Of a stretch of 49,773 bases of DNA, positions 1-49,773 are shown piece by piece. The translations under genes were made by a program, and so were the position numbers. How positions within the stretch are numbered: position 1 is the stretch's first letter; each line of letters starts with the position of its first letter. The notes under the pieces are model-generated. The model saw only the letters and a list, made by a program, of their open reading frames with translations, did not search any database and was not told the origin of the DNA. This DNA is from Butyrivibrio sp. (GTDB lineage Bacteria > Bacillota > Clostridia > Lachnospirales > Lachnospiraceae): positions 1 to 49,773 of the forward strand of contig NZ_JAGBLU010000107.1 in NCBI RefSeq assembly GCF_017635265.1, given 5' to 3'.

Positions 1-1
1 A

Positions 2-385
2 GCCAGCAAGATAGCCAATGCATCCGTTGAAGAAGTCGCTGTTAAACTTCCCAAGTTTGAATCAGAGACGTCCTTTTCAGAGAACCAGCTCATCGATTTC
101 TGTGTAGCCCGTGGTGCAGAGCAGGCCTTCACTCAAGACGCAGACTTCTCACTCATGAGCGATGAGATGCAGCTCTTTATCTCTGACATTATACAGAAAA
201 CCAAGATCAAGGTCGATGAGAAAGGAATCGAAGCTGCCGCTGCCACAGCAGTCATAATGACTGAAGGTTGTGCCCTGGAAGAACCTGAAGTAAAAGAGTT
301 TATTGCAGATGAACCATTTAAGTACATGATCCTGACAGACAACGAGACTCCGGAACTCCTCTTCTACGGACAACTTGTTGAATAA
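2..385 (+). CDS. Serpin family protein, C-terminal part (5' end outside window)
   Basis: The frame is open from base 2 to a TAA at 383-385 and encodes the last ~127 residues of a serpin. Visible landmarks are the strand with VAVKLPKFE, the hinge of the reactive-centre loop EKGIEAAAATAV (around bases 218-253), and the C-terminal block FIADEPFKYMI followed by LLFYGQLVE, which matches the family ending PF.F.I....LF.G.V. The intact Ala-rich hinge suggests an inhibitory serpin that undergoes loop insertion. Counting from hinge Gly as P15 places P1-P1' near Gly-Cys, but this is uncertain. Serpins trap serine or cysteine proteases; a signal peptide, if any, lies upstream of the window. No dockerin or other domain follows the serpin fold at the C-terminus. 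Confidence 0.9.
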   Translation, partial: ASKIANASVEEVAVKLPKFESETSFSENQLIDFCVARGAEQAFTQDADFSLMSDEMQLFISDIIQKTKIKVDEKGIEAAAATAVIMTEGCALEEPEVKEFIADEPFKYMILTDNETPELLFYGQLVE

Positions 386-392
386 ACTAATA

Positions 393-420
393 AAGGCTGA
401 GCTTTTGATGGCTCAGCCTT
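393..420. terminator. Intrinsic terminator, probably bidirectional
   Basis: A perfect 10-bp inverted repeat (AAGGCTGAGC at 393-402 and GCTCAGCCTT at 411-420) with an 8-nt loop lies 7 bases after the serpin stop. The flank read leftward is richer in T. It separates the rightward serpin from the convergent leftward lipoprotein gene. The same 10-bp arms recur in the terminator at 26767-26790. Confidence 0.7.
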
Positions 421-450
421 CATTACGCACCTTTATAATTCCTATAATAA

Positions 451-1101
451 TCAAAGGTCTTCTGCTTCTTTGCCCTGCAGCCAGTCCATAGAACATAAGT
501 ATTCATAAAAAGTCCTGTATTCCGGAACCGGCCATTTCCCTTCTACATACTCAATCAGATCCGAATCGGCACTATACTCTTCATCGATGCACTTCCCATG
601 TAAATACAATGAAGCGCTACTATCTCCTGCCCAATAATCCCCGGTTTCAACATCAAAAACTAGTGTCTGATACTGTTCTCCTCCATCAGGAAGTCCATCC
701 GCCTCCACAAGGTCAAGCACAATAAAGTGGTAGTGTTCCAATAAAGCAGCTTGTTCTCTAAGTCCATCTAAGCTTTGACTCACGTTAAAAGTTACATAGT
801 TTGCACTGTTTCCTTTGACATTCTTATATGTCCGGTATATTGCTTCATAATTATCGTTATGTCTATAGAAATCATTCAGATCATATTTCATGTTGTGCCT
901 GAATATACTGGAATCAAAATACCACTCTTCCTCTTCTTCATCATATTTTTCTGCCAGTGATACAAATGAGCATTTATTTACTTTTGGACAATTAATCTGT
1001 TCATCTTCAGAAGCATTTGCTGATAGCGAGAAATTCTTTCCGCAGCCAAGTAATCCTATGCTAATACTCAATATAGTTATTGCAGACAATACCTTTTTCA
1101 T
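451..1101 (-). CDS. Lipoprotein of unknown function
   Basis: The protein of ~216 residues begins MKKVLSAITILSISIGLLGCG, a typical lipoprotein signal peptide with lipobox LLGC, so it should be exported and anchored to the outer face of the membrane. The start at 1101 is preferred over the in-frame ATG at 1116 because GGGGA lies about 9 bases upstream of it and the signal peptide then starts with MKK. The rest is acidic and rich in Tyr and Asp/Glu; I recognise no domain. It is the last gene of a leftward run starting at the GH31 gene. The upstream stop is only 17 bases away, so co-transcription is likely. Confidence 0.7.
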   Translation of the reverse strand: MKKVLSAITILSISIGLLGCGKNFSLSANASEDEQINCPKVNKCSFVSLAEKYDEEEEEWYFDSSIFRHNMKYDLNDFYRHNDNYEAIYRTYKNVKGNSANYVTFNVSQSLDGLREQAALLEHYHFIVLDLVEADGLPDGGEQYQTLVFDVETGDYWAGDSSASLYLHGKCIDEEYSADSDLIEYVEGKWPVPEYRTFYEYLCSMDWLQGKEAEDL

Positions 1102-1118
1102 TAAATAATTCCCCATCT

Positions 1119-1355
1119 TTATTCTTTATGACTTTTGTCTTTTAAAGACTCCCAAAAAATATTACCACTCAAATATCCAAAAGTCTCTTCGTCACAGAAT
1201 CTTTTGACTAGTTCTGAACGTAATTCCTCGTAAGAATCTTTATCGTATTGCTTGAAAGAAAGGTGTGAAAACAGTTTTGACTTAGTAAAATCTGATATGG
1301 AATCACAATTACTAATCAGGGCCTCCATAATCCTTGCAGTTTCATCACTGGCCAT
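1119..1355 (-). CDS. Small protein of unknown function (78 aa)
   Basis: This short soluble, charged, probably helical protein is not recognised. It starts inside the end of the preceding P-loop gene (11-base overlap). GGAG lies 7 bases before its ATG, suggesting translational coupling. Its position between a kinase-like gene and a lipoprotein gives no functional clue. It could be real or a remnant of a longer gene; the ribosome binding site and coupling favour a real gene. Confidence 0.5.
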   Translation of the reverse strand: MASDETARIMEALISNCDSISDFTKSKLFSHLSFKQYDKDSYEELRSELVKRFCDEETFGYLSGNIFWESLKDKSHKE

Positions 1356-1857
1356 TACAGTACTCCATGCTTATAAACGATTTAGCACTTTCCGATGTTA
1401 TGAATCTTTTATACTTAGAACTGTATGCAGAAAGGTATCCAATGATTTCTTTCCTATCTTTTTCATATTCAAATACCCACTTTATGCTGTATAAAAGAAA
1501 CTTTATTGTGGGCTTTGAATTATATTTTTCTTTTCCTGTTCTCTGTCTGATCCAGCGCCTTATTGTTCTTACTAATCTTTTATAGATTGGTATATCCAAC
1601 AGGATGATGTAATCACATTTCTCAAAACTCTCGCGTAACAGTTTCCTTGGAGAGCCTTCAACAATCCAGTCATCACTGTTTATGATCTCCTGAAAAAGCT
1701 GGTCTCGCTCTTTGTCATTACGTTTCTTATCACCATTGGGAGTTCGCTCCCAAACAATATTATCTTTTTGATAAAAAGGAACGTGATATGTCTCTGATAA
1801 ATTTCTTGCAAGAGTAGTCTTCCCGCTGGCAACAGATCCGATGATATCTAGCTTCAT
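1345..1857 (-). CDS. P-loop NTPase, adenylate kinase/FlaR-like
   Basis: The 170-residue protein begins with a beta strand and Walker A motif GSVASGKTT (residues 7-15), followed by DNIVWER, WIVEG and CDYIILLDIP. This is the pattern of small adenylate-kinase-like or DNA-topology-modulation (FlaR-like) P-loop proteins of 165-180 residues. These are presumed nucleotide or small-molecule kinases in the cytoplasm, and the substrate is unknown. Its ATG overlaps the upstream HD-hydrolase stop by four bases (ATGA), indicating an operon. Confidence 0.8.
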   Translation of the reverse strand: MKLDIIGSVASGKTTLARNLSETYHVPFYQKDNIVWERTPNGDKKRNDKERDQLFQEIINSDDWIVEGSPRKLLRESFEKCDYIILLDIPIYKRLVRTIRRWIRQRTGKEKYNSKPTIKFLLYSIKWVFEYEKDRKEIIGYLSAYSSKYKRFITSESAKSFISMEYCNGQ

Positions 1858-2426
1858 ACATTCTGTCCTTCGCTATCAATTTTATCTAACGTATCATCAA
1901 GAATTGCTTTTCTAAGATCTGTGAGCCACTCTGAAAAAGAAACCGTGTCAAATGCATATGTCTTATTAAGCTCATACTCATTTTCAGACCAGGTATCGAT
2001 TGGAGACTCATTATGCTGGATCAAAGCCTCAAGCTTATCCAACGACTTGTACAGCTTAGCTTCTTTCGTCTCCTGCGCATCCATTTCTTTATACAGAGCC
2101 GCTATATCATCCGATAATTCCTTGGGAAGAGACTTGACCCACTGATCCAGAAGATAATCTTCAACTTCCCTGTCAGCGTCAGTCTTAATGAATGTAGGAA
2201 TATCTCCCGTGAAGCATTCGCCAAGGTCGTGAATAAGACACATATCAACCACCTTATCGATATCAAGATCCTTAAACTCATGTCTTAAGAGAAATGCCAT
2301 GAGTGATATACGCCAGCTGTGCTCTGCAACGCTCTCTGTCCTGCGCTTCGTTGTTGTACAGTGACGAGGTGTGTCTTTTAACCTCTCAGCCACATGTAAA
2401 ATTTCCAAATACTCCCTTGCATTCAT
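1854..2426 (-). CDS. HD-domain hydrolase, YfbR/HDDC2-like
   Basis: The start at 2426 is chosen because GGAGGAG lies seven bases upstream and the protein then begins MNAREYLEILHVAERLKDTPRHC. This gives 190 residues. Metal-binding HD superfamily motifs are visible: the His in VAEHSWRISLMA and the doublet in CLIHDLGECFTGDIP. Relatives are 5'-deoxynucleotidases and similar phosphohydrolases acting in nucleotide turnover; the exact substrate cannot be told. It lies 55 bases downstream of the GH31 gene and overlaps the following P-loop gene by four bases, so the two are probably one transcript. Confidence 0.85.
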   Translation of the reverse strand: MNAREYLEILHVAERLKDTPRHCTTTKRRTESVAEHSWRISLMAFLLRHEFKDLDIDKVVDMCLIHDLGECFTGDIPTFIKTDADREVEDYLLDQWVKSLPKELSDDIAALYKEMDAQETKEAKLYKSLDKLEALIQHNESPIDTWSENEYELNKTYAFDTVSFSEWLTDLRKAILDDTLDKIDSEGQNV

Positions 2427-2481
2427 ATCTGCTCCTCCGCTTTTTTGATAAACACTAAAACTGAAATATAATCCTATATAA

Positions 2482-4440
2482 TCACCTGGAAATACCGTCA
2501 TCTGTAAACAGCTCATATGCGCTATTATCACAGTCATAACATTCATAACTGATGTTATTATAATCAATCTGTTCTGTTCTACCTGCAGGTACTGCAATGG
2601 GAAGCGCGTGGCCTTTTTTGATAAACACCAGCACTTCATTGAGGGCAGCATCAACATAGTGATGCCCCTTTGATATGATCTCAACATCATAATCGTTATA
2701 GCTTCTAAATCTGCACAGCTTCATGTCTTCGGGAAGGTACACATATCTGCCGTTAGCATTCTGTTTATATACAGGTGCAACCATAATGCTCTCTCCCACA
2801 AAAAGCTGGTCCTCTACTTCGTAAGCCATTTCATCATCCGGATAATCAAAACATAGAGGTCTGAACAGCATTTCGTCGTTATTTACTGCCTTCATGAACT
2901 CTGAATAAAGGTACGGAATCAGTGCGTATCTGAGCCTAAGAATGTTTTTAAAGCTCTCTTTGTCAGTAAATCTGTAGAATTCCTGTCTTCTGGTGCCATC
3001 TGCGGAATGATTTCTAAAAAGAGGCGTGAAAATACCAAATTCAGCCCATCTCATAAGCAGGTCTTCTGTGACATCAGCTCCAAAGCCGCCTATATCAGCG
3101 CCACTATAGATAAATCCACACATATTGAGCGCCGGCATCTGCTGAATATTAAGCAGTAAATGACTCCACCAGGATTTATTGTCGCCGCACCAAACGCCGC
3201 CATAGCGATGCATTCCTATATATGATGACCTAGAGAACATGAGAATTCTTTTATCTGGGGAAAGTCTCTCAAATGCCTCGCCCGCAGCTCTTGTCATATT
3301 ATAGCCAAATAAGTTGTGGACTTTGTCGTGGCGATATATCTTACCTTTATACTTGTGGTAAAATCTCCTGTAATCCTCTTCGTTGTTTGCAAGTCCCCCA
3401 ACTATATCCTGAAATTTAAAGAAGGATCTTATATCCAGATTTTTCCCCTCTAGCTCTTTTATCTGCTCAAAGACCTCTTTCAAATGGTCCTCGGTATAAA
3501 AAATAGCCGGTTCATTCATGTCATTCCAAAAGCCGTCGATTCCATAGTCCAAAAGAACTTTATATTTTTCGCCAAACCATTTTCTGGCATCCTCGTTAAG
3601 GAAGTCAGGGAAATGCACTTTTCCGGGCCAAACCGCAGCAACAAGGTTCTCTCCATTTTCTTTTTTGCAAAAGAAATTATTCTTTACCCCTTCTTCATAG
3701 ACGTCATATCCTTCTTCAATCTTCACTCCTGCGTCAATGATCGGGACAAGATGTATGTTTCTGTCAGCCATTTCCTTCACAAATGCACTAAAATCAGGAA
3801 ATCTCTCATCGCTGACCGTGAAATCCTTATAGCTTTCCATATAGTCGATGTCCAGGTACACGCTATCGATGGGAATATCCAGTTCATCGTACTTGTCAAC
3901 GACTTCCCTTACCTGGTCTTCATTCATGTAGCTCCATCTGCTTTGGCCAAATCCAAAAGCCCATCTTGGCGGAATGTAGCTCTTTCCTATTATGCCACGG
4001 AACTCTTTTACAATCTCAAGGATGCTCTCGTCTTCAATCAGGTAAACATAGGCATCGAAGTCCTCAAAGACAATGGAAAAAACATCCTTATCCGTATATC
4101 CTATATCAAAAGAGACCCTGCCCGGTGTATCAACATACATTCCAAAGCCCTTACCGTTCCCCCAGATAACAAAAAAATTCTGAGCGGCATAAAGAGATCT
4201 TTTGTCTTCTGTATGATTGGGATCATCTGAGCAATTGCTGACGTAGATATACCCTCTTTTATTTATTCCGCGCACAGTTTCACCAAGCCCGTAAACACGA
4301 TCTTTTGCGTCCACATTATATTTCAGTTCATTTTTCCCCTGAACTCTTTCAAAATATGGGATTTCTTTTTCTTCATTGGCAAAGGAAACTACCACTGAAT
4401 CTGTTTCTATGGGATTACCAATTTTATACTTTCTGACCAT
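2482..4440 (-). CDS. Glycoside hydrolase family 31 (alpha-glucosidase/xylosidase type)
   Basis: The 652-residue enzyme starts at ATG 4440, preceded by AGGAGGAG. It shows the GH31 core: YLDIDYM, the catalytic nucleophile region DGFWNDMNEP, and the acid/base region with WCGDNKSWW. It has no signal peptide, so it is expected to act in the cytoplasm on imported alpha-linked oligosaccharides (alpha-glucosides or alpha-xylosides; specificity not readable). The start codon overlaps the stop codon of a degraded sugar-permease remnant (TAATG), so the gene once sat in a carbohydrate uptake operon. HD and kinase-like genes follow downstream. Confidence 0.95.
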   Translation of the reverse strand: MVRKYKIGNPIETDSVVVSFANEEKEIPYFERVQGKNELKYNVDAKDRVYGLGETVRGINKRGYIYVSNCSDDPNHTEDKRSLYAAQNFFVIWGNGKGFGMYVDTPGRVSFDIGYTDKDVFSIVFEDFDAYVYLIEDESILEIVKEFRGIIGKSYIPPRWAFGFGQSRWSYMNEDQVREVVDKYDELDIPIDSVYLDIDYMESYKDFTVSDERFPDFSAFVKEMADRNIHLVPIIDAGVKIEEGYDVYEEGVKNNFFCKKENGENLVAAVWPGKVHFPDFLNEDARKWFGEKYKVLLDYGIDGFWNDMNEPAIFYTEDHLKEVFEQIKELEGKNLDIRSFFKFQDIVGGLANNEEDYRRFYHKYKGKIYRHDKVHNLFGYNMTRAAGEAFERLSPDKRILMFSRSSYIGMHRYGGVWCGDNKSWWSHLLLNIQQMPALNMCGFIYSGADIGGFGADVTEDLLMRWAEFGIFTPLFRNHSADGTRRQEFYRFTDKESFKNILRLRYALIPYLYSEFMKAVNNDEMLFRPLCFDYPDDEMAYEVEDQLFVGESIMVAPVYKQNANGRYVYLPEDMKLCRFRSYNDYDVEIISKGHHYVDAALNEVLVFIKKGHALPIAVPAGRTEQIDYNNISYECYDCDNSAYELFTDDGISR

Positions 4441-4514
4441 TATCCCTTTACTCCTCCTACTGTGATTCCCTGTTTCATCTGGGTTTGAGCGATTATATAT
4501 ACCACTATACAAAA
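4440..4514 (-). pseudogene. Remnant of MalG-like sugar ABC permease C-terminus
   Basis: Directly upstream of GH31, the minus strand reads in frame through VVYIIAQTQMKQGITVGGVKG and a stop. The ending Q..M.QGIT.GGVKG is the signature C-terminus of MalG-type carbohydrate ABC permeases. Upstream of roughly base 4514 the frame stays open but no longer resembles a permease, and a rightward gene begins at 4651. The rest of the permease and its partners have been lost, probably by deletion. Confidence 0.6.
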
Positions 4515-4544
4515 TTCAATTTTTTTCTGCAATTCATGATTGGA

Positions 4545-4552
4545 AACCGGTT
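4545..4552. promoter_or_regulatory. Candidate LacI-family operator (AACCGGTT)
   Basis: A perfect CG-centred palindrome AACCGGTT lies in the divergent GH31/peptide intergenic region and overlaps the first bases of the proposed -35 box at 4551. LacI/MalR-type repressors bind sites of this shape. No LacI-type regulator is encoded in this window, so the assignment is tentative. Confidence 0.3.
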
Positions 4553-4578
4553 GAGAAAAACAACAAATATGATATGAT
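4551..4578 (+). promoter_or_regulatory. Candidate promoter of the Nif11-like peptide gene
   Basis: TTGAGA (4551-4556) and TATGAT (4573-4578) are separated by 16 bases, giving a predicted start near 4585 and a ~65-nt leader. The leader carries an inverted repeat GGCAAAG/CTTTGCC (4589-4623) before the AGGAGG ribosome binding site. Confidence 0.4.
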
Positions 4579-4650
4579 TTATTTAACAGGCAAAGGCGTC
4601 GTTACATAAAGGCGTTCTTTGCCTCTTCTAATAATAGCAGGAGGTGCACT

Positions 4651-4932
4651 ATGGAGATTACAGAAAAACTAGACGCATTATTAGAAAAAGCCGGCAAAGA
4701 CAGTGTTCTCAAAGACAAACTTTTAGCTACAAGAAAGTCTCCCAACCCCATTGCCGACTTTTGCGATATTGCAAATGAATATGGTATTCAGATAAGCGTT
4801 ATGGACATAGTAAATCAGGGAGAAGAATTCTACGCAGAAATCAAGCGCAGCACCAATGGCGGCGGCGAAAACTCTCCTGATCTTGATTTTCAGAATGATG
4901 AGTATTCTATTTTTATGATGAGACTACAGTGA
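4651..4932 (+). CDS. Nif11-like leader peptide / RiPP precursor
   Basis: The 93-residue product has the Nif11-type leader pattern: an amphipathic LDALLEKAGKDSVLKDKLLA, then ADFCDIANEYGIQISVMDIVN. After a short charged stretch comes NGGG, resembling a double-glycine protease site, and a 24-residue tail ENSPDLDF...FMMRLQ. Proteins of this family are precursors of ribosomally made, post-translationally modified peptides exported by C39-peptidase ABC transporters. AGGAGG lies just upstream. No modifying enzyme is adjacent; a suitable C39 exporter lies at 33997-36171. The tail lacks Cys and is acidic, so a non-modified secreted peptide is also possible. Confidence 0.6.
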   Translation: MEITEKLDALLEKAGKDSVLKDKLLATRKSPNPIADFCDIANEYGIQISVMDIVNQGEEFYAEIKRSTNGGGENSPDLDFQNDEYSIFMMRLQ

Positions 4933-5052
4933 GGATATACAAGCTCTTCTCTGAACCATAAACTCACGAACATTTTTAGATTCCTCAAGATCCAGAGAGA
5001 ATCCTAATTTCTCTGCCACATACACTGAAAATATGATACGTAAATATTTCAT
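4924..5052 (-). CDS. Short ORF of unknown function (42 aa), possibly a gene remnant
   Basis: This leftward ORF begins shortly after the ABC ATPase stop and reads MKYLRIIF..., later AEKLGFSLDLEES. Its 3' end overlaps the convergent peptide gene by nine bases. Codon use looks coding-like, but GGAAG is ~15 bases from the ATG and I recognise no family. It may be the eroded end of a larger gene. Confidence 0.2.
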   Translation of the reverse strand: MKYLRIIFSVYVAEKLGFSLDLEESKNVREFMVQRRACISSL

Positions 5053-5063
5053 TCAAATTATCA

Positions 5064-6152
5064 TTATCTTCCGATGGTAAGCTTTAGCAGATTTGGATAA
5101 TCGCTGTTTTCCAGCCATTCATAACTGTTTTTTTCCGTTAATCCTTTCAAAATGGAGAGTCCGAGATCATCTCCTGTTGAAGTCATATCAAAACGAGGTC
5201 CATTATAACTGAATGCAAGTTCAGCAACCTCCGTCTGTTCTGAATATTCACATACCGTATGGATGCTTAAATCATTCATTCCTGATACAAGAATACGCAT
5301 AACCTCCTCAAACATGAGCGTAATATGTTTGGCCATCTTTGGAGCAATCTGATTTCTACTGCAATAAGCTGAAATCTCGCCTACTACGCTGAGAAAATTA
5401 TAATCACGACTATTAATATCAAGTTCCAACACCTTAAGTCTATGTATAAATCGCCGAGTATTCTCCCCCTTAGGATTATCAAATATCTGCTCCGGACTAC
5501 CATCTTCATATATTTTTCCTTCATCCATGAAAAATACACGGTTACAGATGCTCTTGGCAAAATGCATCTCATGAGTAACGATCAGCATAGTTTTGCCAGT
5601 TTGAGCCAGATCTCTGATAGCAGATTGCACCTCTCCCACCATTGTGGGATCAAGGGCACTAGTAGGTTCATCAAGCAAGATCACATCCGGATCCATTGCT
5701 AAAGCTCTAGCGATGGCCACGCGCTGTTTCTGTCCACCTGAAAGCTGATCAGGATAGTTTAATGCCTTTTCGCCAAGACCTACTTTTTTGAGCAGTTCCA
5801 TGCCTGTATCATATGCTTGCTGCCTTGATTTGCCCAGAAGATCCACGGGTGCCAGCATTACATTTTCTATTACTGTTTTATGATCAAACAGATTAAAGCT
5901 CTGAAACACCATCCCCATCTTCTGTCGAACCTTGTTAATATCAGTCTTGGGATCAGTGATTTCCATGTCATCCAACCAGATTCTTCCCTCGGTCGGTTTC
6001 TCTAATTGATTGATACAACGCAGCAGCGTACTTTTTCCAGTTCCCGATGGCCCAATGACAGATATGACGTCCCCGTCATGAATTTCAACGCTAACATCCT
6101 TAAGCGGAGTGACATCTTGATATGACTTTTTCAAGTGCTCTATTCTGATCAT
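5064..6152 (-). CDS. Polar amino-acid ABC transporter ATPase with C-terminal HATPase-like extension
   Basis: Residues 1 to ~243 form a GlnQ-type ABC ATPase: Walker A GPSGTGKST, Q-loop, signature LSGGQKQR, Walker B VILLDEPTSALD and the switch His in VTHEMHF. The family is normally ~240-250 residues; this protein continues for ~118 more. The extension contains ITLMFEEVMRIL and later DDLGLSILKGL, reminiscent of the N-box helix and G2 region of histidine-kinase/anti-sigma ATPases, but the conserved Asn is missing. It may be a regulatory domain. The ATG overlaps the stop of the upstream binding-protein/permease gene (TGATG), so the two form a complete importer. Confidence 0.85.
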   Translation of the reverse strand: MIRIEHLKKSYQDVTPLKDVSVEIHDGDVISVIGPSGTGKSTLLRCINQLEKPTEGRIWLDDMEITDPKTDINKVRQKMGMVFQSFNLFDHKTVIENVMLAPVDLLGKSRQQAYDTGMELLKKVGLGEKALNYPDQLSGGQKQRVAIARALAMDPDVILLDEPTSALDPTMVGEVQSAIRDLAQTGKTMLIVTHEMHFAKSICNRVFFMDEGKIYEDGSPEQIFDNPKGENTRRFIHRLKVLELDINSRDYNFLSVVGEISAYCSRNQIAPKMAKHITLMFEEVMRILVSGMNDLSIHTVCEYSEQTEVAELAFSYNGPRFDMTSTGDDLGLSILKGLTEKNSYEWLENSDYPNLLKLTIGR

Positions 6153-7708
6153 CAGTGCTTGATTCCCTTCAAAATCTCTGACTCTTTACGGCGTTTAGGA
6201 TTGATATTCACACTTATTCTCCCAACCCCAAAGCCAACTAGCGTTTCCAAAGCAAAATATATAACCGTAATAGCGATTAGTGGAAAAAATGCTTCATAAG
6301 TACGCCCTCGTACAATGTCTCCTATTTTTGTAAGATCCTGCACCGCAATGTAGCCCACTATTGCTGTCGACTTAATTAAACTAACAATTTCCCCCTTATA
6401 TGCAGGCAGAACAAAAGGCATTGCCTGTGGCAGGATAATCTTGTAGAAGGTTTGACGTTCTGAATATCCTAGTGCATATGCACCTTCATACTGTCCAATC
6501 CCAACTGCACCTACACCTGTCTTTAATAAACCGAAAACAGAAGCTCCAAATGTCAGAGTAAAGCCAATTATAGCCACTAATACACCATTAATGGCCACTG
6601 AACCAAATATTACGTAAAAAAGAATCATAAGCAGCACTACCATCGGCATGCCCTGTATCAACCACATAAAAAATTGTGTAATAATGTTGGCCACGGGATT
6701 ACCGTTTCGACATGACATAAATACCACAAAGCCAAGCGCTGTTCCAAACAGTACTGCAAATATCGTAATAAGCAAAGTCGTCATAATTCCTTTTTGAAAT
6801 AATTGCCAGCGATTTTCTCGTATAAAGGTCTTATTAAAGCTTTCAATGATACTATCCCAAAAAGAATCGTTATACTCGGCGTTTTCTTTGAGAATCATAG
6901 CAACAGTGCCCCCGGAAAAGTTAGGCTTTGAGAAAAGAACGCTTTCGGCACGTTCAGGTGTAATACTGATGCCGGCTAATGCAAAATCACATTTACTTGT
7001 CTGAATTGCTGGCAGTATCCCGTCAAAATTCATGTCTATGATGTCAAGACCGTACCCGCTGTATTCACAAAACATAGCGGCAAGCTCCATATCATATCCT
7101 ACCACCTTACCATCTCTCATATACTCAAATGGTGCATATCCCGATTCTGTCGCCAGTTTAAGAACACCTTTTTTTGCTTCCAGCCTGCTAATATCCGGCA
7201 TCGTCTTATCTGCCTCATTTTCACTGAACCACTTGACTGAAAGATCATCAAGGGTTCCTTCCGGAAGGTGCTCCAAAAATGCATTAAATTGATTCCTTAG
7301 CTGTTCTCCATCCCGAGTCTTTGGAAATATTGGTGCAAAATCATAACTATCAAGATACTCTGGCAAATACACAACATACTTGCTCTCACGTATCAATATT
7401 TGAGCCACAGCCTCATCAACAATAAAAGCATCAATCTTTTTACCTATGAGAGCCGCCAATAGATCGGCTTTACCATTGTAGTATTCCAAATGAGCTTCCG
7501 GCATTTTTTCACGTACAGCTGCATCGAAACTGGTGCCGGTCTGAATACCTATCCGCTTTCCGTTCAGATCTGATAAAGAATCAATCACATGGTCATTCTG
7601 CTCCGATGCCGTACATATAACCGATTCCTTCAATACTATCAGGATACCGACAAGAACAGCTGCCAATAAAAAGAGAATCGTTGACTTTCCAATAGTTTTT
7701 TTCTTCAT
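6152..7708 (-). CDS. Amino-acid ABC transporter: substrate-binding/permease fusion
   Basis: Start 7708 (ATG, AGGGAAG nine bases upstream) is preferred over a GTG at 7729. Residues ~11-27 form a signal anchor. Residues ~43-165 resemble the second lobe of an SBP_bac_3 binding protein (LNGKRIGIQTGTSFDAA...), ~182-275 resemble the first lobe (LKLATESGYAPFEY...), and ~300-518 are a HisM-type permease. The lobes are thus in reversed order relative to ordinary binding proteins. It is coupled to the ATPase gene downstream, giving a two-gene importer for a polar amino acid. Substrate is not readable. Confidence 0.85.
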   Translation of the reverse strand: MKKKTIGKSTILFLLAAVLVGILIVLKESVICTASEQNDHVIDSLSDLNGKRIGIQTGTSFDAAVREKMPEAHLEYYNGKADLLAALIGKKIDAFIVDEAVAQILIRESKYVVYLPEYLDSYDFAPIFPKTRDGEQLRNQFNAFLEHLPEGTLDDLSVKWFSENEADKTMPDISRLEAKKGVLKLATESGYAPFEYMRDGKVVGYDMELAAMFCEYSGYGLDIIDMNFDGILPAIQTSKCDFALAGISITPERAESVLFSKPNFSGGTVAMILKENAEYNDSFWDSIIESFNKTFIRENRWQLFQKGIMTTLLITIFAVLFGTALGFVVFMSCRNGNPVANIITQFFMWLIQGMPMVVLLMILFYVIFGSVAINGVLVAIIGFTLTFGASVFGLLKTGVGAVGIGQYEGAYALGYSERQTFYKIILPQAMPFVLPAYKGEIVSLIKSTAIVGYIAVQDLTKIGDIVRGRTYEAFFPLIAITVIYFALETLVGFGVGRISVNINPKRRKESEILKGIKH

Positions 7709-7807
7709 ACAAATTAACTTCCCTGGCACTCGCAGTCATCGTTATAGCGTGTTTCTATGTGCTATTAATTATACATCCCATAGCTAAAAAATCAAAGAAA
7801 CTGTGTT

Positions 7808-8461
7808 TTAATTGCCAAGCTGCATAAGCCTTGATTTAAGACATCTGTATATTATTTCATTTCCGGCATCATTTGGATGAAGACCGTCAGGACAATATCT
7901 TTCTCTTAAAAAATCCTCTTCGGGCTGAATCCCGCTTTCTTTATATAGGTCTACTACAGGAAGCGAGTAATACTGCGCTACCTCGCGTATTATCTCAACA
8001 TAATCCGAAAGTGTTCCCCAATTGCGGATTCCTCTTTCGTTGTAAACTCTGTTCTCATCTGTTCTATGAAGAGGTGTCATTACAATAACATTTGCCTTGG
8101 GATATTTTTTCAATATTTTCTGATACAGATCATGCAGTGCCCCATAAAAAGTGTTCGGTGTGCGGTCGGTCATGCAACCCTTTGCTGCATCTCCATGACC
8201 GTAGTCGTTAGTCCCACCAAATATCACAACTACATCAGCATCGTTGTCCATAGCATCAACTCTTGATGCAAAATACTGATCCATTCTCTCATCATAGGGA
8301 ACCTGCTGATTGGCTATTCTTGTTCCTCCAATGCCATATCCCCTGCAAATGCATCCATCCTTCTCAAATCTTTTCCAGAAAAAGAACTCCGGAGAAGAAG
8401 CTCCATGCCCTTCTGTAATGCTGTCCCCAAGAAAATTGATCTTTAATCCTTCAAGTCTCAT
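7808..8461 (-). CDS. SGNH/GDSL-family hydrolase
   Basis: The ~217-residue protein shows all SGNH blocks: GDSITEGHG (nucleophile Ser), RGYGIGGTRIAN, GGTNDYGHG, and DGLHPNDAGN carrying the catalytic Asp and His. Such enzymes are esterases, often deacetylating carbohydrates. There is no signal peptide, so it is likely cytoplasmic. A TTG at 8482 is in frame, but the ATG at 8461 matches the family start (MRLEGLKINFLGDS) and has AGGAG 11 bases upstream. It stands alone, with a long non-coding block upstream. Confidence 0.85.
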   Translation of the reverse strand: MRLEGLKINFLGDSITEGHGASSPEFFFWKRFEKDGCICRGYGIGGTRIANQQVPYDERMDQYFASRVDAMDNDADVVVIFGGTNDYGHGDAAKGCMTDRTPNTFYGALHDLYQKILKKYPKANVIVMTPLHRTDENRVYNERGIRNWGTLSDYVEIIREVAQYYSLPVVDLYKESGIQPEEDFLRERYCPDGLHPNDAGNEIIYRCLKSRLMQLGN

Positions 8462-8669
8462 TGCCTGTTGTACTCCTCCCAAATATCTTTAATACAGACA
8501 ATTATAGTATTTTTTCTAAAAATGGACCACTAACCCAGTCCCTATCCAGGCACCCTTTCAGCCCTTATCACCTTTTATTGTGTAGAATAATTATCCAATA
8601 TAATGAACTTGGGATTCATCATATCTGTCCTGCTATTCTCTTAAACTCGTCTATATCATCCTTCTAATT

Positions 8670-8973
8670 TACTGCGAAACATCCAACAATTTGCCTTGTG
8701 CAGTAAGTATCATTATCTTTTACTGTACAGGTACAAATACTACTATTGGCACAGTATTAATATTCTTTTATTGATTTGTCTTGTCAGATTTATTACTGCA
8801 AGAATAAGATTTCTAAAATACTACAGTAAAATAATAGTTTAATTTACCGCAGAATCTTGAAAACTATATTTTTGCAGTATTCACATTACTGCAAAAATAT
8901 AGTTTCTTTACATTATACAGTACTTAAATAGAAACCCTACTGCACATTTCAAAATTTCTTGTAATATGCAGTA
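8670..8973. repeat. Cluster of TACTGYA / TRCAGTA motifs
   Basis: Within ~300 non-coding bases there are about ten copies of a 7-mer or its reverse complement: near-copy 8670-8676, then 8699-8705, 8721-8727, 8794-8800, 8822-8828, 8873-8879, 8887-8893, 8916-8922, 8938-8944 and 8967-8973, plus degenerate copies at 8751 and 8845. Spacing is irregular and both orientations occur. Nothing coding is visible in 8462-8974. Confidence 0.6.
8861..8905. repeat. Perfect 19-bp inverted repeat
   Basis: Arms at 8861-8879 and 8887-8905 pair over 19 bp with a 7-nt loop. The inner ends of the arms are two of the clustered TGCAGTA/TACTGCA motifs. The stem is AT-rich and is not followed by a clear T-run on either strand, so it does not look like an ordinary terminator. 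Confidence 0.7.
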
Positions 8974-8974
8974 G

Positions 8975-9178
8975 TATCCTTATTTAACAACACAATCCGA
9001 GGCTCTGCATCTTCTCAATCATAATCGATACATAAGAGGAAAAGCAGTTAAGACTATAGACGAAGCAGTTGATTTTTATGAAAGTCTTGGCTCTGAAAGT
9101 CTTGGCTCAGAACGCGCTGTCGTCATGCGTACCAGAGGCTTTGGCACTCATGCAGAGATTAGTCTCCCTACAAGTTAA
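8975..9178 (+). pseudogene. Possible gene fragment without a start
   Basis: A 67-codon frame runs from just after a TAG at 8972 to TAA at 9176 with coding-like composition (...SEALHLLNHNRYIRGKAVK...RTRGFGTHAEIS). It lacks a credible start or ribosome binding site. A 15-bp direct duplication (9080-9094 and 9095-9109) gives a repeated ESLGS. I do not recognise the family; it looks like the eroded 3' end of a gene. Confidence 0.3.
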
Positions 9179-9184
9179 AAGAAA

Positions 9185-9721
9185 TCAAGTAAAATCATAC
9201 CTTTTAACTTCGCAGTTTCTGATACCAAAGCATGAGAATTCCTCATTGTTCATGTCTCTGAAATAGGACTCAACAATTCTGACTATTCCATTATGTGCCA
9301 CGAGAATGCACTCTTTATCGCTCTTTTTTACATCATCAATGAGGTTGTAGATTCTTTGGGCCATCTGGAGCATGGATTCCCCTGTTCCAAAGCGGCTTGC
9401 CATGTCTTTTTTGGCTTCGTGGAATTCTTTGCCATCGCGTGGGGTGGATTCCCAGATTCCATAGTTTTGTTCTATAAGACGCTGATCAACTTCCATAGGA
9501 ATACCTGTTATTTCTGAGATATGCCTCGCAGTTTCCTTTGCCCTGATAAGAGGCGATGTAAGTATGACATCCGCCTTAATTCCCATTTCCAGTATTTTAT
9601 GGCCTGTCTCTATGGCCTGCTGATGGCCTTTTTCAGTGAGTTCTATATCAGTTGCTCCACAAATTTTATTTTCTACATTCCACACGGTCTCACCGTGCCT
9701 TACAAAGTAAAAATGATCCAT
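9185..9721 (-). CDS. Histidine phosphatase family protein (phosphoglycerate mutase-like)
   Basis: The 178-residue protein carries the phosphohistidine motif RHGET at residues 8-12, SPLIRAKETA, and the second catalytic His in VAHNGIVR. Single-domain members of this size are usually broad phosphatases (cobC/gpmB-like) rather than glycolytic mutases. AAAGGGGATAAG precedes the ATG. It lies 20 bases downstream of the aldehyde dehydrogenase stop, so the two may be co-transcribed. Confidence 0.9.
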   Translation of the reverse strand: MDHFYFVRHGETVWNVENKICGATDIELTEKGHQQAIETGHKILEMGIKADVILTSPLIRAKETARHISEITGIPMEVDQRLIEQNYGIWESTPRDGKEFHEAKKDMASRFGTGESMLQMAQRIYNLIDDVKKSDKECILVAHNGIVRIVESYFRDMNNEEFSCFGIRNCEVKRYDFT

Positions 9722-9741
9722 TCTTATCCCCTTTAAATTTC

Positions 9742-11148
9742 TTATCGCTCAAAGAGCTCTATTAATGCTCTTTTCCAGCTTCTTCCATACGGGTGCTCCC
9801 GCATTGACAGATTCCCTTTTGTAGCACCAATAAGCACTGTCGCTGGATGCGTAAATTCGTCAAATCCCCATTTGCCATGGTATGCTCCCATACCGGAGTG
9901 GCCTACACCATTAAACGGAACGCCCTTGACCATCATATGAAGGCATACTTCATTTATGCATCCGCCGCCAAACTGCATTCTTTGCATGACCTTTTTAGCC
10001 CATTCCACATTGCGCGTAAAGATATAGAGCGTAAGGCCATGCTCTCTCTCGGAAATCGTATTTAACACATCCCTGATTGCGCTGTCTTTATATTTTACTA
10101 CAGGAAGAATCGGGCAAAAAAGCTCTTTTTGAACTAATTCTTCATCAATATCTACCGGATATATAACAGTTGGTTCGTATTTAAAAGAGCTCTCATCACC
10201 TTTTCCGCCATATACCACTCTCTCCCTATAGTCATTTACTATACCTGCGCACTTGTCATAGGCAGATTTCCCAATGAGGTGCGGATATTCAGGATTATTT
10301 AATGGATCGTCACCAATTTGCTTGGAAAAAGCTTTTTTCAGCTCATGGACAAATTCATCACTGACTTCCTCAGCAACGGCAATCTGGTTTATATTTGTGC
10401 ATATCTGTCCGGAATTTAACAGCTTAAAAAATGCGATTTTTCTTGCAGCATCTTTTAAATCCGCATCTCTCCTGATTATGCACCAATTCCCGGTTTCTCC
10501 TCCGAGTTCGAGAGCTGTTGAAGTCAAATTTTTTGCAGCTTCTGAGAGCACATGAACTCCAACTTTTGGGGATCCTGTGTAAAAGATCTTGTCGAAACGC
10601 TGTGCCAGACACATATCTGCAACATCATGGCCGCCATCCAGTACTGTTACATACTTTTCCGGAAAGATCTCAGCAATCATCTTTTTTAAAAGAGCTGTGC
10701 TTGAAGTTGACTTGGAACTGGCCTTAATAACTGCAGTATTTCCTCCAGCTATACTTGCGATCAAAACGCCTATTGACAGCATAAACGGAAAATTAAAGGG
10801 GCTGATTATAAGCGATACTCCATAAGGCATCTTATAAACTTTTGTTATCACGCTTGGGAAACAGTGAATTCCACTGAAATGAGTCTCCGGCTTTGCCCAT
10901 TTCCTAATGCCTCGTATTGTCTCATTAATTTCGAGAACAAGGCTTCCAACATCACAAAAATAGGCCTCAAGAGGAGTTCGTCCAAGGTCATTATAAAGGG
11001 CATCTTCTATATCAGTTCTATGTTCAAGTATCAATTTTTTCAACCTTTGAAGCTGCCTTATACGAAAATCTATGTTCAAAGTCTTACCCGATCTAAAGAA
11101 ATCCCGCTGTTTTTCTACTATTTTCTTAACACCAGATTCTGTATACAT
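9742..11148 (-). CDS. Aldehyde dehydrogenase, class 3-like
   Basis: ATG 11148 has GGAGGAAAG just upstream and gives a 468-residue protein of normal length for class 3-like NAD(P)-dependent aldehyde dehydrogenases. Catalytic landmarks are the general base Glu in ALELGGETGNW and the nucleophile Cys in NSGQICTN. NAD-binding FYTGSPKVG is present. It oxidises aldehydes to acids in the cytoplasm; the physiological substrate is unknown. There is no acyl-CoA reductase or alcohol dehydrogenase nearby. Confidence 0.93.
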   Translation of the reverse strand: MYTESGVKKIVEKQRDFFRSGKTLNIDFRIRQLQRLKKLILEHRTDIEDALYNDLGRTPLEAYFCDVGSLVLEINETIRGIRKWAKPETHFSGIHCFPSVITKVYKMPYGVSLIISPFNFPFMLSIGVLIASIAGGNTAVIKASSKSTSSTALLKKMIAEIFPEKYVTVLDGGHDVADMCLAQRFDKIFYTGSPKVGVHVLSEAAKNLTSTALELGGETGNWCIIRRDADLKDAARKIAFFKLLNSGQICTNINQIAVAEEVSDEFVHELKKAFSKQIGDDPLNNPEYPHLIGKSAYDKCAGIVNDYRERVVYGGKGDESSFKYEPTVIYPVDIDEELVQKELFCPILPVVKYKDSAIRDVLNTISEREHGLTLYIFTRNVEWAKKVMQRMQFGGGCINEVCLHMMVKGVPFNGVGHSGMGAYHGKWGFDEFTHPATVLIGATKGNLSMREHPYGRSWKRALIELFER

Positions 11149-11310
11149 GGCTTTCCTCCAATCAATTGACTGAATCATATTTCACGAAATGCGCTGATTA
11201 TGCAATAAATACCTTTTTTATCTAAATTGTATCACGTAGTATACCTTAATATTCCATGCGTGATAATATTATTATATCAATCATTTTTCATCGCGAAAAC
11301 GGAGGGTATT

Positions 11311-12336
11311 ATGGGGAGAAATCATGAAGTCACAACTGTTCATCCACTTCTTGGTGCTGATGGCGAGCTGATAGAGCCGGGCTGGTCAAGATCTCTTTTG
11401 CAAAAATATGACAGGGCAATGATAAAGGCTCCTAAGTGGCGCATTAAAGAGTGGGATTATTATCTAGTTTTATCTGATTCTTTTGCCGGTGCCTTCACAA
11501 TTTCTGATGATGGCTACATTGGCCTGCAATCCGTTTCGCTTCTTGAATTTGGAGACAATCCCTGGGAACACACGGAAACCGTGCTAAATGCCTTTCCTAT
11601 GGGTAAGCTCGCTCTCCCTTCATCTTCCGAATCAGGCGTAACTGTTTATGAAGACAACAGACTTCAGATGAAGTTTGAAGCCATTGATGGCAAAAGACAT
11701 ATCACATGCCACTTTGAGAACTTTTTTGAAGGCAAGGCTTTTAACTGTGACATTACCCTTACGCAGCCGCCCATGGATTCCATGGTAATAGCTACGCCTT
11801 GGGATAAAAAGCATGCATTTTACTATAATCAAAAGATAAACTGCATGCGCGCGTCTGGCTTTATGGAGTTTAATGGGAAAAAATATGAATTTAACCCCTC
11901 CACGGACTTTGGCACCCTTGACTGGGGCCGAGGCGTCTGGACCTATGACAATACATGGCACTGGGGATCAGGCAATGCTGATATAGATGGTAACTCCTTT
12001 GGTTTTAACATAGGTTACGGCTTTGGAAACACCAAAGCCGCAACTGAAAATATCATTTTTTACAAAGGAAAAGCCCACAAACTAGACGATATCACGTTCC
12101 ATATACCTGAAAACAGCTATATGGAGCCTTGGAAATTTACATCATCAGATGGCCGCTTTGAAATGGATTTTGTTCCCGTCCTGGACAGGGCAGCATGTCT
12201 TGACTATAAGCTCATAGTATCAGACCAGCATCAGGTTTTTGGCAAAATGAGTGGAACTGCCATTCTTGATGATGGCACTAAGATCAATGTAAAAAATATC
12301 ATGTGTTTTGCTGAAAAAGTGCATAACAAGTACTAA
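11311..12336 (+). CDS. DUF2804 family protein
   Basis: ATG 11311 has GGAGG six bases upstream; earlier in-frame ATGs lack a ribosome site. The 341-residue product has the features of DUF2804 proteins: repeated aromatic-rich beta strands and the conserved tracts FGTLDWGRGVWTY, WHWGSGN and GFNIGYGFGN. The fold is expected to be an all-beta lipocalin-like one; no biochemical function is established. It has no signal peptide. It is divergent from the aldehyde dehydrogenase gene and is followed closely by an EamA transporter. Confidence 0.8.
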   Translation: MGRNHEVTTVHPLLGADGELIEPGWSRSLLQKYDRAMIKAPKWRIKEWDYYLVLSDSFAGAFTISDDGYIGLQSVSLLEFGDNPWEHTETVLNAFPMGKLALPSSSESGVTVYEDNRLQMKFEAIDGKRHITCHFENFFEGKAFNCDITLTQPPMDSMVIATPWDKKHAFYYNQKINCMRASGFMEFNGKKYEFNPSTDFGTLDWGRGVWTYDNTWHWGSGNADIDGNSFGFNIGYGFGNTKAATENIIFYKGKAHKLDDITFHIPENSYMEPWKFTSSDGRFEMDFVPVLDRAACLDYKLIVSDQHQVFGKMSGTAILDDGTKINVKNIMCFAEKVHNKY

Positions 12337-12340
12337 AATC

Positions 12341-12349
12341 TGTTATAAT
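12341..12349 (+). promoter_or_regulatory. Extended -10 promoter close to a start codon
   Basis: TGTTATAAT is a perfect extended -10 element. A start site about seven bases downstream would fall only ~3-4 bases before the ATG at 12360, and no Shine-Dalgarno sequence precedes that ATG. A leaderless transcript for the EamA transporter is therefore plausible. Confidence 0.4.
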
Positions 12350-12359
12350 GTTTTTCATT

Positions 12360-13304
12360 ATGAAAAAAGAAACAAATCCTCAAATAAAAAGTTCATTACT
12401 TCTATTACTAGCATCTATTGTCTGGGGCGCCGCTTTTGTTGCACAGTCACTTGCCAGCGGTTCAGTCGGAACCCTTACTTTTAATGGCATACGCTTTATT
12501 ATCGGCGGCTTGTGCCTGTTGCCATTACTAAAAGGACATAATATAAGACCATCAAAAATTCCATTCAATAAACTACTTGGCGGAATTATTTGTGGCCTTG
12601 CGCTCTTTCTGGCTTCGACTTTTCAGCAGGCAGGGATTGCCCTCGGTGCATCTGCAGGAAAGTCAGGTTTTCTTACTGCCTGCTATATAGTTTTAGTTCC
12701 AATTCTAGGTCTTTTCATCGGGAAAAAATGTAATATCTGGGTATGGCCCGCAGTTGTGATCGCTATTTCAGGATTGTACCTCTTATGCATTTCCAAATCT
12801 GAAGCAGGATTCTCCATATCTACAGCTGATCTGGCTATCTTAATGTGTGCTCTGCTGTTTTCAATTCAGATACTCTGCGTTGACCACTATGCTCCCATTA
12901 TGAGTCCGGTAGCTCTTTCCTGCGTCCAGTTTTTTGTAAGCGGATTTGTGTCGATGGTTGCGGCTATCATTTTTGAAATGCTTCCCAATCCTTCAGCGTG
13001 GCTGATGAGCCTGTCTGCGCCCACTTCATGGATTGCTATTCTTTATACAGGAATCTTTTCAAGCGCTGTGGGTTATACTCTACAAGCTGTAGGACAGCGA
13101 AATCTCAATCCGGCACTTGCTTCGTTGATCATGAGCCTCGAGTCTGTGTTCTCTTCGCTTTTTGGCTGGCTCATACTTCGACAAACTATGACCGGAAGGC
13201 AACTGGTTGGATGCATACTTATTTTTTCAGCCGTCATACTTGCTCAACTCCCGCAGAAAAATCCAGATAGCCAGGAAACTACATCGCCTTCAATATCAAA
13301 TTAG
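12360..13304 (+). CDS. EamA/DMT-family transporter
   Basis: The 314-residue protein has about ten hydrophobic segments in two EamA repeats, with the characteristic LLLLLASIVWGAAFVAQ near the N-terminus and GYTLQAVGQRNLNPALASLI in the second repeat. Such proteins export or exchange small metabolites across the cytoplasmic membrane; substrate unknown. An in-frame ATG at 12348 overlaps a -10 promoter box, so the ATG at 12360 (MKKE) is preferred. Its 3' end overlaps a convergent truncated lipoprotein gene by nine bases. Confidence 0.88.
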   Translation: MKKETNPQIKSSLLLLLASIVWGAAFVAQSLASGSVGTLTFNGIRFIIGGLCLLPLLKGHNIRPSKIPFNKLLGGIICGLALFLASTFQQAGIALGASAGKSGFLTACYIVLVPILGLFIGKKCNIWVWPAVVIAISGLYLLCISKSEAGFSISTADLAILMCALLFSIQILCVDHYAPIMSPVALSCVQFFVSGFVSMVAAIIFEMLPNPSAWLMSLSAPTSWIAILYTGIFSSAVGYTLQAVGQRNLNPALASLIMSLESVFSSLFGWLILRQTMTGRQLVGCILIFSAVILAQLPQKNPDSQETTSPSISN

Positions 13305-13496
13305 TGCAAAGTCTTTTTCATTGGTAACCATCGCTACATAACTTCTAAGGCTCTCTGCTGCTTCCGAATTCTCAGACCAATACTGGTTAAGCGCCTTGCC
13401 TTTCTGGCTGCCACATCCGGTTATTCCTGCACAAACAAATATCATTACCATTACCAACAGCATGGATAATACCTTTAGTCTGCTTCTCTTTTTCAT
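13296..13496 (-). pseudogene. Truncated lipoprotein, probably the N-terminus of a HAD-type phosphatase
   Basis: A good ribosome site (AAAGGAG) and a lipoprotein signal with lipobox GITGC start this 66-codon frame. The mature part, LNQYWSENSEAAESLRSYVAMVTNEKDF, resembles the segment that precedes the FDMDGT box in HAD-type acid-phosphatase lipoproteins. It stops before that box, exactly where it runs into the 3' end of the convergent transporter gene. The rest of the enzyme appears deleted. It could alternatively be a genuine tiny lipoprotein. Confidence 0.45.
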
Positions 13497-13602
13497 AATT
13501 ATTCTCCTTTATCATGAAGTGATAATAACGTTATAGCAATCATTTCAAAACGTGGAAATGATAATTGCAAGCTATGCTATTTTATACGAATGAAAAAGAA
13601 AA

Positions 13603-13641
13603 AAGAAAGTGTTGCAGCATATTTTGCCTCAACACTTTCTT
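13603..13641 (-). terminator. Intrinsic terminator of bioY
   Basis: A perfect 12-bp inverted repeat (13603-13614 with 13630-13641, 15-nt loop) is followed on the minus strand by a T-rich run. It lies 24 bases beyond the bioY stop. Confidence 0.8.
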
Positions 13642-13664
13642 AATAAATCATCAATTATTATTTA

Positions 13665-14228
13665 TTACTTGATCACAGGCTCAATTCTCTTTGCTACAAC
13701 TACAGCCAGTGCCATCTTAATGAGATCAGGAATAATGAATGGGAATACGCACCAGCCAAGTACTGTAAGAAGTCCAACTTCGCCGCTGCTCTTAATATAC
13801 ACGTGCATGAACCATGCTGTTCCAAACGCATAGCATACCGCAAGACCAAGCACAAGCGCTACAATTTTCATAACCAGATTCTTTTTTAAGAACTTGGAAA
13901 ACAGCATATATATAAGTCCCACAAATAAAAATCCGATAATGTATCCTCCGGTGCTTCCCAAAAGAATCCCGATTCCGCCGCTAAATCCTGCAAATACAGG
14001 TACACCGACAGCTCCAAGAAGTACATATACCAGTGTTGCTATTGTTCCCCTTTCACCTCCAAGTAAAAGCAATACAAAAAATACAGCAAATGTCTGAAGT
14101 GTAAACGGAACTGCTGTAGGAATGCTTATCCAGGAGCATATAGCTATCAGCGCTGCGCTAATTGCTATATATACCATATCCAATACTTTTGAATTTTCTC
14201 GTGTTTTAATTGCCTCTGCATTACTCAT
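13665..14228 (-). CDS. bioY: Biotin transporter BioY (ECF S component)
   Basis: The 187-residue protein has six hydrophobic segments and the BioY signature: VPFTLQTFAVFFVLLLLG near residues 40-57, then YVLLGAVGVPVFAGFSGG and GSTGGYIIGF. BioY is the biotin-binding membrane component of energy-coupling-factor transporters; the EcfA/EcfT module is not in this window and must be supplied elsewhere. GGAGG lies 10 bases before the ATG. A BirA operator lies ~100 bases upstream, so biotin repression is expected. Confidence 0.95.
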   Translation of the reverse strand: MSNAEAIKTRENSKVLDMVYIAISAALIAICSWISIPTAVPFTLQTFAVFFVLLLLGGERGTIATLVYVLLGAVGVPVFAGFSGGIGILLGSTGGYIIGFLFVGLIYMLFSKFLKKNLVMKIVALVLGLAVCYAFGTAWFMHVYIKSSGEVGLLTVLGWCVFPFIIPDLIKMALAVVVAKRIEPVIK

Positions 14229-14302
14229 GATGTCTGATCCTCCAACTATAATTTACATTTGAGAATACTCAGTCCCAAACGCTTATATGAAGTTACCACA
14301 TC

Positions 14303-14352
14303 AAAAACAGATTGTCAACCAATTACGCTTCATTGGTTGACAATCTGTTTTT
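14303..14352. promoter_or_regulatory. BirA operator within a 21-bp hairpin
   Basis: TTGTCAACC (14312-14320), 14 bases, GGTTGACAA (14335-14343) matches the palindromic BirA box. It lies within a longer perfect hairpin with arms 14303-14323 and 14332-14352. An extra half-site GGTTGACAA lies at 14357-14365. Read leftward, the hairpin ends in a T-run and follows the birA stop, so it may also terminate birA while serving as the bioY operator. Confidence 0.8.
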
Positions 14353-14380
14353 AATCGGTTGACAATTCCGTGCTTGACTT

Positions 14381-15160
14381 TTATGCCCGACAATCCAATA
14401 CTTTTTCAATTACCCTTGCTATTAGCGCATTTTTTGTAATTGTTGCTTTTCCGGCATCAAACAGACTGGTTGCTCTTTCTCTCACATCTTCGGGAAATTC
14501 ACTTATATCCGAGTCAAAGTTTATCCCTATTCCTGCAACTATCCACTGCAGAGTGTTGCTGTCAAATTCGCTGCCTGACTCCAGCAAAATTCCGCATATC
14601 TTCTTGTCATCAACGTACAGATCGTTAATTCCACCAATATGGGCTTCAATCCCGGATAGCTCTTTAATAGCTTCTATCACAGCTTCTCCCACAAATGTTG
14701 TCACTTCTTTACTATCTGTGCTGAACAATGATTCCGGTCTTAAAATAATGCTCATATACAGACCACCTTCCGGGGAAAAGAAAGTATGATCCTTCCTGCC
14801 TCTCCCTCCGGTCTGTGTCGTCGCAATTATGACCGTCCCATGCGCTGCTCCGGTCATAGCAAGCTCTTTTGCCTTGTCACTTGTAGATTTCAAACTATCA
14901 TATACATAAATATCTGCCTTATCAAAGTCCGTCGGCAACTCTGCTTTTATTCCCCCGACAGATATAATATCGTTATTATCGGTCAACCTGTAGCCCTTAT
15001 TACTGACTGCCTCTATATTGTAACCTTTTTCTCGAAGATCCTTTATGGCTTTCCACACCGCATTTCTGGAGACGCTACACTGTCTTGCCATATCTTCACC
15101 GGAGGTATATATGTCTTTATTGGATTCAAGTATATATAAAACTCTTTCAGATGTACTCAT
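14381..15160 (-). CDS. birA: Bifunctional biotin-protein ligase/biotin repressor
   Basis: The 259-residue protein has an N-terminal winged helix (residues ~1-60, with SRNAVWKAIKDLREKGY) and a C-terminal biotinyl-ligase domain with the adenylate loop GRGRKDHTFFSPEGGLY. It activates biotin to biotinyl-AMP, biotinylates carboxylase carriers and represses bioY. Two deviations stand out: the usual KWPND-type motif reads GGIND (residues 176-180), losing the conserved Lys, and the Trp following the GRGR loop is Phe. The operator between birA and bioY argues that DNA binding is retained. Confidence 0.9.
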   Translation of the reverse strand: MSTSERVLYILESNKDIYTSGEDMARQCSVSRNAVWKAIKDLREKGYNIEAVSNKGYRLTDNNDIISVGGIKAELPTDFDKADIYVYDSLKSTSDKAKELAMTGAAHGTVIIATTQTGGRGRKDHTFFSPEGGLYMSIILRPESLFSTDSKEVTTFVGEAVIEAIKELSGIEAHIGGINDLYVDDKKICGILLESGSEFDSNTLQWIVAGIGINFDSDISEFPEDVRERATSLFDAGKATITKNALIARVIEKVLDCRA

Positions 15161-15207
15161 TTTCCCTCCCAGTTAAACAATTTAATTCCTTTAATGTATC
15201 AATTATT

Positions 15208-16776
15208 TCACATTAAAGGTGCGGAAAGCCTTAATATAAGCTGACTAAAGCGTAAAAATGCACCTCTTCCACTTGCATAATACTCTGTCACTTCCTTTGA
15301 TTCTTTAAATATCTGCTCAAAATCTTCTTTTGTTTTCTTTACCGCGTCACAATCCGCATAAAGGCACCCGTTTTCAAAGTGATGATACAGACTCCTATAG
15401 TCTAAGTTAATAGTCCCGCAAGTTGCAACGAAGTCATCTGCAATACTCATTTTAGCGTGACAAAAGCCCGGTGTATATTCGTAAATCTTAACTCCGTTTC
15501 TCGCAAGACCATTGTAATAGGATCTGGTCAGACTATATACAATTTTTTTATCCGGAATTCCAGGCGTGACAATTCTTACATCAACACCTCTTTTGGCTGC
15601 AAGAGAAAGAGTGTGAGTCATCTCCTCGGTTATGATCAGGTAAGGTGTGATAAACCAGACATAATCCTTTGCCATATTGGCTATGGACATGTAAACTTCT
15701 TCTCCCACCTGCTCACCATCCATAGGATTATCCGCGTAGGGTACCACATATCCCTTGTTGCCTGCAGTATACTCGTAATCCCTAAGATACCTGTCAAAAG
15801 TCACATCATCAATATCATTTCCCTTTATAGCATTCCACATTTCAAGGAATGTAACTGTGAGAGATTTCACTGCGTCTCCCTCAAGCTTTATTCCTGTATC
15901 TTTCCAAAAGCCATAAGGCTCAGCTAAATGGAAATATTCGTTGGCAATGTTATATCCGCCGGTGAATCCGATTTTTCCGTCGATAACAGTAATTTTCCTA
16001 TGATCCCTGTTATTAAGGAAAAGATTAAGGCCCGGCGCAAAGGGATTAAATACCCTTGCTCTGATTCCTTTTGCTCTAAGTCTTTTTACAAAATCAGTGT
16101 TGACAAAGCCAATGCTTCCCATGTCATCATAAAAAACTCTGACCTCAACGCCTTCTTTTACCTTTTCCTCCAAAATGTCCTGAATGCTATGCCAGCTCTC
16201 TGCGTCTTCAATCGCATGATATTCCATGAAAATAAATTCCTTTGCCTGCTTAAGTGCATCCTTTTGAGCTTCAATGCCCTTAAGCGCGTCATCGAAATAC
16301 GTTATATCAGTATTTTTATAAACAGGATAACCGGAATATTTCTTAATATAATGGGTTATATTGGCTAAATATGGAGCATCCTTTTTTATTTCCTTCTGAA
16401 TTTCAGAATCTTCCGGCAAAAGAGGCAGCAAAACCTTATCTATAGCCTCATAGCGCCTTCGCATCTTATTGGTGCTTCCGTTAAGACCTACCAAAAGATA
16501 TAGCACGAGGCCTGCCACAGGCATTGCCATAATAAGCATGATCCAGGGCATCTTTATGGAAGCTGTCTTATACATTGAATAAATGCCTAAAACTACCAAT
16601 ACACTAATGACAGTAAGAAGCATTGAGAGCCAGTGCCATGTGTTGTTTAACCAAATGACTCCCCATACTACCAAAAGACTGTTTATAACAACCGAGAGAA
16701 CCGCTATAACCATTCTCTGAACGCCGTTTTTTACAGCTGCTTTTTTCTCCAATGTGTACTTATTAGGTCTGCTCAT
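15208..16776 (-). CDS. cls: Cardiolipin synthase
   Basis: ATG 16776 follows GGAGGGG and gives a 522-residue protein. Three hydrophobic segments at the N-terminus anchor it in the membrane. Two phospholipase-D HKD motifs are present: HRKITVIDGKIGFTGGYN and HAKMSIADDFVATCGTINLD. It condenses two phosphatidylglycerols to cardiolipin and glycerol, and its length fits the ClsA type. It is flanked by birA downstream and a MATE pump upstream, all leftward. Confidence 0.93.
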   Translation of the reverse strand: MSRPNKYTLEKKAAVKNGVQRMVIAVLSVVINSLLVVWGVIWLNNTWHWLSMLLTVISVLVVLGIYSMYKTASIKMPWIMLIMAMPVAGLVLYLLVGLNGSTNKMRRRYEAIDKVLLPLLPEDSEIQKEIKKDAPYLANITHYIKKYSGYPVYKNTDITYFDDALKGIEAQKDALKQAKEFIFMEYHAIEDAESWHSIQDILEEKVKEGVEVRVFYDDMGSIGFVNTDFVKRLRAKGIRARVFNPFAPGLNLFLNNRDHRKITVIDGKIGFTGGYNIANEYFHLAEPYGFWKDTGIKLEGDAVKSLTVTFLEMWNAIKGNDIDDVTFDRYLRDYEYTAGNKGYVVPYADNPMDGEQVGEEVYMSIANMAKDYVWFITPYLIITEEMTHTLSLAAKRGVDVRIVTPGIPDKKIVYSLTRSYYNGLARNGVKIYEYTPGFCHAKMSIADDFVATCGTINLDYRSLYHHFENGCLYADCDAVKKTKEDFEQIFKESKEVTEYYASGRGAFLRFSQLILRLSAPLM

Positions 16777-16845
16777 TTTTTCCCCTCCATGTACATGATA
16801 CCCCAAATTCAATCTGCATAAAGATCATATTCCCATTACCTTCTT

Positions 16846-18252
16846 TTAAAAGTGCTTACGGTTCCACAATGCAAGTCTGATAAGGAAAAGAGTTCCTCTG
16901 ACGCAGAGTTCCGTACACATGGCAATCCATGCACCGACAAGACCAAATCTTGAGCCCAGCAATATGGCCAGCGGAATCCTTACTACCCACACACTTACAA
17001 GATTAAGCACACTTGACATAAACGTCTCTCCCGCACCCCTAAATACACCCGCGGATACAATTGATGCACCGTATAAAGGTTCGGCAAAAGCCTCAATTCG
17101 TAATATTTTTACACCAAGTTCCCTTATTTCCCGATCAGGTGTAAGTATGCCAATCATCTGAGGCGCAAAAATATACATCAAGAATCCGCTGCTTCCCATG
17201 ATTAAAATTCCAAGAACTACAGCGATCCACCCAAGCCTCTTTCCCAATTCATTTCTTTTTGCTCCGATACATTGACCAACTACCGTTGAAGCTGCTACAC
17301 CTATACCATATCCCGGCATGTAGCAAAGACTCTCGGCAGTTATAGCAAAAGAATTAGCAGCAATCGAAGCAGTTCCAAACGGAGAAACGATTTTCGTAAA
17401 AGCCACATATGCAAATCCCATTATGGCGCTGTCAGCTGCTATAGGAATTGCAATTTGCATAGCTTTGGGAATTTCCATCTTTATAAATCTTCTAAAGTTC
17501 ATATTATAATTGTCTTTTCTGCCAAAAAGGCTTAAAGACTCTGACTTTACCAAAAGATAATAAAGCATTATGCCTGTTATAATAATCTTGGCTATAGTTG
17601 TTCCAAGGGCTGCACCTGCCACTTCCAAACGCGGAATGAGCAGGTAATTAAAAAGCACGTCAAGTCCACACATTATCACATTCAGCATGCTGGGAAGTCT
17701 GATATTTCCACTTGACTGAAGCATACCTTGAGACACTATCAATAGCTCCTGAACTGGAATTGTCAGTGAATAGATCAGAAAATACAAAGAGGCGTTTTTT
17801 CTTATTGCTTCTTCACCACCCATAAGCTCCGGAAGATAAAAACTTAAAATTACAGAAATCACCGTTACGATAAGACTAAATAAAAATGAGCATAAAAGTC
17901 CCCATTTAACAATATTTCTGGCAATCTGATCCTCTTTTGCTCCAATCTTATGGGCAACCCGAATTGTAAATCCCATTCCGGCTGCAGATATTATCCCGCC
18001 AATGAGCCATGTAGAACTTGAAACAAGTCCTATAGATGCAGAAGCTGTCGGTCCTAATCTTCCCACCATAGACGCATCTATGTATTGCATTATTGTAGAG
18101 GAAATCTGCGCAAGAATTGCAGGAAAGCTAAGCTTTAATATAAGTGCAATCTCCTCGCCAAATGACAGTTTCTCTCCGTCTCTTAGTTGTTTTAAGCCGT
18201 CTTTTTTATAATTCTCCATACCATTTTCTATCCTATCTTTTTGCCCAAGCAT
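16846..18252 (-). CDS. MATE-family efflux transporter
   Basis: The 468-residue membrane protein has about 12 hydrophobic segments and MATE features: FPAILAQISSTIMQYIDASMVG early and GIGVAASTVVGQCIGAKR in the second half. MATE pumps export cationic drugs or metabolites in exchange for Na+ or H+. The start is uncertain: MENYKKDG at 18219 has AGGATAG upstream, and the ATG at 18252 has none. The leader to the first membrane segment is charged and cytoplasmic in either case. Confidence 0.92.
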   Translation of the reverse strand: MLGQKDRIENGMENYKKDGLKQLRDGEKLSFGEEIALILKLSFPAILAQISSTIMQYIDASMVGRLGPTASASIGLVSSSTWLIGGIISAAGMGFTIRVAHKIGAKEDQIARNIVKWGLLCSFLFSLIVTVISVILSFYLPELMGGEEAIRKNASLYFLIYSLTIPVQELLIVSQGMLQSSGNIRLPSMLNVIMCGLDVLFNYLLIPRLEVAGAALGTTIAKIIITGIMLYYLLVKSESLSLFGRKDNYNMNFRRFIKMEIPKAMQIAIPIAADSAIMGFAYVAFTKIVSPFGTASIAANSFAITAESLCYMPGYGIGVAASTVVGQCIGAKRNELGKRLGWIAVVLGILIMGSSGFLMYIFAPQMIGILTPDREIRELGVKILRIEAFAEPLYGASIVSAGVFRGAGETFMSSVLNLVSVWVVRIPLAILLGSRFGLVGAWIAMCTELCVRGTLFLIRLALWNRKHF

Positions 18253-18321
18253 AATACTATCAGAATTATAGTTATTGGCAAGTGACTCCCCATTTTTATT
18301 AAAAAGAAATTTTCTCTACTC

Positions 18322-18350
18322 AAAAAAAGATCTCCGGACAGTACCGGAGA
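18322..18350 (-). terminator. Intrinsic terminator of the flavodoxin gene
   Basis: TCTCCGG (18331-18337) pairs with CCGGAGA (18344-18350) and is followed on the minus strand by seven T residues. It lies 15 bases after the stop at 18366. Confidence 0.85.
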
Positions 18351-18365
18351 CCCTTGTGATTAACA

Positions 18366-18758
18366 TTAAACATATTTTCTGGCAAATCTCAAAGTTTCTT
18401 CTTTACAGCTCTCAACTGCCTTGCTCTTAAAATACAGTGTTTCGCTCTCTACTGTAATTCCTTTCTCTGTCAAAGCCTTCCGGATAACATCAAGTGCATG
18501 TTTTGAAAGCCATGAAGTTGAGAACACAACTGCTTTTCCAACCTTATCACTTGATAATGTATTCAAGTACTTTTTAAGATTATCGTCAATCCCATAAGCG
18601 TACAGCGCACCTCCAATAAAAAGCACGTCAACTTTTTCTGTCAATGCCGCGTCTTTTGAATCTACAGAAACTGCGCTAACGCCGGCTGCTTCTGCTATAT
18701 AATCTGCAACCTTTTGTGTATTTCCTGATCTTGAATAATATCTGACTGCTACGTTCAT
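18366..18758 (-). CDS. Flavodoxin-domain protein
   Basis: The 130-residue protein begins MNVAVRYYSRSGNTQKVADYIAEA, a flavodoxin phosphate-binding loop (SRSGNTQ) that binds FMN. The later segments VDVLFIGGALYAYGI and AVVFSTSW fit the flavodoxin fold. It probably acts as a small electron carrier or reductase in the cytoplasm. GGAGG precedes the ATG by six bases, and it is a single-gene unit with its own terminator. Confidence 0.85.
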   Translation of the reverse strand: MNVAVRYYSRSGNTQKVADYIAEAAGVSAVSVDSKDAALTEKVDVLFIGGALYAYGIDDNLKKYLNTLSSDKVGKAVVFSTSWLSKHALDVIRKALTEKGITVESETLYFKSKAVESCKEETLRFARKYV

Positions 18759-18932
18759 ATAAACCTCCTTGATTATATTTCCCTCTATATAATTGTGTAC
18801 AATTATTATTTTAGTACTTATTTCGCAAAATTCAAGAGCTTTTTCTTTAAGCTATACTTCATGAGATTTTCTTTAAAACGGATTCCTCTTATGTTATCAT
18901 TATCAGGTTGACGTCTAATCGGGAGGAATAAT

Positions 18933-21900
18933 ATGATAAATTATTACAATGCGTTTATATCTTATAAACACGCAGATCTTGATAATAAAATTGCCGAAGA
19001 AATTGTCCGAAGGCTGGAAAGATATCACATTCCAAAGAAAATCCAAAAAGATACCGGCATAAAAAAAATCAACCGAATTTTCAGAGATAAGGATGAACTT
19101 CCTATCACAAACGATCTCAATGATACAATCGCAAGTGCTCTTGCCAATTCAGACTATCTTATAGTTATCTGTTCAACTAACACCAGGCGCTCAACCTGGG
19201 TGGAAAAAGAAATAGAAACTTTCCTTAAAAACCACACTAAAAACCAGATTTTAACTGTTTTGGCAGATGGCGAGCCCTTTGAAGTTATCCCTAAGATCCT
19301 TTTGAACGATGAAAAGACTATTCAAGATGAACATGGCGTTTTCCAAACAATAACCGTTCCGCTTGAGCCTCTTTCCTGTGACTACAGACTTCCAATCAAA
19401 AAAGCCAGAGCAGAAGAACTTCCGCGTCTTGCAGCCACACTTATCGGGTGCTCCTACGACGAACTGATGAACAGACAGCGCCAATACAAGATGAAAAGGC
19501 TTACCTCAATTTTTGCTGTGGCAATGGCAATTGTTCTGGGCTTTGCAGGATATATGCTTTACAGCAATACTCTCATTCACAAGAACTACATTGAGTCTCT
19601 TAAAAACCAGTCAAAATACCTTGCTAATGAATCCGGCAAACAGCTTGATGACGAAAATCGAATCGAAGCCATGCAGCTTGCCCTTGCAGCTCTTCCTGAA
19701 GATGAAAATGACGATATGCCGGTAACTCCGGAAGCATTAAAAGCAATCACAAATGCATCCTATGCTTACGTTGCCCCTGCTGGGACCAACATGGCGGCAA
19801 CATGGAACTACCAGATGCCCGGACATGTAAGCAGCTTTAAGCTTTCCGACGATTCATCGGTTCTTGCTGCCAAAGATACATCCGGAGTTGTAATGGCTTG
19901 GGATGTGGCATCTCATCAGGAGCTATTACAGACAATCAAAGCCGATGACAAAACAAGTGACTATATGTTTTTTAATCCCAATACACTTATTGTAAGCAGA
20001 GATTACAGCGTAGCTGTATACAATCTCAAAGACGGCAGTGAGGCTTGGACTTATGACTTCGGCAAATATGCTTTCTCGGGAGCTTCTTACATCAAATACT
20101 CTGACAAGAGCTTTTTGGCATGCAATTCACACGGTGAGATAATCGAGTTTAACATAGAAAACGGCGCCGTTCTTAACCATACATATATCTTTGGTGAAGA
20201 AGAAAGCACATCATTAAGCTTTGATACCTATTGCCAGCACTACTCGTTATCTCCTGACGGAAAAAAACTTGCTTTTAGCGCCTCAAATAAAGCTGAAAAT
20301 TATGAATACAGTTACAGCGTATTTGAATATAATTTCGACACTAATGAAGTTAAAAGTGAAGTAATCGGAAACAATTATATCGGTAATATAGAGTGGCAAA
20401 ATAATAATATTTATGTTTCATGCTCATTATCCGGTCTGGATAGCAGTATGAGTATGTATGCCTATTCATACATAACCGAGGATCACACCGGTATCTACTG
20501 TTACGATTCAGATGCCATGACGCAGAAATGGGCCTATGATTTTGTTTGCGAAGGCGTTGCTATCAACAATGGCTTTTTACCAATGGACAACAACACAATA
20601 GCTTATTATGCCGGAAATATAAGCGAGATTTGGGATTCTGAAACCGGTGAACTCCTAAACAGATACAATGTCAATGACTCGATCATTGACATCAGTGATA
20701 ATGATCATGACGGTCAGCCTTTATACATCACGGAAGGCGGTAACACCGCTTCTCCTCAGTCTAAAGGCGAAACAACGGGAATAGGTACATATCAGCGTTT
20801 CAGCGACAACCTTGATGATGCGCTGGTTGGTAAGGGAGTATATACGCATAAATACCTTACATCTGCCATAACCTACTATGCCGTATCAGTATATGATGAA
20901 ACCTACAAAGTTTTTTCAGATGCACCCAAGCTTGAATATACGCTTCCTGACGATATATACATTGACGAGTCATTATTGGCTTTGCTTGAAAAAGTTGATG
21001 ACAATAATTGCAGACTTCATTTATATGACGTTCAGGACAAATCATATCAAGGTGATGTTTCTCTGGATGGTCTTCTTCATTACAAAGTCAATATACTTGG
21101 CACATATGACAACAAACTGTATATTCTCGGAGTAACTCGTCCTGATGACAAATACATACCAAATCTCTACGAAATTGACCTTCAAACCAAAAAGCTTTCA
21201 GTTACTGCTATAGAGACACTTACCGGGCTTGGCAGTGATTCTTTCGAAGCTAAAAATGCCGTTTTTGATGGTTCAAGGATCATTTACTACGATTCGACTT
21301 ACAATGCATATGGCATAGGAATCATTGATCTTGCGACAAAAGAAAATAAAAAGATTACCATAGAAAATTTGGATTACAGTTATCTTAGAATGATCAAATG
21401 CTTCCCAGAGACAGGCACAGTTTACCTTGAATTTGATGACTACGAATTTTTGATAAATCTTGCAACTGAAGAAATAAAAGAAATTCATCTTACCGAAAAC
21501 TGGAATAATACCACACTTGCCGTATATGATGAAAAATCCGGAATATACGCATTTACAGATGATCAGACTATTGTGCTTCTAAACAGCAATGGAGATTACT
21601 CATGCGAGATTTCCAGCATGAATCTGATGCCGTTTGTAATGGGATTTTATCAGTCAGATGATGAAGATAATTGTTTGATAGTAGCATATGATAATGGCAC
21701 TCTTTACAGGTACAACACAGAGTCAGGTGAATTTGTGGGCAAAAGTGACCTATCTGTTTATTCCAATGCTTCACGATACTCCTATGACCGTATTGTAGTC
21801 GATGAAGAAAGTAACCACTTATATGTTTATGCCGGTGGGATATTGGATATATTTGAACTCGACTCCTGGACCGAAACCACTGCTATAACTGGTTGCTACG

Positions 21901-22073
21901 ATTACAACAAGACTACAGATACATTTATTGTCTATGGATATGAAAATGCCGACGAATATCAAGTTGGCTACTTTAACCACTATACAACAGATCAGCTCAT
22001 CGAAAAAACCAAAGATCTTCTTCAGGGAATTGAAATGACAGAAGACCAAAAGTCAATGTATGGAATTGGCTGA
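18933..22073 (+). CDS. TIR-domain membrane protein with large beta-propeller-like region
   Basis: Residues 1 to ~145 form a TIR domain (NAFISYKHADLD; then DYLIVICSTNTRRSTWVEKEIE, in which Glu93 occupies the place of the catalytic Glu of NAD-cleaving TIRs). A single membrane helix lies at ~191-211. The remaining ~830 residues are rich in WD-like and PQQ-propeller-like blades (VMAWDVASHQELLQTI, SEAWTYDFG, SEIWDSETGELLNRY). The propeller is predicted to face outside and the TIR inside. Such an architecture suggests a sensor with NADase or signalling output. GGGAGGA precedes the ATG, and no obvious partner gene is adjacent. Confidence 0.85.
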   Translation: MINYYNAFISYKHADLDNKIAEEIVRRLERYHIPKKIQKDTGIKKINRIFRDKDELPITNDLNDTIASALANSDYLIVICSTNTRRSTWVEKEIETFLKNHTKNQILTVLADGEPFEVIPKILLNDEKTIQDEHGVFQTITVPLEPLSCDYRLPIKKARAEELPRLAATLIGCSYDELMNRQRQYKMKRLTSIFAVAMAIVLGFAGYMLYSNTLIHKNYIESLKNQSKYLANESGKQLDDENRIEAMQLALAALPEDENDDMPVTPEALKAITNASYAYVAPAGTNMAATWNYQMPGHVSSFKLSDDSSVLAAKDTSGVVMAWDVASHQELLQTIKADDKTSDYMFFNPNTLIVSRDYSVAVYNLKDGSEAWTYDFGKYAFSGASYIKYSDKSFLACNSHGEIIEFNIENGAVLNHTYIFGEEESTSLSFDTYCQHYSLSPDGKKLAFSASNKAENYEYSYSVFEYNFDTNEVKSEVIGNNYIGNIEWQNNNIYVSCSLSGLDSSMSMYAYSYITEDHTGIYCYDSDAMTQKWAYDFVCEGVAINNGFLPMDNNTIAYYAGNISEIWDSETGELLNRYNVNDSIIDISDNDHDGQPLYITEGGNTASPQSKGETTGIGTYQRFSDNLDDALVGKGVYTHKYLTSAITYYAVSVYDETYKVFSDAPKLEYTLPDDIYIDESLLALLEKVDDNNCRLHLYDVQDKSYQGDVSLDGLLHYKVNILGTYDNKLYILGVTRPDDKYIPNLYEIDLQTKKLSVTAIETLTGLGSDSFEAKNAVFDGSRIIYYDSTYNAYGIGIIDLATKENKKITIENLDYSYLRMIKCFPETGTVYLEFDDYEFLINLATEEIKEIHLTENWNNTTLAVYDEKSGIYAFTDDQTIVLLNSNGDYSCEISSMNLMPFVMGFYQSDDEDNCLIVAYDNGTLYRYNTESGEFVGKSDLSVYSNASRYSYDRIVVDEESNHLYVYAGGILDIFELDSWTETTAITGCYDYNKTTDTFIVYGYENADEYQVGYFNHYTTDQLIEKTKDLLQGIEMTEDQKSMYGIG

Positions 22074-22084
22074 TTCAATAACTT

Positions 22085-22116
22085 AAAAATCCGGAGGCAG
22101 CCGCCTCCGGATTTTT
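22085..22116. terminator. Strong bidirectional terminator
   Basis: A perfect 14-bp stem (22085-22098 with 22103-22116) with a 4-nt loop, GC-rich at the core and A/T at the ends, lies between the convergent TIR gene and the DnaJ gene. Confidence 0.9.
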
Positions 22117-22151
22117 GGTTGTTCAAAAAATAACAGCTGATTCTGTTTTGC

Positions 22152-22616
22152 TCAGAAAAACAAAAGCATCCTGAACAGCATAGATAAAACCTGCATTATA
22201 ATAAAAAACCTGAATATCTTAAATAAAAATGATCCGGTATATACCGGTCTTCTCTCCCAGCCGGTCCAATCATTCCATGTATTCCGGTTTTGGTCCGCAC
22301 TACTGTTTCTTCTTCCGAAATCTTGCGTAGTATATGTCCAATAGGTTCCATAATTTTCAAATGGATTTTCCTGTCTTTGTGTATATGTTCTGTTCTGAGA
22401 TTGTGACTGAGTATATGTACTTCTATATCGTTCTGCTCCCGGCCTGGTAAGTAAATCATATGCAGCGTTTATCTCATTCATTTTCTCCGCTGCTACTGCG
22501 TCTCCGGGATTAAGATCCGGGTGATATTTTTTGGCAAGGCTTCTATGTGCCTTTCTTATTTCTTCTTCTGATGCTCCGGGACTAACTCCAAGAACCTTGT
22601 AGGGATCCATCATCAT
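22152..22616 (-). CDS. DnaJ-domain protein with C-terminal hydrophobic tail
   Basis: The N-terminal J domain contains the HPD triad ([11 protein letters not shown]) that stimulates Hsp70/DnaK. A Gln/Tyr/Ser/Thr-rich linker follows, and the C-terminus is hydrophobic ([22 protein letters not shown]), suggesting a membrane-tethered co-chaperone. It lacks the Gly/Phe and Cys-rich regions of true DnaJ. The start is set at ATG 22616 with GGAGG eight bases upstream; the TTG further upstream is less likely. It follows the zinc-ribbon membrane gene by 22 bases, in the same direction. Confidence 0.85.
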
Positions 22617-22638
22617 AACTCTATCCTCCAACTCATTA

Positions 22639-23064
22639 TCAAGTCTTTCTAATAAATCTCTCCCCGCACTTTGGACATCTTATCTCAATGCGTCCTTTTC
22701 CCTTAGGTACACGGATCTGCTGATGACATCCCTTGCATAGATAATACCTGCTGACTGATCTGTCTCTCCATTGAAGCCTCAAAAGCTTTATATATTTTCT
22801 CGGTACCTCAGTCATGCTCAAAAATTTTTGGTTTTCCTGATATCTCTTTGGAACATTCTTGGAATATACTCTGAAAATAGAATACCCAAACAATGCAACC
22901 CACAAAAAATAAATAATTACACTCTGAGCAAATATATTTATCAATAAAAGAATAATTGCCATTGCATTGCACGCTCTCGCCAGATTGTCATAGCCATTCC
23001 TGCCATATAAAAACTGTGCAAGTCTTTGTTGTAACTGATAGCCAAATTGTCTCATCTTATCCAT
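22639..23064 (-). CDS. Membrane protein with C-terminal zinc ribbon
   Basis: This 141-residue protein has two closely spaced hydrophobic segments (roughly residues 30-65) and a C-terminal zinc ribbon with CKGC and CPKC pairs. Its function is unknown; zinc-ribbon plus two-helix proteins often accompany J-domain membrane proteins in Lachnospiraceae. It is the first gene of a two-gene unit with the DnaJ-domain protein, hinting at membrane protein quality control. Confidence 0.7.
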
Positions 23065-23231
23065 ACCTGTGCCTTTCTTTTCCGGTCAAATTCTCTATTT
23101 AAACTACAAAAAATGATTCTTAGAGTTCATTTTAATAACTATCCTTTTTTCTTTATATAGCAATTTTAGCAAAATAAACTCATTTATTTTACGAATATGA
23201 CAATATTACATCCGCAAACTAAATGCAACCT

Positions 23232-23265
23232 AAAAAAAGAGGGTTCTGTTAAATCAAGAACCCTC
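23232..23265 (-). terminator. Intrinsic terminator of the 23.3-kb lipoprotein gene
   Basis: GAGGGTTCT (23239-23247) pairs with AGAACCCTC (23257-23265); the minus strand then reads seven T residues. It lies just beyond the stop at 23289. Confidence 0.85.
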
Positions 23266-23288
23266 ATAAACAAAAACCATATATATTA

Positions 23289-24188
23289 TCAGTACTGAAT
23301 AAATTCAAGCGAATCTATGATAGTTGCAAGAGCATCTGATACCGGAATATCGATGGCATCATCACCTGAAGTGTGAGCAGTCATTTCAAAAATAAGATAT
23401 CCATCCATATAATCTCTTGCAACAGCCGTCTCGTAAAGACCTGAACCTTCTACTGTAGGTGAAAGCGTTACCCAATACCCTGTCACATCTTCAGCTCCCG
23501 GAAAAGAGCTTTCATAAGTTTGGGTTCCTTCGCCCCACTGCTTTTGAAGGTCTTCTATCATTGTTTTTGCATCCTTATCAACGCCGTAGGTTGCAGTTAC
23601 CATATTCGTCCCCGCTGATTCGCCGGTATAAACAAATGTGGTAATAGGACCTTCACTGTTAACTGTAATTACCGAAGGATCATATTTCACTTTCCATCCG
23701 TTCGCATCCTCATATGTAAGATCTCCGCCATTTTCAAGACTTATATAATTTTGAGCGTCAAAATTGTCAGGGTCTGCATCCTCCTTTGGAACAAACGCAA
23801 TCTTAAGACCATCTTCCATATGTCCGATAACAGTCCCATCCTCAAAAGAATCAACTGTCAGAAGTTCCTCTGCGTCTTCTCCTTCGCCTCCCATATGAAA
23901 CAATACCGTTCCTTCTCCCTGCTCACAGGCAAAAGGAAGCCCTATACCGTTCGTTCCATCCTCTGTGTATCCTGAAGCTTCATCATAAAACACATAGAAA
24001 TATGTTTGCGGCGGGTCTTCTGCATCAACAGCATAATTCACATATACACCTTTTGTAAAATATGGCTCGTTAGCCGCTTCCTCAACTGATGTAACAGACT
24101 CTTTCCCGGCACAGCCTACCAAAAATGAGCCAATCATAACAACTGTTACCCCATAAGTCTTTATCTTTTCAAACACCTGCTTTTTCAT
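23289..24188 (-). CDS. Lipoprotein of unknown function
   Basis: The 299-residue protein has a lipoprotein signal with lipobox LVGC at ~23-26. The mature part is acidic, Gly-rich and beta-strand rich, with many Asp, Glu and aromatic residues. The C-terminal half (GGDLTYEDANGWKVKYDPSV to the end) resembles the lipid- or ligand-binding-like domain of other uncharacterised Lachnospiraceae lipoproteins, but I cannot name a family. GGAGG-type bases precede the ATG, and it is a single-gene unit. Confidence 0.75.
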   Translation of the reverse strand: MKKQVFEKIKTYGVTVVMIGSFLVGCAGKESVTSVEEAANEPYFTKGVYVNYAVDAEDPPQTYFYVFYDEASGYTEDGTNGIGLPFACEQGEGTVLFHMGGEGEDAEELLTVDSFEDGTVIGHMEDGLKIAFVPKEDADPDNFDAQNYISLENGGDLTYEDANGWKVKYDPSVITVNSEGPITTFVYTGESAGTNMVTATYGVDKDAKTMIEDLQKQWGEGTQTYESSFPGAEDVTGYWVTLSPTVEGSGLYETAVARDYMDGYLIFEMTAHTSGDDAIDIPVSDALATIIDSLEFIQY

Positions 24189-24391
24189 ATTTTCCTCCTC
24201 TAAGAATAATGGTTGTTCATCACTTCCACCTTAATAAATGGTAACACAAAAAATGTACCGACCTTAATCGTTTAAACGGATTTAATACTTTTTTAATGAT
24301 TGCAATTTTTTCTATATTGAAAGGATTCCATTAATGATGTAATATACATACTTGTGCAATTTTTTCAGATAGAAAAGGAACTATTATTTAT

Positions 24392-25069
24392 ATGGAAAAT
24401 CTACTTTATTCTTATGAAGAATCATGTGCTTTAATTCAGGACAAGGGATTAAAAATGACAATGAAACGCGACGAAGACCTCAATAAGCTCTGTCAGTTTG
24501 GTTCGCATGGTTCAATTCTTAATGTAAACACTCTATTATTCGATCGTTACCAGATTCATGCCACTGAGAAAGACTATAACTCAATAAAAAGAATGGCTGA
24601 ATCCGAAGGTCTTGCCATTGTATTAAGAGAAACTGAAAAAGACGAATTAGAAGATGTTATCTCCGGCTATGAAGAAATTGGAAGCAAAGCAATTCTCTTT
24701 ATTAAAAACGGTAATAAAGTTTTACAGCTCAATGAAACTGAAAAAAACTTACCTCACGAGATTATTTTCTTCACAAATGAGAATCTTGATTTTATTCTTG
24801 ATTGTCTGTGTGAAAACTCCGAATATAAACCAAAACAGAAGGTCGCAGCACCTGTAGTTAAGGTAGAAAAGGTTGTTGAGCCACAGCTGACAGACGAAGA
24901 GATAAAAGAAATATTCCCTGAAGGCCATACGGTTATTCACAACACATATGGCCAAGGGACTATTAAAGAAGTTTCTAATGGTAAAGTGACAGTTGAATTT
25001 GCTGATTCAATAATAAAAATCCTTTCAGCAAAAATATGCATTAAAAACAAATTGCTTAAAGTAGTCTGA
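24392..25069 (+). CDS. Protein of unknown function with C-terminal SH3/Tudor-like segment
   Basis: The 225-residue protein has no signal peptide or membrane segment. Residues 1 to ~135 are mixed alpha/beta. A Lys/Pro/Val linker (PKQKVAAPVVKVEKVVEPQ) follows, and the C-terminal ~50 residues (GHTVIHNTYGQGTIKEVSNGKVTVEF...) resemble the small SH3/Tudor-like beta-barrel found at the ends of UvrD-like helicases. That suggests nucleic-acid or protein binding, but this is speculative. It is convergent with metY, with only 10 bases between the stops. Confidence 0.6.
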   Translation: MENLLYSYEESCALIQDKGLKMTMKRDEDLNKLCQFGSHGSILNVNTLLFDRYQIHATEKDYNSIKRMAESEGLAIVLRETEKDELEDVISGYEEIGSKAILFIKNGNKVLQLNETEKNLPHEIIFFTNENLDFILDCLCENSEYKPKQKVAAPVVKVEKVVEPQLTDEEIKEIFPEGHTVIHNTYGQGTIKEVSNGKVTVEFADSIIKILSAKICIKNKLLKVV

Positions 25070-25079
25070 TAGAAATTTT

Positions 25080-26360
25080 TCAGATAGCTGCAAAGCCCTT
25101 TTCAAGATCAGCAATGATATCGTCGATATGTTCTGTGCCGATTGAAAGTCTGATCGTGCTCTGGCTGATACCCTGATCCTTCAATTCTTCATCGGATAAC
25201 TGGGAATGTGTAGTTGTCGCAGGATGTATTACAAGGCTCTTTACATCTGCAACGTTGGCAAGCAGTGAGAAAATCTCAAGATTATCAATGAATTTCCAAG
25301 CTGCTTCCTTACCTCCCTTAATTTCAAAGGTGAAAATTGAAGCGCCACCATTTGGGAAGTATTTCTCATAAAGTGCATGATCCGGGTGATCTGCCAATGA
25401 AGGGTGGTTAACTTTCTCAACCTTTGGATGGTTTTTGAGATATTCCACTACTTTCTTTGTATTCTCAGCGTGTCTTTCAAGACGAAGAGACAGTGTCTCA
25501 ACTCCCTGAAGCAGCAAAAATGCATTAAACGGTGAAATTGTTGCTCCTGTGTCTCTAAGAAGTATAGCCCTTATAAATGTTACAAAAGCTGCCGGTCCTA
25601 CAGCATCATAGAACGAAACACCGTGATAACTCGGGTTTGGATCAGCTATATTAGGATATTTTCCGCTCTCTTTCCAGTTATATTTACCGGATTCTACTAT
25701 AATTCCACCAAGTGTTGTTCCGTGACCTCCGATGAATTTTGTCGCAGAGTGAACCACAATATCCGCACCATGCTCAATTGGTCTGATAAGATATGGTGTT
25801 CCAAAAGTATTGTCAATAACAAGCGGAAGGCCATGCTTATGAGCTATTTCTGCAATAGCATCAATATCGGGTATATCACTGTTTGGGTTTCCAAGGGTTT
25901 CAAGATATATAGCTCTTGTATTCTCTTTTATTGCCCCTTCAACCTCACTAAGATTATGAGCATCCACAAATGTTGTTGTAACACCATACTGCGGAAGTGT
26001 ATGTGCCAGAAGATTGTAGCTGCCTCCATAGATTGTTTTTTGTGCTACTATATGTCCTCCATTTGCAGCAAGCGCCTGGATTGTATAAGTAATAGCTGCA
26101 GCTCCCGAAGCAACTGCCAGTGCAGCGCTTCCACCTTCAAGTGCTGCTATTCTCTTTTCCAGAACATCCTGTGTGGAATTAGTCAGTCTGCCATAAATAT
26201 TTCCGGCGTCTGCCAGTCCAAATCTGTCAGCTGCATGCTGGCTGTTCCTAAACACATATGATGTTGTCTGATAGATAGGAACGGCTCTTGCGTCTGTTGC
26301 CGGATCCGGCTGTTCCTGCCCTACGTGTAACTGTAATGTCTCAAATCTGTAATCACTCAT
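25080..26360 (-). CDS. metY: O-acetylhomoserine sulfhydrylase
   Basis: The 426-residue PLP enzyme shows the Cys/Met-metabolism family pattern: YGRLTNSTQDVLEKRIAALEGG, ASGAAAITYTIQALA, and the PLP-binding Lys in HSATKFIGGHG. Its length and the C-terminal THSQLS...QSTIRLSIGTE match MetY-type O-acetylhomoserine (thiol)-lyases, which make homocysteine from O-acetylhomoserine and sulfide. No SAM riboswitch was recognised in the 230 bases upstream. It is a single-gene unit. Confidence 0.93.
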   Translation of the reverse strand: MSDYRFETLQLHVGQEQPDPATDARAVPIYQTTSYVFRNSQHAADRFGLADAGNIYGRLTNSTQDVLEKRIAALEGGSAALAVASGAAAITYTIQALAANGGHIVAQKTIYGGSYNLLAHTLPQYGVTTTFVDAHNLSEVEGAIKENTRAIYLETLGNPNSDIPDIDAIAEIAHKHGLPLVIDNTFGTPYLIRPIEHGADIVVHSATKFIGGHGTTLGGIIVESGKYNWKESGKYPNIADPNPSYHGVSFYDAVGPAAFVTFIRAILLRDTGATISPFNAFLLLQGVETLSLRLERHAENTKKVVEYLKNHPKVEKVNHPSLADHPDHALYEKYFPNGGASIFTFEIKGGKEAAWKFIDNLEIFSLLANVADVKSLVIHPATTTHSQLSDEELKDQGISQSTIRLSIGTEHIDDIIADLEKGFAAI

Positions 26361-26591
26361 TTTTAACTCCTCCGTTCCTTTTAATAATGTGATAATACTC
26401 CCTGCTTACCGATTTTACCAATACATTAAGCTTATTGTTTGCGATAATCTATAGCTATAACTGAGATATTTTTTCATCTTTAGAAAAGTTTATAATAATT
26501 TAATTTGTACGACAGAAAATCTACATGATTGTATTGTAGTATAAATAGAAATAGTTGTAAGCGGATCTGGCACTAACGGGGAGGTGCTTAT

Positions 26592-26759
26592 ATGACTACT
26601 GAGAATTCAAAGATTAATATAAAGGGAAAGTCTAAAATTATAGATACTATCAGCTATAAGGGTAAATGCATTGATATAAGCATCTTAAAAAGACGAATTA
26701 TATCTGCAATTGCTCTTTTGGGCGCTATTGCTTTTGCAGGTATCCTTATTTTCCTTTAA
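26592..26759 (+). CDS. Small membrane protein (55 aa), unknown function
   Basis: GGGGAGGTG lies just before an ATG that opens a 55-codon frame ending in TAA. The first ~35 residues are polar and basic (TTENSKINIKGKSKII...SILKRR), followed by one C-terminal hydrophobic helix (IISAIALLGAIAFAGILIFL). The ribosome site and the terminator right after it make a real gene likely. It may be a tail-anchored regulatory micropeptide; nothing closer can be said. Confidence 0.55.
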   Translation: MTTENSKINIKGKSKIIDTISYKGKCIDISILKRRIISAIALLGAIAFAGILIFL

Positions 26760-26766
26760 AAAAGCT

Positions 26767-26793
26767 AAGGCTGAGCAAGCGCTCAGCCTTTTT
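26767..26793. terminator. Bidirectional terminator overlapping the PPTase stop
   Basis: AAGGCTGAGC (26767-26776) pairs with GCTCAGCCTT (26781-26790), loop AAGC, followed by T residues on the plus strand and A-rich (T-rich on minus) sequence on the other side. The phosphopantetheinyl transferase stop codon (26783-26785) lies within the right arm. Confidence 0.85.
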
Positions 26794-27430
26794 CATTAAA
26801 AACATCTGTTATTGATATATTACTAAAATCTGCCCCGGATGAACAAATTGTTATTTGATAACCTTCCATTTCTTTACGAAACAGCTTTAATTCCCCATCC
26901 GTCTCGAAGTCAGTACTTGTTTTTACCCTGATCTCTATTTTTAGAGGATCCATAGACAGCCCTTTTCCATAGTATTTCATTATGCTTTCTTTTGCTGTCC
27001 ACAATGCAGTATATATCGCATCCTTTTCACCTTCTGCTGCGGATACCTGTTCTATCTCTCCTTCAGTAAATACTCTCTTTATGAGACCTTTTTCGAAATG
27101 GGTGATTTCCTGAATGTCTATTCCAACCTCCATATCCGAAATAGCTATAATTGCCTTATCGCCTGAGTGAGACAGGTTAAAAAAAATGTCCTTTTCCCCC
27201 TTTATATATGGTTTTCCGTAATCATTTTCATATATTTCGAAGGATTTGATCTCCGCCTCTTCAAAAGCTCTTTTTAAGGCTATTCCTGCAGCCAATGACA
27301 GTAATTTGCTCTGATCCGGCTTATATTTGTCAATCTTTTTCTTGCGCTCAATCGACATCTGTTCATACCAGTACTCATAAACATCCCTGTCACGGATGCT
27401 ATTTATATCAACAATATATATTTTGTTCAA
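26783..27430 (-). CDS. 4'-phosphopantetheinyl transferase (Sfp-type)
   Basis: The 215-residue enzyme has the Sfp-superfamily motifs: NLSHSGDKAIIAIS, the Mg-binding GIDIQE, and WTAKESIMKYYGKGL. It transfers 4'-phosphopantetheine from CoA to carrier proteins of fatty-acid, polyketide or nonribosomal peptide synthesis. Its size favours the Sfp type over the ~120-residue AcpS. Its ATG overlaps the stop of fbp by four bases (ATGA), so it is translationally coupled to fbp. No carrier-protein synthase lies in the window. Confidence 0.9.
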   Translation of the reverse strand: MNKIYIVDINSIRDRDVYEYWYEQMSIERKKKIDKYKPDQSKLLSLAAGIALKRAFEEAEIKSFEIYENDYGKPYIKGEKDIFFNLSHSGDKAIIAISDMEVGIDIQEITHFEKGLIKRVFTEGEIEQVSAAEGEKDAIYTALWTAKESIMKYYGKGLSMDPLKIEIRVKTSTDFETDGELKLFRKEMEGYQITICSSGADFSNISITDVFNEKG

Positions 27431-29388
27431 GCTTTATCTTTCTCCCTGATTGCTCCGCTTTCATATGCCTTTAACAGGTCTTTTAAATCTGAAATTTGTG
27501 TCTGAAGACTCTTTCCTACATCAGTATCTCTTACAAGAATCCTCTTTTTTGTCTTCTCTGTTATCTGAATTTCAGGTGTATTCTCCTGCCCCTTTACAAA
27601 TGCCTTGTGCTTGGCAAGAGCCAGATGATGCGAATTAAATATAAGTGTGTATCCGGCAATGCCCGTCTGCTCATGATAAGCCTTAGATATTCCACCATCA
27701 ATAATATAGAGCTTACCACCGGCCTTTACGGGACTCTCACCTTTCTTGGTTTTGACCGGTACATGCCCATTTATAATATGTGCCCATTCCGGATCAAGCT
27801 TAAATTCTCTTAATATTTTATCAGCATACTCCTCATTAGCCGAGAATGTATAGTATGGATTGTGATTTTCTTCGCATAACCCCTTCTCATTCTTTAAAAA
27901 CAATCGTTCAAACGTAGATATCTTGTCTTTTCCAAACAGCGGTGAATTGGGACCGCACCACAAATACCACATAAGATCTACAGCATCCTGCTTCTTTTCA
28001 GGATCATCCTTAGCATCAAGAAAATAGGCATCGTGAATCTTTCCATTTAAATAATCCATCAGCTCTTTTCCGCAGTAACTTCCGTCCTTGGTTTTCATAC
28101 AGGTAAAATTGCCCTTGTCATCCATCGGGATGCAACCATGGAAAAGGAGATTATTATTTACAGTCCTATACATTGCTCCGTGAGAGTACAAAAACTTCAC
28201 ATGCTTTGTAAGGAGCTGTGAGTGAATAAAGCTAAGGCGAAGAGTTCTCATAAGTTCCTCCTCCCCTTCAGATAAAGCATATGGATCTTTTGGATCTATA
28301 GTAGGGAAATTAGTATCATTAAGCTTGTACTTCTTATTTCCTATCTTTACTGTCCCTGCCTTATAATCAATTTTATCAAGAAGGAGTCTCTTCTCCAAAC
28401 CATATTCCGGATGCTTTTTTATAAGCTGTCCCTCAAGCTTTAACTGAATAATGCTTATAGCCTTATACATTTTTGCCGCAAGCTCCGGATTTACAGAATC
28501 ATATTTGTTCTCATCAAGTATATGCAGCTTAAAACAATTGCATGGATCATCTCTGTAAACTTCTGCCGCAAACATGGAAAGCGGTCTTAAATTGATTCCG
28601 TAACCATCCTCAAGAGCATCAAAAGAATTATAGCTGGTTCCTATTCTAAGGACATTGGCGATACATGCCGTATTTCCACATGCCGCCCCCATCCAGTCAA
28701 TATCGTGGTTTCCCCACTGTATATCCACATCATGGAAATTCATTATTTCTTCCATGACAAGATCAGGCCTTGCGCCCCTGTCAAAAATATCTCCAATTAT
28801 ATGGAGTGAATCAATAGTCAGATTCTGAATAAGTTCGCACAAAGAAATAATAAACTCATCAGCAAAATCAATCTCAATAATTCCGCTTATTATCTCGTTA
28901 TAATATAGCTTTTTATTTGAGTCATTCATATCAAGATGCAATAGTTCATCTATAGCATAGGCATAATCTGAAGGCATCTTCTTACGAACTTTAGATCTGG
29001 TGTATTTTGAGCTTACAACCCTGCAAATAGAAATAAGTCTGTTTATTGTGATCTTTTGGTGCTCATGAAGTTCTTTTACACTGATAGACTCATCTCTTCT
29101 TATCTTGCTGATAACTTCCCTTGGGTAATATATAAGATTTGCCAGTTCAAGCTGTTCCGCTTCAGACATCATATTACCGAAGGTTTCTTCAATTTTAGCC
29201 CTTATAATACCTGAAGAGCTCCTTAAAAGATGTGAAAAAGCTTCGTACTCCCCGTGAATGTCTGAAAAGAAGTATTCCGTTCCCTTAGGCAAGGCACAAA
29301 TTGCCCGCAAATTTATGATCTCCGCAGCTGCTTTCCTTGAATTGGGAAACTCTTTACTCAAAAGCCTCAAATACTCAATATCTCTCAT
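27427..29388 (-). CDS. fbp: Fructose-1,6-bisphosphatase, class III (Firmicutes type)
   Basis: ATG 29388 has AGGAGAG five bases upstream and gives a 653-residue enzyme of the large Firmicutes type. Metallophosphatase motifs are visible: FSDIHGEYEAF, IIGDIFDRGARPD, QWGNHDIDWMG, and INGHVPVK near the C-terminus. It hydrolyses fructose-1,6-bisphosphate in gluconeogenesis. The leftward gene before it (STAS protein) is separated by a terminator-like hairpin. Confidence 0.95.
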   Translation of the reverse strand: MRDIEYLRLLSKEFPNSRKAAAEIINLRAICALPKGTEYFFSDIHGEYEAFSHLLRSSSGIIRAKIEETFGNMMSEAEQLELANLIYYPREVISKIRRDESISVKELHEHQKITINRLISICRVVSSKYTRSKVRKKMPSDYAYAIDELLHLDMNDSNKKLYYNEIISGIIEIDFADEFIISLCELIQNLTIDSLHIIGDIFDRGARPDLVMEEIMNFHDVDIQWGNHDIDWMGAACGNTACIANVLRIGTSYNSFDALEDGYGINLRPLSMFAAEVYRDDPCNCFKLHILDENKYDSVNPELAAKMYKAISIIQLKLEGQLIKKHPEYGLEKRLLLDKIDYKAGTVKIGNKKYKLNDTNFPTIDPKDPYALSEGEEELMRTLRLSFIHSQLLTKHVKFLYSHGAMYRTVNNNLLFHGCIPMDDKGNFTCMKTKDGSYCGKELMDYLNGKIHDAYFLDAKDDPEKKQDAVDLMWYLWCGPNSPLFGKDKISTFERLFLKNEKGLCEENHNPYYTFSANEEYADKILREFKLDPEWAHIINGHVPVKTKKGESPVKAGGKLYIIDGGISKAYHEQTGIAGYTLIFNSHHLALAKHKAFVKGQENTPEIQITEKTKKRILVRDTDVGKSLQTQISDLKDLLKAYESGAIREKDKA

Positions 29389-29409
29389 ACTCTCTCCTAT
29401 AAACAAATA

Positions 29410-29431
29410 GGCCGCATATTTCTATGCGGCC
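29410..29431 (-). terminator. Hairpin between STAS gene and fbp
   Basis: GGCCGCATA (29410-29418) pairs with TATGCGGCC (29423-29431), 4-nt loop. On the minus strand only a weak T-rich run follows, so it may be a partial terminator or mRNA processing stem, 12 bases after the STAS stop. Confidence 0.6.
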
Positions 29432-29443
29432 CTAAAAATTTCT

Positions 29444-29740
29444 TTATTCGATTGTTAAAATATCAACAAATCCTGTTACTTCAAAGATTTCTTTTATTTC
29501 TTCATTGGCATTCTTTACAACCATTTCTCCCTGCTTATTCATAACTTTCTGAGCAGATAAAAGAACTCTCAATCCTGCAGATGATATATACTCAAGCTTT
29601 GATAAATCAAAGTCAAGCTTTGTTACGCCGCCAAGTGCGCTCTTAAGTTCATCATCAAGCTGTGGAGCTGTTGTTGTATCAAGTCTTCCCTCCAAAGCAA
29701 CAGTAAGTTCTGATCCATTTGCAATTTTGTTGATTGTCAT
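29444..29740 (-). CDS. STAS-domain anti-sigma factor antagonist
   Basis: The 98-residue protein is a single STAS domain of SpoIIAA/RsbV type: LEGRLDTTTAPQLDDEL, LDFDLSKLEYISSAGLRVLL, and VTGFVDILTIE. The Ser of YISSAGLRVL is the usual phosphorylation site. Such proteins bind an anti-sigma kinase and free the sigma factor. Here it lies 26 bases after the duplicated ATPase-like protein and one gene beyond an ECF sigma gene, so a partner-switch circuit is likely. Confidence 0.9.
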   Translation of the reverse strand: MTINKIANGSELTVALEGRLDTTTAPQLDDELKSALGGVTKLDFDLSKLEYISSAGLRVLLSAQKVMNKQGEMVVKNANEEIKEIFEVTGFVDILTIE

Positions 29741-29766
29741 ATTGGGCTCCTCTCATAAAAATCTTT

Positions 29767-30966
29767 TTATTTGTTAAGGGTGCAGACAACAGTCATATCC
29801 ACTCTGTCCCCTTTAACGCCTACAATTACATCCTTAGCAACACTGGCAACTATGGATTTTTCAAGTTCATCCCATGCCTGCTTGGCACTTTCATTCATGG
29901 TTACGTCATCGGAAAGAGCATTTCTATACTCGTACAGTGACCATGTTATTCCTGAATCCGCCAGTCCCTCCGTGCTTCCGTACATACCCATTGTACCATA
30001 TGATATATATCCACCGCCATACTCCTGCTGCAATTTCATTACATTATTATAGCCAAGGATTCCATTTTCTATAACATCCCTAACTTTTCCCATAAATCCC
30101 TTAACAGAGGCATTTCCGCCGGAGGACATATCTAAAAGAGTACTCTTTTTTTCTGCACTCATAAGCGTCTTGGCTGTGAGCTTTAAACAAGCCTCATTCT
30201 TATACTTTTCAAACCATACAACAGCGCTGTAATCTCCGGTCATCTCCTTGAGCATTCCAATTGTCTCTTCAAAAACAAGCTTTAAATGTAGCGCATCTTT
30301 TTTACTGAGCTCAAGCTCTTCTATGGCCTCATCAGCCCTGCTGTTGGCATTAGATCCCTGTATATAATCGCTATCTACAATAAGTGGATTTGTGACAATC
30401 TGTGGAACACTTGATCCTACTGTACTGAGTGCTTCAGAGAAGTCCTTGATAACCCACATTTTAATCTTATTCTTATCAATAGAAACAATGATATCGTCTG
30501 CCAGGTTAGCCACAAGAGATCTCTCAAGATCGTCCCATGCTTCCTGGGAATACTTGTCTTCACGTCTCTTTCTTAAAATTTCATTTCTATAATCCTTCAA
30601 AGTCCAGGTTCTTTCTGCCGGAGCCTCAAAGAGAAATGCCTTTACAAGTTGAGAGAAAAATCCTGACTGCGCACTGTTTTCGCCTGTTGTAGATATAGAT
30701 ATAAGCTCTTTTTGCTTATTAGAATCAATATTATTATCTGCTGTAAGATAAATATTTGTAAGCTTTGAACCACCCTCAAACCAAATCTCTACTGTTGTTT
30801 CATCAACAATGGACTTTGCCAGTCTCAGCACTTCTTCTGTAAGAAGTCTAAGACGTAAGGCATTTTTTCCTTCCAACTTAATATCAAAGATATAATCATC
30901 CAAAAGTTGATATGCTCTGCCAATGTCTGTTTCTATGTTACTGATTCTGATATGTTCTGATTGCAT
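29767..30966 (-). CDS. Internally duplicated protein, possible degenerate anti-sigma ATPase
   Basis: The 399-residue protein consists of two similar ~190-residue halves. Shared landmarks are a helix (KNALRLRLLTEEVLRLAKSI versus KDALHLKLVFEETIGMLKEM), a strand (VEIWFE versus AVVWFE), a Trp/Tyr block (WTLKDYRNE versus WSLYEYRNA), and an AWDDLERSLVANLADDIIV-type ending. The helix with EE recalls the N-box helix of HATPase anti-sigma factors, but the catalytic Asn and a clear GxG lid are missing. No signal peptide. Between ECF sigma and STAS genes, it is a candidate anti-sigma or scaffold; function is inferred only. Confidence 0.6.
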   Translation of the reverse strand: MQSEHIRISNIETDIGRAYQLLDDYIFDIKLEGKNALRLRLLTEEVLRLAKSIVDETTVEIWFEGGSKLTNIYLTADNNIDSNKQKELISISTTGENSAQSGFFSQLVKAFLFEAPAERTWTLKDYRNEILRKRREDKYSQEAWDDLERSLVANLADDIIVSIDKNKIKMWVIKDFSEALSTVGSSVPQIVTNPLIVDSDYIQGSNANSRADEAIEELELSKKDALHLKLVFEETIGMLKEMTGDYSAVVWFEKYKNEACLKLTAKTLMSAEKKSTLLDMSSGGNASVKGFMGKVRDVIENGILGYNNVMKLQQEYGGGYISYGTMGMYGSTEGLADSGITWSLYEYRNALSDDVTMNESAKQAWDELEKSIVASVAKDVIVGVKGDRVDMTVVCTLNK

Positions 30967-31049
30967 ATTCTTAGTCCCCCTTCAGCAAAATAGTCCGTTT
31001 ACATTATTATATAAAAAAAATCATAAAAAAAGTATGAAAAAAACAAAAC

Positions 31050-31535
31050 TCACCCCAAATAACCCTGAAGTCTTCCAAGAGCTTCCCTATGTCTTAACTT
31101 GGTTATTCCATAAGACAGATTCATTGTTTTGGCTACCTCCTGAAGGGTTAAACCTTTATAATATCTAAGCACGATAATATCCCTTTGTTCCTCCGGGAGT
31201 TTTAAAAGTGCTGCAGCAAGTTCACTTAAAGACTCCTGTGTGAGCACTTCTTCCTCTATACTACTCTTTGTGTCAGACAAATCCTCCGGAATCTCAGAAT
31301 GAATATGATTAGTCCTGTAAAAGTCGATAACTGTATTACTTGTAATAGAATAAATCCAAGTAGAGATTTTCGCCTTGGATTCATCAAAAGTATCAAGTTT
31401 GTCGTAGACCTTTACAAATACGTCCGCACATAAGTCCTCTGCATCTTCCGGTGAATTGACATGATTTCTTATGTATGCGAACACTTTATCCCTGTAGTCC
31501 GTGTAAATCTGTTCCTTGGAAGGAATGTCCCCCAT
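31050..31535 (-). CDS. ECF-type RNA polymerase sigma factor
   Basis: The 161-residue protein has sigma region 2 (DYRDKVFAYIRNHVNSPEDAEDLCADVF...ISTWIYSITSNTVIDFYR) and region 4 (LPEEQRDIIVLRYYKGLTLQEVAKTMNLS). It lacks regions 1 and 3, as in ECF sigma factors. It starts 17 bases after the small leader-like peptide gene and precedes the duplicated protein and STAS genes. It probably directs transcription of the neighbouring export locus; this is inferred from position. Confidence 0.92.
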   Translation of the reverse strand: MGDIPSKEQIYTDYRDKVFAYIRNHVNSPEDAEDLCADVFVKVYDKLDTFDESKAKISTWIYSITSNTVIDFYRTNHIHSEIPEDLSDTKSSIEEEVLTQESLSELAAALLKLPEEQRDIIVLRYYKGLTLQEVAKTMNLSYGITKLRHREALGRLQGYLG

Positions 31536-31552
31536 GCTGCAATTTCTCCTTT

Positions 31553-31747
31553 TTACAATAATTCGCCCTTTTTAGGGTCTTTACAAATTTCTTTCACTCC
31601 TGCAGCTGCTACGAATTCCAAATCATCATCCGATAGCATTTCCTTGTTGAGCGAATATTTTGATTCCACATTGTGAATAATCTTTTCCAAATCAGCATTT
31701 GGTGAATATTTCTGATAATCAAATAATCTTGATAATCTGTTTTCCAT
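31553..31747 (-). CDS. Small leader-like peptide (64 aa)
   Basis: GGAGG lies seven bases before the ATG. The peptide reads as a helical N-terminus (RLFDYQKYSPNADLEKIIH) followed by KEMLSDDDLEFVAAAG and a short tail VKEICKDPKKGELL with one Cys. LSDDDLxxVxAAG resembles the C-terminal part of double-glycine-type leaders cut by C39 peptidases, and such an exporter is encoded upstream. It could be the exported peptide, or a small regulator of the adjoining sigma factor. Confidence 0.6.
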   Translation of the reverse strand: MENRLSRLFDYQKYSPNADLEKIIHNVESKYSLNKEMLSDDDLEFVAAAGVKEICKDPKKGELL

Positions 31748-31771
31748 AATAAAACCTCCGTTTAGTTGCTA

Positions 31772-31802
31772 TTTTGGTTACACTTATTTATACGAACCAA
31801 AA
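31772..31802. promoter_or_regulatory. Inverted repeat upstream of the leader-like peptide gene
   Basis: TTTTGGTT (31772-31779) and AACCAAAA (31795-31802) form an 8-bp inverted repeat with a 15-bp AT-rich centre, between the ABC transporter stop (31834) and the peptide start (31747). It could be an operator/promoter region for the peptide-sigma unit. Confidence 0.35.
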
Positions 31803-31833
31803 CTAAATCCGGCAATTCTTATTCTATCATTAA

Positions 31834-33984
31834 TTAGAGCTGTTGTCTTTTTACCAGTTCAGCAAAATACCCATTTTTTGCTAACAGATCATCGTAAGTT
31901 CCATCTTCCACAATATGCCCTTCATCCAAAACCACTATCCTGTCACAGTTTTTAACGGTCGATAGTCTGTGCGCCACGACAATTCGAGTACATTTTAACG
32001 TGTACAATGCATCAGATACCTTTTTCTGAGTAATATTATCCAAAGCACTTGTAGCCTCATCAAGTAAAAGAACTTTAGGTTTTGGTGCAATGGCTCTTGC
32101 AATCATCAGACGCTGTTTCTGCCCACCTGATATACCGCCCTGACCTTCAGAAATAATAGTGTTCATTCCCATAGGCATTTTTTTAATATCATCTGCTATT
32201 CCTGCAATTTCAGCCGCTTCCCAGGCATCTTTGAGTGTCAGCGTGGGAGCTGAAATAACAATGTTTGAGAAAATATCTCCCTCAAACAAAGAACCGTCTT
32301 GCGTAACACTTCCAATCTTTCTTCTAAGAGAACCAGGATCGAGCCTTTCTATATCCCTTCCATCATAATAAACTGCACCTTTATCCGGCTTTTCAAATCC
32401 CAAAAGGAGTCTCATGATAGTGCTTTTTCCGCATCCGGTCTTACCAACTATTGCCACATACTCCCCCGGCTTAACTTTAAGGTTAAGTCCTTTTAAAACA
32501 TATGGCGAATTCTCACCGTATTTAAATGATATGTTGCTTAATTCTATTCCACCCGAGAGCCTCTCGACAGTTATTTTATTCTCAGTCCCTTCAGGCTCTA
32601 CACTAAGTATCGGTTCAGCAAGATTAAGAACAGGCGTTATCTGTGCTGCGGCAGAAGCCACCTCCTCAAATCCCGCAAAAATCCCCTGGAAATAGCCAAA
32701 GGCAACCCCAAAAGCTATATAAACTCCGGGAGTAACTCCGCCTTTGACAGCAGAATAATATAAAATAATTGTTCCGATTATATCTATAGCCTTATTAATC
32801 GTTCCGTTATAAATGATATATGGTGGAGGACTATAGCTAAGCCTGGCACTCATATTATAATTATTTGCCCATTTTGCAAAAGCTCGCTTTTCGGCTCCCG
32901 CAAGCTTTATCTTTTGTATACCGTTTATAAGCGCATAACTTAGACCATCCTCATCGGCATCATATGCCATTATCATTTTATTTATCCTGGCCCTAAGCGC
33001 TATAGTCGTCATTGAAACCACAAGGCTTACAAGTACTATCGCAACTGACGGCATTACCAGACACCTGGCATAATTCCCAATTTGGAACACATAAAGCATT
33101 GAAATCACTATAGTAACCGGCAAAGCAAAGAGGTTTTCCACAATCAGGCTACATATCTGGTCCACAGCATCAATTCTGGATGCCAGTTCCCCTGAAGAAA
33201 AGTTCTTAAAAAAAACTGCAGGAAGATTCAATACTCTGCTCATAACAGCAGATTCCACGCTTATTGAGCTCTTTATCTCAATTCTCTCTTTTACTAGCTC
33301 CGAAGAAGCTTCAAAAAGCTGATTCGCAATGATAACCGTAAAAAAATACGCTGCTGTACCCACAAGCATTGGTATATTCTTGCTTGCAAGTACATTTACC
33401 GTAATAAAACCTGTAAGCTGCGTAGAAAAAATGGAACCTAGTGTAAGCATTAATACCAAAAATACATATAATGCAAGATCACTGATATCCATGCAGTTTT
33501 TCATGTAAATAAGCAAATCCGTAATAGATAATTTTTTTCTGGGAAGGGGCCTGTAAAAGCAGTATGCTTCCTCTTCGAATTCCTGATAGTTAGAAGCGTT
33601 AATAGCGATTCTTCTCTTCTTCTCATAATCAAAAAACTTATATTGACCGCCTTTTGGTATAAGAGCAACAGGCTTATTATTACTGCCGTGGTAAGCCAGC
33701 ATCGGTCCATATGCATCTTTATACCACTTCCCCTCAAGTTTGATCCTTCTGTACATTATCCCGTAGGTTTTCACAGCATCCTTTAAGTCTCCTGTGCCTT
33801 CCTTCGGGGTAAATCCAAAGTAACTAATGATCTCTTCCACAGATTTTTTGGCAATATGCTGCCTGTCGGTTTCAAAAGGATCATACTTGCCATCTATGGA
33901 AGACATCATATTGTAGATAGCCTTCTCAAAGATATCCTGATCATTTTTTATTCTTTGTCTTATCTGCTCATCAAACCAGCCCAC
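31834..33984 (-). CDS. NHLM-type ABC transporter, second subunit (ATP-binding/permease)
   Basis: The 716-residue protein has a ~160-residue cytoplasmic N-terminal region without a catalytic Cys, a six-helix membrane domain (~160-460), and an ABC ATPase with Walker A VGKTGCGKST, signature ISGGQKQRL and Walker B VLLLDEATSALD. This matches the second ABC subunit of NHLM-type bacteriocin export systems. It follows the C39-peptidase transporter by 12 bases. The pair probably forms a heterodimeric exporter with the HlyD-like protein encoded upstream. Confidence 0.85.
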   Translation of the reverse strand: MGWFDEQIRQRIKNDQDIFEKAIYNMMSSIDGKYDPFETDRQHIAKKSVEEIISYFGFTPKEGTGDLKDAVKTYGIMYRRIKLEGKWYKDAYGPMLAYHGSNNKPVALIPKGGQYKFFDYEKKRRIAINASNYQEFEEEAYCFYRPLPRKKLSITDLLIYMKNCMDISDLALYVFLVLMLTLGSIFSTQLTGFITVNVLASKNIPMLVGTAAYFFTVIIANQLFEASSELVKERIEIKSSISVESAVMSRVLNLPAVFFKNFSSGELASRIDAVDQICSLIVENLFALPVTIVISMLYVFQIGNYARCLVMPSVAIVLVSLVVSMTTIALRARINKMIMAYDADEDGLSYALINGIQKIKLAGAEKRAFAKWANNYNMSARLSYSPPPYIIYNGTINKAIDIIGTIILYYSAVKGGVTPGVYIAFGVAFGYFQGIFAGFEEVASAAAQITPVLNLAEPILSVEPEGTENKITVERLSGGIELSNISFKYGENSPYVLKGLNLKVKPGEYVAIVGKTGCGKSTIMRLLLGFEKPDKGAVYYDGRDIERLDPGSLRRKIGSVTQDGSLFEGDIFSNIVISAPTLTLKDAWEAAEIAGIADDIKKMPMGMNTIISEGQGGISGGQKQRLMIARAIAPKPKVLLLDEATSALDNITQKKVSDALYTLKCTRIVVAHRLSTVKNCDRIVVLDEGHIVEDGTYDDLLAKNGYFAELVKRQQL

Positions 33985-33996
33985 GTTCGCCCCTCA

Positions 33997-36171
33997 TCAC
34001 TCATTAATAACAAGTTCAGAATAATATCCGTTTTGTTCCATTAATTCCTCATGTTTTCCGCGTTCTACAACTTTTCCGTCTTTTAATACAAGTATTTCAT
34101 CACAGTCACGTATCGTAGAAAGTCTGTGTGCAATAACAAGGCAGGTTATTCCCCTGTCTTTTACCGCTTTTATCAATTCAAACTCAGTTTTTGCGTCAAG
34201 CGCACTCGTTGCCTCATCCAGAATGATTATCGATGGATCCTGTGCAAGAACCCTGGCAATTTCAAGCCTCTGCCTCTGACCCCCGGAAAAATTTCTGCCA
34301 TTTTCTTCAAGGCGACTCTTGTACCCACCTGGTCTGTCCATAATATCATCATGAATTTGCGCATCCCTTGCCGCCATTATCATCTCGAAATCTTCAATGG
34401 AATCATCCCACATCTTAATATTGTTTTCTATGGAATCTGCAAAAAGAACTATATCCTGATCAACGACTGCCACAGACCCCGCAAATACACTTCTATCTAT
34501 TTCAGACATGGGCTTTCCATCAAATGTTATTTCACCTTTCCATGGCTTATAAAGACCTGAAATCAACTTTGATAACGTGCTTTTTCCGCATCCCGATCCA
34601 CCTACAATAGCTATCTTGCTTCCCTGTTTCAGGGTAAAAGATACATCGTCAATGACAGGATCAGCCATTTTGGAATATCCAAATACAAGATTTTTTACTT
34701 CAACATTTCCTGACAATTTTGAAAAAGATTCGTTATCATCACCCTCTTTAAACGTCTGCTCAACAGGGTAATTCATAACATCTTCAACCCTTTCCATCTG
34801 GGTACGCATTTCCTGAATAGTCTGTCCCGCACCTATAAGCTGCATTGCAGGTAAAGTAAATGATGACAGATACATCTGGAAACTCATTACCATACCAAGT
34901 GAGAACTTCCCATGCATCACAAGTCCTACACCTATGAAAAGAACCAGACTGTTAGCTATAATGTTTAAAAGCTCCGGAATTCGTCCAATCCATACATTGA
35001 TATGCGAAAACTCAATGTTCTCTTCCGTAACCTTTGCATGAAGCCCCGACCACTTTTCATAAAACCCGTCTTCAGCTCCACTGGATTTAATGGTTTCAAT
35101 CATAGAGATACCGGATAAAGTAATTGCGGCAAGCTTTCCTGCATCCCTCATGTTTAATCTGGTTATATTGATCCTCTTTTTGGAAATGAACTTTCCCAAA
35201 ACAACATTAAGAAAAATCGTAATTATACCAATCAGGGTAAGCGCCGGACTATACCTTATCATTACTATAAGGTAAAAAAACATCATTCCAATATTTATTG
35301 CAATAGGGGTAATTGTAGATACAACAGTATTAGCTATTGAAGCATTTGTCCTCTTTCTCTGAAGAATATCTCCTGATAGTCTGTTGTTAAAAAAATCCAC
35401 TGGCAAATGAAGCACTTTCCACATGTAAGTACTGTTGCCAATGATAGCCATCTTTCCGTTTATCTTAAGTGAATATAGATCTGTCACTGCACTTACCATG
35501 ATCTCCATGAAACACACAAATGAAAACAGAGCAATAAACGGATTAAGAAGTTCTTTATTTTCCCCTGTCAGAAGGTTGTCCATAAAGAATCTCTTAAATC
35601 CGGGATTGATTATATTAAACGTGTACGCAATGATAGTAGATAGTATAACAAATACAACGGCTGCACCTGCACCATTAAGCCTTTTCATTGCAAATTCAAT
35701 TGTACTTTTTCGTTTTCCGCTTCTTACAAAATCTTTTCCTGGTTTGATAAAAAGGCATATTCCAGTAAAAGCCTCATCAAACTCCTTCATGGAAACAGCT
35801 ATTGTTCCTCTGGCCGGATCATTTATATATGCTTTTCCATTCTTGAATCCATCAAGAACAACAAAGTGATTAAAGTTCCAGTGTATTATGCACGGAAACT
35901 CCCCTTCCTCCATAAGGGCGTCCGGTTCATATTTGTAACCGGTTGCTTCAAACCCATAGTTTCGAGCTGCCTTGAGGATGTTTTTTGCGTTGGAACCATC
36001 CCTTGATACCCCGCAATCAACTCTTACTTGTTCAAGAGGAACCCACTTTTCATAAAATGCCATGACCATAGCAAGGCACGCAGCTCCACATTCAAGCGCT
36101 TCCATCTGCATAACTACCGGAACCTTTGCCAGGCCATGCAATACAGGATTTTTTTCCTTACTGCTATTCAT
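33997..36171 (-). CDS. Peptidase-containing ABC transporter (C39), NHLM-type
   Basis: With ATG 36171 (GGGGAT nine bases upstream), the 724-residue protein starts with a C39 peptidase domain: Cys28 in ALECGAACL, His102 in HWNFNHFVVLDG, Asp118 in INDPARG. The membrane domain (about 160-450) and an ABC ATPase (Walker A VGGSGCGKST, signature FSGGQRQRLEIA, Walker B IIILDEATSALDA) follow. It cuts leader peptides at double-glycine-like sites and exports the core. The HlyD-like gene lies 16 bases upstream and the second ABC gene 12 bases downstream. Confidence 0.92.
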   Translation of the reverse strand: MNSSKEKNPVLHGLAKVPVVMQMEALECGAACLAMVMAFYEKWVPLEQVRVDCGVSRDGSNAKNILKAARNYGFEATGYKYEPDALMEEGEFPCIIHWNFNHFVVLDGFKNGKAYINDPARGTIAVSMKEFDEAFTGICLFIKPGKDFVRSGKRKSTIEFAMKRLNGAGAAVVFVILSTIIAYTFNIINPGFKRFFMDNLLTGENKELLNPFIALFSFVCFMEIMVSAVTDLYSLKINGKMAIIGNSTYMWKVLHLPVDFFNNRLSGDILQRKRTNASIANTVVSTITPIAINIGMMFFYLIVMIRYSPALTLIGIITIFLNVVLGKFISKKRINITRLNMRDAGKLAAITLSGISMIETIKSSGAEDGFYEKWSGLHAKVTEENIEFSHINVWIGRIPELLNIIANSLVLFIGVGLVMHGKFSLGMVMSFQMYLSSFTLPAMQLIGAGQTIQEMRTQMERVEDVMNYPVEQTFKEGDDNESFSKLSGNVEVKNLVFGYSKMADPVIDDVSFTLKQGSKIAIVGGSGCGKSTLSKLISGLYKPWKGEITFDGKPMSEIDRSVFAGSVAVVDQDIVLFADSIENNIKMWDDSIEDFEMIMAARDAQIHDDIMDRPGGYKSRLEENGRNFSGGQRQRLEIARVLAQDPSIIILDEATSALDAKTEFELIKAVKDRGITCLVIAHRLSTIRDCDEILVLKDGKVVERGKHEELMEQNGYYSELVINE

Positions 36172-36187
36172 TATAATCATCCCCGAA

Positions 36188-36604
36188 TCAGTTAAATAGT
36201 AAGTCGATCATTTGCGTCTGTTTATAAGAAGCTTTCGCTTCATAAGATCCGTCAGGTATTTCCATATTTGAAATTGTAATTACATTACCTTCTTCATCAT
36301 GCTTAACATACCCTATGGTTGTAACAAGACCGCCAATTTCCAAATTCATGTCCTCTTTTAATGTCTGCGCAGCTTCACTATTGTCAAACGTAACTGTTAC
36401 AACACCGTCTTTTGCTTCTGCTACTCCGTAAACGTAGCTTTGAATAGATGAAAAATAACTCCACCCTATGAGTCCAAATAGAATCAGCATAACCGCCAAA
36501 AGAATAATCCAGCCCTCCGCTCTTGCCACATGAATATAAGTTGTCAGATCATCCGGAGATGAGATTTTTTCGATACTCTTTTTTCTAAAAAGATCTTCTT
36601 TCAT
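36188..36604 (-). CDS. Short HlyD-like NHLM secretion protein
   Basis: The start MKEDLFRKKSIEKISSPDDL (36604) matches the typical beginning of NHLM secretion proteins (FRK...SPE.L). One membrane helix lies at ~29-51. Only ~85 extracytoplasmic residues follow, with no clear second lipoyl/coiled-coil hairpin, so it is much shorter than classical HlyD adaptors. It is the first gene of the export operon and likely links the ABC pair to the cell wall side. Alternative starts exist at 36616 and 36664. Confidence 0.75.
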   Translation of the reverse strand: MKEDLFRKKSIEKISSPDDLTTYIHVARAEGWIILLAVMLILFGLIGWSYFSSIQSYVYGVAEAKDGVVTVTFDNSEAAQTLKEDMNLEIGGLVTTIGYVKHDEEGNVITISNMEIPDGSYEAKASYKQTQMIDLLFN

Positions 36605-36672
36605 GTTTTTTATCATTCCCTCACAAAAAACTAATGAATAGTTATCTAAACTATATTTTATCACAAAAAAAT

Positions 36673-36696
36673 AGGCTTTTGCGCAAACAAAAGCCT
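36673..36696 (-). terminator. Intrinsic terminator/attenuator before the export operon
   Basis: AGGCTTTTG (36673-36681) pairs with CAAAAGCCT (36688-36696) and the minus strand then reads seven T residues. It lies upstream of the HlyD-like gene, so it either ends the YgjV-like transcript or acts as an attenuator in the export operon leader. Confidence 0.75.
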
Positions 36697-36707
36697 TAAA
36701 GGGAGGA

Positions 36708-36737
36708 AGGGCTGCTTATTACTATAAGCAACCCTTC
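36708..36737. repeat. Second hairpin in the export operon leader
   Basis: A 12-base arm (36708-36719) pairs with 36726-36737 with one mismatch. It lies just upstream (leftward reading) of the terminator at 36673-36696. The two stems in series could form a conditional leader. The 190-base gap 36665-36854 also holds CAAGAG/CTCTTG at 36770-36789 and no gene. Confidence 0.5.
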
Positions 36738-36854
36738 TGTTGTGTTATGAAAAGTATATATGTGGGGTTCAAGAGTGTTGTCTCTCTTGATGTTTATTAT
36801 GTTAAACTCCCAACCTTAAATGAACCTAAAAATAATGTGTCCAAATAGTGAATC

Positions 36855-37460
36855 TTACAGATGTTTCTCATAATAACCATCCTTCTTTATGTACCCCATC
36901 TTGCTAAGATAAGCCTTGTGGTTCTCATCCGATCCTCTGTAAATAAGTAACTTTACGCCTTCCATTGGAAGCTTTTTCTCCAGGAACTTTCCTATAGAAA
37001 AATCTCTATACTGTGGTACAGAGTAGTCCAGATCAATGTCAACCACGCCATCTTTTCTTTTACCAAAAAACATTGCTACCGGATTTCCGTTATGACATAC
37101 TACATAACTAATATTGGATTCTTTAAAATCCATCTGCGTTCCCGGAAAACACTTTTTTATATCCTCTGCATAAAATCTTAAAAAATATCGAACTAAAGAG
37201 TCATCGTTATTTACATTCACGATCTCATAATTGACAGATGTATTGCTCATCTTTACCAGATAATAAATATTTATTAAAACAAGGCAAAGATTCATGATTG
37301 CTGTTGGATAGGAATGAATAATAAACGCATATATCGTAAAAATAATGCTGCCTACCGAATTAACGATTCTAAGTTTAAAAACAGATGCCATCAGAAAAGA
37401 AACAAGTACCAGCGCCGATCCTAAATAACCAATGGCCTCAATGATTGTATTTGTATTCAT
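36855..37460 (-). CDS. YgjV-like inner-membrane protein with GNAT-like C-terminal part
   Basis: Residues 1 to ~70 contain three hydrophobic segments of the YgjV family (EAIGYLGSALVLVSFLMAS, SVGSIIFTIYAFII, AIMNLCLVLINIYYLVKM). The soluble part (~80-201) has the layout of a GNAT-like acyltransferase domain (YVVCHNGNPVAMFFG, DYSVPQYRDFSIGKFL, GYIKKDGYYEKHL). Function is unknown. AAAGAGG precedes the ATG. It lies upstream of the peptide export operon but is separated by a terminator. Confidence 0.7.
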   Translation of the reverse strand: MNTNTIIEAIGYLGSALVLVSFLMASVFKLRIVNSVGSIIFTIYAFIIHSYPTAIMNLCLVLINIYYLVKMSNTSVNYEIVNVNNDDSLVRYFLRFYAEDIKKCFPGTQMDFKESNISYVVCHNGNPVAMFFGKRKDGVVDIDLDYSVPQYRDFSIGKFLEKKLPMEGVKLLIYRGSDENHKAYLSKMGYIKKDGYYEKHL

Positions 37461-37563
37461 TTTTACCTCTTTCTCTATTCATAAAATACACTTATAATTG
37501 GGTTAATATCATATCAAAAAAACATTTATAGTTCAAATACATACTTTAGACACGTTAACATTG

Positions 37564-37569
37564 TATAAT
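37564..37569 (+). promoter_or_regulatory. Candidate -10 box of the antiporter gene
   Basis: A perfect TATAAT lies 26 bases before the ATG at 37596, with only a weak -35 (ATACTT, 17 bases upstream). AGGAGGAG follows in the short leader. Confidence 0.4.
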
Positions 37570-37595
37570 TATAAAAATTTTTTAGGAGGAGTGTT

Positions 37596-39128
37596 ATGTT
37601 TACAGACTCATTTTGGTCACTGCTTCCGCCAATAATTGCTATTGCTTTGGCTCTTATTACCAAGGAAGTTTATTCATCTTTATTTATAGGTATCGCTGTG
37701 GGAGGTCTTCTCTATTCAGGTTTTAGCTTTACAGGTACAATAAATCATGTATTCGTAGACGGCATGATTGGCCAGTTGTCTGATCCCTGGAACATCGGAA
37801 TTCTCATATTCCTTGTTGTTTTGGGAGGTATTGTAATGCTTATGAACCGTGCGGGTGGATCCGCCGCCTTTGGAAAATGGGCTTCAGAACACGTAACGAC
37901 AAGAGCCGGTGCTCAGATTGCTACTATTTTGCTCGGTGTTATCATTTTTATCGACGACTATTTTAACTGTCTCACAGTTGGATCAGTTATGCGTCCGGTT
38001 ACGGATAAACACAAGATATCAAGAGAAAAATTAGCTTATCTTATAGATGCAACCGCTGCTCCCGTATGTATCATAGCTCCAATTTCCTCTTGGGCTGCAG
38101 CTGTTACAGGTTTCGTTGACGGAGCAAACGGTCTTACTTTATTTGTTAGAGCAATTCCTTATAATTTTTATGCATTTCTCACCATAGCCATGATGCTTGG
38201 TTTAACCTTTATGAAATTTGACTATGGTGCCATGGCAGTAGCAGAGCAGGCATCACATAAAACTTCTGCTCTGAATAAAGTCAAAAAAAATGCATCTCTT
38301 ACCGGAGCAGAGGATCAGCCCAATCCTCCCGTTTCCACTAAAGGAAGAGTAATTCACCTCATTCTTCCTATCATTACTTTAATAGTATGCTGTGTAATTG
38401 GAATGATCTATACAGGTGGTTTCTTTGATGGCGTTTCTTTCCTTGATGCATTCTCAGGTTCCGACGCTTCAGTAGGTCTTGTTTATGGATCTGTCGCAGC
38501 ACTTTTAATAACAATTGTTTTTTATGCATCTACGAAAGTTTTAAGTTTTACAGAGTGTATGAATGCTCTTCCGGAAGGATTTAAGAGTATGGTTCCCGCT
38601 ATCATGGTTCTCACTTTTGCGTGGACATTAAAAGCCATGACGGACTCTCTTGGAGCAGCAACATATGTTGCCGGTATTGTGCAAAATATTGCTGATAACG
38701 GCGCTCTTATGAGCTTTATTCCGGCAATTGTTTTTGTTGTCGGTGCTTTCCTTGCCTTTGCAACAGGAACATCATGGGGAACATTCGGAATTCTCATTCC
38801 TATTGTAGTTAACGTATTTGGTGGCAATCTTGGAAATGAGCTAATGATAATCTCCATTTCAGCCTGCATGGCAGGTGCAGTTTGTGGAGATCACTGCTCT
38901 CCGATTTCCGATACGACCATCATGGCAAGTGCCGGAGCACAGTGCGAACACATATACCATGTATCCACTCAGCTTCCATATGCTCTAACTGCTGCAGCTG
39001 TTTCATTAGTTTCATACATTTTTGCCGGATTCATTAAAAACTGGCTCTTTTGTCTGCCCCTTGGTATTATCCTTATGATATGTACCTTATTCGTGATAAA
39101 AAAAGTTAATGGAGCAAATAAAGCCTGA
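37596..39128 (+). CDS. NhaC-family Na+/H+ antiporter-like transporter
   Basis: The 510-residue protein has ~12 hydrophobic segments and the NhaC-family features: SFWSLLPPIIAIALALITKEVYSSLFIGI at the N-terminus, FIDDYFNCLTVGSVMRPVTDKHKISREKLAYLID in the first half, and GDHCSPISDTTIMASAGA in the second. It likely exchanges Na+ for H+ or takes up an organic anion with Na+. AGGAGGAG precedes the ATG, and a phosphoribosyltransferase gene follows. Confidence 0.92.
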   Translation: MFTDSFWSLLPPIIAIALALITKEVYSSLFIGIAVGGLLYSGFSFTGTINHVFVDGMIGQLSDPWNIGILIFLVVLGGIVMLMNRAGGSAAFGKWASEHVTTRAGAQIATILLGVIIFIDDYFNCLTVGSVMRPVTDKHKISREKLAYLIDATAAPVCIIAPISSWAAAVTGFVDGANGLTLFVRAIPYNFYAFLTIAMMLGLTFMKFDYGAMAVAEQASHKTSALNKVKKNASLTGAEDQPNPPVSTKGRVIHLILPIITLIVCCVIGMIYTGGFFDGVSFLDAFSGSDASVGLVYGSVAALLITIVFYASTKVLSFTECMNALPEGFKSMVPAIMVLTFAWTLKAMTDSLGAATYVAGIVQNIADNGALMSFIPAIVFVVGAFLAFATGTSWGTFGILIPIVVNVFGGNLGNELMIISISACMAGAVCGDHCSPISDTTIMASAGAQCEHIYHVSTQLPYALTAAAVSLVSYIFAGFIKNWLFCLPLGIILMICTLFVIKKVNGANKA

Positions 39129-39212
39129 TTAATAATTGGAATTTTGATAATATAATGATATGATTTTATATATAAGTTATGCATTCGATTGAATGAGAAA
39201 GGAAGGCCAGCT

Positions 39213-39851
39213 ATGCAAGACTACAAAAAGATGGAATATTCTCAAAATAAAGATGTTGTTCTGCGTTATACTCCGGGTCACTTTATTACGCCTCATTCTC
39301 ATGTTAACTACTATATCGATCTGTGCGATACCAAGGCGCGTATGAAAGAAGCCAGAGCTGCCGGTGAGTCATTGGCGGAAATGTATATGACCTCAGACAT
39401 CATTGACACCATTCTTTGTATCAACGGAACTGAAGTTATCGGCTCTTACATGGCCAACAAGCTTACCGAGGCAGGAATTCTTTCGATGAATTCCCACAAA
39501 ACAATTTATATTACAAGTCCTGAAATTAATGTAAATGATCAGATTATGTTTAGAGACAACAATAAACATATGATAAAAGGAAAAAAAGTTCTGGTTCTCA
39601 TTGATTCTGCTACTACCGGAGGAACATTAAAGAGCGCCCTTGATTCCATCCGATTCTATGGCGGTGAAATCGTAGGTATTTCTGCTGTCTTTTCAGTAGC
39701 AACACAAATAGAAAAATTTCCTATCAAAGCTTTGTTTACAACAAGAGACCTTCCTGATTATGCCGGTTATGCTCACGATAATTGTCCGTTATGTAAGTCA
39801 GGAGTACCTGTTGATGCTATTTGTAATGGTTTTGGTTATTCTACAGTTTGA
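39213..39851 (+). CDS. Phosphoribosyltransferase family protein
   Basis: ATG 39213 follows AAGGAAGG; the earlier ATG at 39189 has no ribosome site. The 212-residue protein has the PRPP-binding loop KKVLVLIDSATTGGTL, a form of the type I PRTase signature. It resembles orotate phosphoribosyltransferase in layout, but the catalytic loop cannot be assigned and the first acidic residues are partly replaced (DSATTGGT), so the base substrate is unknown. The C-terminus carries CPLC. Confidence 0.8.
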   Translation: MQDYKKMEYSQNKDVVLRYTPGHFITPHSHVNYYIDLCDTKARMKEARAAGESLAEMYMTSDIIDTILCINGTEVIGSYMANKLTEAGILSMNSHKTIYITSPEINVNDQIMFRDNNKHMIKGKKVLVLIDSATTGGTLKSALDSIRFYGGEIVGISAVFSVATQIEKFPIKALFTTRDLPDYAGYAHDNCPLCKSGVPVDAICNGFGYSTV

Positions 39852-39865
39852 TATTTCTTAAATGC

Positions 39866-39896
39866 AAAAATCTCTTGGCAAAGCCAAGAGATTTTT
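39866..39896. terminator. Bidirectional terminator
   Basis: A perfect 14-bp stem (39866-39879 with 39883-39896), 3-nt loop, has A-rich left and T-rich right ends. It terminates the PRTase gene, and its right arm overlaps the stop codon of the convergent small gene at 39895. Confidence 0.9.
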
Positions 39897-40134
39897 ATTG
39901 CTGATTTCCCATATTCATCATCATTTTCGCTGTCTCAATATCATTTGCAGTAAGCTTAATATTAGACGCAAGCTCTTTTCCATCAGGAGTTGTAACCTTT
40001 ATATCTATTATTGTTCCCTCCTGCATGGCATTTGAACCAATAGCCCTAAAAAAAGGTAAAACCTTAGGATGATCCTGTGAAAACAGGCTCAGGCGTTGTT
40101 GAAGCTGCATAAGCAGCATTGGATTCATATTCAT
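39895..40134 (-). CDS. Small protein of unknown function (79 aa)
   Basis: GGAGG lies eight bases before the ATG. The peptide has a Met/Leu/Gln-rich helical start (NPMLLMQLQQRLSLF), a central short beta region (TIIDIKVTTPDGKELASNIKL), and an acidic helical C-terminus. It has no signal peptide or metal motif. I do not recognise it; it may be a small regulatory or structural protein. Confidence 0.6.
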   Translation of the reverse strand: MNMNPMLLMQLQQRLSLFSQDHPKVLPFFRAIGSNAMQEGTIIDIKVTTPDGKELASNIKLTANDIETAKMMMNMGNQQ

Positions 40135-40216
40135 TTCTCATACCTCCATGATTTCTTTACTAAATAATATATAAGTAAGTTAAAAAATAATCAATCTTTT
40201 TTGTTGAAAATTCAGT

Positions 40217-40238
40217 AAACTTGAGTTAAATCAAGTTT
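40217..40238 (+). promoter_or_regulatory. Hairpin with T-run upstream of pta
   Basis: AAACTTGA (40217-40224) pairs with TCAAGTTT (40231-40238) followed by T residues on the plus strand. The TATAAT at 40257-40262 lies downstream, so this may be an upstream terminator rather than a leader element. Confidence 0.4.
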
Positions 40239-40311
40239 TTTAGCCATAATAAGTATTATAATCGCAATCGTTGATAAAAATACTATCTGATACATATAAG
40301 GAGGATAAAAA

Positions 40312-41295
40312 ATGTACGGATTTGGTGATATGATACAAAAGCTTAAAGCTAACCCAAAAACTATTGTTTTCCCTGAAGGATCTGATCCTCGTATTCTTGA
40401 GGCCGCTTCAAGATTACTTGCCGGAAACTTCCTTAAGCCAATTCTTCTTGGTAATGAAGCAGATATCAATAAGTCTGCAGAAGATGCCGGCTACAACATC
40501 AGAGGTGCTCAGATAATTGACCCTGATAATTTCGACAAGTTTGATGAAATGGTAGATCTTTTCTGCGAATTAAGAAAAAGCAAAGGAATGACACCTGAAA
40601 AGGCTGTTCCTATTCTTAAGCAGACTAACTACTTCGGAACAATGCTTGTAAAGATGGGCCTTGGCGACTGTCTTCTTGGCGGTGCTACTTACTCAACAGC
40701 TGATACTGTTCGTCCTGCTCTTCAGATTATCAAAACAAAACCGGAAAATACAATCGTTTCTTCTTGCTTTATTCTTGTTCGTCCTTCAGCAACAGGCGAA
40801 AATGAAGTCATTGCTATGGCTGACTGTGGAATCAACATCAACCCTAACGAGGATGAACTTGTTGAAATCTGTGGTGAAACAGTAAACTGTGCGCAAAGAT
40901 TCGGTGTTGACCCGAAGGTTGCCTTCCTTTCATTCTCAACAAAGGGATCTGCAAAGGATGACACAGTTACAAAGATGCAGAACGCTACAAAGAAGGCTCA
41001 GGAGAAATATCCTGATATTCCTATTGATGGTGAGCTTCAGTTTGATGCTGCTGTATCTCCACGTGTTGCAAAACAGAAAGCGCCGGGTTCAGCTGTTGCA
41101 GGACATGCAAATACATTTATCTTCCCGGATATCAATGCCGGTAACCTTGGTTATAAAATTGCTCAGCGTATGGGTAACTTCGAGGCATATGGCCCTATTC
41201 TTTTAGGTCTCAATGCTCCAATCAACGATCTTTCTCGTGGTTGCAATGCAATCGAAGTTTATTCTATGTCGATTATCACAGCTTCTTTAGCTTGA
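40312..41295 (+). CDS. pta: Phosphate acetyltransferase
   Basis: The 327-residue protein is a Pta of the single-domain Firmicutes type: IVFPEGSDPRILEAA, the central CLLGGATYSTADTVRPALQI, and the C-terminal SPRVAKQKAPGSAVAGHANTFIFPDINAGNLGYKI. It interconverts acetyl-CoA and acetyl phosphate. Acetate kinase is usually adjacent, but no ackA is present here, so it stands alone. AGGAGG precedes the ATG, and TATAAT at 40257 may be its -10. Confidence 0.96.
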   Translation: MYGFGDMIQKLKANPKTIVFPEGSDPRILEAASRLLAGNFLKPILLGNEADINKSAEDAGYNIRGAQIIDPDNFDKFDEMVDLFCELRKSKGMTPEKAVPILKQTNYFGTMLVKMGLGDCLLGGATYSTADTVRPALQIIKTKPENTIVSSCFILVRPSATGENEVIAMADCGININPNEDELVEICGETVNCAQRFGVDPKVAFLSFSTKGSAKDDTVTKMQNATKKAQEKYPDIPIDGELQFDAAVSPRVAKQKAPGSAVAGHANTFIFPDINAGNLGYKIAQRMGNFEAYGPILLGLNAPINDLSRGCNAIEVYSMSIITASLA

Positions 41296-41322
41296 TATAT
41301 GTATTATTGATGTTATATAACA

Positions 41323-41353
41323 AAAAGCCCAGCGCTATAAACGTTGGGCTTTT
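41323..41353. terminator. Terminator after pta
   Basis: AAAAGCCCA (41323-41331) pairs with TGGGCTTTT (41345-41353), with further pairing inside the loop. It lies 27 bases after the pta stop and separates it from the convergent signalling gene. Confidence 0.8.
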
Positions 41354-41384
41354 GTTATCATTTGTTATTTTTTGTTATTATTCA

Positions 41385-41549
41385 TTATTTTTCAGATTGT
41401 TCTTCCTTTATATGGCGTCTTTCGTGCTCTTTATAGTAGTTAGTCTTGTCATCATACATTGCTTCATCAGCTAGTTTCACTACTCTGTTTATTTCTCCTG
41501 AATTTTTACTCCAAACAGCACCTATCGCAACATTAATTTTCTTCTCTTT
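41385..41549 (-). pseudogene. Severed C-terminal part of the GGDEF domain
   Basis: After the in-frame TAA at 41550-41552 the same frame continues for 54 codons (KEKKINVAIGAVWSKNSGEINRVVKLADEAMYDDKTNYY...) to a second stop at 41385. This is the usual end of a GGDEF domain, including the A...L...A...MY.AK-like helix. It is the tail of the 42794-41550 gene, cut off by one stop codon. Confidence 0.75.
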
Positions 41550-42794
41550 TTATTTTTTTACAAGTTCATTAAACTTTTCTTCTTCAATTTCCGGAAGGAT
41601 TGAAATAAACTCATCTCCACCAATCCTGTAGCAGAACTTTTTCTTAAATATACTTCCAAATACGTTCGCCACCTGTTTAATCAACTCATCTCCTGCCTCG
41701 TGTCCCTTTTCGTCGTTTACTTTTTTGAGCCCATTAATATCAGTATAGCAAACACCAACTTTAACCGATATTCCTGCCAACAATCCCAATGTCTGATTTA
41801 AAGAATACCTGTTTCCAAGTCCTGTGAGTGCATCATGGCTACCAAGATACATCATCTCTGACGTAAGAGCCCTGTTCCTCATTTCATAGGAAATAAATAT
41901 CGCGGCAGACTCTATTACATCTGTAACATTAAGCGGAAGATCATTTGCATAATTATCAACTACAAGATACCCTAGTACATCCTTTTTATCTCTTACTGTT
42001 GATATTATATATCTCTGAACCTTTCCAGCTAAATTTTCATCGTAAAATTTTTTGTTTGTTTCGCATATCTCATGAGTATCATTTATAACAGCAATATCCT
42101 TATTATTTAATTGCTTTTTCCACATCGATACAAAGTTATTATTTTCTATATCTTTTTTTGATGGAAGTTTTGAAGTTGCCGCCCCATTGGCCCATTCATG
42201 AATCGCTTTGACCTCATCACCCAAAGTTTCAACTATAAAAGCATGATCAGCTTCAATCGAAGTCCCAAGTATTTTAAGGACTTTCCGGATACCCTTTCCA
42301 AATTCTGCTGACGATAGCTCTTTTGCGCACTGTATAACTAAATTATTACTGTTTCTTTTTAGTGTTTTATCGTCTTCATCTCTTTTTGCTGCAGTAACGT
42401 CATGAATTATAAATGCGCAAAATCCCTTTTGATACACCGGAACAGACCAAAATTCAAACCATTTATCAAAGTCACTATTGTATGTTCTGATGATTGATGA
42501 CTGTCTCAATATGGCAGCCTGATAGCTATATCTTATCCAATCTTCATCTCTGTTTTTTACAGTATTAAAATATGTATTGCCGATTAATTCTGCAGATGGT
42601 TTTCTTACCAATTGAGCATACTTTTCATTAGCAAAAAGGAACAACATGTCTTTAACTGTTCCAAAGGGATCCGTCAATACTTTAAATATACAACATGCAT
42701 CAGGTAAATCTTTTAACATATATAAAATATCATTGGAGCTAAAATTAGTCGTAGATGCGTACTCTATTTTCCCATGGTTTTCCAATTCTGTCAT
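41550..42794 (-). CDS. PAS-GAF-GGDEF signalling protein, interrupted by an in-frame stop
   Basis: The 414-residue product has an N-terminal PAS-like domain (~25-145), a GAF-like domain (~150-300) and a GGDEF domain starting at SHDALTGLGNRYSLNQ with RIGGDEFISI as active site. The GGDEF domain ends abruptly at FNELVKK with TAA; the missing ~55 residues follow in the same frame (41385-41549). Intact, it would make cyclic di-GMP in response to a PAS/GAF-sensed signal. GGGGGG precedes the ATG. It is probably a recent pseudogene unless the stop is read through. Confidence 0.8.
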   Translation of the reverse strand: MTELENHGKIEYASTTNFSSNDILYMLKDLPDACCIFKVLTDPFGTVKDMLFLFANEKYAQLVRKPSAELIGNTYFNTVKNRDEDWIRYSYQAAILRQSSIIRTYNSDFDKWFEFWSVPVYQKGFCAFIIHDVTAAKRDEDDKTLKRNSNNLVIQCAKELSSAEFGKGIRKVLKILGTSIEADHAFIVETLGDEVKAIHEWANGAATSKLPSKKDIENNNFVSMWKKQLNNKDIAVINDTHEICETNKKFYDENLAGKVQRYIISTVRDKKDVLGYLVVDNYANDLPLNVTDVIESAAIFISYEMRNRALTSEMMYLGSHDALTGLGNRYSLNQTLGLLAGISVKVGVCYTDINGLKKVNDEKGHEAGDELIKQVANVFGSIFKKKFCYRIGGDEFISILPEIEEEKFNELVKK

Positions 42795-42920
42795 ATATCC
42801 CCCCTGAATATTGATAAATTAATACCTCCATACAGTAAATTATACCTTATATGCTCACTTCATGCACTATATTGCATTAAAATTTATGCTATATTTTTAA
42901 TAATTTCTCTAAGCATAGAA

Positions 42921-42949
42921 AATGGGAGCATCAGTCGGATGCTCCCATT
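42921..42949 (-). terminator. Terminator overlapping the larC stop
   Basis: AATGGGAGCATC (42921-42932) pairs with GATGCTCCCATT (42938-42949) around a 5-nt loop. The larC stop codon (42931-42933) straddles the left arm and loop, so the last codons of larC encode half of the terminator. Confidence 0.85.
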
Positions 42950-44220
42950 ATTGCTTGTAATTCCTCTTTAATTTCAAATATGCTTTTTCCTGTTCGTCGC
43001 GCAATCCCTGAAATATCGTCATATTCAAGCTTTTTGCGCTTGACATCATAGCCTGAAGCCTCTTTTACACGAACCTTTCCATATGGTGTTTCCAGTGCAT
43101 CTATTTTTCTTGATAAAACATATCTATTACAAATAGATTCTCGGACTCCTATCGTAGTTGTATGTTTAAACAATACCTTTAACATTTTCTCCCTGTTGTC
43201 AATTTGGCACATGCAGGAAAGAATAACTCCTGGTCTGTTCTTTTTCATATCAGCCGGTATTGTATAAACCTCGACGGCTCCGGCTGCAAACAACTGCTCT
43301 GTAGCAAAACCAATCTCTTCCGGAGTCATGTCATCAATATTACATGAAAGCTCAACAATCTGATCATTCTCATATTCATCACTACATTCGCCGTATATTG
43401 CTCTCACAAAATTACCCTGACGGAAATCTTTCTTTCCCATTCCATAACCAATTTTCCTAACTGTCATCACCGGTTGAGAGTTAAAATCGAAGGCAAAGTA
43501 TTTAGCCAAAGCAGCTCCTGTTGGCGTGCATAGTTCTGATTTTATGGTCTCGCTTTCATAACTTGGAATACCTTCAAGTAGTAATGCCGTAGCCGGAGCA
43601 GGCACGGGTAATATTCCGTGTGCACATTTAACAGTACCTCCTCCTACGTTTATAGGAGAAAATACCACCTTATCAACATCCAGCTCATGCATCAGATAGC
43701 ATACAGCAGCTATATCAGCAATTGCATCATAGTTACCAACTTCATGAAAGTGTATTTCCGAAATCGGCTCTCCATGTACTTTACTTTCAGCCTCGGCTAA
43801 TAACTGAAATACTTCCCTAATGTCGCTTTTAATTTCTTTTGAAAGGTTAAGATTCTCAATTATATCTTCAATATCATAGAGTTTATTGTGATGGTGATGT
43901 GATTCTTCGTGCTCATGTGAATGTCCATCACTATGCACGCTTTCATGAATGTGCTCGTGATTATGTTCGTGATTGTGGAAATCCTCGCGCTCATGGGCAG
44001 CTTCTGAGTCCATTTCTTCCTGCCCTTTTACGAGCACTTTCATATGCTTACCTAAAACTCCACACTTAGAGGAATCTTCAAGAACAAATTCCACATTTGG
44101 AATTCCTAAATTGTTTAACTCCTTCTCTTTTTGCTCCATATCATCAAAAAGAGAAATAAGCGCTGCCGTCAGCATATCACCGGCTATACCCATTTTGCAC
44201 TCAATATACAGTGTATTCAC
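42931..44220 (-). CDS. larC: Nickel-pincer cofactor biosynthesis protein LarC
   Basis: It starts at GTG 44220 with GGAGG five bases upstream. The 429-residue protein contains the LarC/DUF111 core: IAGDM near the start, FHEVGNYDAIADI, LPVPAPATALLLEGIP, GYGMGKKDF and ELSCNIDDMTPEEIGFATE. Residues ~74-113 hold a long His/Glu-rich stretch likely to bind nickel. LarC inserts Ni into the pyridinium dithiocarboxylate cofactor of lactate racemase. The whole LarC1-LarC2 length is in one frame. larA, larB and larE are not in the window; hypA follows upstream. Confidence 0.92.
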   Translation of the reverse strand: MNTLYIECKMGIAGDMLTAALISLFDDMEQKEKELNNLGIPNVEFVLEDSSKCGVLGKHMKVLVKGQEEMDSEAAHEREDFHNHEHNHEHIHESVHSDGHSHEHEESHHHHNKLYDIEDIIENLNLSKEIKSDIREVFQLLAEAESKVHGEPISEIHFHEVGNYDAIADIAAVCYLMHELDVDKVVFSPINVGGGTVKCAHGILPVPAPATALLLEGIPSYESETIKSELCTPTGAALAKYFAFDFNSQPVMTVRKIGYGMGKKDFRQGNFVRAIYGECSDEYENDQIVELSCNIDDMTPEEIGFATEQLFAAGAVEVYTIPADMKKNRPGVILSCMCQIDNREKMLKVLFKHTTTIGVRESICNRYVLSRKIDALETPYGKVRVKEASGYDVKRKKLEYDDISGIARRTGKSIFEIKEELQAIMGASD

Positions 44221-44313
44221 TCATACCTCCTCTAATCAAAAACTCTAAACAGCATGCAGCTATGTGTCATATATCAATTATATTTTTCATGTATGATATA
44301 TATGTTATATATC

Positions 44314-44664
44314 TTATATATCTTCTCTAATTAAATTTTTTAGCGTTACACCTTTTCCCTCAATAATATGCGCTTTTTTCCCTCCACATACCGTGCATAA
44401 ATATCTGTTTTCACTTGTTGGATAATACTCGCTTCCGCATTCCTCACAAAGCGCTTTCACAGGTACTTCTTCACAGATTAACTCCGCTCCTTCCAAAATA
44501 GTACCTTTGGCAGCTTCCGGATAATACTTATGCATATAATATGGCATTACACCGCTTGTTTTTCCTATTTGAATTACTATACTCTTAACACTTTTTGCAT
44601 TGTTCTCTTTTGCTACATCTATTGCCAAGGATACCATCCTGGAAATATAGCTCATCTCATGCAT
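44314..44664 (-). CDS. hypA: Hydrogenase/urease nickel-insertion protein HypA
   Basis: The 116-residue protein begins MHEMSYI; the N-terminal Met-His-Glu is the Ni-binding site of HypA. Two CxxC pairs (CEEC and CTVC) form the structural zinc site. HypA delivers nickel to hydrogenase (or urease) maturation. No other hyp genes lie in the window. It is 93 bases upstream of larC on the same strand, suggesting a joint nickel-handling unit. Confidence 0.9.
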   Translation of the reverse strand: MHEMSYISRMVSLAIDVAKENNAKSVKSIVIQIGKTSGVMPYYMHKYYPEAAKGTILEGAELICEEVPVKALCEECGSEYYPTSENRYLCTVCGGKKAHIIEGKGVTLKNLIREDI

Positions 44665-44751
44665 GATTTATTTCCTCTTTATTTTCATTTAATTACAATT
44701 TAATTGATTATAAATCAAATTGCTAGATAATAATATATATAGGAGGACGTT

Positions 44752-44967
44752 ATGGCACACAATATTGTAAAAACATGCATGGGATGTGGACGAACATTTG
44801 TCGCCAGAAATAGTGGCGCTCCTTTTTGCTGCCGAGCATGCAAGATTCGTTACTCATACCACTATTCGTTTAGATGCAAAGATTGTCGAAATGCATCTTG
44901 TAGCGTCCGCAATGAATATCTGCAGGGATGTGCCACTGATTGCCCCAATCTTAAATGGGATCCTTAA
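44752..44967 (+). CDS. Small Cys-rich zinc-ribbon protein
   Basis: The 71-residue protein carries eleven cysteines in clusters (CMGCG, CCRACK, CKDCRNASC, CATDC), suggesting one or more zinc sites of a double ribbon. No signal peptide. GGAGG lies six bases before the ATG. It is convergent with the AAA gene, its stop directly abutting the other stop. Function unknown; such proteins are often nucleic-acid or protein binding. Confidence 0.65.
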   Translation: MAHNIVKTCMGCGRTFVARNSGAPFCCRACKIRYSYHYSFRCKDCRNASCSVRNEYLQGCATDCPNLKWDP

Positions 44968-46269
44968 TTATCTCCCGGATAGATGGTTAATAAACTGTTG
45001 AGCGCATCTTCCTGAAATTCCACCATGATTGAGCTCCCATCTGTCTGCTTCCATTTTAAGTTCATCTTCTTTCATATCTATTCCGTTACGTTTGGCTAAT
45101 TTCAATACAATATCATAGTACTCCTGCCTTGACGGTTTATAATAACCAATATTTACACCGAACCTATTGGCAAGAGACAATTTTTCTTCCATCGTATCAG
45201 ATCTGTGGATATCTCCATCCTGTTCAACATCTCTTCTGTCTTTCCATGTTTCTTTTATCAAATGCCTTCTGTTTGATGTAGCGTAAATAAGAATATTATC
45301 AGGTCTGGTCTCAACTCCACCCTCAATTACAGCCTTAAGAAACTTGTAATCAGACTCATCTTCCTCGAATGACAGATCATCCATATAAATAATAAACTTA
45401 TAATTTCTGTTTTTTATTTGTGAAATAAGTTGTGAAAGCAGCTTGAATTGATATTTATATATCTCAATCATTCTCAGCCCTTCACCATAGTATTCATTTA
45501 CAATAGCTTTTATACTTGTTGATTTACCGGTTCCACTGTCCCCGAACAAAAGAACATTATTAGCTTTTTTACCTTCCACAAATGCTTTTGTATTCGATAT
45601 CAGTTTTTGTTTTTGTATCTCATATCCCACAAGATCGCTTAAAACGACTTTATCCATATTATTGATTGGATTAAACTCAATTTTTCCGTCAGAAAGCTCC
45701 CTTATCCTGAATGCCTTATTTAATCCAAACTCACCTACACCGATTCTTTTATAAAAATCAGTAACAATATCAAAAAATTCATCATCGGATTTGGCTTCTT
45801 CAAGCTGCTTCGTCAAATTTCGTACTTTTTCACTAACATTGGAATTGTACATCAGCTCTGGCTTTTCTATTGCCTTATAGTTAGTTATGCAACTGAAACA
45901 GTCAATTCCAAGCTTTGATTCAATCTCAGTAAAATCATATTCAAAAAGCTGCCTGAAAGCGTGAAAATCTGCTGTTGCAAAATGATTTACGCTGCCATTT
46001 TTACTTCCAACTTTTTCACATGTCAGGCTAAACGGATTCTCATCCATGATAAGTAAATAAGACAAGTAATTATGCCACAAATTATCGTCAAATGCATTGG
46101 CTGTACCAAGTACAAGCAGTCTTTTCACCTGTTTATAAACTCTTGCCGTAAGATCTTCTACGTCGTAGTCGGTTTTATGCAGATCTTTTGATACTTTGGA
46201 AAGCTGCATTAATATTGAATCTTCCGGCATATCCCCATACATGAGTAGTTTTGCTACTATCTTTTCCAT
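44968..46269 (-). CDS. DUF815-type AAA ATPase
   Basis: The 433-residue protein has an N-terminal helical region (~1-200), then an AAA-type ATPase: Walker A LLFGDSGTGKST, Walker B FIIYMDDLSFEE, sensor region IYATSNRRHLI and a C-terminal lid (WELNHGGISGRCAQQF). It matches DUF815, a family of unknown role. It follows rep by 37 bases on the same strand, so it is probably co-expressed with the initiator and may act in replication or maintenance. AAAAAGGG precedes the ATG. Confidence 0.85.
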   Translation of the reverse strand: MEKIVAKLLMYGDMPEDSILMQLSKVSKDLHKTDYDVEDLTARVYKQVKRLLVLGTANAFDDNLWHNYLSYLLIMDENPFSLTCEKVGSKNGSVNHFATADFHAFRQLFEYDFTEIESKLGIDCFSCITNYKAIEKPELMYNSNVSEKVRNLTKQLEEAKSDDEFFDIVTDFYKRIGVGEFGLNKAFRIRELSDGKIEFNPINNMDKVVLSDLVGYEIQKQKLISNTKAFVEGKKANNVLLFGDSGTGKSTSIKAIVNEYYGEGLRMIEIYKYQFKLLSQLISQIKNRNYKFIIYMDDLSFEEDESDYKFLKAVIEGGVETRPDNILIYATSNRRHLIKETWKDRRDVEQDGDIHRSDTMEEKLSLANRFGVNIGYYKPSRQEYYDIVLKLAKRNGIDMKEDELKMEADRWELNHGGISGRCAQQFINHLSGR

Positions 46270-46306
46270 ATTTTCCCTTTTTGTTATATAACATATATTT
46301 TATATA

Positions 46307-47482
46307 TCAGTTATCAAGTAATTGCTTTTCAAGTTCTTCAAAATCTATATCTGTACGTTGTTCAAAATTATTGAAACTGTTCTTCTTTGAAGGTATTGGC
46401 TTTGCTTTATTATTGTAATACTCGTTTTTTATACAATCCTTCATAAATGCGATAGGTACATCTACCGTTGTATTATAGGTAAGCATATAATCATAAGCTT
46501 TCTTTATCTTCTCATAATCATATCCAGCGCAGTCTGCGATATCTCTTATCTCTTTTATTTTAAAATAATCATGCATTAATTCGATAAGATCATCAAGTAC
46601 ATCATCTTTATTTCGAACGACTTCTTTTTCCTTCTTATTGGTATTTGCAGCAATATTCTTTTTATCAACAAAAAATCTTATTCCAACCGTTTTTCTTCCA
46701 CTCTTAATCGGTTCATAATCTATTATAAGGCTTGTTTTCTTATTAAGTTCATCCTTTGCCTTTGAAAGAACATTTCTGTTGAAAATTTTATATTCCTTAT
46801 ATTTGGTCTGACCTGTTTTTTCTATGAGTTCATCTATCTTTTCATAATCAGGGTAATCTTTTTCAAGTTCTGCTTTAATCTTATTATCACCGCCTGAATT
46901 GATAATTCCAAGCTCCAATTTAAGCTCAGTAAGATTATAATCCATAACCTGTTCGCCATCGATCTTCTCTATAGCTTTTTTATAATCAAACGCTGATTTT
47001 AGCATTTCATACAAGCGCAAAGAATAAACACTCTTAAGACTAAGGGTGTCTGCCAAACTAAGTACTGTATAATCCTTTTGCAAATTTACTATTTTATCGG
47101 TAAGTGAATTATTATAACGAAGCGTTAGAGTGCCATTCTTAAATGAAGCATCTGTAACAACCTGGTGAGCTTCAATCTTCCCATTTTCTTTATCTTTCAT
47201 AAGAAGATTCCAGTCAAAAATAGTTGCCCCTTTAACCTGCCTGTCACACAATGCTTCAATATGTTCATATAATGATCCGGATGTAGATTTAAACATCTTC
47301 CTAAGATCTGTTCCATATATTGTTGCAACAACATTATTGGTATCATCTACAGTAATATGCTGCATGCCTATAGCAAACAACTTCTGACTAAGAGCAGTGC
47401 CTTTTCCCATGGCATTGATCAGTTCATTTGATTTTTTATAGCTCTGCCTGGCAATGAGCTGATCTCTTTTTTCATCTTTCAT
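46307..47482 (-). CDS. Rep_3-type plasmid replication initiator
   Basis: The 391-residue protein has the Rep_3 (RepA/RepE) pattern: QSYKKSNELINA near the N-terminus, KLFAIGMQHITV, then winged-helix segments (TLSLKSVYSLRLYEMLKSAF and KYKEYKIFNRNVLSKAKDELN). Rep binds iterons to open the origin and represses its own promoter. The iteron array begins 29 bases upstream of its ATG. The C-terminal third is Lys/Asp-rich and less conserved. It identifies the molecule as an iteron-controlled plasmid, megaplasmid or chromid. Confidence 0.9.
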   Translation of the reverse strand: MKDEKRDQLIARQSYKKSNELINAMGKGTALSQKLFAIGMQHITVDDTNNVVATIYGTDLRKMFKSTSGSLYEHIEALCDRQVKGATIFDWNLLMKDKENGKIEAHQVVTDASFKNGTLTLRYNNSLTDKIVNLQKDYTVLSLADTLSLKSVYSLRLYEMLKSAFDYKKAIEKIDGEQVMDYNLTELKLELGIINSGGDNKIKAELEKDYPDYEKIDELIEKTGQTKYKEYKIFNRNVLSKAKDELNKKTSLIIDYEPIKSGRKTVGIRFFVDKKNIAANTNKKEKEVVRNKDDVLDDLIELMHDYFKIKEIRDIADCAGYDYEKIKKAYDYMLTYNTTVDVPIAFMKDCIKNEYYNNKAKPIPSKKNSFNNFEQRTDIDFEELEKQLLDN

Positions 47483-47510
47483 ACGGCCCCCATTACTTCT
47501 GGTAAAACAG

Positions 47511-48284
47511 TTCCCTTTTTGTGCACCAATGCGGATTTCCTATATTCCTTTTTTGTACACCTTTAGGATTTAAATATAAAATAACATTCCCTTTTTGTAA
47601 ACTTTAATTAATATTATATTCCTTTTTTTGTCACCTTCAAGCATTATTTGCCTATATTTTGGGGTTTTTATCTGTGTTTCCAGCTGTAAATCATTAATCT
47701 TTTTAGTCAATCATTTATCTTCCCTTTTTTAGCACCTTTTCAATTTTTCGTTCCCTTTATGTTCACCTTTGACCGCTTTGAATTGACTCGATGGGTTTAT
47801 TATATTCCTTTTTTTGTCACTTTTTAATCCTATTTTATAACCTTTTTTTATATTTAATGAAAATTGCTTCATGTATTATATTCCCTTTTTAGTCACCTTA
47901 AGCTTTATTATTATTATTTTCGCCTATCTTTTTGTTCTCTTATACCATGTTCTGATTTTTATTAGCATATTTAGCCTGCGTTTATCTGCAAAAATTACAT
48001 TCCCTTTTTGGTCACCTATCCTGTTCCCTTTTTTGTCACCCTTAGCTGTTTTGGGTTTTAGACTTGCCTTTTTATCTGCATTTACAAGGGTTTTTATGAT
48101 TTTATTTTATTAAATTTCTGTCTTCCCTTTTTAGTCACCTATATTCCCTAATTGTGCACCTTTACTTCCCATAAATGTACCTTTAAGCCTATTTCCATAC
48201 TTCCCCTTTTTGTACACTTTTTCTTCCCAATTTTGCTACTTTTCAATCCCTTTTGACTTACTTTTTTTTCCCTTTTTTGTCACC
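47511..48284. repeat. Iteron array / replication origin
   Basis: At least 13 good copies of a 17-bp direct repeat, consensus TTCCCTTTTTTGTCACC, start at 47511, 47545, 47587, 47619, 47720, 47751, 47805, 47881, 48000, 48024, 48123, 48144 and 48268. Weaker copies lie near 48166, 48201, 48224 and 48245. All have the same orientation. Spacing is irregular at first and close to 22 bp (two helical turns) at the distal end. The array covers the rep promoter and is the likely oriV. Confidence 0.9.
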
Positions 48285-49773
48285 CATTCTTATTATAATT
48301 GGCTTAAACACGCGCTTTTTCTTTGTTTTAATTAATAAATAAGTGTAGTTTACTATTTAAAAAATTAACAACACTTATAGTGTGTAATTAAATTTCTACA
48401 AAAATACACTTTAGTAATATCTGCTCTCAATATAATTCTCTAGAGCTCTATTTTCCTATTCAATCATATATAAAACATTAATCTGATCTGTATGTAGACA
48501 GTTATTTAAAACCATTATGAACATTTTAACTATATAAACATATTGTTCCGTTAATGAGTATAATATAACAGATTTTGTAGTGCTTAATTATATTAATTCT
48601 ACAGACTGATTCGTGAGCTTTGATATTACTCTTGAAATATGGATACTCAAACAAAGCATAGTAAAAAGTGCCAACCCCTCAGGACTGACACTCATTAACT
48701 ATCGGAAAACCTCATGAAAATCGATTACCCTAAATTTTTGAAAACTTACACGAATATTGATTACCCTAAAAAAGCCTGACCCTTAAGCCAAACACATAAA
48801 ACCTGTGTCAAACAATCAAAAAGTTTAATTATTTATATTTCCCATCATCCCGGCAATCAATGTTTAGTAATCTTTTGAACTTGCATTTTTTATTTTCTTT
48901 CTTGCATTTTTCCTTTATCTTTTAATTTAGCGAATAATATTTATATAACATTTTATCTTTTTGTGTTTTGTTATAGTTTAATTATATAATTAAATATTTC
49001 GTATGATATCTTTAATTTATTCTAGTATTAATTGAAATTATTTTACCTTATCTTAACGGATTATCACTATTTTTATATCATTCGATATATTTTATATTCT
49101 TTAATATTATATGTTGTTTTATTATTTTTTACTATTTATTTTGAAAACATTCTGACTTATATCTATTTTGCAGGTATATACATATTGACCGCTTTGGACA
49201 AAGATTTCTTTTAGATTTGATTATATTTTATATAATCACAAATGTAATTAAAATTAGAATTAATTATTGCATATTTATCTGATTTTTTCTGAATAATTAC
49301 GCTTGATTTTATATTAGATTTTATGAGTCTTAGAATTTTGATATGCAAGTTTTCTTGCAAGTGCTGGTTTTTTCATTTATTTCTTACTTCTTGTTCTCTG
49401 AGAAGTACTGTATATACGGCAGTTTTGTTCAGATATTTATTTTTTTGACTTCCTGCATCATGTTGATTGTTTATTTATTGTTTTTTTATAATATTTTAAT
49501 TTCTTTTTTACGTATATTTTATGAAGCAAACCCTTTTGACCTTACCTAATAATTCAATGTATCAAATTTTGATTAAAAGCCCTCAATTTCTTGATTTTTA
49601 TTAATCTCTTAATGAATTTTTTTAACTTTTCCAATATTTTTATTTCTAGCTTTTATTACCAGCATTACTTTCTGATCTTAGTTTATAAGTTTGAATCATT
49701 TTAATATATATTATATATATAATATAGTACAACTTTCTTTGATATATATAATATTAAATACATATCTAATATA
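48285..49773. other. AT-rich non-coding tail next to the origin
   Basis: About 1.5 kb without a convincing gene. It is strongly AT-rich, with long A/T stretches and palindromic ATATAT tracts near the end, and is suited to helix opening. The short ORFs in it are Phe/Tyr/Ile-rich products of base composition without ribosome sites. Apart from the 36-bp-spaced direct repeat, no further ordered structure was seen. Confidence 0.6.
48716..48770 (+). repeat. Direct repeat GATTACCCTAAA
   Basis: Two copies of ATYGATTACCCTAAA (48720-48734 and 48756-48770) lie 36 bp apart beyond the iterons. With two mismatches the similarity extends to GAAWATYGATTACCCTAAA. The motif differs from the iterons and may be a second protein-binding element such as a partition or primase site. 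Confidence 0.5.

Follow-up and report, generated by a model that had tools for sequence, protein, structure and literature searches.

The question raised by this locus is what a peptide exporter encoded beside its own sigma factor secretes, and how that secretion is controlled. The window (the whole stretch of Butyrivibrio sp. DNA that was analyzed, 49,773 nucleotides) carries on its minus strand, between positions 29444 and 36604, seven genes transcribed in the order HlyD-like stub, C39 ABC exporter, second ABC exporter, 64-aa peptide, ECF sigma factor, 399-aa protein and STAS protein. An earlier sequence-only reading had given these genes with the same coordinates, strand and order, all of which are confirmed here, and had proposed a circuit in which the 399-aa protein restrains the sigma factor, the STAS protein antagonizes it and the whole is wired to the exporter. 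The reading best supported by the present comparisons is that the locus is probably a hub from which a dispersed regulon is controlled and its peptides are exported.

The C39-peptidase ABC exporter (NHLM ABC1; 33997..36180, minus strand; PF03412, PF00005) contains the C39 domain previously assigned to it and scores 901 bits against TIGR03796, above the cut-off of 853 bits. The second exporter subunit (31834..33984, minus strand), which had been called NHLM-type, indeed has TIGR03797 (NHLM ABC2) as its best match among the models listed, yet its 685 bits fall under the cut-off of 709 bits. The HlyD or membrane-fusion-like protein (36188..36604, minus strand) is 138 aa long when read from the ATG at 36604, with an alternative GTG start at 36664, and its TIGR03794 match covers residues 33-92 of the longer open reading frame and the start of the model only. 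The HlyD likeness thus holds in part; because the match reaches 26.9 bits against a cut-off of 156 bits, the protein is by this measure a stub and not a full-length HlyD, and 138-aa homologues adjoin ABC1 in three further loci (L082-L084). No modifying enzyme was seen in the exporter cassette. The window's own genome contains four NHLM ABC2 loci, which counts against the hub reading as far as the pairing of peptides with this exporter is concerned. An Rfam scan of the window returned nothing at gathering scores. The intergenic stretch between a YgjV-like gene and the exporter (36690-36854, minus strand) is strongly conserved, is recognisable too in B. hungatei and INlla18, and has a predicted fold that beats 200 of 200 shuffles (z -4.6), with no Rfam family at gathering score.

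The ECF sigma factor (31050..31535, minus strand) possesses regions 2 and 4 (PF04542, PF04545), passes TIGR02937 with 109 bits and shows no Sigma70_r3 match at E<=1, in agreement with the earlier assignment. The 64-aa peptide gene (31553..31747, minus strand) encodes a conserved N-terminal module followed by a leader-like end, LSDDDLEFVAAAG, with an export-type AAG motif. Its tail is hypervariable; among 25 family members, mean identity is 50% in the leader part and 8% in the tail. The description of this peptide as leader-like suits its end, yet it matches neither TIGR03793 nor TIGR03798 at E<=1 and no family near any cut-off.

The distribution of both genes was surveyed in 61 genomes of the genus, by a profile search for the peptide and with the ECF clade called at E<=1e-25. 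The peptide profile matches 22 genomes, in three of which (G429, G433 and G446; loci L081, L069 and L070) the match is limited to the end motif and the N-terminal module is of a second kind, here termed class 2, which was first spotted by eye and is listed by a profile seeded with its own members. The window ECF clade is present in 19 genomes, exactly the 19 that possess class-1 peptides (Fisher 3e-16; kinship ignored), with one class-1 match per genome whether linked or not; peptide and ECF lie on separate contigs in G434 and G410 and 2.2 Mb apart in G455. Furthermore, the ECFs that go with class-1 modules are 46-93% identical to the window ECF, and those that go with class-2 modules 21-26% (four class-2 rows). 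Since the peptide occurs in the same 19 genomes as the ECF, even where unlinked, it would suit an anti-sigma factor or another obligate partner, and this co-occurrence suggests that the peptide is more likely than the 399-aa protein to be the direct partner of the ECF.

The same peptide might instead be mere cargo of the adjacent exporter, i.e., a pheromone or bacteriocin, with the ECF alone under transcriptional control and the GHKL and STAS genes as bystanders. Its leader-like end and hypervariable tail fit such a role, as does its confinement to exporter-bearing genomes: NHLM ABC2 at >=500 bits is found in 38 of the 61 genomes, and the peptide family in 22 of these 38 compared to none of the other 23 (p=1.1e-6; kinship ignored), or, among 35 good-quality genomes, in 11 of 20 NHLM-positive and 0 of 15 NHLM-negative ones (p=5.5e-4; kinship ignored). 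This confinement counts for the hub reading as well. In L088 and L091 a class-2 module continues into a double-glycine (GG) or AAG site with a longer tail behind it, and the tails in L068 and L101 appear zinc-ribbon-like by eye, with two CxxC pairs, as do GG peptides of the exporter loci L082-L084. Cargo alone does not, however, explain a single match per genome in exactly the ECF-positive set or the division of ECFs by module class; the junction in the window reads AAG, not GG, and the short GG peptides of the ECF-less loci L082, L083, L086, L090 and L092 lack the N-terminal module. We therefore regard a pure cargo role as somewhat unlikely. As a side observation, zinc-ribbon-like cargo was recognised by eye in GG or AAG peptides of L082, L083, L084 and L101 (two CxxC pairs each) and of L119, L176 and L186 (one CxxC and one more cysteine each); no NCBIfam family was found for the long-tailed relatives in L068 and L077.

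A promoter-like element, TTGCC(A/G)-N15-CGTATAAA, lies ahead of the 64-aa peptide gene (in the window TGCCG-N15-CGTATAAA, 31787..31814, minus strand). With the locus-level pattern TGCC(A/G), N14-16, CGTATA(A/T)A, 16 of the 19 class-1 loci of the genus have it directly ahead of the peptide gene; L063 and L064 have it ~260 bp upstream, in front of a different small gene, and L068 (G404) has no match before its peptide gene. It is kept where the peptide gene lies far from that of the ECF (L059, L066, L067). Among 15 other peptide genes it precedes those of L071 and L077, the upstream sequences of four class-2 peptides having been left out of this comparison owing to a wrong ATG. Bases outside the searched pattern are also conserved, namely a T before TGCC (91%) and a T two bases before CG (79-80%). 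A sigma-A promoter reading of the element, TTGCCG-17-TATAAA, was dropped in view of the wider conservation of TTGCCR-N15-CGTATAAA and its co-occurrence with the ECF.

The motif was also scanned for across the genus with a spacer of 15-16. The window's own genome has 10 matches, compared to 1 for the reversed pattern, and the 61 genomes together have 235 compared to 17. At least seven matches occur in 18 of the 19 ECF-positive genomes (individual counts 9, 13, 8, 11, 0, 14, 9, 10, 7, 11, 16, 14, 17, 9, 15, 10, 10, 7 and 13) as opposed to 2 of the 42 ECF-negative ones (Fisher 2.6e-12; kinship ignored), where G405 has 10, G445 14, eight genomes 1 each and the others 0. The exceptions count against the hub reading: the ECF-positive genome without a match, G404, whose ECF is 50% identical, and G405 and G445, which possess only ECFs of other clades. 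One of the other-clade ECFs of G445 lies downstream of a GG peptide gene that has the motif in front of it. Other ECFs may account for the exceptions, an explanation that holds weakly, because in G405 the closest ECF has no motif nearby and several other ECFs are present in G404 too. Also counted against the hub reading is the lack of the motif, allowing up to 3 mismatches, upstream of the HlyD and 399-aa genes in the window, as are L054-type loci, where the ECF gene comes ahead of the peptide gene and so falls outside the stretch downstream of the motif.

What lies downstream of the motif was read at 69 sites, comprising all 10 of the window's own genome, 39 usable of 40 from six genomes (G408 8 of 9, G444 9 of 10 with one lost to filter, G447 2 of 10, G434 4 of 9, G455 11 of 13 and G452 6 of 7), 14 of 14 from G445 and 6 of 11 from G415; for the fetched genomes, the reading skipped the known peptide sites and, in G455, also the GG site at the exporter locus, and site L187 was removed by the offset filter. 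A stricter GG regular expression matched 1 of 50 sites, and a looser one, used equally on sites and on random positions, matched 24 (two in the own genome, 14 in the six genomes, five in G445 and three in G415). Two of these, L197 and L241, represent a single membrane-protein family and were rejected by hand, and what looks like a GG peptide at L175, starting from a codon other than ATG, was left uncounted. A small double-glycine peptide is thus encoded downstream of 22 of the 69 sites, compared to 339 of 60,000 random positions (0.6%); restricted to places followed by an open reading frame preceded by a ribosome-binding site (RBS), the figures are 22 of 55 and 339 of 10,840. Because of this excess, the products of the exporter are likely to be encoded mostly away from the locus, under the locus's own sigma factor. 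The sequence-only reading had allowed for a product encoded elsewhere, and the two GG peptides of the own genome (L118 and L119) indeed lie on other contigs. The 47 sites without a recognised GG peptide, and the 14 without an RBS-preceded open reading frame, are counted against the hub reading.

The remaining eight sites of the own genome, labelled by eye, are L115 (the 64-aa peptide), L113 and L114 (small hydrophobic peptides), L120 (a lipoprotein-like protein), L111, L112 and L117 (stretches without a clear open reading frame) and L116, which has no RBS-preceded open reading frame and is probably a chance match. Elsewhere, GG peptides follow the motif in two exporter loci (L083, L084) and in three 399-aa/STAS loci (L007, L011, L014), an ill-defined small gene follows it in the exporter locus L082, and InlB-repeat proteins do so in L063, L064 and L071. 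The InlB-repeat proteins were set aside as exporter cargo, those inspected having by eye a signal-peptide-like start. Apparent small RNAs, with no clear open reading frame and with short hairpin-like repeats (e.g., GTAGC..GCTTTAC or GTGGC..GCTTCACC), follow the motif at L111, L112, L117, L180, L196, L201, L207 and L208; on folding, L112 gave z -3.7 and L117 an unremarkable z -0.7.

The other two genes of the locus encode the 399-aa protein (29767..30966, minus strand) and the STAS anti-anti-sigma-like protein (29444..29740, minus strand). The latter passes PF01740 and TIGR00377, as the earlier assignment would have it, and carries SSAGL at residue 53, a motif shared by 36 of 41 homologues, whose conserved serine we take to be the phosphorylated residue. 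The 399-aa protein, without a Pfam or NCBIfam match near cut-off, is a tandem internal duplication (26% identity, E=1e-18). Its N-terminal unit is assigned to the SpoIIAB/RsbW-like GHKL anti-sigma fold on the basis of fold comparison, the duplicated unit resembling HATPase proteins weakly at the level of sequence profiles (probability 29%). In its two units, Leu and Met take the place of the N-box asparagine, and in the family the residue is Met in 29, Leu in 24 and Asn in 3 of 69 pattern matches, some of them spurious; a DxGxG check (2 of 31 versus 2 of 20) was non-discriminating. The protein described beforehand as duplicated and apparently ATPase-dead is therefore duplicated, and it has probably lost ATP binding.

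The order of genes at the locus is not due to chance, since the whole arrangement is conserved in the closest named genomes, Butyrivibrio sp. AE2015, B. proteoclasticus P18 and Butyrivibrio sp. Su6, with two added genes, encoding 158 and 129-142 aa, downstream of ABC2 and ahead of the peptide gene. No match to this pair (158 aa and 110-142 aa) was found in the window, whose source genome is 88% complete. The pair also travels with these exporters and with SpoIIE (L002 8311-9148; L082-L084), and in L082 the 158-aa protein matches HAD weakly, below threshold. In B. hungatei DSM 14810 and INlla18 (G207, G397), the YgjV-like gene directly abuts the 399-aa/STAS pair and no exporter, peptide, ECF or motif match was found, which counts for the hub reading. 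The STAS gene adjoins the 399-aa gene in 16 of 16 loci found with the 399-aa protein, and exporter, peptide and ECF are present in 3 of these 16, several of which are short or ended by a contig edge. The exporter-peptide-ECF cassette therefore comes or goes next to the 399-aa/STAS pair.

Such a pattern would also arise from ancestry only, had the cassette been gained or lost beside an unrelated pair with no functional link, as might be suggested by B. hungatei and INlla18, where YgjV and the 399-aa gene have no cassette between them. This appears quite unlikely, given that the duplicated family, STAS, HATPase and SpoIIE recur near NHLM exporters in other orders (L063, L064, L081-L086). For example, L082-L084 read SpoIIE, HATPase, 158-aa and ~120-aa genes, STAS, single unit, HlyD, ABC1 and ABC2, and L063 and L064 read peptide, ECF, ABC1, ABC2, unit, STAS and HATPase. 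Furthermore, the duplicated family lies <=15 kb from ABC2 in 12 of the 35 genomes with both, compared to 0.68 close pairs expected, four of the 12 being of the window's lineage; this linkage counts for the hub reading as well. It is present in 46 of the 61 genomes, namely 35 of 38 NHLM-positive and 11 of 23 NHLM-negative ones (p=1.7e-4; kinship ignored). In a hand-picked set of 20 NHLM loci, five of which were taken because they lie close to the duplicated family, 12 have one or more genes for SpoIIE, HATPase or STAS proteins and eight have none. Loci L051-L053 duplicate L004, L002 and L003 and were counted once. The own genome encodes two SpoIIE proteins, one right after a HATPase gene, away from the window. 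Separately, at L017 10001-12582 a unit and STAS gene lie directly upstream of a spoIIA-like operon (SpoIIAB above cut-off, SpoIIAA and SigF below), and in L102-L106 a dead anti-sigma-like unit forms the C-terminal part of 458-484-aa proteins, most of which start hydrophobic by eye.

The neighbourhoods of relatives, which were to decide the proposed wiring, do show sigma and STAS genes together with the exporter (AE2015, P18, Su6; L063, L064). The 399-aa/STAS genes are nonetheless an associated and not a dedicated module, because they are NHLM-linked in several lineages yet occur without ECF or exporter. That the family is found next to a spoIIA-like operon in L017 likewise counts against a dedicated role. 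It is improbable that, as first proposed, the 399-aa protein is the anti-sigma factor of the window ECF with the STAS protein as its antagonist. Its N-terminal fold, its position 83 bp from the ECF gene, the peptide-ECF-unit-STAS order found in another genus too (L071) and its location <=35 kb from the ECF in 9 of 19 genomes speak for such a role; against it, the family is found in 27 of 42 ECF-negative genomes, which is counted against the hub reading as well, lies on a different contig from the ECF in ten of the 19 ECF-positive genomes, and resembles SpoIIAB and RsbW, whose known partners are sigma factors of the F/B type. The 64-aa peptide remains the likelier partner.

Taking the locus as a hub, the ECF sigma factor would recognise TTGCC(A/G)-N15/16-CGTATAAA, as its co-occurrence with the motif suggests, and would drive the 64-aa peptide gene and also itself, because in the window the ECF gene lies after the peptide gene. 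The scattered double-glycine peptides also have motif sites in front of them, as do further small peptides, genes for lipoprotein-like products and apparent small RNAs, and the ECF would likewise drive this set. The adjacent C39 exporter, judging from its family, would cut and export the double-glycine peptides, and the 64-aa peptide most likely holds the ECF via its N-terminal module as a feedback anti-sigma factor. In an extension that we consider tentative and fairly unlikely, drawn by analogy with FlgM, the peptide would be both anti-sigma factor and C39/NHLM substrate, so that it would hold the ECF when the exporter is idle, and export or AAG cleavage would free the sigma factor and turn on the scattered GG cargo. 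As the least certain step of the hub reading itself, the dead RsbW-like and STAS proteins might feed signals into the ECF or a neighbouring sigma circuit by partner switching, using a HATPase-SpoIIE pair encoded elsewhere in the genome.

The host bacterial group inhabits the gut and rumen. The proposed logic of peptide secretion is testable, consisting of one ECF sigma factor, a promoter that can be read from the sequence and a set of unlinked small peptides. Some of these peptides carry zinc-ribbon-like cargo, and gene-cluster-based genome mining would miss the set. The locus further offers a candidate export-coupled anti-sigma factor and a partner-switch protein probably without ATP binding. 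In the open-access literature (titles and abstract starts; most subscription journals lie outside this scope), neither an ECF regulon of double-glycine peptides nor an ECF tied to an NHLM exporter was found among the matches listed, and the passages of PMC2887384, PMC8103513, PMC8999054 and PMC13289728 considered here do not describe the present system.

Several known systems resemble parts of this one. The SpoIIAB-SpoIIAA and RsbW-RsbV switches share the fold of the 399-aa N-terminal unit, an SSAGL STAS partner and, in related loci, SpoIIE and HATPase, whereas the protein studied here is duplicated, has lost the N-box Asn and adjoins an ECF rather than a sigma-F/B factor. In the FlgM/FliA system an export-coupled anti-sigma factor is removed by the exporter, an idea that putatively applies here, with an ABC/C39 exporter and an ECF in place of flagellar secretion and FliA. 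Streptococcal regulons place GG peptides under one regulator with a shared PCAT exporter, and likewise combine double-glycine peptides, one regulator and a C39 exporter; unlike in those regulons, the regulator here would be an ECF sigma factor. The anti-sigma factor NepR is small, as is the 64-aa peptide. According to PMC8103513, the EcfG-NepR-PhyR system likewise pairs an ECF sigma factor with a cognate anti-sigma factor, NepR, freed by partner switching, a role that the peptide would fill here; the present locus differs in having no PhyR-like response regulator and in a peptide that carries an exporter-type motif. Finally, the NHLM/NHLP export cluster (TIGR03794/03796/03797; Haft et al. 2010, PMC2887384), as described in that paper, comprises ABC1 with C39, ABC2 and a HlyD-like protein, with leader peptides in several genes per genome, all of which is paralleled here. 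The present locus departs from it in its HlyD stub, an ABC2 under cut-off, a peptide outside the NHLP and Nif11 models and a cassette without a seen modifying enzyme, and would add to it an ECF sigma factor of its own and a dispersed regulon.
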